In this document: piece by piece, positions 1 to 64,000 of the stretch | Position numbering within the stretch: position 1 is the stretch's first letter | Layout of the letters: every line of letters starts with the position of its first letter | Assembly: GCA_012719495.1 (NCBI GenBank) | Contig: JAAYAG010000119.1 | Span: 1-64,000, forward strand | Origin: Bacteroidales bacterium | GTDB taxonomy: Bacteria > Bacteroidota > Bacteroidia > Bacteroidales > Prolixibacteraceae | Direction: 5' to 3' | Length of the DNA stretch: 64,000 nucleotides | Translations under genes and position numbers: made by a program | The notes under the pieces: model-generated | Told to the model about the DNA's origin: nothing | What the model saw: only the letters and a program-made list of their open reading frames with translations | The model's database searches: none

Positions 1-336
1 ATCGAGGAAATTTAATGCAGGCAAACAGTGTTTTATGCAAAGCTCATTGTCCGCCACTTGTAAACAGCAATCTTCTGCTTTAAAATCACTTAAAATAACC
101 CGTTATTCCTGCGTGATTTTGCATTGAATCTTACTGTTTACAAGCGGCCTGTACTCAAAAATAAAGTCGAACTCAGGTTAATACTTATTCCACAACCCCC
201 GCAGCGCAAATTCATCAATGATAACTGGGAAAATAAAGGAGATATAAAATTCTTTGCGATGTTGCAACCCTTACTTTTTTTTTCTGTCACTATTGCTGTA
301 TGATGATTTGAAGAAATCATTAAAACAGTTTTAGCC
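1..336. other. Gene-free leader region at window edge
   Basis: I see no convincing gene here. Two 18-base arms at 53-70 and 131-148 form an inverted repeat with two mismatches around a core CTTGTAAACAG / CTGTTTACAAG, separated by 60 bases. It could be the 3' hairpin of a gene outside the window or part of the leader of the downstream DUF2807 pair. The only long reading frame, on the minus strand and running into the next gene, has no recognisable protein features. Confidence 0.4.
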
Positions 337-1041
337 ATGAAGACACAAGCATTATTAACTTTTTTCATTCTCTTATTTGCCATAAACAGCAAGGCCGAAG
401 AGGTTGGCGAGTCCCGGGATTTGCACCCTTTTCGCGAGGTTTCGCTTCGCTTATCGGCCAACCTGTTTATCGAGCAGGGCGACGAGTACCGCATCGAGAT
501 GAGTGGCCGTCAGGAAACCCTCGACCGCATGATTGTTGAAGTGGTCGATCATAAGCTCATCATCCGTTTTAGTTACGAAGATATGTTGCTCGGTAATTTC
601 GATGCAGGAAAAATAACACTTAAGGTTACTACGCCTACAATTGAAATGCTCAGCATTGCCGGGTCTGGTAATATTATCGCAGAGAAGCCCGTTCAGTCGC
701 GGGTTCTTGAGCTTTTTATTGCCGGTAGTGGCGATATTAAAATTGCAAACCTCTCCTGCGAACGTGTCGAAACTGAGATTACCGGCTCGGGCGATGTGGT
801 ATTGTCGGGCCAACCGGTTAAGGAAGTTCGGGTACTTATTGCGGGTTCTGGAAATTTTATTGGCAGTCAGTTGAAAACCGAATTTGCGAAGGTGAGGATT
901 GCCGGCTCAGGTAATTGTGATATTTATGCCGATAACTTCATCGATGCCCGCATTGTGGGGTCGGGCGATATCAGGTACAAAGGCGAAGCACTTGTCGAAT
1001 CGGGCATCTCGGGCTCAGGAAAAATACAAAAGATTAATTAA
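337..1041 (+). CDS. DUF2807 (GIN domain) secreted protein
   Basis: This 234-residue protein starts with a signal peptide (MKTQALLTFFILLFAINSKA). The rest is a DUF2807 'putative auto-transporter adhesin, head GIN' domain, shown by the repeating beta-strand pattern in which short strands end in G-S-G or G-S-G-N/D (about residues 106 to 230). Such proteins form right-handed beta-solenoids outside the inner membrane, and their role is poorly defined. It lies 18 bases upstream of a second GIN protein, so the pair is probably an operon. The first residues after the signal (FREVSLRLSANLFIEQGD) are the usual GIN entry motif. The family assignment is fairly sure; an adhesin function is not. Confidence 0.85.
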   Translation: MKTQALLTFFILLFAINSKAEEVGESRDLHPFREVSLRLSANLFIEQGDEYRIEMSGRQETLDRMIVEVVDHKLIIRFSYEDMLLGNFDAGKITLKVTTPTIEMLSIAGSGNIIAEKPVQSRVLELFIAGSGDIKIANLSCERVETEITGSGDVVLSGQPVKEVRVLIAGSGNFIGSQLKTEFAKVRIAGSGNCDIYADNFIDARIVGSGDIRYKGEALVESGISGSGKIQKIN

Positions 1042-1059
1042 CTACTTATATTACAAGCC

Positions 1060-1842
1060 ATGAAAACATTAATTAAAATTTCAACTATTATTTTGCTTAT
1101 TTTAAGCATGAACGCATGCCTGTACTTTCCAGCATGCATATCGGGCAGCGGCCCGGTCATTACTCGTGAATTCGACCTTCGTAATTTTGATGAAATAAGC
1201 AGCGAAACGGTTATCGACATCGAGGTTGTACAGGGCGACCAGTACAAAGTTGTTGCTGAGGGGCACGAGAACATTATGAGTTTCCTCGACTTAAAAGTGG
1301 TAAACAACCGCCTCTATATCGATTTGACTCACGGAAGTTTTAGCCATTTCGAGATGAAGATATTTATTACCGTTCCTACTCTTAAGGAAATTGAAGTAGA
1401 GAGTACCGGGAATATCCGCATCGATGGATTTTCTAACCTAGAATCGCTTAAGGTGAAGAGCAACAGCACTGGCAACATTGTTGGTGACGGGGAATTCGTT
1501 ATCGATGGCGACCTCGAAATTATCAGCCATTCAACAGGCAACATCAGGCTCGAAGCTATTTGCCACGATATTGATGTACGCTCTTCGTCGACCGGAAATG
1601 TTTCAATTGAAGGAAGTTGCTCGTATCAAAACGTTTCGCTCAGCGGGACTGGTAATTACAATGCATTCGACTTATACAGCGAAGAGTGCGAAGTTGATAT
1701 AAACGGTACAGGCGATGCAAGGGTCTTTGCCGATAAGCAACTTGATGTTACTATTCGCAGCGTAGGTAATGTATATTACAAAGGACGCCCCGATGTTAAT
1801 ATTAAAGATTATAGTGTTGGTGATTTAATATCTGTAAATTAA
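1060..1842 (+). CDS. DUF2807 (GIN domain) lipoprotein
   Basis: This 260-residue paralogue of the preceding gene carries a lipoprotein signal instead of a plain signal peptide: a hydrophobic stretch ending in LSMNAC, with the lipidated Cys near residue 20. The remainder is a GIN beta-solenoid with repeated S-T-G-N and G-T-G-N turns (about residues 113-230). It would sit on the envelope as a lipid-anchored protein beside the secreted form. Spacing to the upstream gene is 18 bases. Transcription ends at the strong hairpin at 1859-1896. Function is unknown. Two tandem GIN proteins, one lipidated and one not, are common in Bacteroidota. Confidence 0.85.
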   Translation: MKTLIKISTIILLILSMNACLYFPACISGSGPVITREFDLRNFDEISSETVIDIEVVQGDQYKVVAEGHENIMSFLDLKVVNNRLYIDLTHGSFSHFEMKIFITVPTLKEIEVESTGNIRIDGFSNLESLKVKSNSTGNIVGDGEFVIDGDLEIISHSTGNIRLEAICHDIDVRSSSTGNVSIEGSCSYQNVSLSGTGNYNAFDLYSEECEVDINGTGDARVFADKQLDVTIRSVGNVYYKGRPDVNIKDYSVGDLISVN

Positions 1843-1858
1843 CCCTATATTTCCCCAC

Positions 1859-1896
1859 AAAAGAAAGAGACAGCTGTAAGGTTGTCTCTTTCTTTT
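1859..1896. terminator. Bidirectional terminator between convergent genes
   Basis: Arms 1859-1872 and 1883-1896 are perfectly complementary over 14 bases, with a 10-base loop. An A-rich arm on one side and a T-rich arm on the other give a U-tract in either direction. It sits between the plus-strand GIN operon and the minus-strand porX gene, so it likely ends both transcripts. Confidence 0.85.
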
Positions 1897-1947
1897 ATAT
1901 TGATATAATGACTTGATAATAAAATTATTGAATTCTTTTTTTTATGT

Positions 1948-3510
1948 TTACCTTGGGTGAAGTTGAATGACCGGAATGATCATTTCTTCCATCGAAATTC
2001 CCCCGTGTTGAAACGAATTCTTGTAAAAGTTGGCAAAGTAATTCAGGTTGTTGGGGTAAACAAAGAAATCCTGGTTCATGGCAAAAATATACGACGAAGA
2101 GAGGTTGGGCGAAGGCAAGCGTGCATCTTCAGGTTTTCTGATTTCGAATACCTCTTTTGGATTGTAGTTTAAATTACGGCCAAGTTTATAACGCAAATTC
2201 GAGTTGGTCGATTTTTCCCCGATTACTTTCACCGCATTATTTACTTTTATGGTGCCGTGGTCGGTGGTGACAATCACTTCAATATTATTGTTGCTAAGTT
2301 CTTTGAGTAGTTCTTTCAGCCCCGAGTGCTGAAACCAGTTTGCCGAGAGAGCCCTGTACGCTGCTTCGTTACCGGCCAGCTCTTTAATCATGTTCATCTC
2401 TGTGCGGGCATGCGAAATCATATCAATTGAGTTGATTACCATTACCGACAAGTCTGAATGTATGATTTGGCTGATGCTTTCATTGCTTTTAAGGCCTTGC
2501 TTCGCGGTGGTCATTTTTTCGAAATAGAGTTTCTCTTTCCGCCCGTTTCTGATGAGTTGCTTTGTCAGCAACTCCTCTTCGAAGTTGTTTTTGCCTCCTT
2601 CTTCGTTATCGTCGTCGTCCCAGCAATTAGGATGTATTTTTTTGATGTCGGCGGGCATTAACCCTGCAAAGATACTGTTGCGGGCATACATGGTGGCCGT
2701 AGGTAAAATGCTGAAATACATGTCGTCGCTGGCAATGCTGTAATTTTCACACATGAGAGGGCTAATGGCACGCCATTGGTCATAGCGCAAATTGTCGATC
2801 AGCAAAACAAACACCTTCATCTTTTTGTCGAGGAGGGGAAATATCTTTTTTCTGAAGAGGTCGGGCGATAAAATTGGCCGTTCTTCTTTTTCTGTTTTTA
2901 ACCAATCGAGATAATTTTTCTTAACAAAGCGGTTGAATGCCTGATTGGCTTCATTTTTTTGGAACAGAATGACATCGTCCATGGCTTTGTCGTCAGAGTT
3001 GCTTAGTTCCATCTCCCAAAACACCAGTTTTCGGTACACTTCTTTCCAATCTGAAATCGAAAACGAGTCGTTAATTTGCATGCCCAGTTTCGAAAATTCC
3101 ATTTGGTAGGCCGAGGTTGTTTTTTTGGTTACCAACTCTTTATTTTCAACATTTTTCTTTATCGACAGAAGTATCTGGTTGGGTTTCACTGGCTTTATAA
3201 GATAATCGGCCATGCGCGAGCCAATGGCTTCGTCCATAATCGATTCTTCTTCGCTCTTGGTGATCATCACCACTGGAATAATATTGTTGATTTCTTTTAT
3301 GCGGGTTAGTGTTTCAAGTCCGCTGAACCCCGGCATATTTTCATCGAGGAAAATTATATCGTATGCGTTGTTTTTTACCAGATCGATTGCGTCCGATCCG
3401 TTGGTTGCAGTAGCTACATCGTACCCTTTTTTTTCAAGAAAGATGATGTATGGTTTGAGCAGGTCCATCTCATCGTCGACCCATAAAATCTTAATGCTTT
3501 TCGTTTGCAT
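1948..3510 (-). CDS. porX: T9SS response regulator PorX (REC-PglZ)
   Basis: The 520-residue product has an N-terminal receiver domain and a C-terminal PglZ/alkaline-phosphatase-like domain, the architecture and length of PorX. Receiver residues are visible: acidic pocket D12-D13, phospho-acceptor D56 (FLDENMPG), T84 and K106 (LIKPVKP). The PglZ part (about 200-517) shows LLIDNLRYDQW and VTTDHGTI, carrying putative metal ligands. In Porphyromonas and Flavobacterium, PorX works with the kinase PorY to control T9SS genes and binds the PorL motor component; the PglZ domain has been reported as a phosphodiesterase acting on cyclic or linear oligonucleotides. It lies 95 bases downstream of sprE/porW on the same strand. 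No PorY-like kinase is in the window. Confidence 0.93.
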   Translation of the reverse strand: MQTKSIKILWVDDEMDLLKPYIIFLEKKGYDVATATNGSDAIDLVKNNAYDIIFLDENMPGFSGLETLTRIKEINNIIPVVMITKSEEESIMDEAIGSRMADYLIKPVKPNQILLSIKKNVENKELVTKKTTSAYQMEFSKLGMQINDSFSISDWKEVYRKLVFWEMELSNSDDKAMDDVILFQKNEANQAFNRFVKKNYLDWLKTEKEERPILSPDLFRKKIFPLLDKKMKVFVLLIDNLRYDQWRAISPLMCENYSIASDDMYFSILPTATMYARNSIFAGLMPADIKKIHPNCWDDDDNEEGGKNNFEEELLTKQLIRNGRKEKLYFEKMTTAKQGLKSNESISQIIHSDLSVMVINSIDMISHARTEMNMIKELAGNEAAYRALSANWFQHSGLKELLKELSNNNIEVIVTTDHGTIKVNNAVKVIGEKSTNSNLRYKLGRNLNYNPKEVFEIRKPEDARLPSPNLSSSYIFAMNQDFFVYPNNLNYFANFYKNSFQHGGISMEEMIIPVIQLHPR

Positions 3511-3605
3511 GTCTATTGCAGTTTATATTTCCGGTTCTTATCTTAAATAGTAACAACCGGCAGGCCCTTTTATTGTTCGACCGAGCTTGGCTTTACATCT
3601 TTTAA

Positions 3606-6600
3606 CTAATAATACTTTTCGTAGAATTGCTGATAGGCTCCCAATTCTTTGCTTGCTTTAAGTTTCGCGAGGTTACTGTTGCTAATGATATAGGCCTTGT
3701 AGTTTGCATTTTTTAACGACATCTGAACCCGTTGATCGGTTTTTGTATCTTCTATATAGGTTTGGGCTTTTTCTTTGCTTGTGAAGCCCGAAATGATGGT
3801 TGCGGCCATTATATCGTCGAATGGTTCTGTTTTCACCGATAGCCCATCGTTGCGGTATTTCATAGTGTTAAACCGAACAAGGTACGAAACAAGAAGGTTT
3901 TGGTTCGGACTTTTCGCAGGCAGCAGGTATATCAGACTGTGGCTTTCCTGGGCATTAAAAGTAAACGGGCTCGTTTCTTCCGGTTCAGGTTGTGGAGTAG
4001 ATGGCTGTATCTGCCCACTTTCGTTGTTCAGGCTGTCTGAAGATGTTTCCTGCAACGGAACATCGGGCGAAACCGGGCTAGCCACAACTGCTGGTTGAGT
4101 TGTGGTGTCGGCTGAAATTATTTCTTGTTGTTCAGTAATTTTTTCCGGTTCAGCAGCTGCCGGGGATGCGCTTTCCGGCTCTGCTACAGTGGGTTGAACG
4201 TTGCTAACGGGTTTTTCTTCTGCTTTTGCTGGTTCGGCATTATTTTTCACAACCGGGGCCTGGGGAGCCTTACGGATATAGTTTATCTGGTAGAACTTCT
4301 TCCACTCTTCGATATCGCCTGTACTTACAAGTTTTTTAAGGTTTTCTTCGCTGCCAGCATACAGCTCGTAGCTTGTTTTTAGGGTACTGAAGAGGTCTTT
4401 CTTATCCCTGATTTGCTTTAGATATTGATTTGCTTCGTAGGCATTGGCAAACGAAGAGACAGTTAGCAAGGAATGGTCAGGCATTTTTGATGGGATTACC
4501 CGGAGCCTTTTCTCGCGGTGGTTGGCCGAGTTGTATTTGATCAGGTCGCGCATTAAAAATCCTGTACCGGCATTTTTGTCATCAATCATGATAATAACGC
4601 TATGGGACAAACTGTGGTCGGCACTAAAAAGTTGTTCTTTTTTTACCGGGGTGTAATTCGCATCGGCAGTTTCAATTACAACATATTCGCCTTGTTCTTT
4701 CAGTTGGCTATTTGGATCTTCTTTCAGACGGGCCATAAGGGCTTCGGGCGACTCAAGCTCTTTGTCGGAGAATTTTCCGGTGGCAAGAGTGCTGTAATTT
4801 TTGGCAAAATAGGCCACATATTCGTCATAGGTGCGGTCGTTGAGCATTTGCCGATAGTTGCTGTTCGATACAATAAAGTTCAGGTATGGTTTTCCCGCAA
4901 GGGTTTTAAACACATCGGGCTTTCTGATGATCGACATAAAATAGACCATGGCACTTTCTTTATTGTCGAAATTGCGCACAATAACAAGGGATGTTTCCTG
5001 GTTTAGGTTTTCTGTCTCAATCTCGAAATCGAGCGAGGTATAATGGTCGAGGTTGTAATTGGCAAGGTCAAATTTTAACCGGTTTATATCAACTTGGTTT
5101 TGACTTGGATATGCAATAATAAAGTAATGGAGCAATTCATTGTCGGTATCCCATTTTTCAACGTTCAATTCTCCTTCAGCTACGGTTTTGGCCAGCAGTT
5201 CGTTGTTTTTAATTACGTCGTTCAGGTAGCCCGAAGAAACAAGTTGATCGTAGTTGGTAAATTTCTCTTCTTTGATGTATGAAAGAATTTTTTCGGCCAG
5301 TTTAACTGGTTGGGCACTGGGGTAGCGGTTTATGTATGCTCGTAACGAGTCGCCCAATCCATTTTTATTCATGATATTGGTTTCGGCAATAGCACGAATA
5401 AACTGTGCTTTGCTCAGCAAATCGGCATCGGGTTTCATACTGATTGCTTTGCGGCTGTATTGAGCTGCGTTGGCATAGTCGTTATTCTTAAAAGCAGAGA
5501 ATGCTAGCATATAAAGGCGGTTAATGCTGTCTTTCCGGGCTGCTTCTTCTATCAGAAAATTGGGGTTCTGCAGATATTTTGCATAGTTCGACTCTGGAAA
5601 ACTACTGATGATTAAATCTTTGTAGTATTGTGCGCTGTCAGGGCGTTCCATGGTTTTATACAGGTCCCAAAGGTTGAACCACGATGTCAATTGGTAAATA
5701 TTGTCGGGGTAGCGTTTGTTCAAATCGGTGAAATTGTAGATCGAGTTGCTGAAATCGCTGAATTCATTTTTCAGGATCGAACCGGCATCGAAGCGGGCAT
5801 CCCTGATTTTTGTGTGCGACGCACTCATCATTGAATCGGTGAGCGGAATATCTTGCAAATAGTATTCAGTGGTAAGCGGATCGTCAGCCCTTGCAGCTTC
5901 TTCTCCGGCAATTTCTTCGGCCAATTCGCCATCTGCAGCTTCATCTCCGTCTTCAGAGAAGCTTGCATTTTTGTTTTTCCGGCGCCAGTTGTCTTCGTTT
6001 TGGCGTTTCCCCCAAAGCCGCTCAAATTCTTTTTTCCCGTACGAAACGGTTGATGTGTTGTAAAAATAGAAGCTCGAGCCTGCGGTGTTTAGCCTCATAC
6101 GGTTTGAGTTGGCCCTGTAATAGGCTGTTGGGTCGTTGTCTACCATCAGCTCTTGCTGCTGTTTTTCTTTTTCGTTACTTATCCAAAGGGCAATCTTTTT
6201 ATCGAGTTCAGCTTTTGGCAAACCGGCCAATTTTTGCAAGCTGTCCTGAGTTTCTACTGTTTTTAGGTTTTCGACCAGTTTATCGAGTGTGTTGTATTTT
6301 TCCGAAATCAGTTCATAATTTGGGTAACTCTCGTCAATTATAGTCATTGCGCTGTCGTAGTATGCTCCGGAGGGAATGTATTGTTTCCGGTCGAAATAAA
6401 TATCACCAAGTGTCAGGCTGCTAAGTGCTTTTTGGTGAATATTGTTACGCGACACAGCTGCCGACTTCTTGTAAAGTTCTATAGCGTCGTCAATCTTTCC
6501 CTCGTTGAAACTGATGTTTCCCAGCGCGTAATAGATTTGGTCGAGATATGGCTGGTTCCATTTCTTTTTGCGCATTTTGTTCAGGTCTTTACGCAGTTGC

Positions 6601-7490
6601 GCAATATTGCCTTCGCCCGAGAGTACTTGGGCACTTCTGATGCGCGCATTGAAAAGCATCTGATATTCGGGGCTGCGGCGTATAACCTGCCGGTATGCAG
6701 CCAGTGCCTGGTCGCGTTTGCCGGTTTCCTGGTAGAGCTGCCCCAAAATGAAGGTATATCTCGATTTACGTTTGTTGCCTTTTATCTTTTTTATCCCAAT
6801 GTCAAGGCTATGGATGGCTTCATCGTAATGCTGTTGCTTCATGTGCATGTCGGCACTCACAATAGCCAGTTCCCCTTCGAGTTTCTTTGGAAATTCTTTG
6901 TCGCTTTCGAGCATTTGCACCAGTTGAGCTGCTTCTGAAAACCGCCCGTCTTCGCTAAGGCTCCTGATAAGCCATAAATAAGCTTCGAAACGCACGGGGT
7001 CGTTTTTATATTTTCTGATGATCAGCTGGAAGGTGCTGGTCGCCATAATGTATTCTTTTTTATATAAATAGGCACGCCCCATCATAAGGTAGGCATCGTC
7101 GACCCAGCGGTTGTATTCCGATTTTATTTCGGACTTTTTATACCGGCCCGATTTGCTTTTTTTCTTAGGTGGTTTGGTTATTGAGTGCAGCTTAATGAGT
7201 TTTGTGCCTTTCTCAATGGCTGTGGTCATATCCGACGAAACAAGGGCTTCTGTTTTCGGGAGGCTCTCTTTATAAACGGGAAGGATTTTTGTATAATCTT
7301 CTTCTACCTGGGTTTCAATCTTTAACAGACCCGCTTTCATTGCTTCGTTTCCGTTGAAATAAACATTGTAGTGCGCAGTCAGGTTGTGGTAGTTGCGGTT
7401 AACAAATGTGTTTTTTTCTACCGAACACGAAAACAGTACGGTAAACGTAAACAAAGCAACAAGGTATTTATATAATGAAATCTTTTTCAA
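3606..7490 (-). CDS. sprE: T9SS/gliding TPR lipoprotein SprE/PorW
   Basis: This 1294-residue protein begins with a lipoprotein signal (TVLFSCSVEKN, Cys near residue 22), followed by the family's NTFVNRNYHNLTAHYNVYFN segment. TPR repeats fill roughly residues 110-420 and recur around 590-730. SprE/PorW is a lipoprotein needed for T9SS function and gliding, linking the motor to the outer-membrane translocon. The C-terminal third holds three related modules of about 110 residues (each ending in a pattern like SNSN..L......Y..FY...Y), with a Pro/Ala/Glu-rich linker before the last (about 1080-1170). The product is longer than the PorW and SprE proteins I know. It precedes porX in the same direction, matching a T9SS role. 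Confidence 0.88.
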   Translation of the reverse strand: MKKISLYKYLVALFTFTVLFSCSVEKNTFVNRNYHNLTAHYNVYFNGNEAMKAGLLKIETQVEEDYTKILPVYKESLPKTEALVSSDMTTAIEKGTKLIKLHSITKPPKKKSKSGRYKKSEIKSEYNRWVDDAYLMMGRAYLYKKEYIMATSTFQLIIRKYKNDPVRFEAYLWLIRSLSEDGRFSEAAQLVQMLESDKEFPKKLEGELAIVSADMHMKQQHYDEAIHSLDIGIKKIKGNKRKSRYTFILGQLYQETGKRDQALAAYRQVIRRSPEYQMLFNARIRSAQVLSGEGNIAQLRKDLNKMRKKKWNQPYLDQIYYALGNISFNEGKIDDAIELYKKSAAVSRNNIHQKALSSLTLGDIYFDRKQYIPSGAYYDSAMTIIDESYPNYELISEKYNTLDKLVENLKTVETQDSLQKLAGLPKAELDKKIALWISNEKEKQQQELMVDNDPTAYYRANSNRMRLNTAGSSFYFYNTSTVSYGKKEFERLWGKRQNEDNWRRKNKNASFSEDGDEAADGELAEEIAGEEAARADDPLTTEYYLQDIPLTDSMMSASHTKIRDARFDAGSILKNEFSDFSNSIYNFTDLNKRYPDNIYQLTSWFNLWDLYKTMERPDSAQYYKDLIISSFPESNYAKYLQNPNFLIEEAARKDSINRLYMLAFSAFKNNDYANAAQYSRKAISMKPDADLLSKAQFIRAIAETNIMNKNGLGDSLRAYINRYPSAQPVKLAEKILSYIKEEKFTNYDQLVSSGYLNDVIKNNELLAKTVAEGELNVEKWDTDNELLHYFIIAYPSQNQVDINRLKFDLANYNLDHYTSLDFEIETENLNQETSLVIVRNFDNKESAMVYFMSIIRKPDVFKTLAGKPYLNFIVSNSNYRQMLNDRTYDEYVAYFAKNYSTLATGKFSDKELESPEALMARLKEDPNSQLKEQGEYVVIETADANYTPVKKEQLFSADHSLSHSVIIMIDDKNAGTGFLMRDLIKYNSANHREKRLRVIPSKMPDHSLLTVSSFANAYEANQYLKQIRDKKDLFSTLKTSYELYAGSEENLKKLVSTGDIEEWKKFYQINYIRKAPQAPVVKNNAEPAKAEEKPVSNVQPTVAEPESASPAAAEPEKITEQQEIISADTTTQPAVVASPVSPDVPLQETSSDSLNNESGQIQPSTPQPEPEETSPFTFNAQESHSLIYLLPAKSPNQNLLVSYLVRFNTMKYRNDGLSVKTEPFDDIMAATIISGFTSKEKAQTYIEDTKTDQRVQMSLKNANYKAYIISNSNLAKLKASKELGAYQQFYEKYY

Positions 7491-7606
7491 AAGTTATAAG
7501 TCAAATTTTTGTACCGAAAACTAAAACTCTAAAAACATAAATATATTGTACATGTTAGCCCAGGGCTTTTCTAAAAATTATGCAATTATACGAAACTTTC
7601 AGAAGA

Positions 7607-8278
7607 TTATCTCTGATTGGCTTCAGTTAACCCTGCAACATAATTGAATAGCTTGATCAGATCGGCTTCATTTTTCTTTTTTAATTTTTCTTGCTGAATG
7701 AATTTTTTGATGGGTTCTTTTTCCCCGGGGAGCAAGGAAATAAAATCGGTGGTTTTTTCCACGTTGAAAAGCTCTTTCTGGTCGGGAGTGAAATAAATTA
7801 CGGGGTCTATTTTCCTGTATGCAGGATATTTTTTAATACTGCCATTTTTGTTCCACTTTACGGGCATAAACTCAACCTGATGTTTTTTTACCAGCATGGC
7901 ATTCTTTTGGCTGGCCAATAGTTCGTACACCATTGTTTTTTCAGGGTAATTCAGGTATACAAAGGTTTTCTCGCCCAGGGTTACTTTGGGCTTTAACGCC
8001 GGGTTGAGGTAAACGATGGTATTGTCTTGCTGTACTTCAATCATTTCGATGTAGATATTATACCGCATGTCGGCGATATAGCTGGTATTCCCAACGGTGA
8101 ATGATCCTTTGGTAAATTCAGGATTGAAATAAGGTGTGCCTTCGGTGTCGATGCTGTCGAGCTCCGACAAGGTTGCCGGAATTTTTTTTTCAATGAAAAT
8201 GCGTTCACTTAACAGGTTTTGCGAAAATAGCAGGTTGAAAGCCATTAGGGCTAGCAGCGTGGTAAATGCTTTTCTCAT
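7607..8278 (-). CDS. Secreted protein of unknown function
   Basis: The 223-residue product has a signal peptide (MRKAFTTLLALMAFNLLFSQ) and a mature part with alternating short strands and a Lys-rich C-terminal helix (about 190-215). I do not recognise the family. It resembles small secreted Bacteroidota proteins of unknown role. It lies 116 bases upstream of sprE and 21 bases downstream of rnpA on the same strand, so it may be co-transcribed with either. It could be periplasmic or outer-membrane associated; nothing shows an active site. Confidence 0.7.
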   Translation of the reverse strand: MRKAFTTLLALMAFNLLFSQNLLSERIFIEKKIPATLSELDSIDTEGTPYFNPEFTKGSFTVGNTSYIADMRYNIYIEMIEVQQDNTIVYLNPALKPKVTLGEKTFVYLNYPEKTMVYELLASQKNAMLVKKHQVEFMPVKWNKNGSIKKYPAYRKIDPVIYFTPDQKELFNVEKTTDFISLLPGEKEPIKKFIQQEKLKKKNEADLIKLFNYVAGLTEANQR

Positions 8279-8299
8279 GTTTCGTGTAATCTATTGATT

Positions 8300-8713
8300 T
8301 TATTGTAATTTATTCTTTTTCTCGAGTATTGTGTCCATCATCTTCTTCATTCCTTTTATCAGGGACTTTTGGATGAATGGGTATTCGGCAATTTCTTTGT
8401 TGGTGTAAATGACCATTAGCGAGACGTTTTTATTATTGCTGCGGAGCATTTCATATAAAGGATGTTTTCCAGTCCTGAAAGCTTCCCGCATACGCCGGCG
8501 GATTAGGTTCCGGTCTACAGCTTTCTTGAAATTCTTCCTTGGAACCGAAAAAACCACTTTTGCAGGGTACCGTTGCTCGTTGCTTTCTGTAACCAGGAAA
8601 ACAAAACGGAATGGAAAGCAAAAAACCATTTGTCCATCGGTAAAAAGTTTATCGATTACAATTCGGTTACACAACCGTTCTTCTTTTCTAAACGTATTTT
8701 GTTCGTTTTCCAT
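8300..8713 (-). CDS. rnpA: Ribonuclease P protein component
   Basis: This small basic protein (137 residues) carries the RnpA signature KKAVDRNLIRRRMREAFR at about residues 68-85, preceded by the SVPRKNFKK strand. It binds the RNase P RNA and aids 5' processing of tRNA precursors in the cytoplasm. It is not next to rpmH, which is common in Bacteroidota. The start at 8713 gives the normal length. The tsf terminator stands immediately upstream, so rnpA must have its own promoter in the short gap. Confidence 0.95.
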   Translation of the reverse strand: MENEQNTFRKEERLCNRIVIDKLFTDGQMVFCFPFRFVFLVTESNEQRYPAKVVFSVPRKNFKKAVDRNLIRRRMREAFRTGKHPLYEMLRSNNKNVSLMVIYTNKEIAEYPFIQKSLIKGMKKMMDTILEKKNKLQ

Positions 8714-8740
8714 GTATATTTTTCAGTCAGCTAAAATACA

Positions 8741-8771
8741 AAAAAACCGCCGTAACGAATTGCGGCGGTTT
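8741..8771 (-). terminator. Intrinsic terminator after tsf
   Basis: Arms 8744-8752 (AAACCGCCG) and 8763-8771 (CGGCGGTTT) pair perfectly over nine bases. On the minus strand the hairpin is followed by a run of seven T. It lies 22 bases beyond the tsf stop and closes the rplM-rpsI-rpsB-tsf transcript. Confidence 0.9.
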
Positions 8772-8793
8772 CAATATTGAATTGAGTTTTGTA

Positions 8794-9618
8794 TTACTCG
8801 CTTAATGCGTAACGTAAGAAACTGGTTACCGTCAGATCCTTGTCGTTCGAGGCAAGGTATTGTCTGATGGTAACTTTAGCGTCTTTTACAAACGACTGGT
8901 TGAGCAGTGTGCTTTCGTTGAAGAATTTGGTAAGAGCACCCTGTGCAATCTTGTCGAGCATTGCTTCAGGTTTTCCTTCCTGACGGAATTTTTCTTTAGC
9001 AATTTCGAGTTCTTTTTCAACCACTTCAGCAGGCACATCGTCTTTGTCGACAGCAATTGGGCTCATAGCAGCAGCTTGCATGGCAACATCTTTGGCAATT
9101 TGTGCATCAACGTTTGCTTTGTTGAACCCAATAGCAGTAGCTAATTTGTTTCCCGGGTGGATATATGCCACAACCGATTCGGCTTCGATTTTTGAATAAT
9201 AGGATAATTGGATCTTTTCACCAATAACACCTGTTTGTTCAATTACGTGGTCAGCAAGAGTACGGCCATCCATAGTCAATGCAAGGGCTTCTTCAAGATT
9301 AGAAGCATTGCTGGCAATAGCCACATCAAGCATTTTTTCAGTTAGGTCGATAAAACCTTGATTTTTGGCAACAAAGTCGGTTTCGCAGTTTAATACGATG
9401 ATACCGGCTTTTTTACCTGCAACTTTAGCAAGCACGCATCCTTCGGAAGCTTCGCGGTCGGCACGTTTGTTGGCAATTGCTTTTCCTTTTTCACGGATAA
9501 TTTCAATTGCACGATCGAAATCGCCATTGGCATCGGCCAAGGCTGATTTACAGTCCATCATACCGGCACCAGTTAATTTACGCAGTTTCATTACATCTGC
9601 AGCAGATATCTCAGCCAT
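8794..9618 (-). CDS. tsf: Translation elongation factor Ts
   Basis: The 274-residue EF-Ts exchanges GDP for GTP on EF-Tu. The N-terminal UBA-like part shows VMKLRKLTGAGMMDCKSAL (about 8-26), and the core strand VLNCETDFVAKN (about 75-86) is the TDFV motif that inserts near the EF-Tu nucleotide site. It follows rpsB after 35 bases in the usual order, and the C-terminus matches the length common in Bacteroidota. It shares the rplM promoter unless an internal promoter exists. Confidence 0.97.
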   Translation of the reverse strand: MAEISAADVMKLRKLTGAGMMDCKSALADANGDFDRAIEIIREKGKAIANKRADREASEGCVLAKVAGKKAGIIVLNCETDFVAKNQGFIDLTEKMLDVAIASNASNLEEALALTMDGRTLADHVIEQTGVIGEKIQLSYYSKIEAESVVAYIHPGNKLATAIGFNKANVDAQIAKDVAMQAAAMSPIAVDKDDVPAEVVEKELEIAKEKFRQEGKPEAMLDKIAQGALTKFFNESTLLNQSFVKDAKVTIRQYLASNDKDLTVTSFLRYALSE

Positions 9619-9653
9619 AACTTTTTCTTTTTTTGAAATGAAAATTCAATTAA

Positions 9654-10505
9654 TTACTCTTCGTCTTCTTCGATTGCATCGGCAACATCTGAATCGTCGT
9701 CATCTTCGTCTTCGTCGATATCTTCATCTTCGTCGATATCTTCGTCGATTTTTGCCGGGCTTTTCTTTGATTTCGATTTTTGGTCTTTTTTGTCGGTTGT
9801 TTCTTTTTCGCGTTCCGATTTGCGTTCGCTTAATCCTTCAGCAATCGAATCGCACATTTCACCAACAATCAGTTTAATCGATTCTGAAGCATCGTCGTTT
9901 GCTGGTATTACAAAGTCGATTCCTTTGGGATCTGAATTTGTATCAACCATCGCAAATACTGGGATGCCAAGACGTTGTGCTTCGCGTACAGCGATTTTTT
10001 CTTTCATTACGTCTACTACGAAAAGAGCAGCTGGAAGGCGGGTAAGGTCAACAATTGAACCGAGCACTTTTTCAAGTTTAGCTCGTTGGCGAGAAATTTG
10101 TAATTTTTCGCGTTTCGAAAGGTTGTCCCAACTGCCGTCTTTTGTCATCTTGTCGATCGACGTCATTTTTTTCACGGCCTTACGGATGGTGGGGAAGTTG
10201 GTTAACATACCTCCCGGCCAACGTTCGGTTACGTAGGGCATATTTACGTTACCAACCAGGTCGCCAACAATTTGTTTGGCTTGTTTCTTGGTGGCTACGA
10301 ACAGGATTTTACGTCCTGATTTAGCAATTTGTTTCAATGCGGCTGCCGATTCGTCCATTTTAACGGCAGTTTTGTGAAGGTCAAGAATGTGAATCCCATT
10401 TTTTTCCATGAAAATGTAAGGAGCCATATGTGGGTTCCACTTTCTTTTGAGGTGTCCGAAATGACAACCGGCCTTCAATAAATCTTCAAATTGAGCTTTT
10501 GGCAT
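9654..10505 (-). CDS. rpsB: 30S ribosomal protein S2
   Basis: S2 (283 residues) is shown by the N-terminal LLKAGCHFGHLKRKWNPHM and by the ERWPGGMLTNFPTIRKA and PAALFVVDVMKE motifs. The last 45 or so residues are an added tail: first Lys/Ser-rich, then almost pure Asp/Glu. Acidic S2 tails occur in several Bacteroidota, but this one is long and encoded by GAT/GAA repeats. S2 is a late-assembling protein on the 30S back that helps bind S1. The gene lies 127 bases after rpsI and 35 before tsf. Confidence 0.97.
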   Translation of the reverse strand: MPKAQFEDLLKAGCHFGHLKRKWNPHMAPYIFMEKNGIHILDLHKTAVKMDESAAALKQIAKSGRKILFVATKKQAKQIVGDLVGNVNMPYVTERWPGGMLTNFPTIRKAVKKMTSIDKMTKDGSWDNLSKREKLQISRQRAKLEKVLGSIVDLTRLPAALFVVDVMKEKIAVREAQRLGIPVFAMVDTNSDPKGIDFVIPANDDASESIKLIVGEMCDSIAEGLSERKSEREKETTDKKDQKSKSKKSPAKIDEDIDEDEDIDEDEDDDDSDVADAIEEDEE

Positions 10506-10632
10506 ACTGTTGATTGTTTACATTCTGTAATATCAATCCACGGGTAGTCCCGAAATGCTTTTAAGCATTGGGTCAGGAGTCTCGTGAATTTAGATACTAA
10601 ACAAAATTTGGTTATACAAATAGTAAAAAATA

Positions 10633-11019
10633 TTAACGTTTCGAGAACTGGAAGCGCTTGCGTGCTTTTGGTTGTCCCGGCTTTTTACGTTCAACTTCAC
10701 GTGGGTCGCGGGTCATGAATCCAGCTTTTTTCAATTCTGATTTGCTTTCAGCATCGATTTTAACCAAAGCTCTCGAGATGGCTAAGCGAAGTGCTTCGGC
10801 TTGACCATTGAATCCACCTCCGTCGAGGTTTACTTTGATGTCGTATTGCTGGGCAACATTTAATAGATTTAACGGTTGAAGCACAACGTATTGAAGTGTT
10901 TCTTGCGGAAAGTATTCCTTGAATTCACGATCGTTGATTGTGATGGTTCCTTTGCCTTCTTTTACGTAAACACGGGCAACGGCGGCTTTCCTTCTTCCTA
11001 GTGCGTTTATTACTTCCAT
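10633..11019 (-). CDS. rpsI: 30S ribosomal protein S9
   Basis: S9 has the standard 128 residues: N-terminal ALGRRKAAVARVYVKEG, the GGGFNGQAEALRLAISRAL motif, and the positively charged C-terminal tail KARKRFQFSKR that reaches the P-site tRNA. Its ATG overlaps the rplM stop by one base (TAATG), so translation of the two is probably coupled, as in many bacteria where L13 and S9 are paired. Confidence 0.98.
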   Translation of the reverse strand: MEVINALGRRKAAVARVYVKEGKGTITINDREFKEYFPQETLQYVVLQPLNLLNVAQQYDIKVNLDGGGFNGQAEALRLAISRALVKIDAESKSELKKAGFMTRDPREVERKKPGQPKARKRFQFSKR

Positions 11020-11474
11020 TATCTAATGCTGTTTAAATCAATAACTCTGGGTTTCTGTGCTTCGTGGTCGTGGTTTTCGCCTATTACTACCCTAAGGTTT
11101 CTGAATAGTTCGCGGCCCAGCCTGTTCTTTGGTAACATGCCTCTAACGGCTTTTTCAACCAAGCGTTCAGGATATTTCTTCAAAATATCTTCAGCCGACT
11201 GAAATGTTTGACCTCCAGGATACCCTGAATGGCGAACGTATTCTTTATCGGTGAGTTTTTTACCAGTAAGGATTACTTTCTCGGCATTGATGACGATTAC
11301 GTTGTCGCCACAATCTACATGAGGGGTATAACTAGGTTTGTTTTTACCTCTGAGTATTTTTGCCACCTTGCTTGCCAAACGGCCTAAAACCTGACCTTCG
11401 GCATCAACTACAACCCACTCTTTTGTAACAGTGGCGCTGTTGGCTGAAACTGTTTTATAACTTATTGTTTCCAC
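11019..11474 (-). CDS. rplM: 50S ribosomal protein L13 (GTG start)
   Basis: L13 is shown by EWVVVDAEGQVLGRLASKVAK, the GD.VIVINAEK strand and MLPKNRLGRELFRNL. The open frame extends to a TTG at 11504, but relatives begin about M-D-T-L-S-Y-K-T. I therefore choose the GTG at 11474 (V-E-T-I-S-Y-K-T), giving 151 residues. L13 is an early assembly protein of the large subunit. The gene opens an operon with rpsI, rpsB and tsf. The roughly 155-base leader before it can fold (see 11534-11623) and may mediate feedback control. Confidence 0.95.
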   Translation of the reverse strand: METISYKTVSANSATVTKEWVVVDAEGQVLGRLASKVAKILRGKNKPSYTPHVDCGDNVIVINAEKVILTGKKLTDKEYVRHSGYPGGQTFQSAEDILKKYPERLVEKAVRGMLPKNRLGRELFRNLRVVIGENHDHEAQKPRVIDLNSIR

Positions 11475-11533
11475 TTGAATTACAAGTATTAAAATTATTA
11501 CCAATTAATTATTCTGACTTGCCTTTCGTGATG

Positions 11534-11623
11534 TGTCGCCTGTAATTTGTTGCGCTAGGACTGTATTTACGTCTTAATTACTGACAGTAAAATCAACAAA
11601 TTACCACATAGCAATGTCGCCTG
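11534..11623 (-). promoter_or_regulatory. Structured 5' leader of the rplM operon
   Basis: Between the predicted transcript start near 11630 and the rplM GTG at 11474, two 11-base arms (11542-11552 and 11594-11604, core GTAATTTGTTG) pair perfectly. Inside them a second short stem (11560-11564 with 11584-11588) can form. The whole is framed by a 9-base direct repeat TGTCGCCTG (11534-11542 and 11615-11623, plus-strand reading). The size and place suit a ribosomal-protein autoregulatory leader. I do not recognise it as a named family. Confidence 0.45.
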
Positions 11624-11636
11624 ATAATCGGGACTG

Positions 11637-11666
11637 CAAAAATATTTTCTTTTTTTTGAATTCCAA
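11637..11666 (-). promoter_or_regulatory. Bacteroidota-type promoter of rplM operon
   Basis: On the minus strand TTG (11666-11664), a 19-base spacer and TATTTTTG (11644-11637) match the -33 TTG / -7 TAnnTTTG promoter used by the primary sigma factor of Bacteroidota. Transcription would start near 11630. Confidence 0.7.
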
Positions 11667-11760
11667 CAGGTTTGCTGAAATTTATTTGTCGTTTTGCTGA
11701 ATTTGATTTTGACTTAAACTCTGTACCTTGTTTTTCTATCTTTACTATTGCAGGTGTTTG

Positions 11761-12417
11761 TTAATCAATTTTTTCGCCATAGGCTAAATCGCCTGCATCG
11801 CCAAGTCCGGGAACTATGTAAGCATGGTCGTTCAACTCAGGGTCGATTGCCCCAACCCAAAGGGTACAGTTATCAGCCGGAAGGTGATTCTGTACGTAGG
11901 TAACTCCGGTTTGGCTTGCAATAATTGCGCATAGGTGAACATGCCTGGGTTTTCCTTTCTGTAGCAAGGCCTGATAGCTTATCTCGAGCGATGAACCTGT
12001 TGCAAGCATTGGATCAGAGAGAATTACCACTTTGTCGTCGAGTGATGGCGAGGCTATGTATTCAAATTCAATCACGAAATCTTTTTGGTCGATATATTTA
12101 CGGTAGGCCGAAATGAATGCATTCCCGCTCTTGTCAAAATAATTGAGAAGTCCTTGATGAAGCGGTAAGCCAGCCCGCAAAATGGTGGCAAGTATCGGAA
12201 ACCCAGTTGGAATGTTTACCCGGGCAACCCCTAATGGCGTTGTAACTTCGCGCTCTGTATAGTCGATTCGCTTGCTTATTTCATACGCAAAAATTTCGCC
12301 CACCCGTTCAATGTTTTTTCTGAAACGAAGGGGGTCGCATTGAATATTTACATCGCGAATTTCTGCAATGAATTGATTGAAAATTGAATTTTGTGCCCCG
12401 AGATTAATTAGTTCCAT
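11761..12417 (-). CDS. upp: Uracil phosphoribosyltransferase
   Basis: The enzyme makes UMP from uracil and PRPP (pyrimidine salvage). The PRPP-binding loop VVILSDPMLATGSS and the uracil-binding C-terminus PELNDHAYIVPGLGDAGDLA are present. The frame opens at a TTG (12429), but the ATG at 12417 (M-E-L-I-N-L) gives 218 residues and fits the family. It overlaps the end of the upstream methyltransferase gene by 14 bases. A salvage gene at the end of an envelope-glycan operon may just be chance linkage. Confidence 0.94.
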   Translation of the reverse strand: MELINLGAQNSIFNQFIAEIRDVNIQCDPLRFRKNIERVGEIFAYEISKRIDYTEREVTTPLGVARVNIPTGFPILATILRAGLPLHQGLLNYFDKSGNAFISAYRKYIDQKDFVIEFEYIASPSLDDKVVILSDPMLATGSSLEISYQALLQKGKPRHVHLCAIIASQTGVTYVQNHLPADNCTLWVGAIDPELNDHAYIVPGLGDAGDLAYGEKID

Positions 12418-13192
12418 ACTGTTTATCAATTTTTTTGCATTTGTATATTATTTCTTCCGAGTCTTCACCCAACTGATAATAGGTACGTGCGGCGTTTCCC
12501 AACTGGTCAGCATAGTCGATGGCTTCTACTTCAAATCCTGCCTTTGCCAGATGCTTTGCCACATTGTTGCCATATACTCTCTTGACTCCGCGTACGTAAT
12601 ATCTTCCAAGTCGCTCTTTGTCTTCGCTTGTTGCGGGCTTTTCGTAGGTGCGGTCCATGTGTCGGTTCACTATGGTCATAATCAACAGATACCCTCCATT
12701 GCGGAGCAAATTGCGCAACTTCGCCAGGGCGTATTGCTCATCCTCGGTTTTCTCCAGCAAATGTGCAAAAATTATTACATCGTATTTTCTTTCTTTTATT
12801 TTTTCGTTGAAGATTTTGTCTGCTTGAAAAGTGCTTTCGAATGAAATGATGTCGACTTGCAGATCCGTATTAAATATTTTATCTGCGATAAACGTGTTAT
12901 GTTCGAAAAAGAGGTAGTGTTTTTTAGTTTTCGAAGCGGTTACTTCATTTTGAAGGTATAGCCATAAAATCCTGTCTGCTGCTTTTGAACCACAAATCGG
13001 GCACTTACCATTTAGCTGACTCATGTTTGCGGCTTTAATAAAACGGCGAAAGGTATGCTGGCAAATGTTGCAGCGCACTTTGTTCCCGTGCAACGCAGCC
13101 GCATTTATCGCACTAAAGGTGTTCTTTATGAGCCTCTTTGCCAGTGGTTTTCTTCTGTCGAAAACAATATCCGTTTCTTTGACGGTTTTCAA
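12404..13192 (-). CDS. Zinc-ribbon SAM methyltransferase-like protein
   Basis: The 262-residue product starts with a basic segment, then a four-Cys zinc ribbon (CNIC at about 41-44 and CPIC at about 64-67). A Rossmann-type methyltransferase domain follows, recognised from YDVIIFAHLLEKTEDEQYAL and LLRNGGYLLIM (about 138-176); the glycine-rich SAM loop is degenerate. Proteins of this layout occur in exopolysaccharide clusters, but the substrate is unknown. The start is a TTG, as no ATG precedes the ribbon. It lies 94 bases after the double-GNAT gene and overlaps upp, suggesting the tail of the same operon. Confidence 0.7.
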   Translation of the reverse strand: MKTVKETDIVFDRRKPLAKRLIKNTFSAINAAALHGNKVRCNICQHTFRRFIKAANMSQLNGKCPICGSKAADRILWLYLQNEVTASKTKKHYLFFEHNTFIADKIFNTDLQVDIISFESTFQADKIFNEKIKERKYDVIIFAHLLEKTEDEQYALAKLRNLLRNGGYLLIMTIVNRHMDRTYEKPATSEDKERLGRYYVRGVKRVYGNNVAKHLAKAGFEVEAIDYADQLGNAARTYYQLGEDSEEIIYKCKKIDKQYGTN

Positions 13193-13286
13193 ATCGTAAT
13201 ATTGTTTGTTGTTCTGATCCTGAAATATTTATGGTATAAAAATACAGGATAATTCTACTCGTCGCAGAATTTTTCGGAAGAAGTTT

Positions 13287-14369
13287 TTAAGTGAAAATAG
13301 CATCGCCGTCGCCCATTTGCATTGTGAAGTGCTCAATGCTTGCGGTTTCTGATAATGCTTTAGCTATTGCCGTGTATTTTGGCAGACGAGTCCTGAAAAT
13401 GAATTTTTTCTTTGTTAAAAAATAGTTTGCCAAATCCGGGTCGAATGTAGTTGCCGAACACAAGCTTTTATCTTTTAAAAGCTTGTTGTAGAAGTAGTCG
13501 CCTATTTGAGGGATATACTCTTTCTCGGTATAAATGCAGGGTAATTTTAGTTCTTTGTCGCGAAGGGTATAAGCAGCCAGTGCAACGGTTCTGTTCTCAT
13601 AACTGAAACGCAACCATTGCATTTCAAAGCGTTTGGTCCGGTAGGAAAAAGGATAATTGGCGGGCGTGTTGCCTGTTCCTTTTTGAACGGTTTCTATCCA
13701 GTTAAACTTTTTTATCCACTTATAATCTTCTGAATATCTTTTTGCGGGTTGCAATGTGTTGTGCTTTTCAATAAACGCGTTGTCGTTTTCTTCAGGAAAA
13801 TCAATTGCTTCAATGTGTATTGCTTTGGTAACAGGATTTGAAGCGAAAATCAATGGCACGAAAATATTGGCAATTGTATCAGTAATGCGTAGCAGCCATA
13901 TAATCTTCTTTGTCCAGGACTTTTTTCGGGGAAGAATATCGGCAAGACAAAAACGGATGTAGCCACGTAATCCTGTTATTGTTTGATGGTTGCAGAATTT
14001 CAATTTTTCAATCAGGCTACTGGTGTGCGGGGTGAGTTCCGAAAACAGTACTTTCTTGTTCCAATCGGTTAAAAACGAGAGGAATAGTTTTAGCGAAGTT
14101 TCAGCTGAACAGCCGGGTTTCACCCACCAGCAAGAATTCCAGGCACAATGTTCGTTTCTGATATTATCGGGTAGGGCACCAATAAACCCTTCGAGCTGGC
14201 CATCATCGCCAAACGATAGGGTGAGTACTACGTCATCGGGGTTCGCTTTCGGGTTATTCGCCTGACTAATTGCACGCAAAGGGGTAATCGGGAGTATACC
14301 GTATTTTAGGTATTCACCGCTTTCAACGAATGTTGTTAGCTCTGATATGGTGACCTTCCTAAGTGTCAA
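13287..14369 (-). CDS. GNAT/FemAB-like transferase
   Basis: This 360-residue protein looks like two GNAT-like halves. The N-terminal half contains LTLSFGDDGQLEGFIGALPD and a Trp-rich CAWNSCWWVKPG segment; the C-terminal half contains FEMQWLRFSYENRTVALAAY. This is typical of FemAB-type aminoacyl/acyl transferases of envelope clusters, but I cannot name a family. It begins with TTG directly after the TAA of the carrier-protein gene (no gap), so translation is probably coupled. This tight link suggests it uses the acyl or aminoacyl group carried by that protein. The start codon is inferred. Confidence 0.6.
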   Translation of the reverse strand: MTLRKVTISELTTFVESGEYLKYGILPITPLRAISQANNPKANPDDVVLTLSFGDDGQLEGFIGALPDNIRNEHCAWNSCWWVKPGCSAETSLKLFLSFLTDWNKKVLFSELTPHTSSLIEKLKFCNHQTITGLRGYIRFCLADILPRKKSWTKKIIWLLRITDTIANIFVPLIFASNPVTKAIHIEAIDFPEENDNAFIEKHNTLQPAKRYSEDYKWIKKFNWIETVQKGTGNTPANYPFSYRTKRFEMQWLRFSYENRTVALAAYTLRDKELKLPCIYTEKEYIPQIGDYFYNKLLKDKSLCSATTFDPDLANYFLTKKKFIFRTRLPKYTAIAKALSETASIEHFTMQMGDGDAIFT

Positions 14370-14618
14370 TTAGTCGTTTTTTAGCTGTTTCGAAACTGAA
14401 GTGCAAATGTCTCCAATCGTTTTTATTTCCAGAACTTCCATAAAGTCGATACTTATAGCAAATTCTTTTTCAACTTCTGAAATAATCATTACATGTCGTA
14501 GCGAATCCCAACCTTCAACGTCCTTCGAACTTGATGACGCATTAAGTGTAAGATTCTTATTTTGAAGCACATCTTTGACTATTGATATTGTTTTTTCTAG
14601 TAGAATTTTTTCATCCAT
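14370..14618 (-). CDS. Stand-alone acyl/aminoacyl carrier protein
   Basis: The 82-residue helical protein has the phosphopantetheine attachment motif EGWDSLRHVMII, with the modified serine at residue 39 (D-S-L). It resembles DltC and NRPS carrier proteins more than fatty-acid AcpP, whose motif is usually G-A-D-S-L-D-T. It would hold an activated substrate as a thioester, made by the adenylation enzyme two genes upstream, for the flanking GNAT-type transferases. Four bases separate it from the GNAT gene and none from the next transferase. No phosphopantetheinyl transferase is in the window. Confidence 0.88.
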   Translation of the reverse strand: MDEKILLEKTISIVKDVLQNKNLTLNASSSSKDVEGWDSLRHVMIISEVEKEFAISIDFMEVLEIKTIGDICTSVSKQLKND

Positions 14619-14622
14619 GCCA

Positions 14623-15366
14623 TTAAAATTTTCCGAGTTTCCATAAGGTGCTGATTCCTCCCGCTTGGGTAAAACCGAACTTTGAATAGAGGGCTTTCCC
14701 GGCAGTTGTCGAATGCAAAATTATCTCTTTTGAGTTATTTCGGAAACTGTTCCCGATTAGTGTTTGGACTAATTTTGTTGCAAAACCTTTACCTCTATAT
14801 TCTGGGTTGGTTGCTATAAAATACAGTCCGGTAATGCTATTGTTGCTATAAGCCATACCTGCAGCAACTACATTGCCATTGTAGTATCCTGTAAGGAGGC
14901 AGAACTTTGGATTGTTGCAGAACCCTTCGAGAAGGGCTTCCGACATCGTTTTTGTTGGTAGTAATATTGGTTTAATTGTACTATACCAGTCTTTTACCTC
15001 TTCGTTTGAGCTGACTTTCTTTAGCGTATAGTTTTTGATTGGCTTTGCTATCTTACAATAGTTTTCAGGAGTTAAATACATTCCTTCCCAACGCATTATT
15101 TCGCGTAACTCATAGTTTTTCAGTGTGTTGATATCTGGAATATTATCTGTGGCCAATAATATTGTTGGAGGGTAAATATTTGCATCGATATTTGAAACCA
15201 TTTTCTCAATATCGGTTAATTCTCTTTTTAATACTATCGCATTTGGCCAATGTTGCGGGGCATTGCTTACCCAACTAATGCCATTTTCGCCAGAAATAGT
15301 TGCACTGTCGTATTTTCCTGCATCGGAATGCAATTGAGCCAGATTATCGATGATTGTATCGTGCAT
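14623..15366 (-). CDS. GNAT family N-acyltransferase
   Basis: A C-terminal GNAT domain is clear: GLYFIATNPEYRGKGFATKLVQTL (about 185-208) holds the acyl-CoA pyrophosphate-binding R-G-K-G loop, and LYSKFGF is the family's last strand. The N-terminal half is unassigned. The frame opens upstream at 15435, but that would overlap the ligase gene by 68 bases. The ATG at 15366, two bases past the ligase stop, is preferred (247 residues). Position between ligase and carrier protein suggests a transferase, with an amine on sugar or amino acid as possible acceptor. Confidence 0.82.
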   Translation of the reverse strand: MHDTIIDNLAQLHSDAGKYDSATISGENGISWVSNAPQHWPNAIVLKRELTDIEKMVSNIDANIYPPTILLATDNIPDINTLKNYELREIMRWEGMYLTPENYCKIAKPIKNYTLKKVSSNEEVKDWYSTIKPILLPTKTMSEALLEGFCNNPKFCLLTGYYNGNVVAAGMAYSNNSITGLYFIATNPEYRGKGFATKLVQTLIGNSFRNNSKEIILHSTTAGKALYSKFGFTQAGGISTLWKLGKF

Positions 15367-15367
15367 A

Positions 15368-16846
15368 CTATCCCAGTGATAAAAGTTTCTGCCGATCGGT
15401 TTTGCCACTGCTAAGTAGCGGAATGTTCGCGACAAAGATAATTTTATGCGGAATCATATATGGAGGAAGTTTTTTGCGGAGGTGGGCCGACAAATCCTCC
15501 GGGTTGCCTTCTTTTTTTTCGGCATAAAGAGTAATAGAATGAACAATCCCTTCTTTTTCGGTAGCTAATGCGATGCATTTTACTCCAGTAAAAATTCGTG
15601 CATGGTGTTCTATCTCGCTTAGTTCAACGCGGTGTCCATCAATTTGCACCTGAGAGTCGAGCCGTCCAATATACATCAGGTCGCTATCGTTGTCGCAAAT
15701 AACCAGGTCACCGGTTCGATAAAAACGATGTTTCGAGCCATTTAGTTCTTTCTCGAAAAATGCGCGTTCATTATTTTCCTTGTTCTTCCAGTATCCTTTT
15801 GTAATCTGTGGACCAGCCACACATAATTCGCCTTTTGTTCCCGGTGCTATCATATTACCTTTCTCGTCGCACACAATTGCCAACATATTCTGGTAAGCTC
15901 TCCCTATAGAGGCGATGCCATTCCGGGTTTTGTTTTCACTTTCACGGTTCCAGCGGTAAAACGTACAATTAATGGTTGCTTCTGTTGGCCCATACACGTT
16001 ATGGATTTCAGCATTTGGAACACATTTTTCCCACTGTTTGACCAATTCGGCAGGAAATGCTTCGGCACCAAAAAGGCAATATCTGAGCTTTGGGAGGCGT
16101 ATTTTGTCAAAATATTTTTGCAAATAGAAGATTACTGAAGGTGTCAACTTTGCGAACGTAATATCTTGTTTTTGAAGGATCTTCATTATTGAAAGGAACC
16201 TAATCCCATCGTCAGGCAGGGTGTGTACCGATGCTCCTTTCATTAGTGGGAAGGTATAGCATTGTACCGAGGCGTCGAAGGTGAGTTCGAAAACCTCAAT
16301 GCAACGATCGCTTGAATCAATGGTGTACCCGCAGTTGAAGAATGCGTTCAGGTAGGCATCGAGGTTTGCTCTCGAAATACGCACCCCTTTAGGCTTTCCT
16401 GTGCTTCCACTGGTGAAGAGCATATAAAGGTCAGTGTCGGCAGAAACATCTGTCAAATAAGCATCCCCAGTTGCCACTGCTAGCTTCTTGGGGTCGACGG
16501 TTCTTGTGTTGTTGAAGCTAAGAGGGTTTTCTCCAGAATCAAATACTGTCTTTATTCCTGTTTGGTCTATAATGTATTCATTCCTCTCTGTTGGGGTTTT
16601 CGGACTGATTGGCACCGAAGTTTTCCCCGAAAGCCATAATGCAAAAATTACCGCGAAGGTTTCTATCGAATTTCTCGCAACAATCGCAACATATTGTTCT
16701 TCGCCTAAGGTCTCCAAATAGTGTTGTATTGTGGCAACCCTTGCTTCCAACTCGGTGTAGGTGTAGCTTTTTTCGTCGATACAAAAAGCAATATTATTGC
16801 TGAAAACCTTGAAGTTGGTGCACAATTGTTTTAGAAAATATTCCAT
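15368..16846 (-). CDS. Amino-acid adenylation enzyme (DltA/NRPS A-domain-like)
   Basis: This 492-residue AMP-forming ligase has all core adenylation motifs: A3 LFTSGSTGKPKG (143-154), A4 ELTFDASV (187-194), A5 NVYGPTEAT (283-291), A7 YRTGD (376-380), A8 GRLDSQVQIDGHRVEL (394-409) and the A10 lysine K482 (SSGKTDRQKL). The Asp in FDAS aligns with the amino-group-binding Asp of NRPS and DltA enzymes, so the substrate is likely an amino acid. It would form aminoacyl-AMP and load the carrier protein two genes downstream. There is no condensation or thioesterase domain. DltB/DltD partners are absent, so this is not an ordinary dlt operon. Confidence 0.88.
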   Translation of the reverse strand: MEYFLKQLCTNFKVFSNNIAFCIDEKSYTYTELEARVATIQHYLETLGEEQYVAIVARNSIETFAVIFALWLSGKTSVPISPKTPTERNEYIIDQTGIKTVFDSGENPLSFNNTRTVDPKKLAVATGDAYLTDVSADTDLYMLFTSGSTGKPKGVRISRANLDAYLNAFFNCGYTIDSSDRCIEVFELTFDASVQCYTFPLMKGASVHTLPDDGIRFLSIMKILQKQDITFAKLTPSVIFYLQKYFDKIRLPKLRYCLFGAEAFPAELVKQWEKCVPNAEIHNVYGPTEATINCTFYRWNRESENKTRNGIASIGRAYQNMLAIVCDEKGNMIAPGTKGELCVAGPQITKGYWKNKENNERAFFEKELNGSKHRFYRTGDLVICDNDSDLMYIGRLDSQVQIDGHRVELSEIEHHARIFTGVKCIALATEKEGIVHSITLYAEKKEGNPEDLSAHLRKKLPPYMIPHKIIFVANIPLLSSGKTDRQKLLSLG

Positions 16847-16864
16847 AACTTTTGATCTTGATAA

Positions 16865-17797
16865 TTAGCGGGCGACGGTATTCTTCGCTACCAGCGATCG
16901 TACAAAATAATAGAAATATTCAAAATGCACTATTTTTTGCGCATCCCATTTTTGTTTTCTTTCCATCGGGATCCGTTGAAGGTTGAACGGAATCGTGTCG
17001 TATTTTAACCCGGCAGTTCCAAAGCACACGTCGACTAGTTTTTTGGATTTTACTTCTTCAAAAAGAGCCTTACTAATTCCGTCATCTGTGAAGGGAAATG
17101 AAAATGCCTTTATGTCAGGGTTTATGTTGGAAACCAGCCAGTTCATGCTCTCTTCTATCTGCCTAAATTGCTCACTGTACGGGAGAAGCCAGAATTCGGC
17201 ATGGTCGATGCTGTGAGCCCCAATGGTAAATCCATCTGCTTGTAGTTCTTTTATTTGCGACAAACTCATATATGGTTGATGATCGCTTAGGTATTGGGCG
17301 AAAGAGATGTTGTTGCTTTTTGCCAGTTGATCTAATTCGGGCGTTTCATGGGCAAAAAACTTGCGGCCGCTCTTAATTAGTACCCCGCGCTCTTCAAGAA
17401 TGGCTCTCTTGAAACGGTGGAATAGAGTCTTATTGTCAACAAACCCGGGACTGACAAAAAAAGTAGCAGGAATCCCTTTTTCTTTCAGAATGGGGGCAAT
17501 AGTCGTGTAGCACTCTTCCAGCCCATCGTCGAACGAAAGGTGCATCATGTTTTTTTTTGGTTTATTCACGATGGTTTCTAAATCAACAGGCAAAAAATAC
17601 TTCAACAGGTAGTCGAGTTCTTTCCTGAAATTTGTTGTTGAGCGGACTTCGTAGCTGTTAATGTGCTCGGGAACAGTATCGTTAACAACATGATAAAATG
17701 GCAGGAAGGGTGGGTGTTTTTGTCCCGATCGGAGCAGAGCCAAAGGGATAAACTGGCTCAAAGCGGCTATCAGTATCTTATTTTTTTCTGATGTCAT
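16865..17797 (-). CDS. Polysaccharide deacetylase (NodB fold)
   Basis: The 310-residue protein has the NodB motif 1 LSFDDG (catalytic D90, metal D91) and motif 2 HSxxH (H195, H199, GAHSIDHAEF). These are metal ligands of carbohydrate esterase family 4, which removes N-acetyl groups from sugars. No clear signal peptide is seen. Its ATG overlaps the upstream FemAB-like gene by four bases (ATGA). A gap of only 18 bases leads to the adenylation gene. In this setting it would free amines on a glycan or a lipid-linked sugar. The acceptor is unknown. Confidence 0.87.
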   Translation of the reverse strand: MTSEKNKILIAALSQFIPLALLRSGQKHPPFLPFYHVVNDTVPEHINSYEVRSTTNFRKELDYLLKYFLPVDLETIVNKPKKNMMHLSFDDGLEECYTTIAPILKEKGIPATFFVSPGFVDNKTLFHRFKRAILEERGVLIKSGRKFFAHETPELDQLAKSNNISFAQYLSDHQPYMSLSQIKELQADGFTIGAHSIDHAEFWLLPYSEQFRQIEESMNWLVSNINPDIKAFSFPFTDDGISKALFEEVKSKKLVDVCFGTAGLKYDTIPFNLQRIPMERKQKWDAQKIVHFEYFYYFVRSLVAKNTVAR

Positions 17798-18699
17798 CGT
17801 TTAAACAATTTTACAAACCAGGGCAACCTGTTGCTCTTAAGGTGAAGATAGGTTTCGGGTTTTGCTCCAAAGCATCCGAAAAAATAGGCAATCCCGGGGA
17901 TGTTCGATCCTTCGAAGTCGAGAATTGCTGGTTCGTTGGCATGGTTGGCAATAAAAGTGTCTATTATAGAAAACATGGAGTTGTTCTTCTTTCCCTCTTC
18001 GGTCGAACAAGAACTGAGATAGATGTACCTGTTGCCACATTTTATGAAAAAAGCAGCGCCGGTCAGTTGATTGTTGGCAGAATATGCTCCGTAAATCGAT
18101 CCAAATCCTTGGCTTAGCGAAACGCTGGTTAACTGTTTTAGCAACCTAAGCGATGGGTGTTTCTTATGATACCCTTTGGTTTCTGCTGTTATTTTCAGAA
18201 AGTCGGCTACTGAAATTGTGTTGAGGACCGTGTTTAGCTTTATCGCTTTTTTTAAATTGTTTTTACCTCCATTGCTGTAATTTTCAGCTAAGTCGGTGTA
18301 GTGTTTATTTAAGTTAAGCAGGTAATTTTTCCGCTCCTCAACTTCGAAAAATTCATTATGGTTCAGGTTGAACGAGTTGAGCGAAATATCGACTAAACGG
18401 AATTTTTTCCTGACTAATTCCAACATTGCAAAAGAGAGTTCAGATGGGGCTGGAGGGAAGATGCCGTGTTGCTGTGCAAATACTGGTTGGTAGGCGTACG
18501 TAATCCCCCACTTCGATGCAATGGCAAGCGGCATTACATACTCGTAATTTCCAACGACAATTCCTTGCCAATCAGGGGCAACAATATCGAGAAACCACGA
18601 AAGTGCATACACTCGCGAATTGACAGCTTTCATAACCGTCGAATCCCAGCGTTTATAATCGATGGAACTATTGTGCAGGAGTGAAATGTTCTCGTTCAT
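17794..18699 (-). CDS. FemAB-like GNAT transferase
   Basis: The 301-residue protein shows the FemAB/BioF2-like pattern: an N-terminal GNAT-like half, KNNLKKAIKLN in the middle, and a C-terminal half with QLTGAAFFIKCGNRYIYLSSC and ILDFEGSNIPGIAYFFGCFGAKPETY, the standard ending of the family. Members transfer aminoacyl or acyl groups to amines in cell-wall or exopolysaccharide precursors. It overlaps both neighbours by four bases, each between polysaccharide deacetylases, which argues for a joined deacetylation/acylation job. Confidence 0.8.
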   Translation of the reverse strand: MNENISLLHNSSIDYKRWDSTVMKAVNSRVYALSWFLDIVAPDWQGIVVGNYEYVMPLAIASKWGITYAYQPVFAQQHGIFPPAPSELSFAMLELVRKKFRLVDISLNSFNLNHNEFFEVEERKNYLLNLNKHYTDLAENYSNGGKNNLKKAIKLNTVLNTISVADFLKITAETKGYHKKHPSLRLLKQLTSVSLSQGFGSIYGAYSANNQLTGAAFFIKCGNRYIYLSSCSTEEGKKNNSMFSIIDTFIANHANEPAILDFEGSNIPGIAYFFGCFGAKPETYLHLKSNRLPWFVKLFKR

Positions 18700-20006
18700 T
18701 TACTTAATTCAGAGGCTAGTTTGGTCATGTCGTCATAAACTTGTTTCCAGCCTTTCCATTCTCCCTGGTCACACAGCGATTCGTTATGCCACAGGCTTAC
18801 AAAAGTGCCACCAACTGTGGCAACTTCATTCATAAGCGTTGCAATTTTCTTAGTAGCTTCGTTTGGAGACAGGTTGCGGTAACGGAGCAATGTGCCATCC
18901 ATTACCTGAAATGGAATTATGGTGAGCGATGTTGTTTCGTTTTCAGTCAAATCGAAGAAATGAAAGGGGGTACAAATACTTGCCCTGAATCCTGGCCTGC
19001 TGGCATATCCCAGACTATAGTCTGTGTCTATTCCGTTGTCGAGGAGCCGTCGGTATGTTTTGGGAAAGATGATTTTGAGGTAGTGCTGGCGGCTCGATGT
19101 TGTTTCTTTGTTGAGGATTTCATCCAGCTGTTTAATTTCTTTCGACAGTAATTTTTCATTTTTTTCTGAACTATACGATGGGTGGATGCCAACTTCGCTC
19201 CATTTCGAAAGTGAACGTATTAATCGTCTGAACGATTTGTTTTTATGCGATAAGCTGCGGTCGTGCTGACCTTTGTTGTTGATTAGGACGAAAATGACCG
19301 GTTGAAAATGATTTGCCTTAACCAAACTACTTATGTAATCGTATGTATCATAAGGGTCTTTGCCCGAGGCAAGGAGAACAGAGAATCTTTTTCCTATTGA
19401 TTTAAATCTTCCCGAAAGTAAATCTTTAATCGATGAGGCCGTGTTGCGCAACAATCCTTTGTGCTTGAAAGCCCAAGCATTGTCAATGTCGAAAGTTGGG
19501 ATGTAGCGGAATTTGCTTTTTGTAAAATTACATTCGTTGTACTGTTGTTCAATGATGTTGGCCATCGTCCAGGCCCAGCAATTGATCAATGGTTTTTCAA
19601 GGAAGTGGTGCTGGCTGGCCAGGCTGTTCCTCGAGAGAAACCTGTTATGCCTGTCTCGTTTTCCAGGCAGGTATTCTTCGTATCGGCTTACCAGATAAAA
19701 ACTGGCGGCAAAAATGTCGAAAGGCAAAAATGATCCGTCTGTTTCAAAAAAAACGGGCATCGATCCCCATTCAAATACATTGCACGATTGTGGTTTAATA
19801 TCTTTTTCGAAAAGTAAGGAATTGGGCTGTAGAATTAATCCTTCTATTTCGCTGTTTGAAGAATAATTGATTTTCACCCCGGTTTTAGTGGAAAATGCTT
19901 TCACATTTTGATAAAAATCAACTTGTTCGCCAAGAACCGACTCGAATATCAATCGGAAAATATAATCCATCCGATTGGTAAGTTCTGCAGAATAGATGTG
20001 GATCAT
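18696..20006 (-). CDS. Polysaccharide deacetylase family (DUF7033-type)
   Basis: The 436-residue protein belongs to a large Bacteroidota deacetylase-like group. It has an N-terminal accessory part, then YIPTFDIDNAW (about 167-177, the Asp pair of a NodB fold), EVGIHPSYSSE (His ligand, about 277-287) and RPGFRASICTPFHFFDL (about 343-359). I infer a CE4-like metal hydrolase acting on a glycan or a lipid-linked sugar. There is no signal peptide, so it may act in the cytoplasm. It is the first gene of the operon that runs to 12404 and sits 33 bases after radC's stop on the far side, in the same direction. Confidence 0.75.
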   Translation of the reverse strand: MIHIYSAELTNRMDYIFRLIFESVLGEQVDFYQNVKAFSTKTGVKINYSSNSEIEGLILQPNSLLFEKDIKPQSCNVFEWGSMPVFFETDGSFLPFDIFAASFYLVSRYEEYLPGKRDRHNRFLSRNSLASQHHFLEKPLINCWAWTMANIIEQQYNECNFTKSKFRYIPTFDIDNAWAFKHKGLLRNTASSIKDLLSGRFKSIGKRFSVLLASGKDPYDTYDYISSLVKANHFQPVIFVLINNKGQHDRSLSHKNKSFRRLIRSLSKWSEVGIHPSYSSEKNEKLLSKEIKQLDEILNKETTSSRQHYLKIIFPKTYRRLLDNGIDTDYSLGYASRPGFRASICTPFHFFDLTENETTSLTIIPFQVMDGTLLRYRNLSPNEATKKIATLMNEVATVGGTFVSLWHNESLCDQGEWKGWKQVYDDMTKLASELSK

Positions 20007-20039
20007 AGCTTTCGATTAATGCGATAAAATTACAAAAAA

Positions 20040-20738
20040 TTATGGTAACATCCCTTCATCGGCCATGCTCAAGTATTTTTTGCCGGCAACAATAATGTGG
20101 TCGAGCACTTTTATATCGAAGAGTTTTGCTGCATCGCATGCTTTTTTTGTGATATCCATGTCGTTTGAACTGGCCGTGAGGTTTCCGCTTGGGTGGTTAT
20201 GAAAAAGGATGAGCGAACTGGCTAGTTTGTCAATGGCTTGTTTTAGTATTATCCGCACATCGAATACCGTTCCGCTTACTCCGCCCTGACTAACTCTAAT
20301 TTTATCGATTATTTTATTGGAGCGGTCGAGAAAAAGCACCCAAAATTCCTCATGGACTAAATCCGAAAGTTCAAGTGAAACAGACTGAAAGGCATCCTGA
20401 CTTGAATTTATTCTGCGCACCTCACCGGGTTCCGATAGTTGCCTTCTGCGTCCCAACTCTAACGCTGCCAGTATATTGATGGCTTTTGCTTCGCCAATCC
20501 CATTGAAGTTTTTCAGTTTTTCGACCGAGGTTTTTCCAAGCTGATCGAGATCGTTCTTGTATTCGGTAAGAATTCGGCGTGAGAGCTCTACTGCAGTTTC
20601 GTTCGTATTGCCCGAGCCTATTAAAATTGCTATTAGTTCGGCATTACTTAGTGCTCCAAAGCCATGTTTGAGCATTTTTTCACGGGGCCTGTCATCTACG
20701 GCCCACATTTTTATTGATAATCTTTCATATTCAGCCAT
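20040..20738 (-). CDS. radC: RadC-family JAB-domain protein
   Basis: RadC proteins join an N-terminal helix-hairpin-helix (FNGIGEAKAINILAALELGRR) to a C-terminal JAB/MPN-like metal domain, here ILFHNHPSGNLTASSND with the H-x-H...D ligand set. The ATG at 20738 (232 residues) is preferred over the one at 20801, because the family begins near the MWAVDDRPREK motif. The role is uncertain: despite the name, a repair function is not established. It is followed, 33 bases on, by the glycan operon. Confidence 0.93.
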   Translation of the reverse strand: MAEYERLSIKMWAVDDRPREKMLKHGFGALSNAELIAILIGSGNTNETAVELSRRILTEYKNDLDQLGKTSVEKLKNFNGIGEAKAINILAALELGRRRQLSEPGEVRRINSSQDAFQSVSLELSDLVHEEFWVLFLDRSNKIIDKIRVSQGGVSGTVFDVRIILKQAIDKLASSLILFHNHPSGNLTASSNDMDITKKACDAAKLFDIKVLDHIIVAGKKYLSMADEGMLP

Positions 20739-20799
20739 ACAGCCAAAATACCCGATGTTTTTCAAAAACGCAAGAATTTTTTTTAAGCATGGGGCAAAC

Positions 20800-20828
20800 A
20801 AAAAAGCCTCAACCGAAAGGTGAGGCTT
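20800..20828 (-). terminator. Terminator after rpsT
   Basis: Arms AAGCCTC (20804-20810) and GAGGCTT (20822-20828), with an inner ACC/GGT pair closing a GAAA tetraloop, form a compact hairpin. On the minus strand a T-run follows. It lies 22 bases past the rpsT stop. Confidence 0.85.
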
Positions 20829-20850
20829 CGTATGATTGGTAAAATTTCTT

Positions 20851-21102
20851 CTACAACTTGTTTACGTGCAACGCAAGTTTCGATTTAAGGTTCGAAGCCT
20901 TATTGTCGTGTATAACATCTTTCTTTGCCAAACGGTCGATAAGTGATGCTACTTTTGGATACATTGCTTCTGCATCGGCTTTTGCTGTTGTGCCACGCAA
21001 CTTTTTCACTGCATTACGCATTGTTTTGGCATAATACTTATTGAGTACTTTCTTGGCAGCAGTTTGCCGTATTCTCTTTTCTGACGATTTGTGATTTGCC
21101 AT
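20851..21102 (-). CDS. rpsT: 30S ribosomal protein S20
   Basis: S20 (83 residues) is a small, helical, Lys/Ala-rich protein. It begins [17 protein letters not shown] and ends with [19 protein letters not shown], the usual helix that binds 16S rRNA. It lies alone between a terminator and tRNA-Glu, 21 bases from the tRNA, so both may share a transcript. Confidence 0.97.
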
Positions 21103-21123
21103 TTTTAGCTATATTTTTAAAAG

Positions 21124-21195
21124 TAGTCCGTAGGGGATTCGAACCCCTATGGCAAGAATGAAAATCTTGAATCCTAACCCTTAGATGAACGGACC
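21124..21195 (-). tRNA. tRNA-Glu (anticodon TTC)
   Basis: The minus strand folds as a 72-base tRNA. The acceptor arm pairs GGTCCGT with ACGGACT and has discriminator A. The anticodon stem CAAGA/TCTTG encloses the loop TTTTCAT (anticodon TTC). The T arm carries GGGGTTCGAATCCCC. The 3' CCA is not encoded. Confidence 0.96.
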
Positions 21196-21639
21196 ATGTT
21201 CTATTTTTAAATCGGTGCGCAAAGGTAAAAAGCTTTTTATAAACTCCAAAAAAAAGATGATATTTTTTTGGATAATTTTCACCAGTACGTCTCCGAATTC
21301 GCGCTGCAAATAAAAGCGTTCTCTTCTAATTCTGCAAGTATCTTTTTGAAAAATTTGTTATAATATTTTACTTTCTAATTATCAGAGAGATATGAGCCAG
21401 ATTCTTTCTTCTTTAAAAACTGAATGATTCATTTTTATCTTAGCTAATCTTTCAAAAGTTGCAATTTCATTGATATTCATTTATTATTATTGTTCCTCTT
21501 TGATCAAACGCAATGCAGAATGCTCATAAATGTTCCGGCATCACAAGTGCCTTGTTTATTCGTATTTTTGTTTTTCAACAAACATGTTCGTTTCATTACA
21601 ATTCTTAAATTTGTCGTGATTCATAAAATATTATCGCGC
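21196..21639. other. Gene-free spacer upstream of lipoprotein gene
   Basis: This A/T-rich region separates tRNA-Glu (leftward) from a plus-strand lipoprotein. An upstream extension of the lipoprotein frame to 21490 looks non-coding: it would place 50 unlikely residues before a good lipoprotein signal. I see no repeat or RNA gene in it; both divergent promoters must lie here. Confidence 0.4.
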
Positions 21640-22437
21640 ATGAGGACAAATTTTCCTGTTGTTTTTCTGGTACTGTTCCTGTTTGTTTTGTTGGCTTGCG
21701 GGCCTTCTCAACGAGAAAAAGCAGTAGGTGTGGTTGCAAATGCTGAGGCCATGGCTGCCAGCGGCGACACCCTTAATGCAATTGATCTGTTGAAGACTGT
21801 TCCTGTACAGTACCCTAAAGCGAAGGTTCAAATTGAAGTTTCAAAAAAAATTGCAGACGAGCTTTACAGACAACTGATCGATAACAGAAAAGCCCAGCTA
21901 GTGGCGCTTGATAAAACTATTTTGCAACTTGAAGAAGGGTTCATCAAGGAAAAGACTGAATTCGACACATACGTTCAGTATATTCCTAAACGATTGAATT
22001 TTAGTCAGTCGTGGAATAAATCGTTTATTCAGGTGAACCTCGACGAACGTGGCGAAATTTTTCTGACCAGTCATTATATGGGAAAAGGTTGGCTTCGCCA
22101 TACGGCCATTAAAGTGTATGATGAGGGGCTAGAATCGCAAACAGAGAAGGTTGCTCTCGATGACCCCAACAATCGGAAAAGTGATTTTTTGGAATACAAA
22201 TGGGAAAAAGTATCCTATACCCAGGGCCGCTCCGATTCGCTAATCCAATTTATAGCCAAAAATTATCAGCGTAATTTAAAATGTGCTTATATGGGAAGCA
22301 ACTATTATTATATAGTTCTCGAGGGGTTTAATAAAGAAGCGATTCGCGATGCGTATTATCTTTCAACTGCCATAAAGCAAAGGAAACAACTCCAGCTCGC
22401 GATTTCGGAGCTGGAGAAGAAACGATCACGCATTTAA
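21640..22437 (+). CDS. Lipoprotein of unknown function
   Basis: From the ATG at 21640 the product has 265 residues. It opens with a lipoprotein signal (RTNFPVVFLVLFLFVLLACG) whose Cys follows a classic lipobox. After it comes a helical stretch with a TPR-like pair (about 35-75), then a coiled-coil (about 85-110) and a mixed alpha/beta domain, ending in a charged helix. I do not recognise the family. Near the end, inside the coding sequence, arms 22390-22398 and 22408-22416 form a perfect 9-bp GC-rich hairpin. The gene converges on prfB with 15 bases between stops, so that hairpin could take part in termination. Confidence 0.75.
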   Translation: MRTNFPVVFLVLFLFVLLACGPSQREKAVGVVANAEAMAASGDTLNAIDLLKTVPVQYPKAKVQIEVSKKIADELYRQLIDNRKAQLVALDKTILQLEEGFIKEKTEFDTYVQYIPKRLNFSQSWNKSFIQVNLDERGEIFLTSHYMGKGWLRHTAIKVYDEGLESQTEKVALDDPNNRKSDFLEYKWEKVSYTQGRSDSLIQFIAKNYQRNLKCAYMGSNYYYIVLEGFNKEAIRDAYYLSTAIKQRKQLQLAISELEKKRSRI

Positions 22438-22452
22438 TTCTTTAGGTAGGCG

Positions 22453-23542
22453 CTATTCGCCTCCAAATTCCATCAAATAGGCTTTGATAAAGCCGTCCAA
22501 ATCGCCATCCATTACGGCTTGAACGTTACTGCTCTCGAACCCGGTTCGTACATCTTTTACCAGTTTGTATGGCTGCATGGTATACGATCGGATTTGTGAA
22601 CCCCATTCGATTTTCTTTTTGCCGGCTTCAATTTTCGAAACTTCTTCCTGTCTTTTGCGGAGTTCCAGCTCGTACAATTGTGATTTCAACAGGCGCATGG
22701 CATTTTCTTTATTCTGAAGTTGTGAGCGGCTTTCCGAGTTTTCGATCATGATGCCTGTGGGGGCGTGCCTAAGTCGAACGGCTGTTTCAACCTTATTCAC
22801 ATTTTGGCCCCCAGCGCCACTCGAACGCATGGTTTCCCAAGATATGTCGGCTGGGTTGATTTCGATCTCAATGGTGTCGTCGACCAGTGGCGCCACGTAG
22901 ACCGAAGTGAACGAAGTTTGCCGTTTCCCTTGTGCGTTGAAGGGCGAGATGCGAACCAAGCGGTGAACTCCGTTTTCGCTTTTTAGATAGCCGTATGCAT
23001 AATCACCTTCAATTTGAACGGTGCAATTTTTTATCCCTACATCTTCGCCGGCCTGATAGTCCATCACATGGAAAGAGTATCCATGCTGTTCAGCCCAGCG
23101 GTTATACATTCTGAAAAGCATCTCGGCCCAGTCGTTACTTTCTGTACCTCCGGCCCCTGCATTTATTCGTAATACAGCGCCCAGTTTATCTTCTTCTTTT
23201 TGAAGCATGTTGCGGGCTTCCAGCTTCTCAACCAGGTCGAGGGTTTGTGCAAAATGCTGTTCAACTTCAGCTTCATCGGCATCGCCACTCTGCTGGAATT
23301 CGAACAGGACTATAAGATCTTCAACAGATTGGTCCACTTCTTTATACGCATCAGTCCATTGTTTAATCCCCCTGATTACCTTCATCTGGGCTTCGGCTGT
23401 TTTTGAGTTTTCCCAAAAGGCAGGGTCTTGAGTTTTTAACTCCTCTTCTTGTAATCGTATTAATTTGCCATCAATGTCAAAGATACCCCCTCAGCGCATC
23501 CCGGCGCTCAACAAGATTTTTGATCTGGTCGCGTAAAATCAT
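22453..23542 (-). CDS. prfB: Peptide chain release factor 2 (+1 frameshift)
   Basis: RF2 ends translation at UGA and UAA. The first 21 codons (ATG at 23542) run to CTT TGA C, with TGA at 23479-23477. An internal SD-like AGGGGG stands three bases before the CTT. The ribosome must slip +1 there to read GAC (23478-23476) and continue through the 341-codon main frame, for 362 residues in all. The slip site AGGGGGTATCTTTGAC is the same as in E. coli. The SPF codon-recognition tripeptide (RISPFNAQ) and the GGQ catalytic motif ([16 protein letters not shown]) are present. Low RF2 lets the slip occur, giving autoregulation. Confidence 0.97.
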
Positions 23543-23578
23543 GATTTTTCCTTTTTATTTTTTGATTTGCAAAAATAA

Positions 23579-24058
23579 CTAAAGTGTGCGAGAATCGCAT
23601 TTTTTTATTGCGATCTCAATTGCTTCATATTCGAAACCGCGGCTTTGAGCGAAGCGCATCAGTTTGGCTTTGCGGTCGTAGGCATCGGCGAATTTGGTTT
23701 TGCTGGCTTTTTCAGTTAGCATCCGCTCAAGTTGTTCTATATAGTCTTTTTCGTCGATGCTGTTTAGAGCTTCTGCAATCAGTTCGGGTGGAAGTTGTTT
23801 GCCTTTCAGCATAAAGCCAATTTTCACTTTTCCCCATTGGTTGAACTTGAATTTGTCGCGAACATAGTAGCTAACATATCTGTTTTCGTCAATAAACCGC
23901 TCTCGAACAAGATAATCGATGATTTTCTGTTTGTCGGCAGGTTCTACGTCCCAATCGTATAATTTTTGCCTGATTTCCGAAATGCACTTTTCCGATTTGC
24001 TGCAAAGTGCCATAGCTTTCGATAAGGCTTGTCCGTAAGTTGTCATTATTTTGCTCAT
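23579..24058 (-). CDS. recX: RecX regulatory protein
   Basis: The 159-residue helical protein has three tandem three-helix repeats typical of RecX, including IDYLVRERFIDENRYVSYYVRDKF and KIGFMLKGKQLPPELIAEAL. RecX binds RecA filaments and modulates recombination. recA is not in the window. It lies 36 bases upstream of prfB on the same strand. The ATG at 24058 is used, though one at 24046 is possible. Confidence 0.92.
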   Translation of the reverse strand: MSKIMTTYGQALSKAMALCSKSEKCISEIRQKLYDWDVEPADKQKIIDYLVRERFIDENRYVSYYVRDKFKFNQWGKVKIGFMLKGKQLPPELIAEALNSIDEKDYIEQLERMLTEKASKTKFADAYDRKAKLMRFAQSRGFEYEAIEIAIKKCDSRTL

Positions 24059-24364
24059 TAAATAATGTTTGAATTTTTCATAATGATTCGACAGTCATTG
24101 CAAACAACCGACAGCCCAATCCATTTTGACATTCATCGAACTGACAAGAATAAAGCTTGCCGCGTCGACCAATGGAACGCCAAAAGAACAAAAAATCAGA
24201 TTAAATGAGATTCATGCCCAAATGAAATTCGTTTTGCTGAAATAAAGAAGCAAAATACCTAAAAAACGCTGAATTTAATAGGCAATTTTAAATATTTACA
24301 TCTAAGTCATTCAAATACTGAATATATCAGACATGAAAAATTTCAAAAGAGATTGAAAGACATT
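24059..24364. other. Gene-free spacer upstream of recX
   Basis: No reading frame or RNA gene can be supported here. The stretch is A/T-rich and should hold the recX promoter. Its right end leads into the terminator of metA. Confidence 0.4.
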
Positions 24365-24397
24365 AAAAAACCTGAAGTGCTGGCTTCAGGTTTTTTT
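24365..24397. terminator. Terminator after metA
   Basis: CCTGAAG (24371-24377) and CTTCAGG (24384-24390) form a 7-bp stem extended by A/T pairs (A-run 24365-24370, T-run 24391-24397). It can end transcripts from either side. It is four bases from the metA stop on the minus strand. Confidence 0.85.
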
Positions 24398-24400
24398 GTA

Positions 24401-25318
24401 TTATCGAATGTTTTCGATGTCGTATGGCGTTTCTTGGTATACGTAGTAGTTTAACCAATTTTGAAAGAAAAGGTTGGCATGCCCGCGCCAACGTACAACC
24501 GGAGGTTTACTCGGATCGTTCTTTTTGTAATAATGCTTAGGCATTTCGATGGGAGCACCTTTAGCCAGATCGCGTTTGTATTCACCATCGAGGGTATTGG
24601 GCGCATATTCCGAATGCCCGGTTACAAAAAAGCGACGGTTCGCCTTGTCTTTCACCATATAAACCCCGGCTTCTTCCGATTCTGCAATAACGTCTAAGTC
24701 TGGCACTTTCGCTACATCTTCTTTTCTGATTTCAGTGTGGCGCGAGTGCGGCACATGGAATTCGTCGTCGAAGCCCCTAAAAATAGGGAGCAACGGATCG
24801 GACGCTGTATGATGGAACACTCCAAACATTTTTTGATTGAGCGGGTGCTTAGGCACACCGTAGTAGTGATATAATGCCGCCATCGACGCCCAGCAAATGA
24901 AAAGCGACGATTGCACATTGGTGCGAGACCAATCGAGAATTTCGACCAATTCGTCCCAATAGGTTACATCTTCGTATTCAAGTTGTTCGACAGGGGCGCC
25001 GGTTACAATCAAGCCGTCGTACTTTTTGTGCTTTATTTGACTGAAATCGAAATAGAACGAACGCATATGCTTTTCCGATGTATTCTTAGGCGTATGACCG
25101 CCAACCATAACCAAATCGATTTCGAGCTGTAGTGGTGTGTTTGACAGCAACCTGATCAAATCGGTTTCGGTGGTAACCTTCACCGGCATCAGGTTTAACA
25201 CGGCCAGTCGCAACGGACGAATATCCTGATGACTGGCACGCGTAGTGTCGATCACAAAGATGTTTTCTTGTTTCAACGCTTCAATGGCCGGCAGCGTATC
25301 GGGTATGTTTACTGGCAT
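24401..25318 (-). CDS. metA: Homoserine O-acetyltransferase, MetA type
   Basis: The 305-residue product is a full-length MetA. It activates homoserine for methionine synthesis. The catalytic Cys is C142 (FICWASMAALYHYYG), with HSR and the later GHSEY His region in place. Residue 111 is Glu (TGAPVEQLEYED), where the E. coli succinyl enzyme has Gly. In studied MetA proteins, Glu at this position goes with acetyl-CoA use. This fits the O-acetylhomoserine enzyme encoded just upstream. The gene follows metY by 72 bases, with a 14-bp hairpin in the gap. Confidence 0.93.
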   Translation of the reverse strand: MPVNIPDTLPAIEALKQENIFVIDTTRASHQDIRPLRLAVLNLMPVKVTTETDLIRLLSNTPLQLEIDLVMVGGHTPKNTSEKHMRSFYFDFSQIKHKKYDGLIVTGAPVEQLEYEDVTYWDELVEILDWSRTNVQSSLFICWASMAALYHYYGVPKHPLNQKMFGVFHHTASDPLLPIFRGFDDEFHVPHSRHTEIRKEDVAKVPDLDVIAESEEAGVYMVKDKANRRFFVTGHSEYAPNTLDGEYKRDLAKGAPIEMPKHYYKKNDPSKPPVVRWRGHANLFFQNWLNYYVYQETPYDIENIR

Positions 25319-25332
25319 GATATTCTTTTTTA

Positions 25333-25380
25333 AACTTTGGAAGAGTTCTATGTTGATTCTATATAGACTCTTCCAAAGTT
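25333..25380 (-). promoter_or_regulatory. Long perfect hairpin between metY and metA
   Basis: Arms 25333-25346 (AACTTTGGAAGAGT) and 25367-25380 pair perfectly over 14 bases around a 20-base loop. The hairpin fills most of the 72-base gap. No good T-run follows on the minus strand, so full termination is doubtful. It may cut or slow read-through and lower metA relative to metY. Confidence 0.55.
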
Positions 25381-25390
25381 AGTTTTAAAA

Positions 25391-26782
<1,392 letters not shown>

Positions 26783-26808
26783 CTATTTTATTTGAAAAGT
26801 TTTGGAAA

Positions 26809-26920
26809 GCGCATGTACACAAACAGAAACAAAAAGCTATTTGCTCATGCGCACAAGCATTCGCATCATCATGCCCATAGTAGCCATGATTGTAATTGAA
26901 GTGATATTTTCGATGCGAAT
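26809..26920 (-). promoter_or_regulatory. Candidate methionine attenuator hairpins
   Basis: Four segments can pair in exclusive ways on the minus strand. Arm 1 (26920-26912, ATTCGCATC) pairs perfectly over nine bases with arm 2 (26867-26859). Arm 3 (26852-26846, GCGCATG) pairs over seven bases with arm 4 (26815-26809). Arms 2 and 3 can pair instead through ATGCG/CGCAT. All except arm 4 lie in or at the end of the Met-rich leader ORF, and the leader stop lies between arms 3 and 4. This is the layout of a translation-coupled attenuator. No strong U-tract follows arm 4. Confidence 0.5.
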
Positions 26921-26926
26921 TTTCAT
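26837..26926 (-). CDS. Met-rich leader peptide upstream of metY
   Basis: This 29-codon ORF (ATG 26926, TAG 26837) encodes a peptide with eight Met residues, seven of them in the 14 residues from 14 to 27, including Met-Met-Met at 19-21. It lies 147 bases before metY, and about 25 bases after the transcript start predicted from a TATGTTTG -7 box. A cluster of codons for the end product, just before competing hairpins, is the hallmark of ribosome-mediated attenuation. Slow Met-tRNA supply would stall the ribosome at codons 14-27. The peptide itself need have no function. I know of no named family matching it. Confidence 0.6.
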   Translation of the reverse strand: MKIRIENITSITIMATMGMMMRMLVRMSK

Positions 26927-26957
26927 TGTGTTTGTTTATCCTACTTCTGTAGTACTG

Positions 26958-26965
26958 CAAACATA
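26958..26965 (-). promoter_or_regulatory. -7 element of the metY leader promoter
   Basis: TATGTTTG on the minus strand matches the Bacteroidota -7 consensus TAnnTTTG. A weak TTTA lies 20 bases upstream at the -33 place. Transcription would start near 26951, about 25 bases before the leader ATG. Confidence 0.5.
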
Positions 26966-27093
26966 AGTTCTTTTTCGCAAATATCTAAAGCGTGAATTAA
27001 AAGATTTTTTTATCTTAATATAAAATTAACAAAGAGTTTTTCAGCAAGAAGCTAAAGTGTTAAATATGAATAAAATATGATTAGTGTACAGGT

Positions 27094-27888
27094 TTATTTA
27101 TTGTAAATGTAGGTTGATTTTTCTTGAGCCCCCAAAAAGCCATATCCATTGGTAATATAATTTTTAACAGGAAAAATGGTTTCGTAATCATACGAGCCGA
27201 AGGTGACTGAATGATCGTCGTGACTGATAATAAAATCAATCAGTACATCGGAAATGGTTGTCACTGTTACAATCGCCGAATCGAACCTGCTTAAAAAAGA
27301 ATCGCAATATATTCTTTTGTTTGTACTGTATCCTCTATCATCGATGCTTCCTCCTGTTGACATTTCAAAACTTGGGTCATTTTTCCGGTATCCTTTCACA
27401 GATATTGAATGCCAGTTGTAATCAGGATTGTAGTCGAAAAACTCTACGTACAACAACCCTGTCCACTGTATTGTATCATAGGTGAAGTACATCGTATCGA
27501 TGGTTACTTTTTGTAACAGTTGTTGAGCATTCGAAACTGCTTTCCCTAATTCATTGTCTTCCACTACAATGTTGTAATCTGCATTATCACTGAGTATTAT
27601 GCTGTCGTTTAGCTTGTACATGCACGAATCGGTTTCGTAAAATGGGGCATAGGGCATATTGTTTTTATATAGCCACACTTTTGGCGATTGCAGGTAATTG
27701 CTTGCTTTCATATTATCTAAGGGTAGCGATTTGAAAATATAAGCTCTTGTGTTGTCTTTGGAGAGATACCCTTGTATCGCAATTTTTTGTTTTAAGTTTA
27801 ATTCGTCAAAGTCTACTTCAACAACTCGTTCACAAGCAGTTAGTAATATCGAAAGTGCTACGGTAAGAGCGTAGAATAACATTTTCAT
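27094..27888 (-). CDS. DUF4249 family lipoprotein
   Basis: The 264-residue protein has a lipobox (LSILLTACE, Cys near residue 19), then EVDFDELNLKQKIAIQGYLS, the usual opening of DUF4249. These lipoproteins accompany TonB-dependent receptors and are thought to act as surface partners; the substrate is unknown. Three bases separate it from the receptor gene upstream. It is shorter than its cousin at 51626. Confidence 0.82.
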   Translation of the reverse strand: MKMLFYALTVALSILLTACERVVEVDFDELNLKQKIAIQGYLSKDNTRAYIFKSLPLDNMKASNYLQSPKVWLYKNNMPYAPFYETDSCMYKLNDSIILSDNADYNIVVEDNELGKAVSNAQQLLQKVTIDTMYFTYDTIQWTGLLYVEFFDYNPDYNWHSISVKGYRKNDPSFEMSTGGSIDDRGYSTNKRIYCDSFLSRFDSAIVTVTTISDVLIDFIISHDDHSVTFGSYDYETIFPVKNYITNGYGFLGAQEKSTYIYNK

Positions 27889-27891
27889 TGC

Positions 27892-30219
27892 TTAAAATTT
27901 TATTGAATAACTTATGGTTGGAACAATAGTAAATAGCGAAACCTGATAAAATTTTCCTTCGCGGAAGAATATGCTTATCGGGTTTTGACGGGCATAAATG
28001 TTGTATACATTAAATGAAAATTGTTGCATGTACCCGCGTTTGCTTATCTTTTGTTTTACCAATGCCACGTCTAACCGGTGATAATCGGGCATTCGGTAAT
28101 TGTTTTTTTCAGAGAACGCATAATACGAGTAATAATCCCTATCTGAAGAGCCTGTATATAGGTAAACATATGATTCGGGAATTGAAAATGGCCGGCCAGT
28201 GGCGTAAGAGAAGTTTGCGTTTAGAAAATATTGTTTTCCTAAGATCAACGATCCTAGAATGGAAAGTTGGTGTCGCCGGTCGTAAACAAACGGGTATCGT
28301 AGCCCGTTGTTAATTTCTTCGAATTGGCGATAATTCCAAGAAAGCACATACCCGGCATCTAGAGTGAGCCGTTCTGTGGCGTATTTGGCCTGGAATTCAA
28401 TGCCGTATGCTTCGCCTTTGCCGCCTTTAACGATGGTTTGATCGAGGTTGGGCAAAATGAAATCGGCACTTGTGGCTGGGTTGTATTCTGTTAAATTGTT
28501 CATTTTCTTGTAATAGGCTTCAATCGAAAATTCTGTTTTTATTGATGGTGCCGAAGTGAAGACACCCATCGAAACTTGTTGGGCTTCTTGTGGAGGAACA
28601 TTTTTTGTCGAGGTAATCCAAGTCTCCTTTTCGTAGAAACTGTAGTTGATTATTATTACGTGATTAAATTGATTCATTGATGTATAGCTTGCTTTTAACG
28701 AAACATAATCGTTGAACTTGGCACGTAATGAAATTCTCGGTTCGGCTTTCAGGTAGCTTGTTCCTTCGTTTGTAAATACTACTCCCCGCAGGCCAATATT
28801 TGCATAGAAATTATTTCCGAAACAAATATCATCTTCGGCATAAAGTGCTGCTTCGTTGGCTGAAAATGGAGTGGAGAAACCAACGATAGTGTCTAACAAA
28901 TACCCTGACTCTGTCTCCTTACTTTTGGTGCGCGAGTTTCCTGGCGTGAAATAGTACCTGCTTGCCTCAACTCCTGCTTTCAATGAGTGATTTTTTGAAG
29001 CATAATACTCAATTCTGCTTTGAAAGTTTATTTCCGAAATGGTGGTAAATGACTTGTATAAATCTTCTCTGCTTTTGCCTTCGTATAATGTTGACATGTT
29101 GTCTTCCAATGAATTTTTATATCTGGAAAAAATCAAGGAATTCATCCATAATGTTTTGGCATTTAAAGTAAGCCTGTCGGTAAGAGTTATACATGTGTTA
29201 TGAATGTTATATGCCGAATTGCTTTTTTCGAAGCCGGTGGTATAAAACTGTTTATATTTACTTTTATTAAGGTCTTTTCCAGAAAAAATATTGATGAATG
29301 CTTTGTGCTTGTCTGAAATATGGTAGGTAAGCTTTGCATTAACATCGTAAAATGTGTACCCAAAATAATCGCCATTTTCATTGCGGGAATAATCGATTCT
29401 TGATTTTAGCGTGAAAAGGTCATAATAGGTTGTCCGTAACCCGGCTACGAACGAAAGTTTTTCGCCTATAGGCCCGTCGATTGTGGCGCTCGAACTTAAC
29501 AAGCCAATGGAGACGCTCTTGGTCATTTTTTCACGGTTTCCGTCGCGGGTGGTTATGTCGATAACCGACGATGCCCGACCTCCGTAGCGCGATGGGAAGC
29601 CACTTTTATATACATCAACTTGTTTTATTATGTCGGTATTGAAAAGTGAAACAAACCCGCCCAGGTGATTGGTGTTATATAGCTTTGCCCCGTCGAGCAA
29701 GATCAAGTTCTGTCCCCGGTCGCCTCCGCGAACAAAAATGTCGGACCGGGCTTCACTGCCTAGCGATATGCCCGGGATTATAGTTATGGCTTTCATCAAA
29801 TCAGGTATTCCCACAAATGTGGGCACTTTCATGATTTTTTCTATAGGTATCATTGTTTTTCCCATCAGTGTTTGTTCGTGAACTGGTACTTCGGCCGTAA
29901 CTACCACCTCGCCAATTATGGTCTCTTTTTTAGGTAAAGAGAAATCGATGAGCGTGTCGCAGGTTAGGGTAAGTTGTTTTGTCACTTCTTCATAACCAAT
30001 GTAGCTAATGCGTAGGTTTACAGTTCCTTCTGGAAGAGTTAGAGAATAAAAGCCCGATTGGTTTGTGGCATTTTTTTGCCACGACGAGGTTTCTGTCACA
30101 TACGCCGAGAGTAGGGTTTCGCGAGTACTTTGATCATATATTGTGCCACTTATGGTATAGTTACGGGCTTCGCCTATCAAGGGCCATAGTAGTATGAAAA
30201 TCAATATTATGCGGTACAT
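27892..30219 (-). CDS. TonB-dependent receptor with CarbopepD_reg domain
   Basis: The 775-residue outer-membrane receptor has a signal peptide (to about residue 18), a carboxypeptidase-regulatory-like domain (about 20-100) and a plug with IFVRGGDRGQNLILLDGAKL (about 163-182). A 22-strand barrel follows, ending in aromatic SYSIKF, the signal for barrel insertion. It is the short (non-SusC) type, as usual with DUF4249 partners. A beta-barrel gene precedes it by 13 bases. The paralogous receptor at 53364 has almost the same length. The ligand is not shown. Confidence 0.9.
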   Translation of the reverse strand: MYRIILIFILLWPLIGEARNYTISGTIYDQSTRETLLSAYVTETSSWQKNATNQSGFYSLTLPEGTVNLRISYIGYEEVTKQLTLTCDTLIDFSLPKKETIIGEVVVTAEVPVHEQTLMGKTMIPIEKIMKVPTFVGIPDLMKAITIIPGISLGSEARSDIFVRGGDRGQNLILLDGAKLYNTNHLGGFVSLFNTDIIKQVDVYKSGFPSRYGGRASSVIDITTRDGNREKMTKSVSIGLLSSSATIDGPIGEKLSFVAGLRTTYYDLFTLKSRIDYSRNENGDYFGYTFYDVNAKLTYHISDKHKAFINIFSGKDLNKSKYKQFYTTGFEKSNSAYNIHNTCITLTDRLTLNAKTLWMNSLIFSRYKNSLEDNMSTLYEGKSREDLYKSFTTISEINFQSRIEYYASKNHSLKAGVEASRYYFTPGNSRTKSKETESGYLLDTIVGFSTPFSANEAALYAEDDICFGNNFYANIGLRGVVFTNEGTSYLKAEPRISLRAKFNDYVSLKASYTSMNQFNHVIIINYSFYEKETWITSTKNVPPQEAQQVSMGVFTSAPSIKTEFSIEAYYKKMNNLTEYNPATSADFILPNLDQTIVKGGKGEAYGIEFQAKYATERLTLDAGYVLSWNYRQFEEINNGLRYPFVYDRRHQLSILGSLILGKQYFLNANFSYATGRPFSIPESYVYLYTGSSDRDYYSYYAFSEKNNYRMPDYHRLDVALVKQKISKRGYMQQFSFNVYNIYARQNPISIFFREGKFYQVSLFTIVPTISYSIKF

Positions 30220-30232
30220 CTATGTTGATGTT

Positions 30233-30865
30233 TTATTTTATAAAAGAACTTAAGAGTATTCCAACCTTGGCAGAGGCGTAATAGTATCTGAAATAGAAAC
30301 CATATTCTTTATCCATGCCACTAGGTAAAATGTCATATCCTCCTTCTATGCCAAGTATATATCTGTTAGCCAGTAAAAAGTCGGCACCAAGCTCTCCTCT
30401 TAGTGCATATTTTTGATTTATGGGTATGTCTTGTTGCATAATAAAAACATTATTGATTCCAGCGAAAAGGCCTACCCATTTTTTTACTTCGTATTTTACT
30501 TTTAGTGGTATCGCAAGGTGCCATGTCCGGCCTTCATGCATGCGTTGTAAATCTGGAAAAAAAATGATGGCATCATCGTAATATTTTTTTGGGACATTCT
30601 GAATGAATCCAAAATTTTCAACAGAAATGCCTTGCTCGAATGAAATTGGTTTTGCTTTTAGTTTCTCAGAAACAAAAAGTTCAAATGAAAATTGCGGGGA
30701 TTCTGTAAAGTAATTTGCATAGTTGTTGATCCTGAGTTTTTCAATTTTAGATAAATTGCTTACGCCTCCGCTAGCAGTAATACCATACATTATTTGGGCT
30801 GTGCTTGTTCTTGTTGTAAGTAAAGCGGCGATGATCACCGAAGTAAGAAAGATTTTCTTTTTCAT
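30233..30865 (-). CDS. Outer-membrane beta-barrel protein
   Basis: The 210-residue protein has a signal peptide ending T-S-T-A-Q and then alternating amphipathic strands with Gly/aromatic turns (e.g. LRGELGADFLLANRYILGIEGGYDIL), typical of small eight-strand PorT-like barrels. It is the first gene of the receptor/DUF4249 operon. Function is unknown. A barrel gene in front of the receptor is a difference from the second DUF4249 locus. Confidence 0.75.
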   Translation of the reverse strand: MKKKIFLTSVIIAALLTTRTSTAQIMYGITASGGVSNLSKIEKLRINNYANYFTESPQFSFELFVSEKLKAKPISFEQGISVENFGFIQNVPKKYYDDAIIFFPDLQRMHEGRTWHLAIPLKVKYEVKKWVGLFAGINNVFIMQQDIPINQKYALRGELGADFLLANRYILGIEGGYDILPSGMDKEYGFYFRYYYASAKVGILLSSFIK

Positions 30866-31260
30866 ACTTTTGTTTATTAAGTTTTGGAGTAGCTTTTTGC
30901 CGAAGCTCGCTCCTAAATATTTAACTGTAATTTGGCAGCATGTTCATTGGAGCATGTTGCCTTTTTAGTCAACATGCAATTTCTTTTTCCTAATACCTAA
31001 AGCTTATGAGATTATTTTCAATTGTTAAATTGAAAATTGATTCATTGAATAAATGTCTTAATGTAATTAGGGTTTAATTAGCTTTTTTTATGTCTCTACG
31101 TGGTTGTCATAGTTTTTTTTATTTCAAAAATAAAAATAAAAATAAAAATAAAAATAAAAAGTCTTCTAGTTATTGGGTAGTTGGTTAATATAAAGCAGTT
31201 ATAATAGTTGTATTAAGTGTCGTTTTCTTATTTCATTTGAAGCATAAATAGTATTGAGTT
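30866..31260. other. Gene-free A/T-rich spacer
   Basis: This spacer lies between the lamin-tail gene and the beta-barrel gene, both on the minus strand. It holds the (AAAAAT)n repeat at 31126-31160 and a short dyad around 31017-31038 (TTTTCAATTG...CAATTGAAAA type), but no gene. The promoter of the receptor operon should be near 30870-30960. Confidence 0.45.
31126..31160. repeat. Hexanucleotide microsatellite (AAAAAT)n
   Basis: Thirty-five bases hold 5.8 uninterrupted copies of AAAAAT. It lies about 260 bases upstream of the beta-barrel/TonB-receptor operon, a place where copy-number change could affect expression. Confidence 0.9.
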
Positions 31261-34200
31261 TTATTGCTTGTCTGTAACTAAAAATGTCTGTTTGAATACC
31301 TTTTTTTCGCCTTTCGAATGCAGCAATTCGGCAACAAGAATATAAATACCCATAGGGAGTTGGCTGCCGTTTTCGTATTTCCCCTCGAAGATTATAACAT
31401 CGTTTGTTGCAACAAGAGAGTTGTTCATCAGTCGGTTAACGCGCCTTCCATTTACATCGTATACAAATACATTGGCCATATAGCCGGATTTGTCAAGGTT
31501 GAACCGTATTTCCATCTGGTCGTTGAAACCATCGCCATTAGGAGAGATAGCATCGGGCGAAATGAACAGATTTGCCGAAACAGATTCAGGGTTTTCTTTT
31601 TGCGAATTTTTGTAGCCCGGAGTGGCATATCCCGAAACCGATGATGCCGAATACCAATTGTTTGGTTCATTGGTTTCAGCTTCGGTTGATAGCCGTTCGA
31701 GCGAAACCCCTTCTGCTGACGATATCCATTCGTTGTGCATCGATGCCGCATAGGCAAATTCATCGATTATCTCGAGCGAGTCATTCAGGAGAACTACATG
31801 TCCGGCATCGTCGGGATATGCCGGGAAGCTTTTCATAGTGATCAGTAATTCAGGATCTTGAACCCAGTAGTTTTCGCTGATATTGGCAGAATCTTTTGTT
31901 AAGACGAGATACGATTTTGCCGGAAATTCAACACTCTTTTCTGAAATTGCATAAATAGATTTCAGTCCCAGAGAATCGTTACGTGTGGCCAAGCGGAGCA
32001 TTTTCAAATCGGTTGCCAAGTCGGAGCGGTTATACAGTTCAACAAAATCGGAACCTCCGCTTCGTGGGTTGAAAAGTATTTCGTTGATTACAATATCGTG
32101 CGGGGAGATTACCCTTCGGAGCAGGGTAATTTGTTCATCTTCAATAGTATTTCCACATTCGTCGTTAAGGTCGGTTATTGTTAATGTATACGGGGCATTG
32201 GCCTGCAACACTTGGTTGAACCAAAGGGTAATGCTGTTGTTGTCCTGATCAACTTGCATGCTGTCGACCGACAGGTTTCCGCTAACGGCAAAATGACTCT
32301 TGTCAAAACTTAGTGTGTCGAGGCTTTCAGAAAGCATAAGTGTGAGCGTTGATGCCGCAGTGAGTTCAAAATGGATGATTTCAGGGGCTGTGTCATCTTC
32401 GTTGGGCGAATTTACTGAGTTTGTTTTTCCCGGTGTTCCGCCAGAATGGTCGAGTGATGCCGTCCAGTTAAATTTGTCCCCGCAGAACCGGGTTGGATCA
32501 ATTTTTTCAAGGCTCCAACCCCCGTTTTTCTTTTCTGCATTTCCATACCACTTGTCTGAGTAACTAAGTTGGTCAATAACGGTTCCTTCGGGCGAAACAA
32601 GAGCGATGGTTGTGCCTGTATTTAGGAGCGAAGGAAATTTTTCAAGGCCAAGAACGATGCCAAATTCCTTAAAGGATGAAGTATCGGTAGGGCTGCACAG
32701 GATGACCGATTCTCCTGGCCCGACGATCTTTGAGGGAAGGGAATAGTCTTGTTCTTTTATCCGTAATTTTAATCCTTTGGTGTCGATTTTTCTGTTGCTC
32801 AAATTCATAATTTCAAGGTATTCTGCTTCAGGGAGGCCTATAACAGGGCTTGGATCTGCCATTATTTCGGTGAAAGCCAGGTCGTGCTCTGCAAAAAGCA
32901 TTGGCACATCGAACGTAATAGGTTCAACATCACCGCTTGCCCCTTCAAGGTCTTCAATGTTTTGTGCCGAAAGTGTTAATTGCAAGTCGTTTATGCCTCC
33001 TGTATGTAACAAGATGGTATCGGGACTAATGACTGTTATGTTATTTATTGCAAGTTGTTCTCCCTGATCATTATGAATCTGGAAATTTGCTGTTGATAAT
33101 TGTTCGGTTTTGATGGCCTCGGTGAAACATACGCGGATTGTTTCGTTGTTTGTAGTTTCAGCAGAGACAATGGCTGGCGGGGTATTTTCCCTGAGGATCA
33201 GGATATCATCAACCCAAAGCTGTCCGGAGCGGGTTTGCGAGAAAGTAAAGTTGAACCCAATTTTCTTCACGTTTCGATAAAGAGATGAAACACCTGTTGC
33301 GGTGGCCGTTTCGCCTGTGTTTCTGTTGTTTGCTGTAATGGTCCATGATCCTGTATTGTTGCGGGTTATGTCAATGGTCCCGGTGGTGTTTTCGTTCCAG
33401 TCGAAGTCTGTTTCTGCCACAAGATTTGTAATTGCTCCGTTTTCAATAGTCCATAGCGATACGCGGTCGCTGCTTCCCGAGGCGTTAACGCCTGCTGCAT
33501 ACCCGTTTGCCTCTTCAGAATTGTTGTCTAATATCTGAAAAAAGAAATGATTCGACGAAGAGGGATCCCAGTTTCCGTTTTTAAAGGTTACCGACCATGA
33601 GTAGAATCCGTCGCCAAGGTTTACCGGGTTTATTTCCTGCCAAATGGTTGAAGGACTGCTTTCTGCTTGTACCGAGTGTTTTAATGATGAGTTGCCCGAA
33701 ATTGGATTTTCTTTCGAGACTTCCCAATGCTGTGGGTTTTGCCATGGTTTTTCCTGAATGCCTTCAAAGTTGTCGATGAATACCACGTTGGCTGGCGAAA
33801 AAACCCGAAGAAAAGTGTCGTACGGTGCCACTTGTTCGTCGGAAAAACGGATGCTGAAAGGGATTTTTCCTTCGGCTAAAGGGGTGACTGTAAAGTGGTA
33901 AATTCCTTGGTCGAAAGTGGTTTTATTAAGACTTATATTTTCGCTTTCAATGTCAAGATTGAATTGTTTATTGGTGATAATTTGATTTTTGTGGTTAACA
34001 ACTGATGCTGTGAAGCTGGTTTCTTCCCCGGAAAAAGAGGCAGATGGAAGGTTGTATACTACCAGGTGATGGGGAATGAGCAAGGTAGAATCAATACCAT
34101 CAATAATGATATCGTCGATGATTACTTTATCATTTGCATACGACGAGTTCATAATAATTGCCAGTTGAATAGAGTCTCCTTTAATATTTTCTGCGACAAG

Positions 34201-34653
34201 GTTTTTTTCGCCCCAGTTTCCCGAAGCTTCACTTTCGGTGTTAAATGAAATGAGTTCATCATTTGTTCTGAACAAGGCCTTTATGTATTTTTTATCGGTG
34301 CCGGTATTGCTGCCTGTTTCTAAAGCCTTCAGCGAAATGTTTACCGTTGAATAGGTTGAAATTGCCAGCCATGGCGAATAAAAAACTACTTCGCCGTCGG
34401 AGTCAAGAACTTCGAATCGTCCGCCAGAAGTCGCTGTTGTTTTGGCAAAGTCGCCTTCAGCCGCAAATATGGCATCTGAAATGTCGAGTTGCCAATCAAC
34501 TTGGGTCATATCTGAAACTAAATTGCCTTCTTCGTTGATCCAATACCCTTTTTCGGGAGTCAAAAATTTTTCTTCCCAAATAATCTGGCATTTTGCCGGT
34601 TTATTTGTTGTAAATATGAAGAAAATGACACTAAATAGAATAATTCGACACAT
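31261..34653 (-). CDS. Large lamin-tail domain surface protein, T9SS cargo
   Basis: The roughly 1130-residue protein has a signal peptide (MCRIILFSVIFFIFTTNKPAKC), beta-sandwich modules, and two lamin-tail domains: one from about residue 605 (LAFTEIMADPSP...AEYLEIMNLSNR) and one from about 870 (IVINEILFNPRSGGSDFVELYNRS). Ig-like segments lie between them. The end shows ISPDAISPNGDGFNDQMEI followed by strands closing FKQTFLVTDK, the pattern of a T9SS C-terminal sorting domain. It should be exported and anchored by T9SS, which the window's porX and sprE serve. Two ATGs (34662, 34653) are possible; 34653 leaves the compact signal. The ligand or substrate is unknown. Confidence 0.85.
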   Translation of the reverse strand: MCRIILFSVIFFIFTTNKPAKCQIIWEEKFLTPEKGYWINEEGNLVSDMTQVDWQLDISDAIFAAEGDFAKTTATSGGRFEVLDSDGEVVFYSPWLAISTYSTVNISLKALETGSNTGTDKKYIKALFRTNDELISFNTESEASGNWGEKNLVAENIKGDSIQLAIIMNSSYANDKVIIDDIIIDGIDSTLLIPHHLVVYNLPSASFSGEETSFTASVVNHKNQIITNKQFNLDIESENISLNKTTFDQGIYHFTVTPLAEGKIPFSIRFSDEQVAPYDTFLRVFSPANVVFIDNFEGIQEKPWQNPQHWEVSKENPISGNSSLKHSVQAESSPSTIWQEINPVNLGDGFYSWSVTFKNGNWDPSSSNHFFFQILDNNSEEANGYAAGVNASGSSDRVSLWTIENGAITNLVAETDFDWNENTTGTIDITRNNTGSWTITANNRNTGETATATGVSSLYRNVKKIGFNFTFSQTRSGQLWVDDILILRENTPPAIVSAETTNNETIRVCFTEAIKTEQLSTANFQIHNDQGEQLAINNITVISPDTILLHTGGINDLQLTLSAQNIEDLEGASGDVEPITFDVPMLFAEHDLAFTEIMADPSPVIGLPEAEYLEIMNLSNRKIDTKGLKLRIKEQDYSLPSKIVGPGESVILCSPTDTSSFKEFGIVLGLEKFPSLLNTGTTIALVSPEGTVIDQLSYSDKWYGNAEKKNGGWSLEKIDPTRFCGDKFNWTASLDHSGGTPGKTNSVNSPNEDDTAPEIIHFELTAASTLTLMLSESLDTLSFDKSHFAVSGNLSVDSMQVDQDNNSITLWFNQVLQANAPYTLTITDLNDECGNTIEDEQITLLRRVISPHDIVINEILFNPRSGGSDFVELYNRSDLATDLKMLRLATRNDSLGLKSIYAISEKSVEFPAKSYLVLTKDSANISENYWVQDPELLITMKSFPAYPDDAGHVVLLNDSLEIIDEFAYAASMHNEWISSAEGVSLERLSTEAETNEPNNWYSASSVSGYATPGYKNSQKENPESVSANLFISPDAISPNGDGFNDQMEIRFNLDKSGYMANVFVYDVNGRRVNRLMNNSLVATNDVIIFEGKYENGSQLPMGIYILVAELLHSKGEKKVFKQTFLVTDKQ

Positions 34654-34743
34654 AATGAGCATTTTTTGGGCGCAATTTTTATTTTTGCCGGGTAACGTTT
34701 TATGTTTAAATATTTAAAAGAACAAATTTAAAAAAAATTAATT

Positions 34744-35754
34744 ATGAAAGTCGCTGTTGTTGGTGCAAGCGGCGCCGTAGGACAAGAGTTCCTGCGTGTG
34801 CTTGAAGAGCGGAATTTCCCGCTCACTGAGTTGGTTTTATTCGGGTCGTCCCGTAGTGCTGGCAATGAATACCTTTTCAAAGGTAAAAAACTAGTAGTGA
34901 AAGAGCTTAAACATGGAGATGATTTTAAAGACATCGATATCGCTCTTACTTCAGCAGGCGCAAGTATTTCCAAAGAATTTGCATCAACAATTACTAAACA
35001 CGGCGCCATCATGATCGATAACTCAAGTGCATTCCGTTACGATGACGATGTGCCTTTGGTGGTTCCCGAAGTGAACCCTGAAGATGCATTGAACCGTCCG
35101 CGAAATATTATTGCCAATCCCAATTGCTCTACTATTCAGATGGTTGTGGCCATGAAGCCGATCAATGACCTCTCTAAAATTACCAAAGTACACGTAGCAA
35201 CCTATCAGGCAGCCAGCGGTGCAGGTGCTCAAGGGATAGCAGAACTTGAAGAACAAATAAAACAAGTGGCTAATGGTGAAGAAGTTAAGCCAAATAAATT
35301 TCCTTATCAATTAGCAATGAACATCATTCCTCACATTGATGTTTTCCTCGATAACGATTACACTAAAGAGGAAATGAAAATGAATTGGGAAACGAAGAAA
35401 ATTATGCATACCGATGCTGAAGTTTCAGCAACCTGCGTGCGTATTCCTGTTGCCCGTGCTCACTCAGAAGCTATTTGGGTAGAAACCGAAAAGGAACTTT
35501 CGGTGGAAGAAGTGCGCAACGCGATGGAAAACTTTGAAGGAATTACCGTGGTTGACAACCCTGCTGCGAAAGAATACCCAATGCCTTTATTTGTATCGGG
35601 CAAAGATGATGTGTATGTTGGCCGTTTGCGCAAAGACACCGCTTCGAAGAACGGATTGACGTTCTGGTGTGTTGGCGATCAAATTAAAAAGGGTGCAGCA
35701 CTTAATGCCGTACAAATTGCAGAATGGTTGATTAAAACCGGCAACGTTAAATAG
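34744..35754 (+). CDS. asd: Aspartate-semialdehyde dehydrogenase
   Basis: The 336-residue enzyme reduces aspartyl phosphate to aspartate semialdehyde with NADPH, feeding lysine, threonine and methionine synthesis. It has the Rossmann loop [16 protein letters not shown], the catalytic C128 in NPNCSTIQ and the [10 protein letters not shown]-like region with its active-site His. It supplies the homoserine branch used by metA and metY. It is divergent from the lamin-tail gene (81-base gap). A terminator follows the stop. Confidence 0.97.
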
Positions 35755-35776
35755 TATTTTTCAAACCACAGATAGA

Positions 35777-35807
35777 AGAGGCTTCTGAATAAGAGCCTCT
35801 TTTTTTA
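35777..35807 (+). terminator. Terminator after asd
   Basis: AGAGGCT (35777-35783) and AGCCTCT (35794-35800) form a 7-bp stem followed by a T-run to 35806. Confidence 0.9.
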
Positions 35808-35969
35808 TGTCGCAGATAATCAATTGATTCAATTATGTTATTGGATGAAATACAGGTTTCTTTTTGCCATGATTCACATTGAATCCTTTCGTCTGCATTT
35901 TTTGGCACAGTGTTTGTTTTTTCCTCATCAACGGGCCCGCTTTTGTTAAACCATTTAAATACAAAAGCT

Positions 35970-36692
35970 ATGAAAACAATAACATATAAAACCAGAATCC
36001 TTGCAACAGCAATCGCAATATTACTCGTTGCTTTCACTTCAACAGAGGCAAACGCACAACGGCGTACTGTAGAAAATGCCAAGCCAAATAACGGCAGAAT
36101 TGAGAAAAAAGACAATCCCAAGAGCCGTTTAGCCAACAATAGCGTAAAAGAACTGAAAAAAACAGAGAAACAGTCATTCGATAATAATCGGGGCAAAGGC
36201 CATGGCAACGACAAGGGGCGCGATGGCCGCTACGAAAACGGCAATGGCAATCGCGGAAAAGGTGATAATGGGCGAGATGAAGTTCGTGACGAACGGCATG
36301 GTCGTGACAAGCATAATGATGAATACGGTCGAAACGATGGGCACCGTGGGAATGGATACCATTCAAGCCATAATAATCGTCCCAAATACGTACATGTGAA
36401 TCCACCGCGCGTTCACCCGAACGACTACATTTGGCATCATCACAAAAATGTGAGATACAGACATCTGCCTCGCAAAGCCGTTTGGATTGCCATTGATGGA
36501 ATGAACTACGCATACTACAAAGGTCGTTTTTACTTACCCGGCCCATTCGGATTCTACAAAGTAACCCCTCCGACTTATTTGCATAATCTCCCGGGCGGTT
36601 GCATCAGGGTTCATGTAGATGGAACTCCAATGTGGGGGCTTCACGGAATTTTGTTCATCGAAACTCCTTTCGGATTTAAGGTTATAGTGTAA
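35970..36692 (+). CDS. Secreted basic, low-complexity protein
   Basis: From the ATG at 35970 the product has 240 residues with a signal peptide ending EANAQ. Residues about 25-140 are rich in Asn, Gly, Lys, Arg and Asp (NRGKGHGNDKGRDG-like), probably disordered. The C-terminal half is ordered, with many His, Tyr and Pro (YIWHHHKNVRYRHLPRKAVW) and short hydrophobic strands. It resembles small DUF6515-like secreted proteins, but I am not sure. The His-rich part could bind metal; no function is shown. It has its own terminator. Confidence 0.65.
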   Translation: MKTITYKTRILATAIAILLVAFTSTEANAQRRTVENAKPNNGRIEKKDNPKSRLANNSVKELKKTEKQSFDNNRGKGHGNDKGRDGRYENGNGNRGKGDNGRDEVRDERHGRDKHNDEYGRNDGHRGNGYHSSHNNRPKYVHVNPPRVHPNDYIWHHHKNVRYRHLPRKAVWIAIDGMNYAYYKGRFYLPGPFGFYKVTPPTYLHNLPGGCIRVHVDGTPMWGLHGILFIETPFGFKVIV

Positions 36693-36730
36693 CATATGTT
36701 CTGCTTGAAAATGCAGGATGCTTAACTTAC

Positions 36731-36758
36731 AGCGGCTGGAATACAGTCGCTTTTTTTT
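36731..36758 (+). terminator. Terminator after secreted basic protein
   Basis: AGCGGCTG (36731-36738) pairs with CAGTCGCT (36744-36751), with one G-U pair, and a run of eight T follows. Confidence 0.85.
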
Positions 36759-36909
36759 GTGGTTTGGCAGACTTATTTTGTTTTTTCCTTACAAATTTGA
36801 TGAAAATGGCCTTTTCGAATAAAAAAATTGAGAATATTTTAATGTTTTTTTTTCAAATTAATACCTTAATTCTATTTTTGTTAGCATTCAACCTTAAATC
36901 AAAAGTACT

Positions 36910-37485
36910 ATGTCATCGAAAAAAAATGTAGGTGAAAAAATTAAACAAATCCGCGAGCTAAAAAATATCAGTATCGAAGATCTTGCCATGCGCAGTAACC
37001 TCGATGTGGTACAAATAACCCAAATTGAAGAAAACAAAGTGGTTCCTTCGTTGGCACCGCTCATTAAAATAGCTCGTTCGTTAGGCGTACGGCTAGGTAC
37101 ATTTCTCGACGACAGCGAGCAATTGGGGCCTGTAGTTACCTTGGCTGGCGAACAACAAAAAGGTGCCAGTTTCTCTAATAAAAACTTGAAAGCCCGTTCA
37201 CACATGGACTTTTTTGCGTTGGCCAGCGATAAGGCAGGCCGGCATATGGAGCCCTTCATTGTTGAAATTAAACCAGGCGATGTAAACGATTATATGTTGT
37301 CGTCGCATGAGGGCGAAGAATTTATTTATGTTCTTGAAGGTTGCATCGAAATAAACTATGGGAAAGATGTTTATGTGCTCACTCAAGGCGACACTATCTA
37401 CTACGATTCAATCGTTAATCATAACGTTCATGCCGGAAGCAATTGCACGGCTAAAATACTGGCAGTTGTTTATGCACCATTCTAA
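36910..37485 (+). CDS. XRE-cupin transcriptional regulator
   Basis: The 191-residue protein joins an N-terminal XRE helix-turn-helix (about 8-62; [31 protein letters not shown] region) to a C-terminal cupin (about 110-188; [18 protein letters not shown] and [11 protein letters not shown]). Such regulators sense a small ligand or metal in the cupin. It lies 11 bases before an acyl-CoA ligase gene, a pairing often seen in Bacteroidota, so it likely controls that gene. A TATTTTTG box at 36873-36880 may be its -7 element. Confidence 0.9.
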
Positions 37486-37496
37486 TTATTTGTCAC

Positions 37497-39149
37497 ATGC
37501 AGTTAATTGAACAAACGCTGGGTAATTACCTCGAAAAGTGGGCCTTTGAAACGCCCGACAATGATTTTATGGTGTATGCCGACCGCGGGCTGAGGTTCTC
37601 GTACAGCGAGTTTAACCAACGAGTCGACAGATTGGCCAAAGGGATGTTATATATCGGCATAAAAAAAGGAGATCATGTGGGGGTTTGGGCTACCAATGTA
37701 CCCGACTGGCTGACTTACTTTTTCGCTGCAGCAAAAATTGGTGCCGTATTGGTTACGGTGAATACCAGTTATAAAACGCACGAACTAGAATATCTCATGT
37801 CGAACTCCGATCTGCACACCTTGTGTTTAATTGATGGTTGGCGTGATAGCGATTATCTTGGGATGGTTTCGGAGCTTGTGCCTGAACTGAAAACATCGGA
37901 ACGTGGCTTCCTCAAAAGCGAACGTTTTCCGTGCCTGAAGAATGTGATATACATTGGCCCAGAGAAACATCGCGGGATGTATAACACTCAGGAACTTATT
38001 TTGTTGGGCGAACATATCGACGATACAGAACTCGAAGATGCAAAGGCTGAAGTTGATCCGTATGATGTTGTGAATATGCAATATACATCGGGAACAACAG
38101 GTTTTCCGAAAGGCGTAATGCTCACCCATGTGAACATCCTGAACAATGGATACTCTATTGGCGATCGTCAAAAATTTACAAATAAAGAACGTGTTTGTTT
38201 GCCTCCTCCGTTGTTCCATTGTTTTGGTATCGTGCTTGGGGTAATGGCTGTACTTTCGCATGGGGCTGCCTTGGTGATGATTGAAACTTTCGATCCATTG
38301 CTTGTGCTTGCTTCGGTGCAAAAAGAAAAAGCAACAGCACTGTACGGTGTACCTACCATGTTTATTGCCGAGCTGAATCATCCTATGTTCAATATGTTCG
38401 ACCTTAGCACATTGCGTACGGGGATCATGGCCGGATCTCTTTGTCCAATAGAAACCATGCGCGCGGTAATCGATAAAATGTATATGAAAGACATTACGAT
38501 TGTTTACGGGCTAACTGAATCGTCGCCGGGAATGACCCAATCTTTTGCCGATGACCCGATGGAAAAGAAAGTGACCACAGTAGGCCGCGAATTTCCTATG
38601 GTTGAAGTAAAAGTTGCCCACCCCGAAACAGGTGAAGAGTTGCCAGTTGGAGAACAGGGTGAAATGTGTTGTCGCGGGTATAACATCATGAAAGGATATT
38701 ATAAAAATCCTGAGGCAACAGCCAGTGTAATCGACAAGGACGGATGGCTTCATTCGGGCGACCTTGGGGTAAAAGATCCTGATGGAAATTTCAGGATTAC
38801 CGGCAGAATCAAAGACATGATTATTCGTGGGGGTGAGAATATTTATCCTCGGGAAATTGAAGAATTCTTATACCAGATGCCAGAGATAAAAGATGTTCAG
38901 GTAGCTGGTGTGCCCAGCCCAAAATATGGTGAAGAAGTAGGGGCTTTCATCATTCTTCACGAAGGGAAAAACCTCTCGGAAGAGGATGTAAAAGATTTTT
39001 GCCGTGGGAAAATCGCCCGCTTCAAAATACCTAAGTATATTTTCTTCATGAAAGAATTCCCAATGACTGCCAGCGGGAAGATACAAAAATACAAACTACG
39101 TGAACTAAGTGTAGAAATGCTTAAGAAACAAGGCATTGAAGTAATTTGA
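37497..39149 (+). CDS. AMP-dependent acyl-CoA synthetase
   Basis: The 550-residue enzyme has the phosphate loop [16 protein letters not shown] (about 200-215), [31 protein letters not shown] and the C-terminal catalytic Lys in [13 protein letters not shown]. It should form acyl-AMP and then acyl-CoA, probably from medium or long fatty acids; the exact chain length is not readable. It is co-transcribed with the XRE-cupin gene (11-base gap) and ends at a hairpin terminator. Unlike the adenylation enzyme at 15368 it has no linked carrier protein. Confidence 0.92.
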
Positions 39150-39163
39150 TGCTTGTGAACAGT

Positions 39164-39204
39164 AAAAAGGGAAACTCATTTTCGTATTGGGTTTCCTTTT
39201 TTAT
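39164..39204 (+). terminator. Terminator after acyl-CoA synthetase
   Basis: AAAAAGGGAAAC (39164-39175) pairs with GTTTCCTTTTT (39191-39201) with one bulged G, followed by more T. Confidence 0.8.
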
Positions 39205-39299
39205 TTTGTTACATTCGAATTGAAAAAATGTTGCATTTATTGTTCATCTATGCAATATGTCCTCAATCTTTTGTTTTTTATTAATTGAAAAACTGCGAA

Positions 39300-40223
39300 A
39301 TGAAAATATCAGTAATAGGAGCCGGCGGAGTAGGGGGGTATTTTGGTGGAAGACTAGCATTGGCCGGAAACAAGGTGAACTTTTTGGCTCGCGGAGCTCA
39401 TCTCGAAGCTATTCAAAAGAATGGACTTGTTGTGAAAAGCGGAAATGGCGAATTTTTCATTAAACCCGCTAACGCCAGCAATTCATACGCTTCGATTGAG
39501 GGTGCCGACCTGGTTATGGTTTGCACTAAAGCATGGCAGGTAAAAGAAGTTGCACGGGAAATTGCCCCTTTCCTTAATGCTGAAACAATGGTAATGCCCC
39601 TTCAGAATGGAGTCACGGCAGCCGATGAATTAATGGAGTATATTGACAGGTCTCATATTATTGGTGGCTTGTGCCGTATTTTTAGTAAGATTGAAGCCCC
39701 AGGGGTCATTCACCATTTTGGCGCTGAGCCAACCATTATATTCTCTGAGCTTGACAATAGTCATACCGACCGCACCGCGTGGTTGAAATATACTTTTGAG
39801 ATGGCCGGATTCAAAAATATTTGGGCCGATGATATCCAGTCAGAACTCTGGAAAAAATTCCTTATGATTTGCTCAAGCGGTCTTCTCGCCGTTACAGGAA
39901 CAACCTATGGAAGTCTTCGGTCGGCGGCTGAAACCCGGGAAATGTTATTCGGTACCTTCACCGAGGTGTACAATGTTGCCCTAGCAGCCGGCGTAAAAAT
40001 GCCTGTCGATATTGTTGAGAAAACAATGCAGGCGGTCGATTCGTTTCCTGCCGATTCAACCTCGTCGCTTACCCGTGATGTGTTGGAAGGACGTCCTTCA
40101 GAGATTGAATATCAGAATGGCACAGTTGTTCGACTAGGTGAGAAATTTGGCGTGGCAACCCCGGTGAACCGGTATATTTTTGAAAGCATTTTGCCTAGTG
40201 AAAAATCTGCACGATCGAAATAG
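39300..40223 (+). CDS. panE: Ketopantoate reductase family protein
   Basis: The 307-residue protein starts at the ATG at 39300 (M-K-I-S-V-I-G-A-G-G-V-G-G), just before the NADPH-binding glycine loop; an in-frame TTG at 39285 is less likely. The MVCTKAWQVKE and VMPLQNGV segments and the C-terminal helical domain with ELWKKFLMICS and SSLTRDVLEGRPSEIEYQNG fit 2-dehydropantoate 2-reductase (coenzyme A synthesis). The family also contains other 2-oxoacid reductases, so the substrate is probable rather than certain. It converges with the patatin gene. Confidence 0.88.
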   Translation: MKISVIGAGGVGGYFGGRLALAGNKVNFLARGAHLEAIQKNGLVVKSGNGEFFIKPANASNSYASIEGADLVMVCTKAWQVKEVAREIAPFLNAETMVMPLQNGVTAADELMEYIDRSHIIGGLCRIFSKIEAPGVIHHFGAEPTIIFSELDNSHTDRTAWLKYTFEMAGFKNIWADDIQSELWKKFLMICSSGLLAVTGTTYGSLRSAAETREMLFGTFTEVYNVALAAGVKMPVDIVEKTMQAVDSFPADSTSSLTRDVLEGRPSEIEYQNGTVVRLGEKFGVATPVNRYIFESILPSEKSARSK

Positions 40224-40264
40224 CTTTTGTCAAACCGAATATTTTCTGTTATCGTTCAGGGACG

Positions 40265-41122
40265 TTACTTTTTTGCGGTCTTTTTTTCAAATTCATCGAG
40301 ATAGGCACGTGCATGTAGACGGCCAACTTCCATAATTTCTTTGTATTTATGGAAATCGTAAGTGCCAAACAGTTCTCTATCTATGTTGATAACCAAATCT
40401 GTATCGTATTTTTCGATGGTCAGCTCTGCAAGTTGCCCCAGCATAATCCCGATGGTCTTGTTAATAATTTGAATATACCCCGGCATTCCGTGATATTTCA
40501 ACGGTGAAGCTGTTTCCGTGATTTTCATCTTTTTAAGTTCGGTCGAAATTATTGGTAAAGGTTCAGTTGATTGAATGGTTTCAACATTCACTACAAAAAG
40601 GGAATCTCCTTCGAAGCGTTTAACCCTGTTGACCGGGGCAGGATTCAATAGTCCGCCATCGACAAGTAAATGCTCATCTTTTTTATAGGGTTTGAAAAAA
40701 GTGGGAATCGAAATGGATGCCCTTATGGCATTGAACAAACTCCCATGATCGTGAATAATCTCTTTATTATGAACAATGTCGGTTGAAATTGCCACATATG
40801 GAATGGGCATTTCTTCAATATTGACATCAGAAAAAATTTTCCCTAATTCCTGAAAAATACGTTCGCCCTTAACCAATCCGTTTGAGCTGAATGAAAAATC
40901 GAACAATTTAACAATGTCTACCGGTTTGAGCGTGTACATCCATTCTTTCAGCAGTTCGAGATTGCCCGAGGCATAAACGCCACCAACAAATGCCCCCATC
41001 GAGGTTCCTGCCACCGAAACAATCTCATATTCGCGTGCAATAAGCTCGTCGATAATTGCAATGTGGGCTATGCCCCTTGCGCCCCCGCTGGATAACACTA
41101 GCGATACTTTTTTTCCCCCCAT
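40265..41122 (-). CDS. Patatin-like phospholipase
   Basis: The 285-residue protein has the patatin oxyanion glycine loop SSGGARGIAHIA, the nucleophile S41 in AGTSMG, and the dyad Asp in DGGLLNPAP. These are features of bacterial RssA-like patatins, which hydrolyse acyl esters of lipids. No signal peptide or membrane anchor is seen, so it is probably cytosolic. It converges on panE (41 bases between stops) and diverges from the queC leader. Confidence 0.92.
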   Translation of the reverse strand: MGGKKVSLVLSSGGARGIAHIAIIDELIAREYEIVSVAGTSMGAFVGGVYASGNLELLKEWMYTLKPVDIVKLFDFSFSSNGLVKGERIFQELGKIFSDVNIEEMPIPYVAISTDIVHNKEIIHDHGSLFNAIRASISIPTFFKPYKKDEHLLVDGGLLNPAPVNRVKRFEGDSLFVVNVETIQSTEPLPIISTELKKMKITETASPLKYHGMPGYIQIINKTIGIMLGQLAELTIEKYDTDLVINIDRELFGTYDFHKYKEIMEVGRLHARAYLDEFEKKTAKK

Positions 41123-41208
41123 TGGTAATTCTTGTTTTGATATTTTTTCTGAAAATGAAAGGTAGTCATTAAAATGTAATTGTCAGAAAAAATTAATTAT
41201 CAAATCAT

Positions 41209-41216
41209 TATATTTG
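41209..41216 (+). promoter_or_regulatory. -7 element of queC promoter
   Basis: TATATTTG matches the Bacteroidota -7 consensus TAnnTTTG. The implied start, near 41223, is about 15 bases before the riboswitch. The -33 element is weak (a TTG lies a little too far upstream at 41180). Confidence 0.55.
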
Positions 41217-41237
41217 CGAAAAATTTCAGTTAATACT

Positions 41238-41276
41238 CGACAGTTCGAAACCCTCCTGTCGTAAAATAAAACTAGG
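41238..41276 (+). promoter_or_regulatory. PreQ1-I-like riboswitch
   Basis: A 6-bp stem CGACAG (41238-41243) / CTGTCG (41256-41261) encloses a 12-base loop that opens with TTC and holds ACCC. An A-rich tail (41262-41276, TAAAATAAAACTAGG) follows. This is the layout of the preQ1 class I aptamer, in which the tail folds back on the loop. CCT of the loop (41252-41254) can pair with the tail's AGG (41274-41276), which is also the SD of the next ATG at 41282. Ligand binding should therefore block translation. It precedes queuosine genes, as expected. Confidence 0.8.
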
Positions 41277-41281
41277 TGAAA

Positions 41282-41371
41282 ATGAAACAGATAACACTAC
41301 AAATTTTGAATGTGGCGACCATGTTCCCACTATTCAATCAACAATCGTACAATAACTTTTCGCAACAATGA
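41282..41371 (+). CDS. Small leader ORF coupling riboswitch to queC
   Basis: This 29-codon ORF begins five bases after the riboswitch's SD-like AGG. It runs without interruption to a TGA that overlaps the queC ATG as ATGA. The peptide (starting [18 protein letters not shown]) has no recognised family. The layout suggests that the riboswitch gates this ORF and that queC is translated by re-initiation, because the riboswitch itself is about 90 bases from queC. It may be purely regulatory. Confidence 0.6.
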
Positions 41372-42033
41372 AACGCGCGGTAGTTCTGCTATCGGGCGGA
41401 TTAGATTCGTCGGTAGCCATTCATCTGGCAAAAAGTGAAGGGTTTGAAGTATATGCCCTTTCGTTCGATTACGGACAAAAACACAACAAAGAGCTGGAAT
41501 GCGCCAAAGCTACTGCCCTGAAAGTTGGAGCAGCAGCACACAACATTGTTACCTTGCAGTTGAACCTTTGGGGAGGCAGTTCACTCACCGATTCAGCAAT
41601 GGAGGTCGAAGATGGCGATATAACCCGCACCGATATTCCAATGACTTATGTTCCGGCACGCAATATGGTTTTCCTTTCGGTTGCGGCATCGTTTGCCGAG
41701 GCAATTGGCGCACAGGACATCTTTATTGGCGTTAGCGAAGTCGACTACTCCGGTTATGTCGATTGCCGCGAAGAGTTCATCCGTTCGATGGAAGAAACCA
41801 TTAACAAAGGAACGGTAATGGCTGCCGAACACGGGAAAAAAATCAGGATACACACTCCGTTCATCAACAAGACCAAGTCCGAAGAGATTCAATTGGGCGA
41901 AAAATTGGGAGTCGACTGGAGCCTCACCTGGAGTTGTTACCGTGGCGGAGAAAAACCCTGCGGAACATGTGATAGTTGCCTTCTTCGCGCCAAAGCATTT
42001 TCAGAGGCTGGTGTGGTTGACACCTCATTATAA
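41368..42033 (+). CDS. queC: 7-cyano-7-deazaguanine synthase
   Basis: The 221-residue enzyme converts 7-carboxy-7-deazaguanine to preQ0 with ATP and ammonia, a queuosine-pathway step. It has the PP-loop LLSGGLDSS (8-16), [13 protein letters not shown], and a C-terminal zinc site formed by Cys residues in [22 protein letters not shown]. It is controlled by the riboswitch and leader ORF upstream. queE follows after a short repeat. Confidence 0.97.
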
Positions 42034-42042
42034 TGCATGATC

Positions 42043-42090
42043 GTAGAGACGCGATTAATTGCGTCTCTAACAATTAATCGCGTCGCTAAC
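42043..42090. repeat. REP-like inverted repeat between queC and queE
   Basis: GTAGAGACGCGATTAATT is followed by its inverted partial copies (GCGTCTCTAAC, then CAATTAATCGCGTCGCTAAC). The GTAGAGACG...CGTCTCTAC core matches the palindromes at 43270 and 43581, next to the REP-associated transposase. Confidence 0.75.
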
Positions 42091-42135
42091 AATTTATTGT
42101 ATCACCACATCATATCAATTGAATTGAAAATTTCT

Positions 42136-43002
42136 ATGACAGACAATTATATATTTCTCGCACCCGAATCGGTATTTCCCATCACAAAAGACGAAAACGG
42201 AACATTGCTTGCCAACCAACCCACTACAGGATTTTCAACTTCGGGTACTATTCAGGGCGAAGGCAAAATGGCCGGGGTTCCGGTACTTTTTGTTCGCACA
42301 GCAGGTTGTAACCTCCGGTGCATGTGGAACTTGCCCAATGGCGAGGTTAGCCTTTGCGATACCCCTTCTGCATCGTTCGATACTCGCGGAGAAAAACGCA
42401 TGGCAATCGAAACGGTCAAAAAAATCATCCTGAACAACATGGGGAAAATGAACCACCTTGTCATCTCGGGTGGCGAACCTTTTATTCAGGCCAAAGGATT
42501 GGTATCTCTTATTTCAGAATTGAAGGATGAACGAAATTTTCACATTTCAATCGAAACCAATGGAACAATCTTTAACGAAGAACTGGTAAACAGCATCCAG
42601 TTTTTCAGTATTTCGCCCAAGTTAAAAAATGCGGTTCCAACCAAAGAAAAGCTCGACAAAACCCGAGCTACCATACCGTTCGACCCCAAACATGTTGAAC
42701 AGGCCAGAATAAACATTCACGCAATCCAATCAATCATTGACCATTGCAGGCAAACCCCGGGTAAAGATTTTCAATTGAAGTTTGTGGTTCAGAACCACGA
42801 TGAACTACAGGAAATTGAAGATACATTTTTGTCGCAGCTCACCAATTGGAACCCCGATGATGTGGTGCTGATGCCTCTTGGAAGCACGCCCGACGAGATG
42901 AAGCAAACCCGCATGTTAACCATCGAGGCAGCCATTGAACGTGGATGGCGTTACAGTCCACGATTGCAAATCAACTACTTTGGAGGCGTTGCCGGGGTGT
43001 AA
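42136..43002 (+). CDS. queE: 7-carboxy-7-deazaguanine synthase, variant cluster motif
   Basis: This radical SAM enzyme makes 7-carboxy-7-deazaguanine for queC. The ATG at 42136 (M-T-D-N-Y) gives 288 residues; the frame extends to 42037 through repeat DNA, which is rejected. GTIQGEGKMAGVPVLFVRTAGC and LVISGGEPF are typical QueE. The Fe-S ligands appear as C58, C62 and C74 (CNLRC then SLCDT), i.e. C-x3-C-x11-C rather than the canonical C-x3-C-x2-C. QueE proteins with longer spacings are known. Confidence 0.93.
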   Translation: MTDNYIFLAPESVFPITKDENGTLLANQPTTGFSTSGTIQGEGKMAGVPVLFVRTAGCNLRCMWNLPNGEVSLCDTPSASFDTRGEKRMAIETVKKIILNNMGKMNHLVISGGEPFIQAKGLVSLISELKDERNFHISIETNGTIFNEELVNSIQFFSISPKLKNAVPTKEKLDKTRATIPFDPKHVEQARINIHAIQSIIDHCRQTPGKDFQLKFVVQNHDELQEIEDTFLSQLTNWNPDDVVLMPLGSTPDEMKQTRMLTIEAAIERGWRYSPRLQINYFGGVAGV

Positions 43003-43016
43003 CCAGCAGAACGATT

Positions 43017-43562
43017 TTAATTGTTGTTTTCATCACAAAAACAATCATTGCCCCAATTTTGGGGATTATTGACAATGTATTTCTCTATGTTGTAAAATTC
43101 GGTTTCATCGCGAATAATGTGATCGTGATACCGTTCCTGCCATTTGAATGAAGGATCGGTACGGTGTGCCAATTTCGATACGGCCGATTTATACGATCCT
43201 AATATTCGTGCCAACGACCCCGGTTTTGGCGAAATTGATTTCATAAATTTATAATCAACGGTTGGTTCCTGTAGAGACGATGCATGCATCGTCTCTACAA
43301 TAATTATCCCGTGTATATGATTGGGCATCACCTGAAATGCCCCTAATTTTGCGTGTGGAAAATGATTTGGTATTTCGTCCCAACATTGTTGTGCATATTC
43401 GCCAATAGGCGATAAATTCATTTGGTGATTAATTATTTCGCCAAACGAATGGATCCGGTTGTGTGTACAGATGGTAACAAAATAGGCTCCTGGTTGCGAA
43501 TAATCCCACCATGCGGCACGGGCAGATGGAATACGGTATCTATTTTGAAATTTATCGGCCAT
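43017..43562 (-). CDS. REP-associated tyrosine transposase (RAYT)
   Basis: The 181-residue Y1/HUH-type transposase has the HUH motif MPNHIHGIIIV (His 82 and 84) and the C-terminal ERYHDHIIRDETEFYNIEKY segment, with the catalytic Tyr in the EFYNIEKYI region and NNPQNW after it. RAYTs are single-copy relatives of IS200/IS605 enzymes that spread REP palindromes. Here a perfect 30-bp palindrome lies in frame within the gene (encoding about residues 89-98) and another stands 19 bases before the start. The gene appears intact. Confidence 0.9.
   Translation of the reverse strand: MADKFQNRYRIPSARAAWWDYSQPGAYFVTICTHNRIHSFGEIINHQMNLSPIGEYAQQCWDEIPNHFPHAKLGAFQVMPNHIHGIIIVETMHASSLQEPTVDYKFMKSISPKPGSLARILGSYKSAVSKLAHRTDPSFKWQERYHDHIIRDETEFYNIEKYIVNNPQNWGNDCFCDENNN
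43270..43299. repeat. Perfect 30-bp REP-like palindrome inside RAYT gene
   Basis: The sequence opens TGTAGAGACGATGCA and is its own reverse complement over 30 bases. It is read in frame by the transposase gene (V-E-T-M-H-A-S-S-L-Q). The same unit recurs at 43581-43610. Confidence 0.92.
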
Positions 43563-43580
43563 ATTAATTTGGTTATCTAC

Positions 43581-43610
43581 TGTAGAGACGATGCATGTAT
43601 CGTCTCTACA
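43581..43610. repeat. REP-like palindrome 5' of RAYT gene
   Basis: Thirty bases, identical to the palindrome at 43270 except for one base in the centre (ATGCATGTAT instead of ATGCATGCAT). It lies 19 bases upstream of the transposase start. Confidence 0.9.
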
Positions 43611-43667
43611 TATCAGGTTTTCAATTCGTTATTCCTTTTCCCCTTGTCCGAATCGCAATCTCATTTT

Positions 43668-43698
43668 TGTCTGAACCTTGATTCGTTTGATTCAATGC
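43668..43698. repeat. Dispersed 31-bp repeat, copy A
   Basis: This sequence starts TGTCTGAACCTTGATTCG and ends TTCAATGC. It is 30/31 identical to copy B at 44673-44703. It stands in a gene-free part of the island. Confidence 0.8.
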
Positions 43699-43750
43699 AA
43701 ACAACAAATTATGGAGGTCATAATGACCATGCAAAATATTGTTCAGATCT

Positions 43751-43861
43751 TTAACTTTCCTCCTGATAATAATCCTTATAAAACTTCCCCTTTTCGTCTT
43801 TGCCTTGCTCGATGAGCAGGCGGTTTCCATTTCTTTTTTGGAATATTTCTATAAGGCGGCT
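43751..43861 (-). pseudogene. C-terminal gene remnant
   Basis: An open frame without a start codon encodes a natural-looking tail (RLLIEQGKDEKGKFYKDYYQ, then Glu-Glu-Ser and stop). It overlaps the end of the next gene. The last 16 or so residues closely match the small ORF at 45712-45789. It is probably the surviving 3' end of a lost gene. The full parent is not in the window. Confidence 0.5.
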
Positions 43862-44175
43862 TTAATAGTTCCGATGACAGCTTTCTCCAGAATATCAATG
43901 GCAGCATTAGCTGCATTTTGAGCCATGGCTTTGCTAATAACAGCCAACGCATTTAATTCCGCTTCAATGATCATTTTTTGATCTTCTATTTTTGATTCAA
44001 AATCTTCTTGAGATAATTCTCCAGATATTCTGAATGTGGCAATCATCTCCATGCGGCTTTTATCTCTTTCAAGGAATTGTGCAGAAGCCGATTTGACCTC
44101 CTTCCAATCTTTATCAACCGATCCTTTAATGGCTGTCAGCATGTCCGCAATTACGGTATTAATATCAAAGCTCAT
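43849..44175 (-). CDS. Small helical protein of unknown function
   Basis: The 108-residue product is nearly all helix and rich in Ala, Glu and Lys, with heptad-like spacing (about 20-90). There is no signal peptide. I do not recognise it. It follows a small lipoprotein gene after eight bases, so the two are likely co-expressed. It may be a coiled-coil partner of that lipoprotein, but this is a guess. Its 3' end overlaps the gene remnant. Confidence 0.6.
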   Translation of the reverse strand: MSFDINTVIADMLTAIKGSVDKDWKEVKSASAQFLERDKSRMEMIATFRISGELSQEDFESKIEDQKMIIEAELNALAVISKAMAQNAANAAIDILEKAVIGTIKAAL

Positions 44176-44183
44176 ATTGCTAA

Positions 44184-44651
44184 TTATTTAGGTGGATTAT
44201 TTGCCATGTCTTTTCCTTTCTCTGCAACTTGCATTGCATAAAACAGATCGCTAAAAGTTTGACGGTTTAATTTAATCAGTCCATCGCTTAAGGTGTTTTT
44301 CTCTTTATGTTCTTCCTTGTATTTTTGCCACAATTGCAACGTTATTTCACAAATCCGGGTTGAATTCTCATTCAACGGTTTTATTTTATTTTTCGTGAGC
44401 AATGAATTTAGCTCAACCTCAATGTTTACATAGTCATTTGCAAACAATTCATACTTACGCCCATCGTTTTCTTTAGTGGTAGTTTCCAACATCGATAAAT
44501 AAAATTTATCGACTTGTTTTGAAGTGGCATCAATCTGAGAGAGGAGGTTTGCATCATAAGCGGGTACAAGAGCCACCCGGCATGAACCAAAAAGAAATAC
44601 ACTGATAAATGCTACCAGCAGAATTGGGTGTTGTTTTATGCTTTTCATCAT
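44184..44651 (-). CDS. Small lipoprotein of unknown function
   Basis: The 155-residue protein has a lipobox (FISVFLFGSC, Cys near residue 24) and a helical mature part (about 35-150) with polar, charged helices. It is not a family I can name. It pairs with the helical protein downstream (eight-base gap). It lies in the accessory island, and its role there is unknown. Confidence 0.65.
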   Translation of the reverse strand: MMKSIKQHPILLVAFISVFLFGSCRVALVPAYDANLLSQIDATSKQVDKFYLSMLETTTKENDGRKYELFANDYVNIEVELNSLLTKNKIKPLNENSTRICEITLQLWQKYKEEHKEKNTLSDGLIKLNRQTFSDLFYAMQVAEKGKDMANNPPK

Positions 44652-44873
44652 CTATAGTTTTTTACTTTCTACTGTCTGAACCTTGATTCTTTTGATTCAA
44701 TGCTGTAAGTTAATCATCGTCATCTTTATAATCAAGCAAATCACAGTTCTGACGCTATCCAGTGAATCCTGATTCAGACCGTGTTTATTTACTCCTCTCC
44801 CATTCATCGGACATCCGATTCTTCGAATTCTACAACCCAATGGGAAGGTGCATAATACATTTACGTCCATCTA
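44652..44873. other. Repeat-bearing spacer in island
   Basis: This gap holds copy B of the dispersed 31-bp repeat (44673-44703) and, at 44762-44779, a shorter inverted relative (GTGAATCCTGATTCAGAC). I see no gene. Confidence 0.55.
44673..44703. repeat. Dispersed 31-bp repeat, copy B
   Basis: It differs from copy A (43668-43698) at one base. The two copies are about 1 kb apart and flank the helical-protein/lipoprotein pair, so recombination between them could delete it. Confidence 0.8.
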
Positions 44874-45206
44874 TTATGGCTTTTCCCAACGTATACCCCT
44901 TGGTTTGCGTCCACCCCCTTTTGAATACGATCTGGTCACATTTTTATCGATAAAGTAATGCTGTGCCATTTTTAGGATAACAATCTCATCGGTTGTGAAA
45001 CAATTTAATTTGGGGTCAAGGTCAGAAGAATCAAATTTGATGTCTAAAAGATCGATATCAAATGCACTATAAAAAAGAGTTCCTATAAGATCATTTAACA
45101 AATCCTGATCTTCTGCGGGGTGGGTCATGATATCTTTTAATAATGATTTTAACGATTCAATACTCAACGCCCTATATTCTTGTTTAAATTTCTGTAAATC
45201 ATCCAT
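44874..45206 (-). CDS. Small protein of unknown function
   Basis: The 110-residue acidic, mainly helical protein (DDLQKFKQEYRALSIESLKSL at the start) has a basic C-terminal tail (YSKGGGRKPRGIRWEKP). No known domain is recognised. Its ATG lies one base after the stop of the membrane-protein gene upstream, so the two are likely translated together. It may be an intracellular partner of that membrane protein. Confidence 0.6.
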   Translation of the reverse strand: MDDLQKFKQEYRALSIESLKSLLKDIMTHPAEDQDLLNDLIGTLFYSAFDIDLLDIKFDSSDLDPKLNCFTTDEIVILKMAQHYFIDKNVTRSYSKGGGRKPRGIRWEKP

Positions 45207-45207
45207 G

Positions 45208-45696
45208 TTATATTGTTATTAGCGATAATATAATTAATGAATCAATCAATGAAAGAATTAAAAACAGTTGTGACCATCTTAAATATTGTGATTTGTTTTT
45301 GTTTAATGATGCATTACAATCAATGCTCAATTTTAAATTTAGTATTAGCTCATCATACTGAGAATGAGGAGAATTAAATTTATTACTAAAAAAAATTTGC
45401 ATATAATTATTGGGAATTAAGAATTTGTATCTTTTCCCTATGAAAATATTTATAGTAAAGACTAAGCATAATACCATCATAAACAAACACATTCCAATAA
45501 GACTAAAAAAAATCCAATTAGGAATGCTAATCAGATCAATGAGATCTAAAAGTTTTTTTTCATTAAAAAATATGCCTGTAACAAATAGCGAAAGCAGCGA
45601 TAAATTTACTGTTGCTTTATTTTCAAGAGACTTTTTTAATTCAATCCCCTCTTTGTAAAACTGAACAAAAAGATCATATTTCTCTTTTCTCTTCAT
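45208..45696 (-). CDS. Small three-helix membrane protein
   Basis: From the ATG at 45696 the product has 162 residues; an in-frame TTG at 45708 is possible. After a charged helix come predicted membrane segments at about 34-47 (weak), 62-86 (strong) and 142-162 (strong), with a soluble loop between the last two. The layout recalls small SLATT-like membrane proteins found with defence genes, but I see no motif to prove it. It lies downstream of the Gabija-type genes on the same strand and may be an added effector. Function unknown. Confidence 0.6.
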   Translation of the reverse strand: MKRKEKYDLFVQFYKEGIELKKSLENKATVNLSLLSLFVTGIFFNEKKLLDLIDLISIPNWIFFSLIGMCLFMMVLCLVFTINIFIGKRYKFLIPNNYMQIFFSNKFNSPHSQYDELILNLKLSIDCNASLNKNKSQYLRWSQLFLILSLIDSLIILSLITI

Positions 45697-45711
45697 GGCC
45701 GTACTCAATTT

Positions 45712-45789
45712 TTAGCTTTCTTCCTCCTGATAATACACCTTATAAAACTTCCCTTTTTCATCGGTGTCTATCTTTATGAAGTATGACAT
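45712..45789 (-). CDS. 25-codon ORF with duplicated tail
   Basis: The peptide begins MSYFIKIDTDEKGKFYKVYY and ends QEEES. Its last 16 or so residues match the gene remnant at 43751, so both descend from one gene's end. It overlaps the 3' end of the Cys-rich ORF by 16 bases. It could be a remnant restarted by chance or a real small protein; evidence is thin. Confidence 0.35.
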   Translation of the reverse strand: MSYFIKIDTDEKGKFYKVYYQEEES

Positions 45790-45980
45790 ACATTACAACA
45801 GAAATAACAGCCATTCGATTTTGGATAAGTCTTTTTAGCTTCTTTAACTGCGTCCGCACAGCTTAAGAATACTCCAAGATATTTACGATTACTCAAACTA
45901 GGCATAAAAATACATGAGCTGGCATGCACTTCATGATCACCATTTAATTGTGCTTGTGTGTTTACGTAATAGCTTTCCAT
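45774..45980 (-). CDS. Small Cys-rich conserved-looking protein
   Basis: The 68-residue protein has NGDHEVHASSC, NRKYLG and a Cys-rich end (NGCYFCCNVCHTS). Cys and His spacing suggests a small metal-binding or disulfide fold. I recall short Bacteroidota proteins with the same ending, so it is likely a true gene, but I cannot name its function. It lies 40 bases after the helicase gene of the Gabija-type pair, on the same strand. Confidence 0.65.
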   Translation of the reverse strand: MESYYVNTQAQLNGDHEVHASSCIFMPSLSNRKYLGVFLSCADAVKEAKKTYPKSNGCYFCCNVCHTS

Positions 45981-46020
45981 TTTTTAATTTTTATATGTTA
46001 TTTAGTTTTAAATCTTCATT

Positions 46021-47820
46021 TCATGATATTACTTCCACATTCTCCCCAAACCAACTTTTGATCTTTAGCATGGCTGGTTCTTCCATCTCAGATAATGCCA
46101 ACACAACTAAATTCTCTTTAGCTCTTGAACAAGAGACATAAAATAAGTTTCTTGTTCTTATTTCTCTTTCTGGTAATTTTTCTTCGCCATTAAAGAAATT
46201 CTGAAAATTATATTTGGTCTTCCAACTTGTATCATCAATAACAACCAATACATTTCTATATTCTTCTCCTTTTGTTCCATGTTTGGTTGATAATGCTGTT
46301 TGGTCTTTGATGAATTTGAATGCATTAATTATCTCTTCATATTTCAAATTCATCAAATCCGAATAAAACGTTTTCTTTCGATAATATCTTTCCAAATCTT
46401 TGGGATCAGTAAAAGTAGAAGGATCTTCTGCTATTTCTTTTTCAAATCGAGTAATTGAATCTGATACTTGAATAAAATTATTATTAATACATAAAGAATA
46501 AATATCTTTTACAGAATCTATATTCCTTGCATTGATCAAAGTGTCTAGTGCATTGGATATTTTTTGTTTATCAGGGTGAATACTGAATAATGGCTTATTC
46601 CTCAAAGCTGAGCGTTTTAGGAAATGAATTATTTTATTGTAATCTCTAGCTTCATAAAAACTTGCCAAATGTTCAACGCCAGTCTCTCTTTCAATTCCTG
46701 TCTTTTTATCTAAGGACCCCATAAAAAGATTTGCAAAAATGTCTCCTCGTTTCATCAATTCTTCCTTCGGTTCGAAGAAACGTTTATTATAAACTTGATA
46801 TAAATTGCCAAAACCTGCCTGTTCTGCAACTTTACTGTTCACCAATATCAATATTTTATCTTCCCCATTTTCATCAAAGTTCCACTGATCATTTTTCAAT
46901 CTTTCAATAATAGTCTGGTAATTATTAGTTTTAATTGGAAGAATACGTTCTTCATAATCTTTAACTTTCTCTTTGGGTCCTTTCGCAGGGTAGTTGATGC
47001 AATTAATAAATTTCACACTGCCACTGACTCGTTTTTTGTTTTCCGGAATTACTTGTTGAATGTTTGTTCTAATTCGGTTCAGCAAATTAATTACTTCAAC
47101 TGACGAACGATAATTTTCTTCTTTTTTTACCAACACCAGTTTATCTGTATCGATATATTTCTGAAGATCACCAACTCCATGGTCATATATTTTTTGATGT
47201 GAATCACCATAGAATCCCAATAATAGTTTTATTGAATTTTTTTCTAATAAGTACTCAATTAAAGCTTCAGCGGTTTCAGTTGCAGTATCCTGATATTCAT
47301 CCACTAAAATAAATGGATATTTTTGTGCTAATATTGTAGATAAGGTTTCATAATTCTTGTACATCCAGTTTGAAAGAACAATAACATCATCGTGTTCTAA
47401 TCGTCCCTTTTCAAAATCACGATATCCTGAATCATCATAAGTAACTTCTATTATTCGATCTTTTAGTCCAGTTTGATATTTATCTGGTTCCTTAATTGCC
47501 TTTTCTTCGTTTAATTTATCCAATTCAATAATCAGTTGTTTATTGAATGACTTTATACTACTCCATAAAAATTCATGGATGGTAGATACCTGTACCAAAG
47601 GGTTATGTTCTAGTCGTTCAATTATTTCGTTTTTGGCAACGTTAGTATATGTTATACAAGCAATTTTTCGATTTTCTTGAGCTAGTTTCTCTCGTTTAGA
47701 ATCTAATAAATAATTTAGCGTTTGTATTAGGGTATAAGTTTTTCCTGAACCAGCACCTGCTTCAAGCACAAAACTTCTCTGGGCTTCAATATGCTGCTTT
47801 ATTTCATCAATTGCTGCCAT
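46021..47820 (-). CDS. gajB: UvrD-like helicase, GajB of a Gabija-type system
   Basis: The 599-residue superfamily-1 helicase shows Walker A VLEAGAGSGKTYTLIQ (about 19-34), the Walker B FILVDEYQDTATETAEALI, a GDSHQKIYDHG motif III and a late TKHGTKGEEYRNVLVV region typical of UvrD/Rep. Together with the OLD-family gene it overlaps (14 bases), it matches Gabija, a prokaryotic anti-phage defence in which GajB binds the GajA nuclease and senses DNA ends or nucleotide depletion. GajB proteins are often about 500 residues, so this one is long. Confidence 0.88.
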   Translation of the reverse strand: MAAIDEIKQHIEAQRSFVLEAGAGSGKTYTLIQTLNYLLDSKREKLAQENRKIACITYTNVAKNEIIERLEHNPLVQVSTIHEFLWSSIKSFNKQLIIELDKLNEEKAIKEPDKYQTGLKDRIIEVTYDDSGYRDFEKGRLEHDDVIVLSNWMYKNYETLSTILAQKYPFILVDEYQDTATETAEALIEYLLEKNSIKLLLGFYGDSHQKIYDHGVGDLQKYIDTDKLVLVKKEENYRSSVEVINLLNRIRTNIQQVIPENKKRVSGSVKFINCINYPAKGPKEKVKDYEERILPIKTNNYQTIIERLKNDQWNFDENGEDKILILVNSKVAEQAGFGNLYQVYNKRFFEPKEELMKRGDIFANLFMGSLDKKTGIERETGVEHLASFYEARDYNKIIHFLKRSALRNKPLFSIHPDKQKISNALDTLINARNIDSVKDIYSLCINNNFIQVSDSITRFEKEIAEDPSTFTDPKDLERYYRKKTFYSDLMNLKYEEIINAFKFIKDQTALSTKHGTKGEEYRNVLVVIDDTSWKTKYNFQNFFNGEEKLPEREIRTRNLFYVSCSRAKENLVVLALSEMEEPAMLKIKSWFGENVEVIS

Positions 47821-49828
47821 CTGAATCTGTTTTTGCTAACCAAGTTAATCCTTCGTTGATATATTGAGGAACTGACCATTCACCAAATGTTTCTTCATCA
47901 AAAGTCAGAATATCAAAAGCGAAGTTCGTCTTTACTTTTGAATCACAACTAAATAACTCCTTTTCAACTTCTCCTTTCACTTTGAAATAGGAGAACTCAT
48001 TTTTTACTTTTTTAGAGATGCCCTCTATTTCCTTTACCTCAGACAGCAAGTTATAATTAGTATTTATAAAAGCATCTTCAAAACTGCGCGCATGATATCC
48101 GTCTTCTTCTTTTTGGTATGCAATTCGGCATAGACCATCAATCTTATCTTTTTCAGTGCACTTCTTCAATTCATCAATAGTTTCTTTCTTTGGCACCCAT
48201 TGTTTTAATGTTTCATTGGTTGTTTTAACCCCTTCATTAACAGGTATAGCCTCACCATCATCATCAGAAGAATCAATATCTGTAATTATTAAAGTTTTAG
48301 TTTCAATAAATTCTAAAATCTCTTTAAACTTATGGGCGTAGGCTCCACCAACTTCTAATATTGAAACATATTCCGATTCAAGAATAGGAACCACTTTTTT
48401 AATCATTTGTGGAAGTAAAATCCTTTCGGTAAGTCCCTCGACAAGGATTACCTTATCTGCAAAAAAAAGATCCGATTTATGTAGCGTTAGATATTGTTTT
48501 AAAAAACGAACAGTCCTTTTTTCATCCTCTATCTTCAGTTTGTTAAAATCTTTTGCTTGAAGCTTTTCTTTACTCGGTGTAAAATATCTGATTCTTTTAA
48601 ACCCTTTCTTCTCATCTATCCCTGCTTCAGATAATATATGGGAAGAATGCGAAGTAATAACCAGTTGCATTTTTACTCCCTTTCTTGCTGCATCCTCAAT
48701 TATTCCTTTTGCTTGCTTTATAAAGACCTGCTGCATTTGAGGATGCATGTGGGCTTCGGGTTCTTCAATTAGTACAACTAAGAAATTTGAGATTTTTTCT
48801 TCCTTATTGTTCTTGAACTTCTCCACAAAACTTTCAAGCTCAAGAATCATGTAAATCAAATTACTATAACCTAGCCCATTATATCTTTCGGGCAGATCAA
48901 TCTCATCCTGTTTGTAATAATACTTGATGTTATTCTTCATGATCTTTTCTGAATCGAACTCAGAATTGATTGAAATATTGGGAATGGTAATCGGTGACTT
49001 TGCTCCAAAGTTTTCAAGCTTAGTGATAATATCCTTTAAAACAGCATTGTATTTATCTTTTAATTCTCCAGATGTTGCCTTAAGAGTCTTTTCAAGTGCC
49101 TTAACATTAACATCTGATTTATCACGTTGGCTATAATAATTTGAAAAACCAATCGAAAGGGAATTATTACGATCATTCTTACTGTCATCTAAAACCCTCA
49201 TTGCTTGTATATTTTCAAACAGGACAACCTTTTGTATTTTCCTTTTAAAACTATCATCAATTGGGAATGTCCTTCCAGTTTGTTTGTCAAAAGCAAAGCA
49301 TTTGAGTGTATATAGACTTTTGATATTATCCTTTAGATATGGTATAAGTGTAGTTTCTTTTTCTTCTCTGTTATCAAAACTTTGAAAAACACGAAGGGAA
49401 TCTTTAGCTGCATATTCAATCAAAACCGATGCATCATTTCTGCTTTCATCAAGATCGGTAATAAACTCACTTAGCTCTATCAATGAGTCAGTTGCTTTAT
49501 CATACTCAAATTCAATAATTAGTTGAATTTTGGGTATCTCATTCTGTATTTTAACTTCTAATTGATCCTTAATATCTTCAGCAATGCCTGCAACAAGTGA
49601 TTCTTTATAAACCTCATATGTGTCTTTAAAAACTTGATAAGTAAATTGTGAAAAATCTTCAAATAAAAGTTTTGATTCTCCCTCTTCAGTAAACAACCGA
49701 ATTGCTTCAAAAAATGAAGTTTTTCCAGTATTGTTTTTACCAATAATCAGTGTTATGTCCTCTTCAAGATCAACTGAAACATCTTCAAGTAATCTGAAAT
49801 TATTTATTTGAATATTTTTTATTTTCAT
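47807..49828 (-). CDS. gajA: OLD-family ATPase/TOPRIM nuclease, GajA-like
   Basis: From the ATG at 49828 (M-K-I-K-N-I-Q-I-N-N-F-R) the protein has 673 residues. The ATPase half has Walker A IIGKNNTGKTSFFEA (29-43), an ABC-like signature near 316, Walker B VVLIEEPEAHMHP (351-363) and the H-loop ITSHSSHIL (391-399). The TOPRIM half has ADKVILVEGLTERILLP (457-473) and IITDIDSSDDDG (514-525), holding the metal-binding acids. This is a class 2 OLD protein, as in GajA, a sequence-specific nicking nuclease. It is translated before the helicase gene. Confidence 0.9.
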   Translation of the reverse strand: MKIKNIQINNFRLLEDVSVDLEEDITLIIGKNNTGKTSFFEAIRLFTEEGESKLLFEDFSQFTYQVFKDTYEVYKESLVAGIAEDIKDQLEVKIQNEIPKIQLIIEFEYDKATDSLIELSEFITDLDESRNDASVLIEYAAKDSLRVFQSFDNREEKETTLIPYLKDNIKSLYTLKCFAFDKQTGRTFPIDDSFKRKIQKVVLFENIQAMRVLDDSKNDRNNSLSIGFSNYYSQRDKSDVNVKALEKTLKATSGELKDKYNAVLKDIITKLENFGAKSPITIPNISINSEFDSEKIMKNNIKYYYKQDEIDLPERYNGLGYSNLIYMILELESFVEKFKNNKEEKISNFLVVLIEEPEAHMHPQMQQVFIKQAKGIIEDAARKGVKMQLVITSHSSHILSEAGIDEKKGFKRIRYFTPSKEKLQAKDFNKLKIEDEKRTVRFLKQYLTLHKSDLFFADKVILVEGLTERILLPQMIKKVVPILESEYVSILEVGGAYAHKFKEILEFIETKTLIITDIDSSDDDGEAIPVNEGVKTTNETLKQWVPKKETIDELKKCTEKDKIDGLCRIAYQKEEDGYHARSFEDAFINTNYNLLSEVKEIEGISKKVKNEFSYFKVKGEVEKELFSCDSKVKTNFAFDILTFDEETFGEWSVPQYINEGLTWLAKTDSDGSN

Positions 49829-49851
49829 AGCAAAGTTTTTAAAGTACACTT

Positions 49852-50007
49852 TTACTTACAACCTTTCCACATCCCCAATACAAAAGCTTGTTGACAGGAA
49901 AATGTTTCAGTAAACAGCAAAGCATTTTCTTTATTTGCACAATAACTCTTTTCAGGAAATCCTTTCGGGATCGAAGATTCAGGAAAAATGGGGTGTGGCA
50001 TTTTCAT
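49852..50007 (-). CDS. Possible 51-residue protein ahead of gajA
   Basis: The frame from the ATG at 50007 encodes MKMPHPIFPESSIPKGFPEK and then a hydrophobic, Cys-containing end. It lies 23 bases upstream of gajA on the same strand. The residue composition looks natural, but I cannot identify it, and codons alone do not prove it. If real, it would be the first gene of the defence operon. Confidence 0.4.
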   Translation of the reverse strand: MKMPHPIFPESSIPKGFPEKSYCANKENALLFTETFSCQQAFVLGMWKGCK

Positions 50008-50413
50008 CGGAATCGGTTTAGTTAATGGATATCTCAAAACTATAAATCAATTCTGTTAAATGCAAATAATAAATGGAAAATTATCAGGTAGTTATGCCAA
50101 CATAATATGGTTTGGAAATTGGTCTGGCATGACAAAAAAAATCGTTTAATGCCCAATTTTTTTAGGGGCGAGAATGAATTTATTCGTTAAGAAAAGGTAT
50201 TTATTAACCTTGAAAACAATAGTCTTAAATACAAAAAACCTTATGGTTGTTAAAAAGAAGTGATATTGGTTACAAAAAACCATTGGGTTGCCAATACAAG
50301 AGAGTGCTTGGGAGGCGGTATAAATGATAAAATAGTGGTACTTTTATTTTAATTTATCGGGGCCACACAATGCCGAAAAATTCCATCAGTATTTATAACA
50401 AAAACAGGTAAAA
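50008..50413. other. Gene-free border of island and queF upstream region
   Basis: This A/T-rich region contains two near-identical blocks (AAAAAACCTTATGGTT near 50236 and AAAAAACCATTGGGTT near 50275). No gene is supported. I looked for a preQ1 aptamer before queF and did not find a convincing one. It should hold promoters for the leftward defence operon and the rightward queF. Confidence 0.4.
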
Positions 50414-51286
50414 ATGAATATCGAAGCAACCCATTTAGGAAAACAAAGCAGTTACCCGCAGCATTACGACCCAAGTGTTCTGGTTGCTGTTCCGCGCATT
50501 CTGAACCGCGAACAGTACGCGATTTCGGACAACGCGCTTCCCTTTTCGGGTGTTGATGTATGGCATGCCTACGAATTCAGTTTCCTTACAGCTAAAGGAG
50601 TTCCTGTTGTTGGATTGCTAAAGATGGTTTACTCGGCCGGCAACGAATTCCTTGTCGAGAGCAAATCGCTGAAACTTTACCTCAACTCGTTCAACATGGA
50701 CCGGTTTGGAGAAACCCGCGCAGAAGGGATTTCGACCGTTACCAAAATCATTGGGAAAGACCTTTCCGAACTGCTGAAATGCAAGGTTCAGGTGGCTTAC
50801 TTCGACCAAAATGCCCAACCTTCCAACTCTGATTTTAATGATTTTTCGATTCTTGAAGAAACAGCCGATTTCGACAATATATCATGCACCATTTACACCG
50901 AAACACCTGATTTGCTGCAAAAAAGTCAAACCAGTGGTGAAATAAAATGGGCAACACATCTGCTTCGGAGCAATTGCAAAATTACCCACCAGCCCGACTG
51001 GGGTTCGCTGTTTATTGAAATGAATGGCAAACAGTTGCCTACGCCCGAAAGCTTCCTCAAATACATTGTCTCGCTGCGAAACGAAAACCACTTTCACGAA
51101 GAGATTTGCGAAATGGTGTTTAAACGGCTGATTGATGTTTACGCCCCCGAAAAACTCATGGTGGCCTGCATGTACACCCGTCGTGGTGGCATCGACATTA
51201 ACCCGGTAAGAGTTTTGCCCGGCACTGAACTGCCTGCCACATTGGTAAATCAAACCCTACGAACCAACCTTTCGTTCAGGCAATAG
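50414..51286 (+). CDS. queF: NADPH-dependent preQ0 reductase
   Basis: The 290-residue enzyme reduces preQ0 to preQ1, the last step before transfer to tRNA. It is the longer type II form with two tunnelling-fold halves. ESKSLKLYLNSFN is the NADPH motif, SNCKITHQPDWGSLFIEM holds the catalytic Cys and Asp, and FHEEICEM closes the substrate pocket. It belongs with queC and queE, which lie on the other side of the accessory island. Confidence 0.96.
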   Translation: MNIEATHLGKQSSYPQHYDPSVLVAVPRILNREQYAISDNALPFSGVDVWHAYEFSFLTAKGVPVVGLLKMVYSAGNEFLVESKSLKLYLNSFNMDRFGETRAEGISTVTKIIGKDLSELLKCKVQVAYFDQNAQPSNSDFNDFSILEETADFDNISCTIYTETPDLLQKSQTSGEIKWATHLLRSNCKITHQPDWGSLFIEMNGKQLPTPESFLKYIVSLRNENHFHEEICEMVFKRLIDVYAPEKLMVACMYTRRGGIDINPVRVLPGTELPATLVNQTLRTNLSFRQ

Positions 51287-51625
51287 ATTAATCATTCATC
51301 GCAATTTTATAAAGCAGAAACTTTATAATCCCAAAATTAACGACATGCTGAAACGCTGAATATAAAACTTTAAAATGCGATACAACAGTCGTTTTGCAAT
51401 AGGACATAAATAGTGCGCGTATAAGCCTTGTATCAGCAATATTTTACCATAGTGACTGGTTCTTTATTGAAATATTGGCGGTTAATCTGTTTTTTATTAG
51501 TATTGTACAATAAATTTAAAGTAACCCCACTAATGCTGAAAGAAAACTATTCCAGAGATCTGAAAGTTGACAGGCTTACTCAGCCTTGTATGGAAAACAT
51601 CTTCACTATTTTCAGTCTAACAGCA
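51287..51625. other. Spacer between queF and DUF4249 operon
   Basis: The DUF4249 frame stays open back to 51428, but the residues before 51626 do not look like protein and lack a signal. I see no RNA gene or strong repeat. The operon promoter should lie here. Confidence 0.4.
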
Positions 51626-52648
51626 ATGATTAACGCAAATATTTCTTCAAAATCAATAAAAACAAGCATAGTACTTATAGTAAGAAGTATGGTTGTCCCT
51701 ATTCTCTTCCTTCTCTTCTCTTGTGAACGAGAAATTACTATTGATGCGGTTGATGTACAACAAGAGTTGGTTGTGAATGCACTAATCGATCCCGATGGGA
51801 TAGACAGCTTACTGCTTAGTAGTACCTTCACTACAGAAAATGAGGGGGTTTCGGGTGCCAGCGTTGTGGTAACCCATAACGGCGACACCATTGGACGGTA
51901 TGTTGAGGAAAGCAAGGGGCTTTATCGTTACGAAGGTGAAACCTTTCAGGAAAAGACCGAATATGGCTTAAGCATCCAGCACCCCGATTACCCAAATGTT
52001 TCGGCCAGTACAACAGTGCCAGTTACTCCGGAGTTTTGGTTTGGAACTTACGCTGAAAATGGTAAAAAGGTGAAACAATTTTCTCGGGAAGAAATGCTGA
52101 TTTCCAATGCCAATATTCAGGTGTTGCTGGAGTTTGAGGATGACGAAAAAACAAATAACTATTATTTTATAACATCTTCTTCCACTTATGAATATACTCT
52201 TAGAGTTGGTTTCCCGGAGCAAAGAGATAGTATAGTTTCACACACCGAACCAGCTCAGCTTAACTCAAGAAGTCCTCTTATCGAAATGACCTACAGTGGT
52301 TCATATTATGATTTTGGACAACTCAGCTATGACTGGGAAACGTCTTATAGTGTTTATGAAAAAGGAATTATATTTAGCGATAAGCTTTTCAATGGTCAGA
52401 TAATAACCATCCCTGTCGATCTGATATTACCTATGTATAATAATACAACACAGGTTCACCTAACACTTACAGCCATTAGTGAGGAGTATTATCAGTTGAT
52501 TCGATCACTCGCAACGCGTGAAAGAAATGGAGAGGGTTTTTTCCCCGAAGCCCTTAAGGTTTATAGCAATGTACATAATGGACATGGGTTGTGGGCGGCA
52601 CAATCGGGCAAAACAGTAACGTTGGATATTTCACCCCTACCTTTTTAA
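51626..52648 (+). CDS. DUF4249 family lipoprotein
   Basis: From the ATG at 51626 the protein has 340 residues with a long lipoprotein signal ending FLLFSCE; an ATG at 51689 gives a shorter one. The mature part begins REITIDAVDVQQELVVNALI, the DUF4249 opening, followed by beta-rich domains including PDYPNVSASTTVP. It should sit in the outer membrane beside the TonB receptor two genes on. Compared with the protein at 27094 it is longer and more typical of the family. The substrate is unknown. Confidence 0.82.
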   Translation: MINANISSKSIKTSIVLIVRSMVVPILFLLFSCEREITIDAVDVQQELVVNALIDPDGIDSLLLSSTFTTENEGVSGASVVVTHNGDTIGRYVEESKGLYRYEGETFQEKTEYGLSIQHPDYPNVSASTTVPVTPEFWFGTYAENGKKVKQFSREEMLISNANIQVLLEFEDDEKTNNYYFITSSSTYEYTLRVGFPEQRDSIVSHTEPAQLNSRSPLIEMTYSGSYYDFGQLSYDWETSYSVYEKGIIFSDKLFNGQIITIPVDLILPMYNNTTQVHLTLTAISEEYYQLIRSLATRERNGEGFFPEALKVYSNVHNGHGLWAAQSGKTVTLDISPLPF

Positions 52649-52671
52649 CTACGAATAAAACAATAACAGAT

Positions 52672-53364
52672 ATGAAGAAATACATTTTTTTATTGCTTGC
52701 ACTTGCCTTTGTGGCTTGCGAAAAAACAATATATATTGGCGGATATGCTATCGACGTTAAGTCAAAAGACAGCATATCTGGAATTGAAATGGGACTTTAT
52801 GCTCCCAAGCCAGGATTCAGCTATACCAATCGTAGATGGAGTGATCTGGAGCTTATTGCAACTGCTACAAGCAATAGTAAAGGTTTCTTTTCAATGGAGA
52901 TTGACAAGGAAACCGACGTTCAATCAATGTTTTATTTCCCGCTTCCACCATCAGACACCTTGTCCGCAAATGCCCAATACACAAATGAAGGGGGTCAAAA
53001 TTTCGGGGTTGACTATGGGGCAATAAATAAGTTTGAATTGGGCAGATCCTCTAATGTTCAGCTTAAGCTGATAAATTTTACTCAGAATGAACTCGTAGTG
53101 AAATATTGCAATAGTTCTGTCGCCGTTTATAATCGGACTTATTCAACATATTTGCAATATGAAAGACCAATAACCGGACGGAATTACAAATTTGATTTAT
53201 ACGAAGTCGTTAATTACAATAGAGAAACCCTTGAGAACCAACTTGAATACCTTGGTAGCACAAGCCGTTATATTAAAACCCAACTGCCCGAAGATCGCGA
53301 TAAGGTAGACTGGCTCATGCCTTTGCAAGTAATAGAAATTGATTACAACACCCTAGAAAGATAA
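52672..53364 (+). CDS. Lipoprotein accessory to TonB receptor
   Basis: From the ATG at 52672 the product has 230 residues with a lipobox (LALAFVACEKT, Cys near residue 16). It opens with a small beta domain (YIGGYAIDVKSKDSISGIEMGLY) like a carboxypeptidase-regulatory fold. I cannot name the family. It lies between DUF4249 and receptor genes; its stop overlaps the receptor ATG (TAATG), so translation is coupled. It is probably part of the same surface complex. Confidence 0.72.
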   Translation: MKKYIFLLLALAFVACEKTIYIGGYAIDVKSKDSISGIEMGLYAPKPGFSYTNRRWSDLELIATATSNSKGFFSMEIDKETDVQSMFYFPLPPSDTLSANAQYTNEGGQNFGVDYGAINKFELGRSSNVQLKLINFTQNELVVKYCNSSVAVYNRTYSTYLQYERPITGRNYKFDLYEVVNYNRETLENQLEYLGSTSRYIKTQLPEDRDKVDWLMPLQVIEIDYNTLER

Positions 53365-55688
53365 TGTACCGAATATTTTTCCTTCTTTTAGTATCCGTTT
53401 TATTACTTAAATCGAATGGATCTTTCGCCCAACAAGCCAGTCTTGCCGGGTATGTGGTTGATGCTGCTACCAATGAAAAACTGATTGGGGCTACCATTTA
53501 TGACCTCAATACCAACCGTGGTGTTGTTAGCAACGAGTATGGTTTTTTCTCATTACGAACACAAAATGAGTACAAATGCCGAATTTCTTTTGTTGGATAT
53601 TCCTCAAAAATTATAGAAGGCAAACTCACAAGCGACACTATTGTGAACGTTGAAATGGTTAAAGGGCTCGAAATTGAAGAGGTTGTGGTTGCTGCCAATC
53701 GTAAGCGAACTTTTAACGATGGGCTTTCTACCATGAAGCTTAACCCCGAAATGATAAAGAGCCTGCCCGCATTAATGGGTGAAAGCGATGTGCTAAAAGC
53801 CATTCAGCTTCAACCGGGCACGCAACCCGGCCGCGAAGGAACATCAGGGTTTTCGGTTCGCGGAGGCAGCAACGACCAGAACTTGTTTTTGCTCGATGGA
53901 ATACCTGTGTACAATGTAAACCACCTGTTTGGCTTCTTTTCGGTTTTTAGCCCGTATGCCATCAACAGTGCAACGTATATTAAAGGAGCAATGCCAGCCC
54001 GTTATGGTGGTAGGTTGTCGTCGGTAATTGATTTGCGGTTGAAAGAAGGCAACAACGAAAAACTGCACGGGCAGGTTACTGCAGGGATAATTGCTTCGAG
54101 TATAGCGCTCGATGGGCCAATTATAAAGGACAAATGGACGTTTATTGTTACTGCCCGCCGTACCTATTTAGATATTTTCAGTCGGCCAATCAGCTATATT
54201 ATGGCAGATCAACAGGTCGGATATTATTTTCAGGATTTTACCTTCAAAACCAACTATAAGCTTAACGAGAAAAACAAATTATTCCTCAGTTTTTACGGTG
54301 GTAATGATGAGGCTTTTATAAAATATAGGGATAAAGACAGCACTTCAACTTATAAATCGAAATACGGACTGGGCTGGGGAAACATGATTGGCGCTTTGCG
54401 ATGGAACAGCATTCTTAGTAAATCGCTCTTCTCAAACACTACACTTTATTATTCAAAATACAGGTACAGCAACGGTATACAGGAAGAGGAATACGACAGG
54501 AAAGCCGATAGCCTTGTTCAACAGCGCAACCTTACTTTTTACAACAATGTGAAGGACATCGGCCTCAAATGGGACCTCGATTATTTTGCAACGAACAACC
54601 TGCATGTAAGGACTGGCTTCGATGTCATTGTACACAGCTACATGCCCGGTGCCAGCGATTTTATCGACTTCGATGCTTCATCTGACATCAAATCGACGCA
54701 AGGCACTAAATACCAAAACGTGGAACTTTCGGCTTATGCCGAAGCTGATTACAGCCCGCTGGCCCAACTAAATTTCAATCTGGGTTTGCGCAGTACCAGT
54801 ACTTTTTTGAACGACTACAGTCGCCCCATTCTTCAACCGCGCTTGCTGGCAAGGTACAAAGTGAATGAAAGGCTTTCCTTTTCAACCTCGTTCGATGTAA
54901 ACGCACAATACGTGCACCTTGTATCCAATTCAAGTTATGGCGCACCCACCGATTTGTGGTTGCCTGTGATGGAAGGGATTCCACCCCAGCATGCATGGCA
55001 GTTCACAATTGGCGGAAATTATCAGCTTACGCAGGGAATCAGCCTTGGGCTTGATGTTTACCGAAAGAAGTTTAGCAACCTACTTGAATTTAAGCCCACC
55101 GAGATTATAGACCACAATGTAAGTGATTGGGCCAATGTGATTTTAATTGGAGCTGGAGAAGCCCAAGGACTGGAATTGATGTTGGAAAAACGAACTGGAA
55201 AATTGACCGGTTGGGTTTCTTACACGCTTTCTAAATCAGATCGTCAGTTCGAAGAAATCAACAATGGAAAGGTTTTTCCTTCCAGTTACGATCGCCGGCA
55301 CAACATCTCGGTAGTCTCAACTTACAAAATCAATAAAAACAAAGAAATTACGGCCTCGTGGGTTTATACTTCGGGCTTTTACCTCACTATGAATTATAAT
55401 TGGTACGTCATCAACATCAACGGACACGAACAAGTTGTAAGTAATTATGCTGAACGGAACAATTATCGCACTCCCGCTTATCACAGGCTTGATCTTTCGT
55501 ACAGCTCATCGAAACAAAAGAAACGAGGTATCCGCACCTGGACTTTTGGGCTGTATAACGCGTATAACCGAATTAATCCGTTTATGGTTTATTCTTCATT
55601 TGCCGAAGAAAAAAATTCATCCAGAAAGCTTACCGTAAGGGGCATGTTCCCAATTATTCCTTCGGTAAGCTACAGGTATGAATTCTAA
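53364..55688 (+). CDS. TonB-dependent receptor with CarbopepD_reg domain
   Basis: The 774-residue receptor has a signal peptide (to about 22), a carboxypeptidase-regulatory-like domain (about 25-105), a plug with FSVRGGSNDQNLFLLDGIPV (about 160-179) and a barrel ending in SYRYEF. It is a paralogue of the receptor at 27892 with the same overall layout. It is the last gene of the DUF4249 operon. The imported molecule is not evident; nothing in the operon (no SusD, hydrolase or siderophore gene) points to one. Confidence 0.9.
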   Translation: MYRIFFLLLVSVLLLKSNGSFAQQASLAGYVVDAATNEKLIGATIYDLNTNRGVVSNEYGFFSLRTQNEYKCRISFVGYSSKIIEGKLTSDTIVNVEMVKGLEIEEVVVAANRKRTFNDGLSTMKLNPEMIKSLPALMGESDVLKAIQLQPGTQPGREGTSGFSVRGGSNDQNLFLLDGIPVYNVNHLFGFFSVFSPYAINSATYIKGAMPARYGGRLSSVIDLRLKEGNNEKLHGQVTAGIIASSIALDGPIIKDKWTFIVTARRTYLDIFSRPISYIMADQQVGYYFQDFTFKTNYKLNEKNKLFLSFYGGNDEAFIKYRDKDSTSTYKSKYGLGWGNMIGALRWNSILSKSLFSNTTLYYSKYRYSNGIQEEEYDRKADSLVQQRNLTFYNNVKDIGLKWDLDYFATNNLHVRTGFDVIVHSYMPGASDFIDFDASSDIKSTQGTKYQNVELSAYAEADYSPLAQLNFNLGLRSTSTFLNDYSRPILQPRLLARYKVNERLSFSTSFDVNAQYVHLVSNSSYGAPTDLWLPVMEGIPPQHAWQFTIGGNYQLTQGISLGLDVYRKKFSNLLEFKPTEIIDHNVSDWANVILIGAGEAQGLELMLEKRTGKLTGWVSYTLSKSDRQFEEINNGKVFPSSYDRRHNISVVSTYKINKNKEITASWVYTSGFYLTMNYNWYVININGHEQVVSNYAERNNYRTPAYHRLDLSYSSSKQKKRGIRTWTFGLYNAYNRINPFMVYSSFAEEKNSSRKLTVRGMFPIIPSVSYRYEF

Positions 55689-55818
55689 GGTTTACCGAAG
55701 ATGATTCGTTGATGCATTTTTGATGTTGTGGCTCTACGATATTGTTTTGTTTATTTGGAGCATCGTTCAGGCAATAAAACAAGGAGAAAGCGCACAAATC
55801 AACTCACACCAGTTTCAT

Positions 55819-55965
55819 GCAATTTCAAAGTTGAGAGCATGTTATTTCAAAGTTGAAGCCGTGCAATTTCAAAGTTGGGGCCATGCAATTTCAAAGTTGG
55901 GGCCATGCAATTTCAAAGTTGAGGCCTTGCAATTTCAAAGTTGAAGCCTTGCAATTTCAAAATAA
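55819..55965. repeat. Seven tandem 22-bp repeats before AAA_14 gene
   Basis: Copies start at 55819, 55841, 55863, 55885, 55907, 55929 and 55951, an exact 22-base period, with core GCAATTTCAAAGTTG and a variable end. Two copies are degenerate. The last unit runs into the promoter of the ATPase gene. The period is not a multiple of three, so it does not encode a peptide repeat. Confidence 0.92.
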
Positions 55966-55978
55966 AAACATATATTTG
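55949..55978 (+). promoter_or_regulatory. Promoter of AAA_14 ATPase gene
   Basis: TTG (55949-55951), a 19-base spacer and TATATTTG (55971-55978) fit the Bacteroidota promoter. The -33 TTG is the first part of the seventh 22-bp repeat. The transcript would start near 55985, 13 bases before the ATG. Confidence 0.65.
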
Positions 55979-55997
55979 TACTGTATTACAGCAATAT

Positions 55998-57167
55998 ATG
56001 GAAACAAAAAGAAACATAGCAAAAGCAATACGGTTTTTATTAGAAAAGTATCCTGTAATAGCCGTTACTGGGCCACGCCAATCGGGCAAAACCACGTTGT
56101 TAAGAACCATGTTTTCAGAATACCGCTATATTAGCCTCGAAAACCCTGACGCACGAAAATTTGCCGAAAACGACCCCAATGGTTTTTTTGCGTTGTACGA
56201 CGATAAAGTTATTTTCGACGAAGTGCAGCGTGTGCCCACGTTGTTTTCGTACATCCAAACCATTGTTGACGAAAGCAAAATAATGGGGCAGTTCATTTTG
56301 TCGGGCTCTCAGAACTTTCACCTTATGGAAAACATAAGTCAGAGTTTGGCCGGAAGGGTGGCACTTTTCAAGCTATTCCCTTTCGACTTCAATGAGCTCG
56401 CCGCCGAAGGGTTGCTCAACGACGATTATTTGCAAAATATGCTCAGAGGCTTTTATCCGGCTATTTACGATCGCAACATTCCTTCGAAACTATTCTATTC
56501 GAACTACATTCAAACCTATGTACAGCGCGATGTTACCGAATTGGTAGCCGTAAAAGACATGCGTCTGTTTCAGAACTTCATTGGACTGTGTGCCACCCGA
56601 GCCGGACAATTGCTAAACCTTAACGCACTGGCCAACGAATGTGGAATTTCGCAACCTACTGCAAAATCGTGGCTGTCGGCACTCGAAAGCAGCTACATTG
56701 TTTTTCAGCTAAGTCCGTATTACAAAAATTTCAGCAAACGAATTGTTAAAACACCCAAGCTGTATTTCTACGACACTGGTTTGTTGTTGCATTTGCTAAA
56801 AATTAACAACGCCGAACAGCTGCTGACACACCCAATTAAGGGAAACCTATTCGAAAACCTGATGATTTCGGAACTGGTGAAACAAATGTACCATGCCAAC
56901 AATACTCAGGACATTTACTTTTGGCGCAATTCGGCTGGGCACGAAGTTGACTTACTGATCGATATGGGTAGTACCATTAAAATTGTTGAAATGAAGGCCG
57001 GAATAACCATCATGCCCGAAATGTTCAAAACCCTCGAATGGTTTGAAACCAACTCTGCATTGCAAAACCTGGACAAAACACTTGTGTATGGCGGCAATCA
57101 GGCACAAAACCGCACGGCCGGAAAAGTAATGCCCTGGAATAAAATAGGAGAACTTTTAGAATCTTAA
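55998..57167 (+). CDS. AAA_14/DUF4143 ATP-binding protein
   Basis: From the ATG at 55998 the product has 389 residues; an upstream in-frame ATG lies inside the repeats. It has Walker A VTGPRQSGKTTLL (about 24-36), Walker B KVIFDEVQRVP and sensor ILSGSQNFHL in the AAA_14 domain. A C-terminal DUF4143 domain has a nuclease-like core (FWRNSAGHEVDLLID...IVEMKAG), recalling the D-E-K motif of PD-(D/E)XK enzymes. Proteins of this group are abundant and their function is not settled. The gene is alone, with a repeat-bound promoter. Confidence 0.9.
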   Translation: METKRNIAKAIRFLLEKYPVIAVTGPRQSGKTTLLRTMFSEYRYISLENPDARKFAENDPNGFFALYDDKVIFDEVQRVPTLFSYIQTIVDESKIMGQFILSGSQNFHLMENISQSLAGRVALFKLFPFDFNELAAEGLLNDDYLQNMLRGFYPAIYDRNIPSKLFYSNYIQTYVQRDVTELVAVKDMRLFQNFIGLCATRAGQLLNLNALANECGISQPTAKSWLSALESSYIVFQLSPYYKNFSKRIVKTPKLYFYDTGLLLHLLKINNAEQLLTHPIKGNLFENLMISELVKQMYHANNTQDIYFWRNSAGHEVDLLIDMGSTIKIVEMKAGITIMPEMFKTLEWFETNSALQNLDKTLVYGGNQAQNRTAGKVMPWNKIGELLES

Positions 57168-57202
57168 ATTCAAACAAAATACTTTTCACACGATACCATA
57201 CA

Positions 57203-58324
57203 TCAACTCTTCTTCCGGTAACTCAGCACAGCCCAACCGTTAAAAAACACGGCAAAACCGCAAAGAGCAAAAAACTGGGGCAACATATCGGCAAATCCAC
57301 AGCCCTTAAGGTACACCAACCTCACTGATTGAATAATGAATTTGAACGGACTGAAATTACTCAACACCTGTCCCCACTGAGGCATATTATTAATAGGGGT
57401 GTAAAATCCGCTTAAAAAGATGAAGGTAAGCAGGAAGAACAATATCATGAAAATGGCTTGCTGCATAGTTTTGGCGTAATTCGATATTACTAACCCAAAG
57501 CCCGAAAAGGCCAACATAAACATTGATGCAAAAAGGTAAACCGTTACAATACTTCCCTGAGGTTTAAAGCCGTACACCCATCGCGACACCAACACTGCTA
57601 TGGACAAGGCTATAAAACCAACTAACCAATAAGGAATTAGCTTTGCCAATATAAACTGAAAACGGCCAACAGGTGTAACATTCATTTGCTCAATGGTTCC
57701 ACTTTCCTTTTCGCCAACAATATTCATTGCAGGCAAAAAGCCACTTACAATGGCCAACACCATAATCATAAGTGCCGGAATCATAAACATTTTATAATTG
57801 AGCGTAGGGTTGAACCAAAAACGGGGAATTATACTAAAACCTGCACCTTGAGGCATAGCTTTCGGCAGTTGGATTTTTGTTGCAATATCAACACTAAAGT
57901 TTTGCAGTATGGCTGTTAGGTACGAACTGCCCAGCCCGCCCTTAACCCCGTTAACCGCATTGGCTGCAATAAGCACGTTGGTGCTTGTTCCTTGTTCAAT
58001 ATCTTTCCCGAATGCAACGGGTATTTCAAGCAGCATATCGGAGTTGTTAGACTCAACTTGCAGCATTGCCCTTTGATAGCTTTCTGCCACATCGGTTATC
58101 CGAAAATATCCCGACGACTGAATCTTTTGTATCAGCTTTTGCGACTGGATGCTCCGGTCGTGATCAACAACACAAAGGTTGATGTTCTTGATCTCAAAAT
58201 TGGCAATGAGCGGAAAAATGAGCATGGCCATTAACGGCAGCATCACTACCATTTTAGGCAGAAAACTGTTCCTCACGAACTGCTTTATTTCTTTTTCGAG
58301 TAAGTATCGTAACATAACATTCAT
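57203..58324 (-). CDS. ABC-2 permease (drug exporter), YhhJ/YbhR-like
   Basis: The 373-residue protein has the ABC-2 plan: one N-terminal membrane helix (about 25-45), a large outer domain, and five C-terminal helices (about 170-370) with the GEKESGTIEQMNVTPV motif before the third. Residues 1-20 hold the EKEIKQFVRN entry. It is the last gene of the export operon and partners the permease upstream; the two ATPases drive them. The substrate (drug, bile salt, lipid) is not shown. Confidence 0.9.
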   Translation of the reverse strand: MNVMLRYLLEKEIKQFVRNSFLPKMVVMLPLMAMLIFPLIANFEIKNINLCVVDHDRSIQSQKLIQKIQSSGYFRITDVAESYQRAMLQVESNNSDMLLEIPVAFGKDIEQGTSTNVLIAANAVNGVKGGLGSSYLTAILQNFSVDIATKIQLPKAMPQGAGFSIIPRFWFNPTLNYKMFMIPALMIMVLAIVSGFLPAMNIVGEKESGTIEQMNVTPVGRFQFILAKLIPYWLVGFIALSIAVLVSRWVYGFKPQGSIVTVYLFASMFMLAFSGFGLVISNYAKTMQQAIFMILFFLLTFIFLSGFYTPINNMPQWGQVLSNFSPFKFIIQSVRLVYLKGCGFADMLPQFFALCGFAVFFNGWAVLSYRKKS

Positions 58325-58391
58325 AAATTATTAACCCAAATAACACAAGAGAGTTACATGTTTTTCTATATCTAACATCTTCAACAAACAA

Positions 58392-59498
58392 TCATTCCAA
58401 CCTGATTTTGAACCGTTTGATGCTGGCAAAAACAATTAGGCTCCCCATACCAACCAGAATGATAATTTCGCGTAAAACCGAGGTAATGCCAAGTCCTTTA
58501 ATCATTACGTTTCGCATGGCAATTATGAACCATTTGGCCGGGATAATGTTGGCAAACCACTGTAAAGCCACTGGCATACTTTCGAGCGGAAACATCATGC
58601 CCGATAGGTAAACCACTGGCAACATTAAACCTGCACCCGAAATAAGCAGCGCAACAATTTGTTTCTCGGCTACTGTTGATATAAACAGCCCCAAAGCCAG
58701 CGATACAAAAATGTAGATGAGCGAAATAAGTACCACCAACCCAAAACTTCCAACAATGGGAACACCTAGCATATAATGTGACAGCAATAAGATAGTGGAC
58801 AGGTTCACCAGCGATATGCAGAAATACGGTATCATTTTCGAGAAAATTATCAGGAATGGCCTCATGGGCGACACAAGCAATACTTCCATGGTGCCGTGTT
58901 CTTTTTCGCGGGTAAGCGACACCGAGGTCATGAGCGCACAAATGAGGATAATAATAACCCCCATAATTCCCGGCACGGTATTGAACGAGTTTTTCATCGA
59001 TGGGTTGAAAAGCAGCTTAACTTGGGGCGAAATCAACAACGCTTTTTCATCTTCTTTGGAAAGTTCTTTTGCGTATAGTGAAATCAAACTCGAAGCATAC
59101 GTGGTTAATATAGATGCCGTATTTGGGTCTGAACCGTCGGCAATAAGTTGTATTTGAACGCCATCGGGATCCATAATTTGCTCGCCAAAGCGATTTCCAA
59201 ACACAAGCACCAATCCATAATTGGAATGGGTAAAGCACTGCTCTATTTGCGATTCGCTTGTCAAATAATCGCCAAGAATAAAATATTCGCTGGTGGCCAA
59301 CTTGTTAACAATGCCCTGGGTAACAACATCGCGCGAAGGGTCGAGCACGGCAAAACGGGTGTTTTTCACTTCGGTTGAAATGCCATATCCAAACAAAATA
59401 ACCATCAAAATTGGCAAAACCAACAAGATGATCATAGTCCAGTGGTCGCGCAAAATATGGCGGAATTCCTTTTTTACAAAAGCAGCAAATTGCTTCAT
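58392..59498 (-). CDS. ABC-2 permease, YbhS-like
   Basis: This 368-residue permease has the same layout as its neighbour: KKEFRHILRDHW at the start, a membrane helix (about 22-42), an outer domain and C-terminal helices, with LTREKEHGTMEVLLVSPMRP as the coupling motif. It lies 67 bases upstream of the other permease and 21 downstream of an ATPase gene. The pair likely forms a heterodimer. Confidence 0.9.
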   Translation of the reverse strand: MKQFAAFVKKEFRHILRDHWTMIILLVLPILMVILFGYGISTEVKNTRFAVLDPSRDVVTQGIVNKLATSEYFILGDYLTSESQIEQCFTHSNYGLVLVFGNRFGEQIMDPDGVQIQLIADGSDPNTASILTTYASSLISLYAKELSKEDEKALLISPQVKLLFNPSMKNSFNTVPGIMGVIIILICALMTSVSLTREKEHGTMEVLLVSPMRPFLIIFSKMIPYFCISLVNLSTILLLSHYMLGVPIVGSFGLVVLISLIYIFVSLALGLFISTVAEKQIVALLISGAGLMLPVVYLSGMMFPLESMPVALQWFANIIPAKWFIIAMRNVMIKGLGITSVLREIIILVGMGSLIVFASIKRFKIRLE

Positions 59499-59519
59499 AA
59501 TACGCAGTTTTATTTATTC

Positions 59520-60296
59520 TTAATCGGCGTTACGGGTTGATTTTCGTGCCAAATGGTGAAATACTTCGTCCATTGTACTGGCATTAAATTGATCTTTAAG
59601 GTTCTTCGGAGTATCGAGCGCATCAATTCGGCCATCGACCATAATTGAAACGCGGTTACAATATTCAGCCTCGTCCATGTAATGAGTGGTTACAAAAACG
59701 GTGATTCCACGGTCGGCGGCCTGATAAATCATCTCCCAAAAATTGCGCCTTGCAGCAGGATCAACGCCCCCGGTAGGTTCGTCGAGGAAAACAATTTTGG
59801 GTTCGTGAAAAATGGCTACCGAAAAGGCAAGTTTCTGTTTCCATCCCAATGGTAACGATTTCACCAGCGTATCTTTTTCCTTTTCGAAACCAAGCCGATG
59901 CAACAGATCATCGGTACGAGGTGCAATTTCTTTCTTCGGAACACCATAAATGCCAGCGTACAAACGGATGTTTTCCCACACTTTCAAGTCTTCGTAAAGG
60001 GCGAACTTCTGACTCATGTAGCCAATGTTCTTTTTAATTTGTTCCGATTGCGTATTGATGTCGAAACCGGCAACAACCCCTTTGCCCGAAGTAGGTTTGC
60101 TTAACCCGGTAAGCATACGCATGGCTGTTGTTTTGCCTGCACCGTTCGCACCAAGGAAACCAAATATTTCGCCTTTTTCTATTTCAAAAGAGATGTGGTC
60201 GACTGCCGTAAACGCGCCAAATTTTTTACATAGATTTTCAGCCCAAATCACTTTCCCGATTTGCTGAGTAGTTTTATCTGTTCCTATACTAGTCAT
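59520..60296 (-). CDS. ABC transporter ATP-binding protein (second)
   Basis: From the ATG at 60296 the ATPase has 258 residues. Walker A is FLGANGAGKTTAM, Walker B IVFLDEPTGGVDP and the H-loop FVTTHYMDEAEYCN. The signature is the variant LPLGWKQKLA in place of LSGGQ, as in other members of this exporter group. Its start overlaps the end of the first ATPase gene by eight bases. It would energise the two permeases with its partner. Confidence 0.93.
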   Translation of the reverse strand: MTSIGTDKTTQQIGKVIWAENLCKKFGAFTAVDHISFEIEKGEIFGFLGANGAGKTTAMRMLTGLSKPTSGKGVVAGFDINTQSEQIKKNIGYMSQKFALYEDLKVWENIRLYAGIYGVPKKEIAPRTDDLLHRLGFEKEKDTLVKSLPLGWKQKLAFSVAIFHEPKIVFLDEPTGGVDPAARRNFWEMIYQAADRGITVFVTTHYMDEAEYCNRVSIMVDGRIDALDTPKNLKDQFNASTMDEVFHHLARKSTRNAD

Positions 60297-61236
60297 AACT
60301 TTCTGATTTTTCGAAAGTAAGTTCCATAAAACAATCTTCGATTGATGCTTTGGTTGGTTTAATTTCCACCTGAAGATGCCCTTTCGTTTGCAAATAATCC
60401 TGAAGGTTTTCAACAGTTGACATATTGCTTTCCAGTGTAATATGGTGGGTGTCGCCAAAAGCAAAGCATGTTCTAATATGCTCGTATTGCCGTAAGTCGT
60501 TCAAAAGCTTCGACATCTGCACACCTTTAACAGTCCAAAGCTCTTGCGCAAATTGATTCACAATATTTTCTGGAGTTTCTATTTTCAAAAACTGTCCGTT
60601 CTGGATAAGGGCAATGCGGTCGCACAAAGCCGCTTCGTCCATGTAAGGTGTCGAAACCAAAATGGTGATCCCTTCGTTCTTCAACCTTTTCAGCATTTCC
60701 CAAAATTCTTTACGTGAAACGGGGTCGACACCTGTTGTTGGTTCATCGAGGAATAGCACTGATGGTTTATGAATTAGAGCGCAGCACAATGCCAGCTTCT
60801 GTTTCATTCCACCCGACAGTTTGCCTGCCCTGCGCTTTTTGAACGGTTCAATCTGAACATAGATATCTTTTATCAGGTGGTAATTTTCTTCGATTGAAGT
60901 GTTGAAAACCTTTGCAAAAACATCGAGGTTCTCCTCAACGGTCAAATCCTGGTAAAGAGAGAAGCGCCCGGGCATATAGCCCACGTGTTTCCGAATTTCG
61001 TTGTACTCTTTCACCACATCGCGGCCATCAACAGTGGCGGTGCCGCTATCGGCCAGAATCAAAGTGGTAAGAATTCGGAACAAGGTTGTCTTTCCTGCGC
61101 CATCGGGACCAATTATACCAAATATTTCGCCTTTCTCAACTTCAAAAGAGATGTTTTCCAGCGCCTTGACTACACCATACGACTTACTGATTAAATGACA
61201 ATTGACAGTTGACAGTTGACAATTATTTTTGTTCAT
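60289..61236 (-). CDS. ABC transporter ATP-binding protein (first)
   Basis: The ATG at 61236 gives 315 residues. Walker A IIGPDGAGKTTLF, signature LSGGMKQKLALC, Walker B VLFLDEPTTGVDP and H-loop LVSTPYMDEAALCD are present; a C-terminal extension of about 80 residues follows. Residues about 5-15 (NCQLSTVNCHL) are encoded by TTGACAGTTGAC-type repeat DNA, so the N-terminus was probably changed by repeat insertion. It follows the four-helix-bundle gene and overlaps the next ATPase gene. Confidence 0.92.
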   Translation of the reverse strand: MNKNNCQLSTVNCHLISKSYGVVKALENISFEVEKGEIFGIIGPDGAGKTTLFRILTTLILADSGTATVDGRDVVKEYNEIRKHVGYMPGRFSLYQDLTVEENLDVFAKVFNTSIEENYHLIKDIYVQIEPFKKRRAGKLSGGMKQKLALCCALIHKPSVLFLDEPTTGVDPVSRKEFWEMLKRLKNEGITILVSTPYMDEAALCDRIALIQNGQFLKIETPENIVNQFAQELWTVKGVQMSKLLNDLRQYEHIRTCFAFGDTHHITLESNMSTVENLQDYLQTKGHLQVEIKPTKASIEDCFMELTFEKSESYD

Positions 61237-61306
61237 AGAAGACCCTTTTCCCATTTTTAAATCTCTCACGACTTACTAATTAAAATTGACAGTTGATAAT
61301 TGAGAA
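61196..61306. repeat. TTGACAGTTGAC-type repeats at ABC gene start
   Basis: Two clusters of TTGACAATTG/TTGACAGTTG units lie at about 61196-61222 and 61285-61306. Each follows a 17-base block (ACGACTTACTGATTAAA at 61179-61195 and, with one change, 61268-61284). The left block is coding for the ATPase; the right one lies upstream. This looks like an insertion flanked by a duplicated target. Confidence 0.65.
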
Positions 61307-61336
61307 TTCACCGCATCTTCCTGTTTATTGTGTCCT

Positions 61337-61373
61337 TCTTTCATTGTCAATTGTCAATTATCCATTGTCAATT
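61337..61373. repeat. 37-bp direct repeat, left copy
   Basis: Identical over 37 bases to 61730-61766. It contains TCAATTGTCAATTATCC-type units and ends in the stop codon of the four-helix-bundle gene. Confidence 0.92.
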
Positions 61374-61737
61374 ATTTATTATACACATGCTTTTCTTTTG
61401 ATGTTTTTACAATGCTAATCAGCAATCGGATAAGCTCTTTGTTTTCTTCTGAAATAGATTGAAACGACTTCTCATCAATAAAATTACTGTCTTTCAGCAG
61501 CATAAGCCAATATTCAGTTTCGTTAGCCTCTTTAAGCGCTATATTCATCTTATTAATAAAATCGGCTTTCGATTGAGCATGTTCAGCCTCCTTAACCAGC
61601 GCACCAATTGCGGTTCCGCTTCTCAACAACTGTTTCGACAAAATAAACTCCCGTTGTTCCGAACTAAGAAATTTATATGCCTTAACTATCCTAAGTGCAA
61701 ACGCATACGACTTTTCCGCTACAACATTCTCTTTCAT
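61372..61737 (-). CDS. Four-helix bundle (S23/IVP-like) protein
   Basis: From the ATG at 61737 the product has 121 residues, all helical, with AYKFLSSEQREFILSKQLLRSGTAIGALVKEA and NKMNIALKEANETEYWLMLLKDS, the marks of the four-helix-bundle family named for 23S rRNA intervening-sequence proteins. Functions are unknown. It sits inside an export operon where it has no obvious role, exactly between two 37-bp direct repeats: its start codon lies in one copy and its stop begins in the other. That arrangement suggests it arrived as a cassette. Confidence 0.92.
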   Translation of the reverse strand: MKENVVAEKSYAFALRIVKAYKFLSSEQREFILSKQLLRSGTAIGALVKEAEHAQSKADFINKMNIALKEANETEYWLMLLKDSNFIDEKSFQSISEENKELIRLLISIVKTSKEKHVYNK

Positions 61738-61766
61738 TGTCAATTGTCAATTATCCATTGTCAATT
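61730..61766. repeat. 37-bp direct repeat, right copy
   Basis: Identical to 61337-61373. It holds the last five codons and stop of the HlyD-like gene and the start codon of the four-helix-bundle gene. Confidence 0.92.
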
Positions 61767-62646
61767 TAACCTGTCCGTACATTCCAATTTTCAAATAGCC
61801 ATCGTTCTTAACAGCAATTTTTACGGCATAAACAAGATTAGCTCGTTCGTCTTTTGTTTGTATTGTTTTTGGTGTGAATTCGGCCTTCCCCGAAATCCAG
61901 CTTATTGTACCAGAGTACTCGCGGGTACTCTCGCCAAAATCGGCAAATACCTTTACGGTTTGCCCAATCTTAAGCTGTGTTAGCTGATCGGATGTGATGT
62001 AGGCCCTCAGGATCATGCTTTCCATGTCGGCAACTTTAAAAAGTGCCTTGCCCGGCATAGCCAATTCGCCAACCTGCGCATATTTAACAAGCAAAGTACC
62101 ATTTATAGGACTTGCAATACGGCATTTCAGCAACTGATCGTCGAGCTGTGCCACCTGAATTTCCATGGTAGCTACATCATCGCTTATACCGCGATTCGAA
62201 ATATCTAATGTCGATTTTTGAGCTGCAAGTTGTTTCTCAAGGACCACAATTTGAGCATTGATATCGTCGAGCATTTTTTGGTTGGCAGCATTGGCCTTCA
62301 CTAAATTTTCGGCTCGCTGCTTCTCTGTTTTGGCCGTTGCAATTTGTTGCTGAACAGCCGCTATTTGTTTGTTAACTTCGGGCCTGCGGCTTTGAAGTGC
62401 GTTTATGCTTGACAATAACTGTTGTTTCTTCAGAAAAAGCTGGAGCGTATCAATCAGAACAACTTCGTTGCCGGGTTGCAACAACTCACCCTCCTGAGCA
62501 CCGAACTGCAAAATCTTGCCACTGGCCTCCGACGAGACCATTATTTCTGTTGCCTCAAATGTTCCTGATGCATCATACTGTTCGTTGCTTTTCCCGCATG
62601 AATAAAGGAAAACTAAGCTTGCTATAATTATGCCTATCCTGTTCAT
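61747..62646 (-). CDS. HlyD-family membrane fusion protein
   Basis: The 299-residue adaptor has a lipoprotein-type signal (SLVFLYSCGKS, Cys near 17), a biotinyl-lipoyl half (SSEASGKILQFGAQEGELLQPG), a long coiled-coil (about 75-165), the second lipoyl half (RIASPINGTLLVKYAQVGELAMPG) and a beta-barrel. It links the inner-membrane ABC complex to TolC. The last five residues (L-T-M-D-N) come from the 37-bp repeat. It follows tolC by 12 bases. Confidence 0.93.
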   Translation of the reverse strand: MNRIGIIIASLVFLYSCGKSNEQYDASGTFEATEIMVSSEASGKILQFGAQEGELLQPGNEVVLIDTLQLFLKKQQLLSSINALQSRRPEVNKQIAAVQQQIATAKTEKQRAENLVKANAANQKMLDDINAQIVVLEKQLAAQKSTLDISNRGISDDVATMEIQVAQLDDQLLKCRIASPINGTLLVKYAQVGELAMPGKALFKVADMESMILRAYITSDQLTQLKIGQTVKVFADFGESTREYSGTISWISGKAEFTPKTIQTKDERANLVYAVKIAVKNDGYLKIGMYGQVKLTMDN

Positions 62647-62658
62647 ATCACTGAAAAT

Positions 62659-63948
62659 TTAATTGTTTACTGTGTTTTTTAAGTTATAAATCACCATCAG
62701 CAACTGCACCTCGTGCAATGCTTTCAACCTTTTAGCCTGATCTTCGGCATTCATTTCGCGAACCAGATCGGTTGTTGTAAGTACTCCGTTTTCAACCTTT
62801 GCCGATGCTGTTTTTTTGATTCTTGTCCGCAATTCAATAATCTCATCGTCGTTGGCCATTACCGCTTTCAGTTTTTCAATTTCGGTTTTTTGCTGGCTAG
62901 ACTGAAGTTGGTTGTTAAAGAGGAAAGTCTCTTTTTGGACATCAACGGCATGTTTACCAAGCGCCAATTTTCCAAGGTTATTTTTCTGAGAATAGAAGCC
63001 GCTCAAACTCCACGACAAGCGCACTCCGCCAATGTAGAAAGGCGAAAAACCATCGGAAAACATGTTCAGTCCGGGCTTGCCGTAACCCCCTTGGAAGAAA
63101 GCTCCAATACGCGGCATGTTTCCTGCATTGAGCAACGTTTCCTGACTGTCGTAGAGTTTATATTGGGCATCGAAGAGGCTGAGTTCGGGACGATTGTTGC
63201 CAGGTGCGTTCACTACAGCATAATCCAAATCGGGCTTCACCAATGTGGTTTGCCCATCGAGCTTTTGGGCGGTAAGCGCACCTAAGATGGTAAGATAAGC
63301 CTGACGGGTACTTTTCATTTCGGTTTCGCGCTGCAGGACATTAAGCTGCTCGACATTAAGCACATCGAGGTCGGTTTGGTTGGCTACACCGTTCTGAACG
63401 CCCGATTCAATTTTCTTATAGTTGGTTTGAAGTTCCGATTTCAGTATTTCGGTTTGTTTCAACTGTTCGTCAATGAGCAATATTCCAAAGAAAACCTGGT
63501 TCACCCGTTCGTTGAGGGCAAAGAGTTCAACGTCGAGTTTTTTCCGGTCGATTTCGGCTCCGGCTTCGGTAATTTTCTTTTGTGCCGATATTACGCCACC
63601 ATCCCAAATTAACTGATTGGCTTCGAGAACCGCCTGATACTGGTCGTTGCTCAGCGTAGGGAACGACACTTCCTTTCCCGACATTTGGCTAAGCATTTGA
63701 CTCAAAATTGGCGGTATTTCAGTCACATCCGATTGGTAAGTTGCCTTAACCGCAACCGAAACCTGTGGTAAATAGCCTTTGTTGGCATTACTGATATTGT
63801 ATTGCCGGGTCTGCTCAATTAAATCGAACTGCTTCACCATCGGGTAGTTTTCGCGCGCCTTTTGCTGGCATTGCTCCAACGTAATCTGCCCATTAACTAG
63901 CATTGGAAAAGTCAGCAATAAGAAAATAAGTTGAATAATTGTCTTCAT
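62659..63948 (-). CDS. tolC: TolC-family outer-membrane efflux protein
   Basis: The 429-residue protein has a signal peptide ending MLVNGQ and two related halves with long coiled helices (about 40-220 and 235-425), as in TolC. It forms the outer-membrane duct of the exporter encoded downstream. It is the first visible gene of the operon; such operons often start with a TetR-type regulator, which may lie beyond the window edge. A perfect palindrome stands 28 bases upstream of the start. Confidence 0.93.
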   Translation of the reverse strand: MKTIIQLIFLLLTFPMLVNGQITLEQCQQKARENYPMVKQFDLIEQTRQYNISNANKGYLPQVSVAVKATYQSDVTEIPPILSQMLSQMSGKEVSFPTLSNDQYQAVLEANQLIWDGGVISAQKKITEAGAEIDRKKLDVELFALNERVNQVFFGILLIDEQLKQTEILKSELQTNYKKIESGVQNGVANQTDLDVLNVEQLNVLQRETEMKSTRQAYLTILGALTAQKLDGQTTLVKPDLDYAVVNAPGNNRPELSLFDAQYKLYDSQETLLNAGNMPRIGAFFQGGYGKPGLNMFSDGFSPFYIGGVRLSWSLSGFYSQKNNLGKLALGKHAVDVQKETFLFNNQLQSSQQKTEIEKLKAVMANDDEIIELRTRIKKTASAKVENGVLTTTDLVREMNAEDQAKRLKALHEVQLLMVIYNLKNTVNN

Positions 63949-63976
63949 ATCTTTTCTATTCGTAGTTTAATTTTTC

Positions 63977-63998
63977 AATTTAATAGATCTATTAAATT
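63977..63998. promoter_or_regulatory. 22-bp palindrome, possible operator
   Basis: AATTTAATAGA followed by its exact complement reads the same on both strands over 22 bases. It lies 28 bases before the tolC ATG, where it could cover the promoter. TetR-family repressors bind palindromes of this size. No regulator gene is inside the window. Confidence 0.5.
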
Positions 63999-64000
63999 CA

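Follow-up and report, generated by a model that had tools for sequence, protein, structure and literature searches.

A conserved methionine-codon leader upstream of metY in Prolixibacteraceae: a candidate ribosome-read methionine sensor

How could methionine be sensed through translation of a leader peptide, when methionine is also the initiating amino acid and the same pool has to charge the initiator tRNA, a hard case for leader-peptide control? The question is raised by the region upstream of metY in contig JAAYAG010000119.1 of a Bacteroidales bacterium (Prolixibacteraceae; assembly GCA_012719495.1), of which the stretch of 64,000 nucleotides analysed here is called the window. The metY gene, encoding O-acetylhomoserine aminocarboxypropyltransferase (sulfhydrylase), lies on the reverse strand at 25391..26689 (TIGR01326, 659.3 bits, cut-off 495.1), and is separated by 72 nt from metA, encoding homoserine O-acetyltransferase, at 24401..25318 (-) (NF047918, 482.4 bits, cut-off 460.5), with which it probably forms one operon. 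An open reading frame of 29 sense codons, eight of them Met, and a TAG stop codon occupies 26837..26926 (-), as read from the letters, and ends 147 nt before metY; its translation from 26926 to 26837 is MKIRIENITSITIMATMGMMMRMLVRMSK followed by the stop. Further upstream, the sequence TATGTTTG at 26958..26965 (-), which we take from the consensus TAnnTTTG to be the -7 box of a predicted Bacteroidota-type promoter, starts 39 nt 5' of the leader ATG. The arrangement described by a first-pass annotation of this DNA, a 29-codon frame with eight Met codons between a promoter box and metY, is therefore present.

When the 300 nt preceding metY were shuffled 2000 times with dinucleotides preserved, no shuffle contained an open reading frame of 15–60 aa with at least 7 internal Met in 16 codons, the maximum being 4. 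A MetY search of 119 related genomes yielded 30 loci, six of which, including that of the window, share the Met leader, and a covariance model built from these six leaders (R1) gave nine strong matches (E ≤ 1.3e-25) in 140 genomes of the family, including the six and the window's own. The nine genomes fall in three genera, and metY lies downstream of the leader in 7/7 loci where the contig continues, the other two being at contig ends. A search of relatives for a short Met-rich frame ahead of metY, which the annotation had set as a check, thus finds it recurring in 9/140 family genomes; the stems sought in the same check are too invariant to show covariation. R1 applied to 393 genomes drawn from the order returned the window's own match and four chance-level matches only, under the stricter filters that apply to runs on more than 40 genomes and by which weak matches are lost. 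The weak matches outside the nine genomes (four in the order, E 0.0028–0.0091, and two in the family, E 0.0024 and 0.0087) were rejected by eye as leaders, and no MetY match is located near the two in the family. In a tree of 108 MetY sequences, from which L001 and L002 were left out, MetY proteins of the six Met-leader loci form one group with a support of 0.996, while the placement of this group within the tree has a support of 0.53–0.76.

Repeated codons for the end product, a mark of classical attenuators, are observed directly: the window has 8 Met among 29 codons, and the nine leaders have 8–10 Met in 28–30 codons. Past the start codon, the nine leaders contain 69 ATGs in frame and 0 and 0 in the other two frames, and in the variable stretch from codon 11 to the Met-Met-Met motif the counts are 20 in frame and 0 and 0, bearing in mind that the counts come from related leaders and so are not of independent events. 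Met17 never varies while its neighbours, codons 16 and 18, take seven forms each, Met14 is replaced by Ile in 2/9 leaders, and gaps in the alignment of six reading frames are multiples of three. The N-terminal half drifts, and a C-terminal MMMRMLxRMSK is common to all nine apart from x. DNA identity from the Met-Met-Met motif through the stop codon amounts to 95% and extends to most silent positions; third codon positions in two segments of this stretch (arms A and B, below) are fixed at CGA, CTT, CGC and AGC, so RNA pairing is constrained as well. Beyond the stop codon, the 17 nt of arm C have a mean pairwise identity of 0.98 (n = 9), compared with 0.39 over the next 40 nt (eight sequences), and arm C is kept beyond its pairing, including the bases GTA of an internal loop. 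The in-frame Met codons together with the conserved silent positions and arm C indicate that the leader is under two overlapping constraints, one on its Met codons and one on RNA pairing between arms B and C.

No SAM riboswitch was recognised near the leader, in agreement with the first-pass annotation. The only match at gathering level in an Rfam scan of the window is tRNA, and at 26600–27200 only chance-level matches far under gathering were obtained (E 2.2–7.7). The SAM-I model RF00162 exceeds its gathering score at 0/9 Met-leader loci and gave no match in the window's genome (99.27% complete), where scoring covered 144 of the 301 first-look candidates. SAM-II (RF00521) was above gathering in 0/6 genomes, control genomes being likewise without a match. 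An exact TAnnTTTG starts 27–39 nt 5' of the leader ATG in 8/9 of the leaders, the ninth having TAGTTTCG, so that the transcript would be predicted to start about 10–30 nt 5' of the ATG and there would be no space for a riboswitch aptamer. Conservation in nine genomes, the retention of Met codons amid drift, and the lack of a SAM riboswitch together make regulation of metY by a leader peptide with Met codons a well supported reading of these sequences.

Four arms in and after the reading frame had been described as pairing 1:2, 2:3 or 3:4, and all three pairings exist. Arm 1, ATTCGCATC, at 26912..26920 (-), is predicted by folding to pair with arm 2; its CGCAT core is present in 8/9 leaders, and in L129 the core is CGCAC, weakening this pairing. 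Arm 2, here arm A, is GATGCGAAT at 26859..26867 (-), comprises the codons Met20-Met21-Arg22-Met23, and is invariant in 9/9; it mimics arm C and sits beneath a ribosome stalled at Met-Met-Met. Arm 3, here arm B, consists of GCGCATG and GCAAATA at 26837..26852 (-), at the end of the frame and overlapping the stop codon. Its paired positions are invariant in the six aligned sequences except for one A to G change that retains a G-U pair, and its codons were inspected across all nine leaders. Arm 4, here arm C, is TGTTTGTGTACATGCGC at 26809..26825 (-), the partner of arm B, and is followed by TTTCC. The 1:2 pairing (ATTCGCATC with GATGCGAAT, 9 bp) is part of the minimum free energy structure, and the 3:4 or B:C pairing (GCGCATG with CATGCGC, 7 bp) continues with eight further pairs beyond a 1/3 internal loop. 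The 2:3 pairing (ATGCG with CGCAT, 5 bp) carries no weight, its equilibrium probability being about 0 in 9/9 sequences because 3:4 wins. The whole leader folds modestly better than shuffles (z −1.99), and the B:C segment does so in 9/9 sequences (z −2.3 to −3.7). Two-sided compensatory changes were found at 0/19 pairs in six sequences, which are too well conserved for such a test, almost nothing varying among them.

The consequences of ribosome position were explored with a static model in which the RNA 3' of a ribosome at each codon is folded at equilibrium, with the ribosome edge placed 16 nt from the first P-site base; these assumptions are our own, the RNA upstream is ignored, the modelled RNA ends just after arm C, and codon 21 is borderline. 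When the ribosome occupies any of the three Met-Met-Met codons, the model gives B:C a probability of 0.76–1.0 in 9/9 leaders; for a ribosome at the stop codon the value is 0 in 9/9, and at the later Met codons 23 and 27 (window numbering) B:C cannot form in 9/9. Arm B lies within the last codons of the frame, and is therefore masked during full translation and free during a stall at Met-Met-Met. In the model without a ribosome, the B:C probability is 0.95–1.0 in 8/9 and 0.16 in G003. B:C thus depends on ribosome position in 9/9 leaders, and 2:3 remains at about 0 at every Met position.

A useful comparison is provided by the leader of the his operon in the same genome (contig C99), which encodes the peptide MITCFGHHHGHHHNLQMR (L133, 1138–1194) and has a terminator of textbook form, GGCTTACC-CAATT-GGTAAGCC-TTTTTT (T6). 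An overlap with the stop codon is likewise seen for its antiterminator arm B, which in RNA ending at arm C pairs with C when the ribosome is on any of the six His codons and not when the ribosome is at the stop; once the whole terminator is included, C:D prevails at equilibrium wherever the ribosome stands. The two leaders are alike in having control codons within a short frame and a stop-overlapping arm, in the his case the antiterminator arm, that is masked by a ribosome at the stop, and they differ in that the his leader has a T6 terminator and a C:D hairpin whereas the Met leader has no detected D arm. Because the stop-codon arm of the his leader responds alike to ribosome position, B:C of the Met leader is, by this analogy of geometry, the counterpart of an antiterminator and not of a terminator.

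The sequence downstream of B:C is observed to have a weak or missing U-tract. In all nine loci the tail after 3:4 has at most three consecutive T; among its first eight bases 2–3 are T in 7/9 (3 in the window), compared with 6 in G016 and 5 in G003, and in five others of the nine T4–T6 runs start 8–10 nt past the stem. The window has 0 terminator-like sites at 26600–27120 in a scan with loops of 3–8, and a scan with loops of 3–12 gave no terminator-like hairpin up to 200 nt from the leader stop. Over the same distance, other terminator-like hairpins occur at 3/9 loci, two of them alike (L125 and L128), and the terminator scan revealed no downstream terminator common to the nine. Similarly, no downstream arm D that could pair with C, as in the his leader, was found in common among the nine loci, either by eye in the alignment or in the terminator scan. 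The leader would act in the manner of an attenuator, but the intrinsic terminator of a classical one is missing from the window's copy, and for this reason the leader is not filed in that class here. Over the 100 nt that follow the stop, the ratio of C to G is 15:15 in the window, and C is mildly above G in the other eight loci (L127 being represented by 61 nt only).

We consider it on balance probable that ribosomes translating the 5' leader of metY-metA serve to sense methionine, with B:C as the ON structure, and very probable that what the leader senses is Met-tRNA. When charged Met-tRNA is short, a ribosome would stall at the in-frame Met codons, chiefly Met19-20-21, where it would cover arm A and leave arm B free to pair with arm C. 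When methionine is plentiful, the ribosome would reach the stop codon within arm B, and B:C would stay open. The direction of the effect is inferred: B:C would be the ON state, and the metY transcript would be lost in the open state. The likeliest OFF route would be that transcription ends early within the ~120 nt of untranslated sequence ahead of metY, probably through Rho, which is favoured because no intrinsic terminator common to the nine loci is recognisable; the modelled geometry is compatible with a Rho-loading region that is exposed by leader translation. A changed rate of mRNA decay would be our second guess for the OFF route. Methionine starvation would also lower translation initiation, and failed initiation on the leader would leave B:C formed as well. 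Since methionine is also the initiating amino acid, a B:C structure that is ON would be self-consistent for methionine, and a terminator at B:C would not.

The alternative proposed by the first-pass annotation, classic attenuation logic with 3:4 as a terminator and 2:3 as an antiterminator formed upon a stall at the first Met codons, appears unlikely, although its Met leader peptide is retained in the reading preferred here. The arms it calls for exist, and arms 2 and 3 are both accessible while the ribosome stands at Met14; nevertheless, 2:3 has a probability of about 0 at each Met position. T-rich tails follow 3:4 in 2/9 loci (6/8 in G016 and 5/8 in G003), and these tails, like the T4–T6 runs further on in five other loci, leave room for weak intrinsic termination at B:C there, whereas seven of the nine tails, the window's among them, have 2–3 T in eight, and the run of at most three T after the stem contrasts with the T6 of the his terminator in the same genome. 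In the sister genus g16, L094 and L096 have a Met/Cys leader that ends in MMRxMTMCMR, and their stop-codon hairpin, AGCCTTC...GAAGGCT, is followed by TTTT, so that a terminator may exist in this variant. Moreover, a terminator at 3:4 would turn metY off during methionine starvation, because either a Met-Met-Met stall or failed initiation would favour 3:4. On the tails, the lack of a common terminator and the masking of the first arm at the stop codon, 3:4 as a terminator was rejected as the main reading, and the two T-rich tails keep it as a rival.

Alternatively, control could be post-transcriptional, with B:C protecting the mRNA or governing whether an RNase or an RNA-binding protein can reach its site, and with leader translation altering decay. 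The conservation of arm C beyond its pairing, at the internal-loop GTA, and the lack of a terminator common to the nine loci speak for this possibility, which we nevertheless judge rather improbable: no Rfam family fits, and we know of no protein or RNase site for this B:C structure. That the frame encodes a functional Met-rich micropeptide, its position before metY being incidental, is suggested by the shared C-terminus of all nine peptides and is very improbable, given that invariance extends to silent positions and into non-coding arm C, that the N-terminal half drifts, that NCBIfam gives no match to the peptide at E ≤ 10, and that the leader remains tied to metY, no second copy having been found elsewhere in the window's genome. 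A chance frame in the 5' untranslated region has only its shortness in its favour and has practically no probability left, being refuted by the shuffles, the recurrence in nine genomes, the 69:0:0 frame bias, and the gaps in multiples of three among six sequences.

The preferred reading, a ribosome-read sensor with B:C as the ON structure, gains context from other metY loci of Bacteroidota. For comparison, the best 80 of at least 577 metY loci in named genomes were taken, many of them from Mucilaginibacter and so not independent; RF00162 is present at 73 of these 80 (15/17 + 18/20 + 18/20 + 19/20 + 3/3), in L079 about 700 nt upstream of metY. With the Met leader this SAM-I riboswitch shares the gene and the physiological need, and it differs in sensing SAM directly and in being absent at 9/9 Met-leader loci. 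In L039 and L065 there are two RF00162 matches each, ~1.5 kb apart on the metY strand. Polycysteine leader frames, defined by at least four Cys in 12 codons and by beating shuffles at 5%, are found in 59 of the 79 loci with enough DNA upstream, again from the best 80 of at least 577 (L002 having been dropped). All 59 belong to the 73 loci with an aptamer, and 0/6 testable loci without an aptamer have one. In 59/59 the leader ATG, taken as the most upstream in-frame ATG beyond the aptamer, is 2–12 nt past it (8 nt in 29), and the SAM-I aptamer may govern translation of the frame. These leaders have 32–50 codons and lie 300–450 nt upstream of metY (L003–L080; for example L006, with its aptamer at 2636–2746), and their use of both TGT (212) and TGC (130) for Cys means that what is kept is the peptide and not a single DNA word. 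Many of them are followed by a hairpin ACACG...CGTGT that lacks an obvious U-tract. Two-sided changes occur at two pairs of this six-pair hairpin (TA to CG in five sequences and AT to GC in one), four pairs having some unpaired cells, in a set of 34/63 loci that was chosen by a pattern demanding such arms and is thus not independent. By eye, L024 and L049, and similarly L066, share a stretch AACGCACGG..TGCCGCGTGACGGGCA with overlapping complementary parts between the leader frame and metY; it is possibly a pseudoknot, and Rfam gave no match at gathering level in the stretch shared by L024 and L049.

The window's leader, with 0 Cys and no aptamer, does not belong to the SAM-I and polycysteine type. 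Met leaders of G003, G016 and G071 contain 1–2 Cys, and mixed Met/Cys leaders occur in the family (L092, L094, L096 and L139) and in neighbouring families (L106, L160 and L164). On the strength of these mixed forms, the Met leader is read here as the Met-rich end of a series of sulfur-amino-acid leaders, in a clade that has no aptamer at metY. G003 has one RF00162 match (L116), located before an HcyBio (PF01837) gene and not before metY. The SAM-I riboswitches of G045 and G056 (L114 and L117) were likewise seen by eye near an HcyBio-like frame and not before metY. In 59/83 metY upstream regions of the order, counted by eye, a long open frame instead ends 12–155 nt before metY. A wider proposal, which we advance only tentatively and as possible, is that sulfur-amino-acid leaders form an undescribed family that controls metY in Bacteroidota. 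The SAM-I and polycysteine RNA would read both SAM and Cys-tRNA; in the window's clade, which has no aptamer and has Met as its control codons, the polarity would be inverted, the end hairpin being ON and the finished leader OFF.

Attenuation was reportedly surveyed by Lopatovskaya and colleagues in 2010. In the open-licence literature nothing relevant was found on a Met leader in Bacteroidota or on a tandem of SAM riboswitch and Cys leader. The closest precedent is metL, predicted upstream of metNIQ in one strain of Streptomyces lividans (PMC8079986). Like the window's leader it is a frame of 29 aa before a methionine gene, it has Met and Cys codons, and its authors did not find a typical Rho-independent terminator either, as far as the accessible portion of that paper goes (PMC8079986). 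It differs in serving a methionine importer, in having two Met besides the start, in its leaderless transcript, and in belonging to another phylum, and conserved arms are not described for it in the same portion (PMC8079986). The novelty of the methionine control element, which the annotation called little-known or new if real, was slightly overstated in view of the earlier prediction of metL (PMC8079986).

For a leader without an intrinsic terminator, the corL and mgtL upstream frames of enterobacterial corA and mgtA offer a parallel, where a Rho site is concealed within ON stems and expression is repressed when the leader is translated (PMC11552253, in the part accessible). The mechanism proposed for the Met leader would resemble them in that translation represses, ON stems sequester a region, and Rho rather than an intrinsic terminator acts, whereas the signal is Mg2+ there and methionine here, Rho has been demonstrated there and is inferred here, and there is no homology (PMC11552253). 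Leaders of actinobacterial cys operons are polycysteine and without terminators, and Rho was suggested by their authors; the accessible text of this survey reports no conserved RNA structures before methionine operons (PMC1262725). They share with the Met leader a run of sulfur-amino-acid codons near the stop and the lack of a terminator, and differ in using Cys instead of Met and in preceding cys/cbs genes (PMC1262725). A Cys leader with a terminator precedes cysS in Rhodobacterales (PMC8632094, as seen in an extract of that paper), and switching between riboswitches or T-boxes and leader peptides is described as an evolutionary theme in the available part of PMC2965389. A transcriptome map of B. 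thetaiotaomicron contains leader-like small frames, and a Met leader is not named in its accessible sections (PMC7366714).

A conserved Met leader with reversed geometry would represent a possible solution to the problem of methionine control, and can be tested with few mutants. Its occurrence in place of the SAM riboswitch of relatives would mean a change from sensing an end metabolite to sensing a charged tRNA, and the leader also points to a widespread arrangement of SAM riboswitch and cysteine leader, for which no paper was found in the open-licence literature. If correct, the inverted polarity would, as far as we know, have no earlier example for the amino acid with which translation starts.

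Elsewhere in the window, the reverse strand carries a release-factor-like frame at 22453–23385 (-), whose ATG-started form seems by eye to begin inside the protein; it is perhaps prfB, in which a programmed frameshift is usual.
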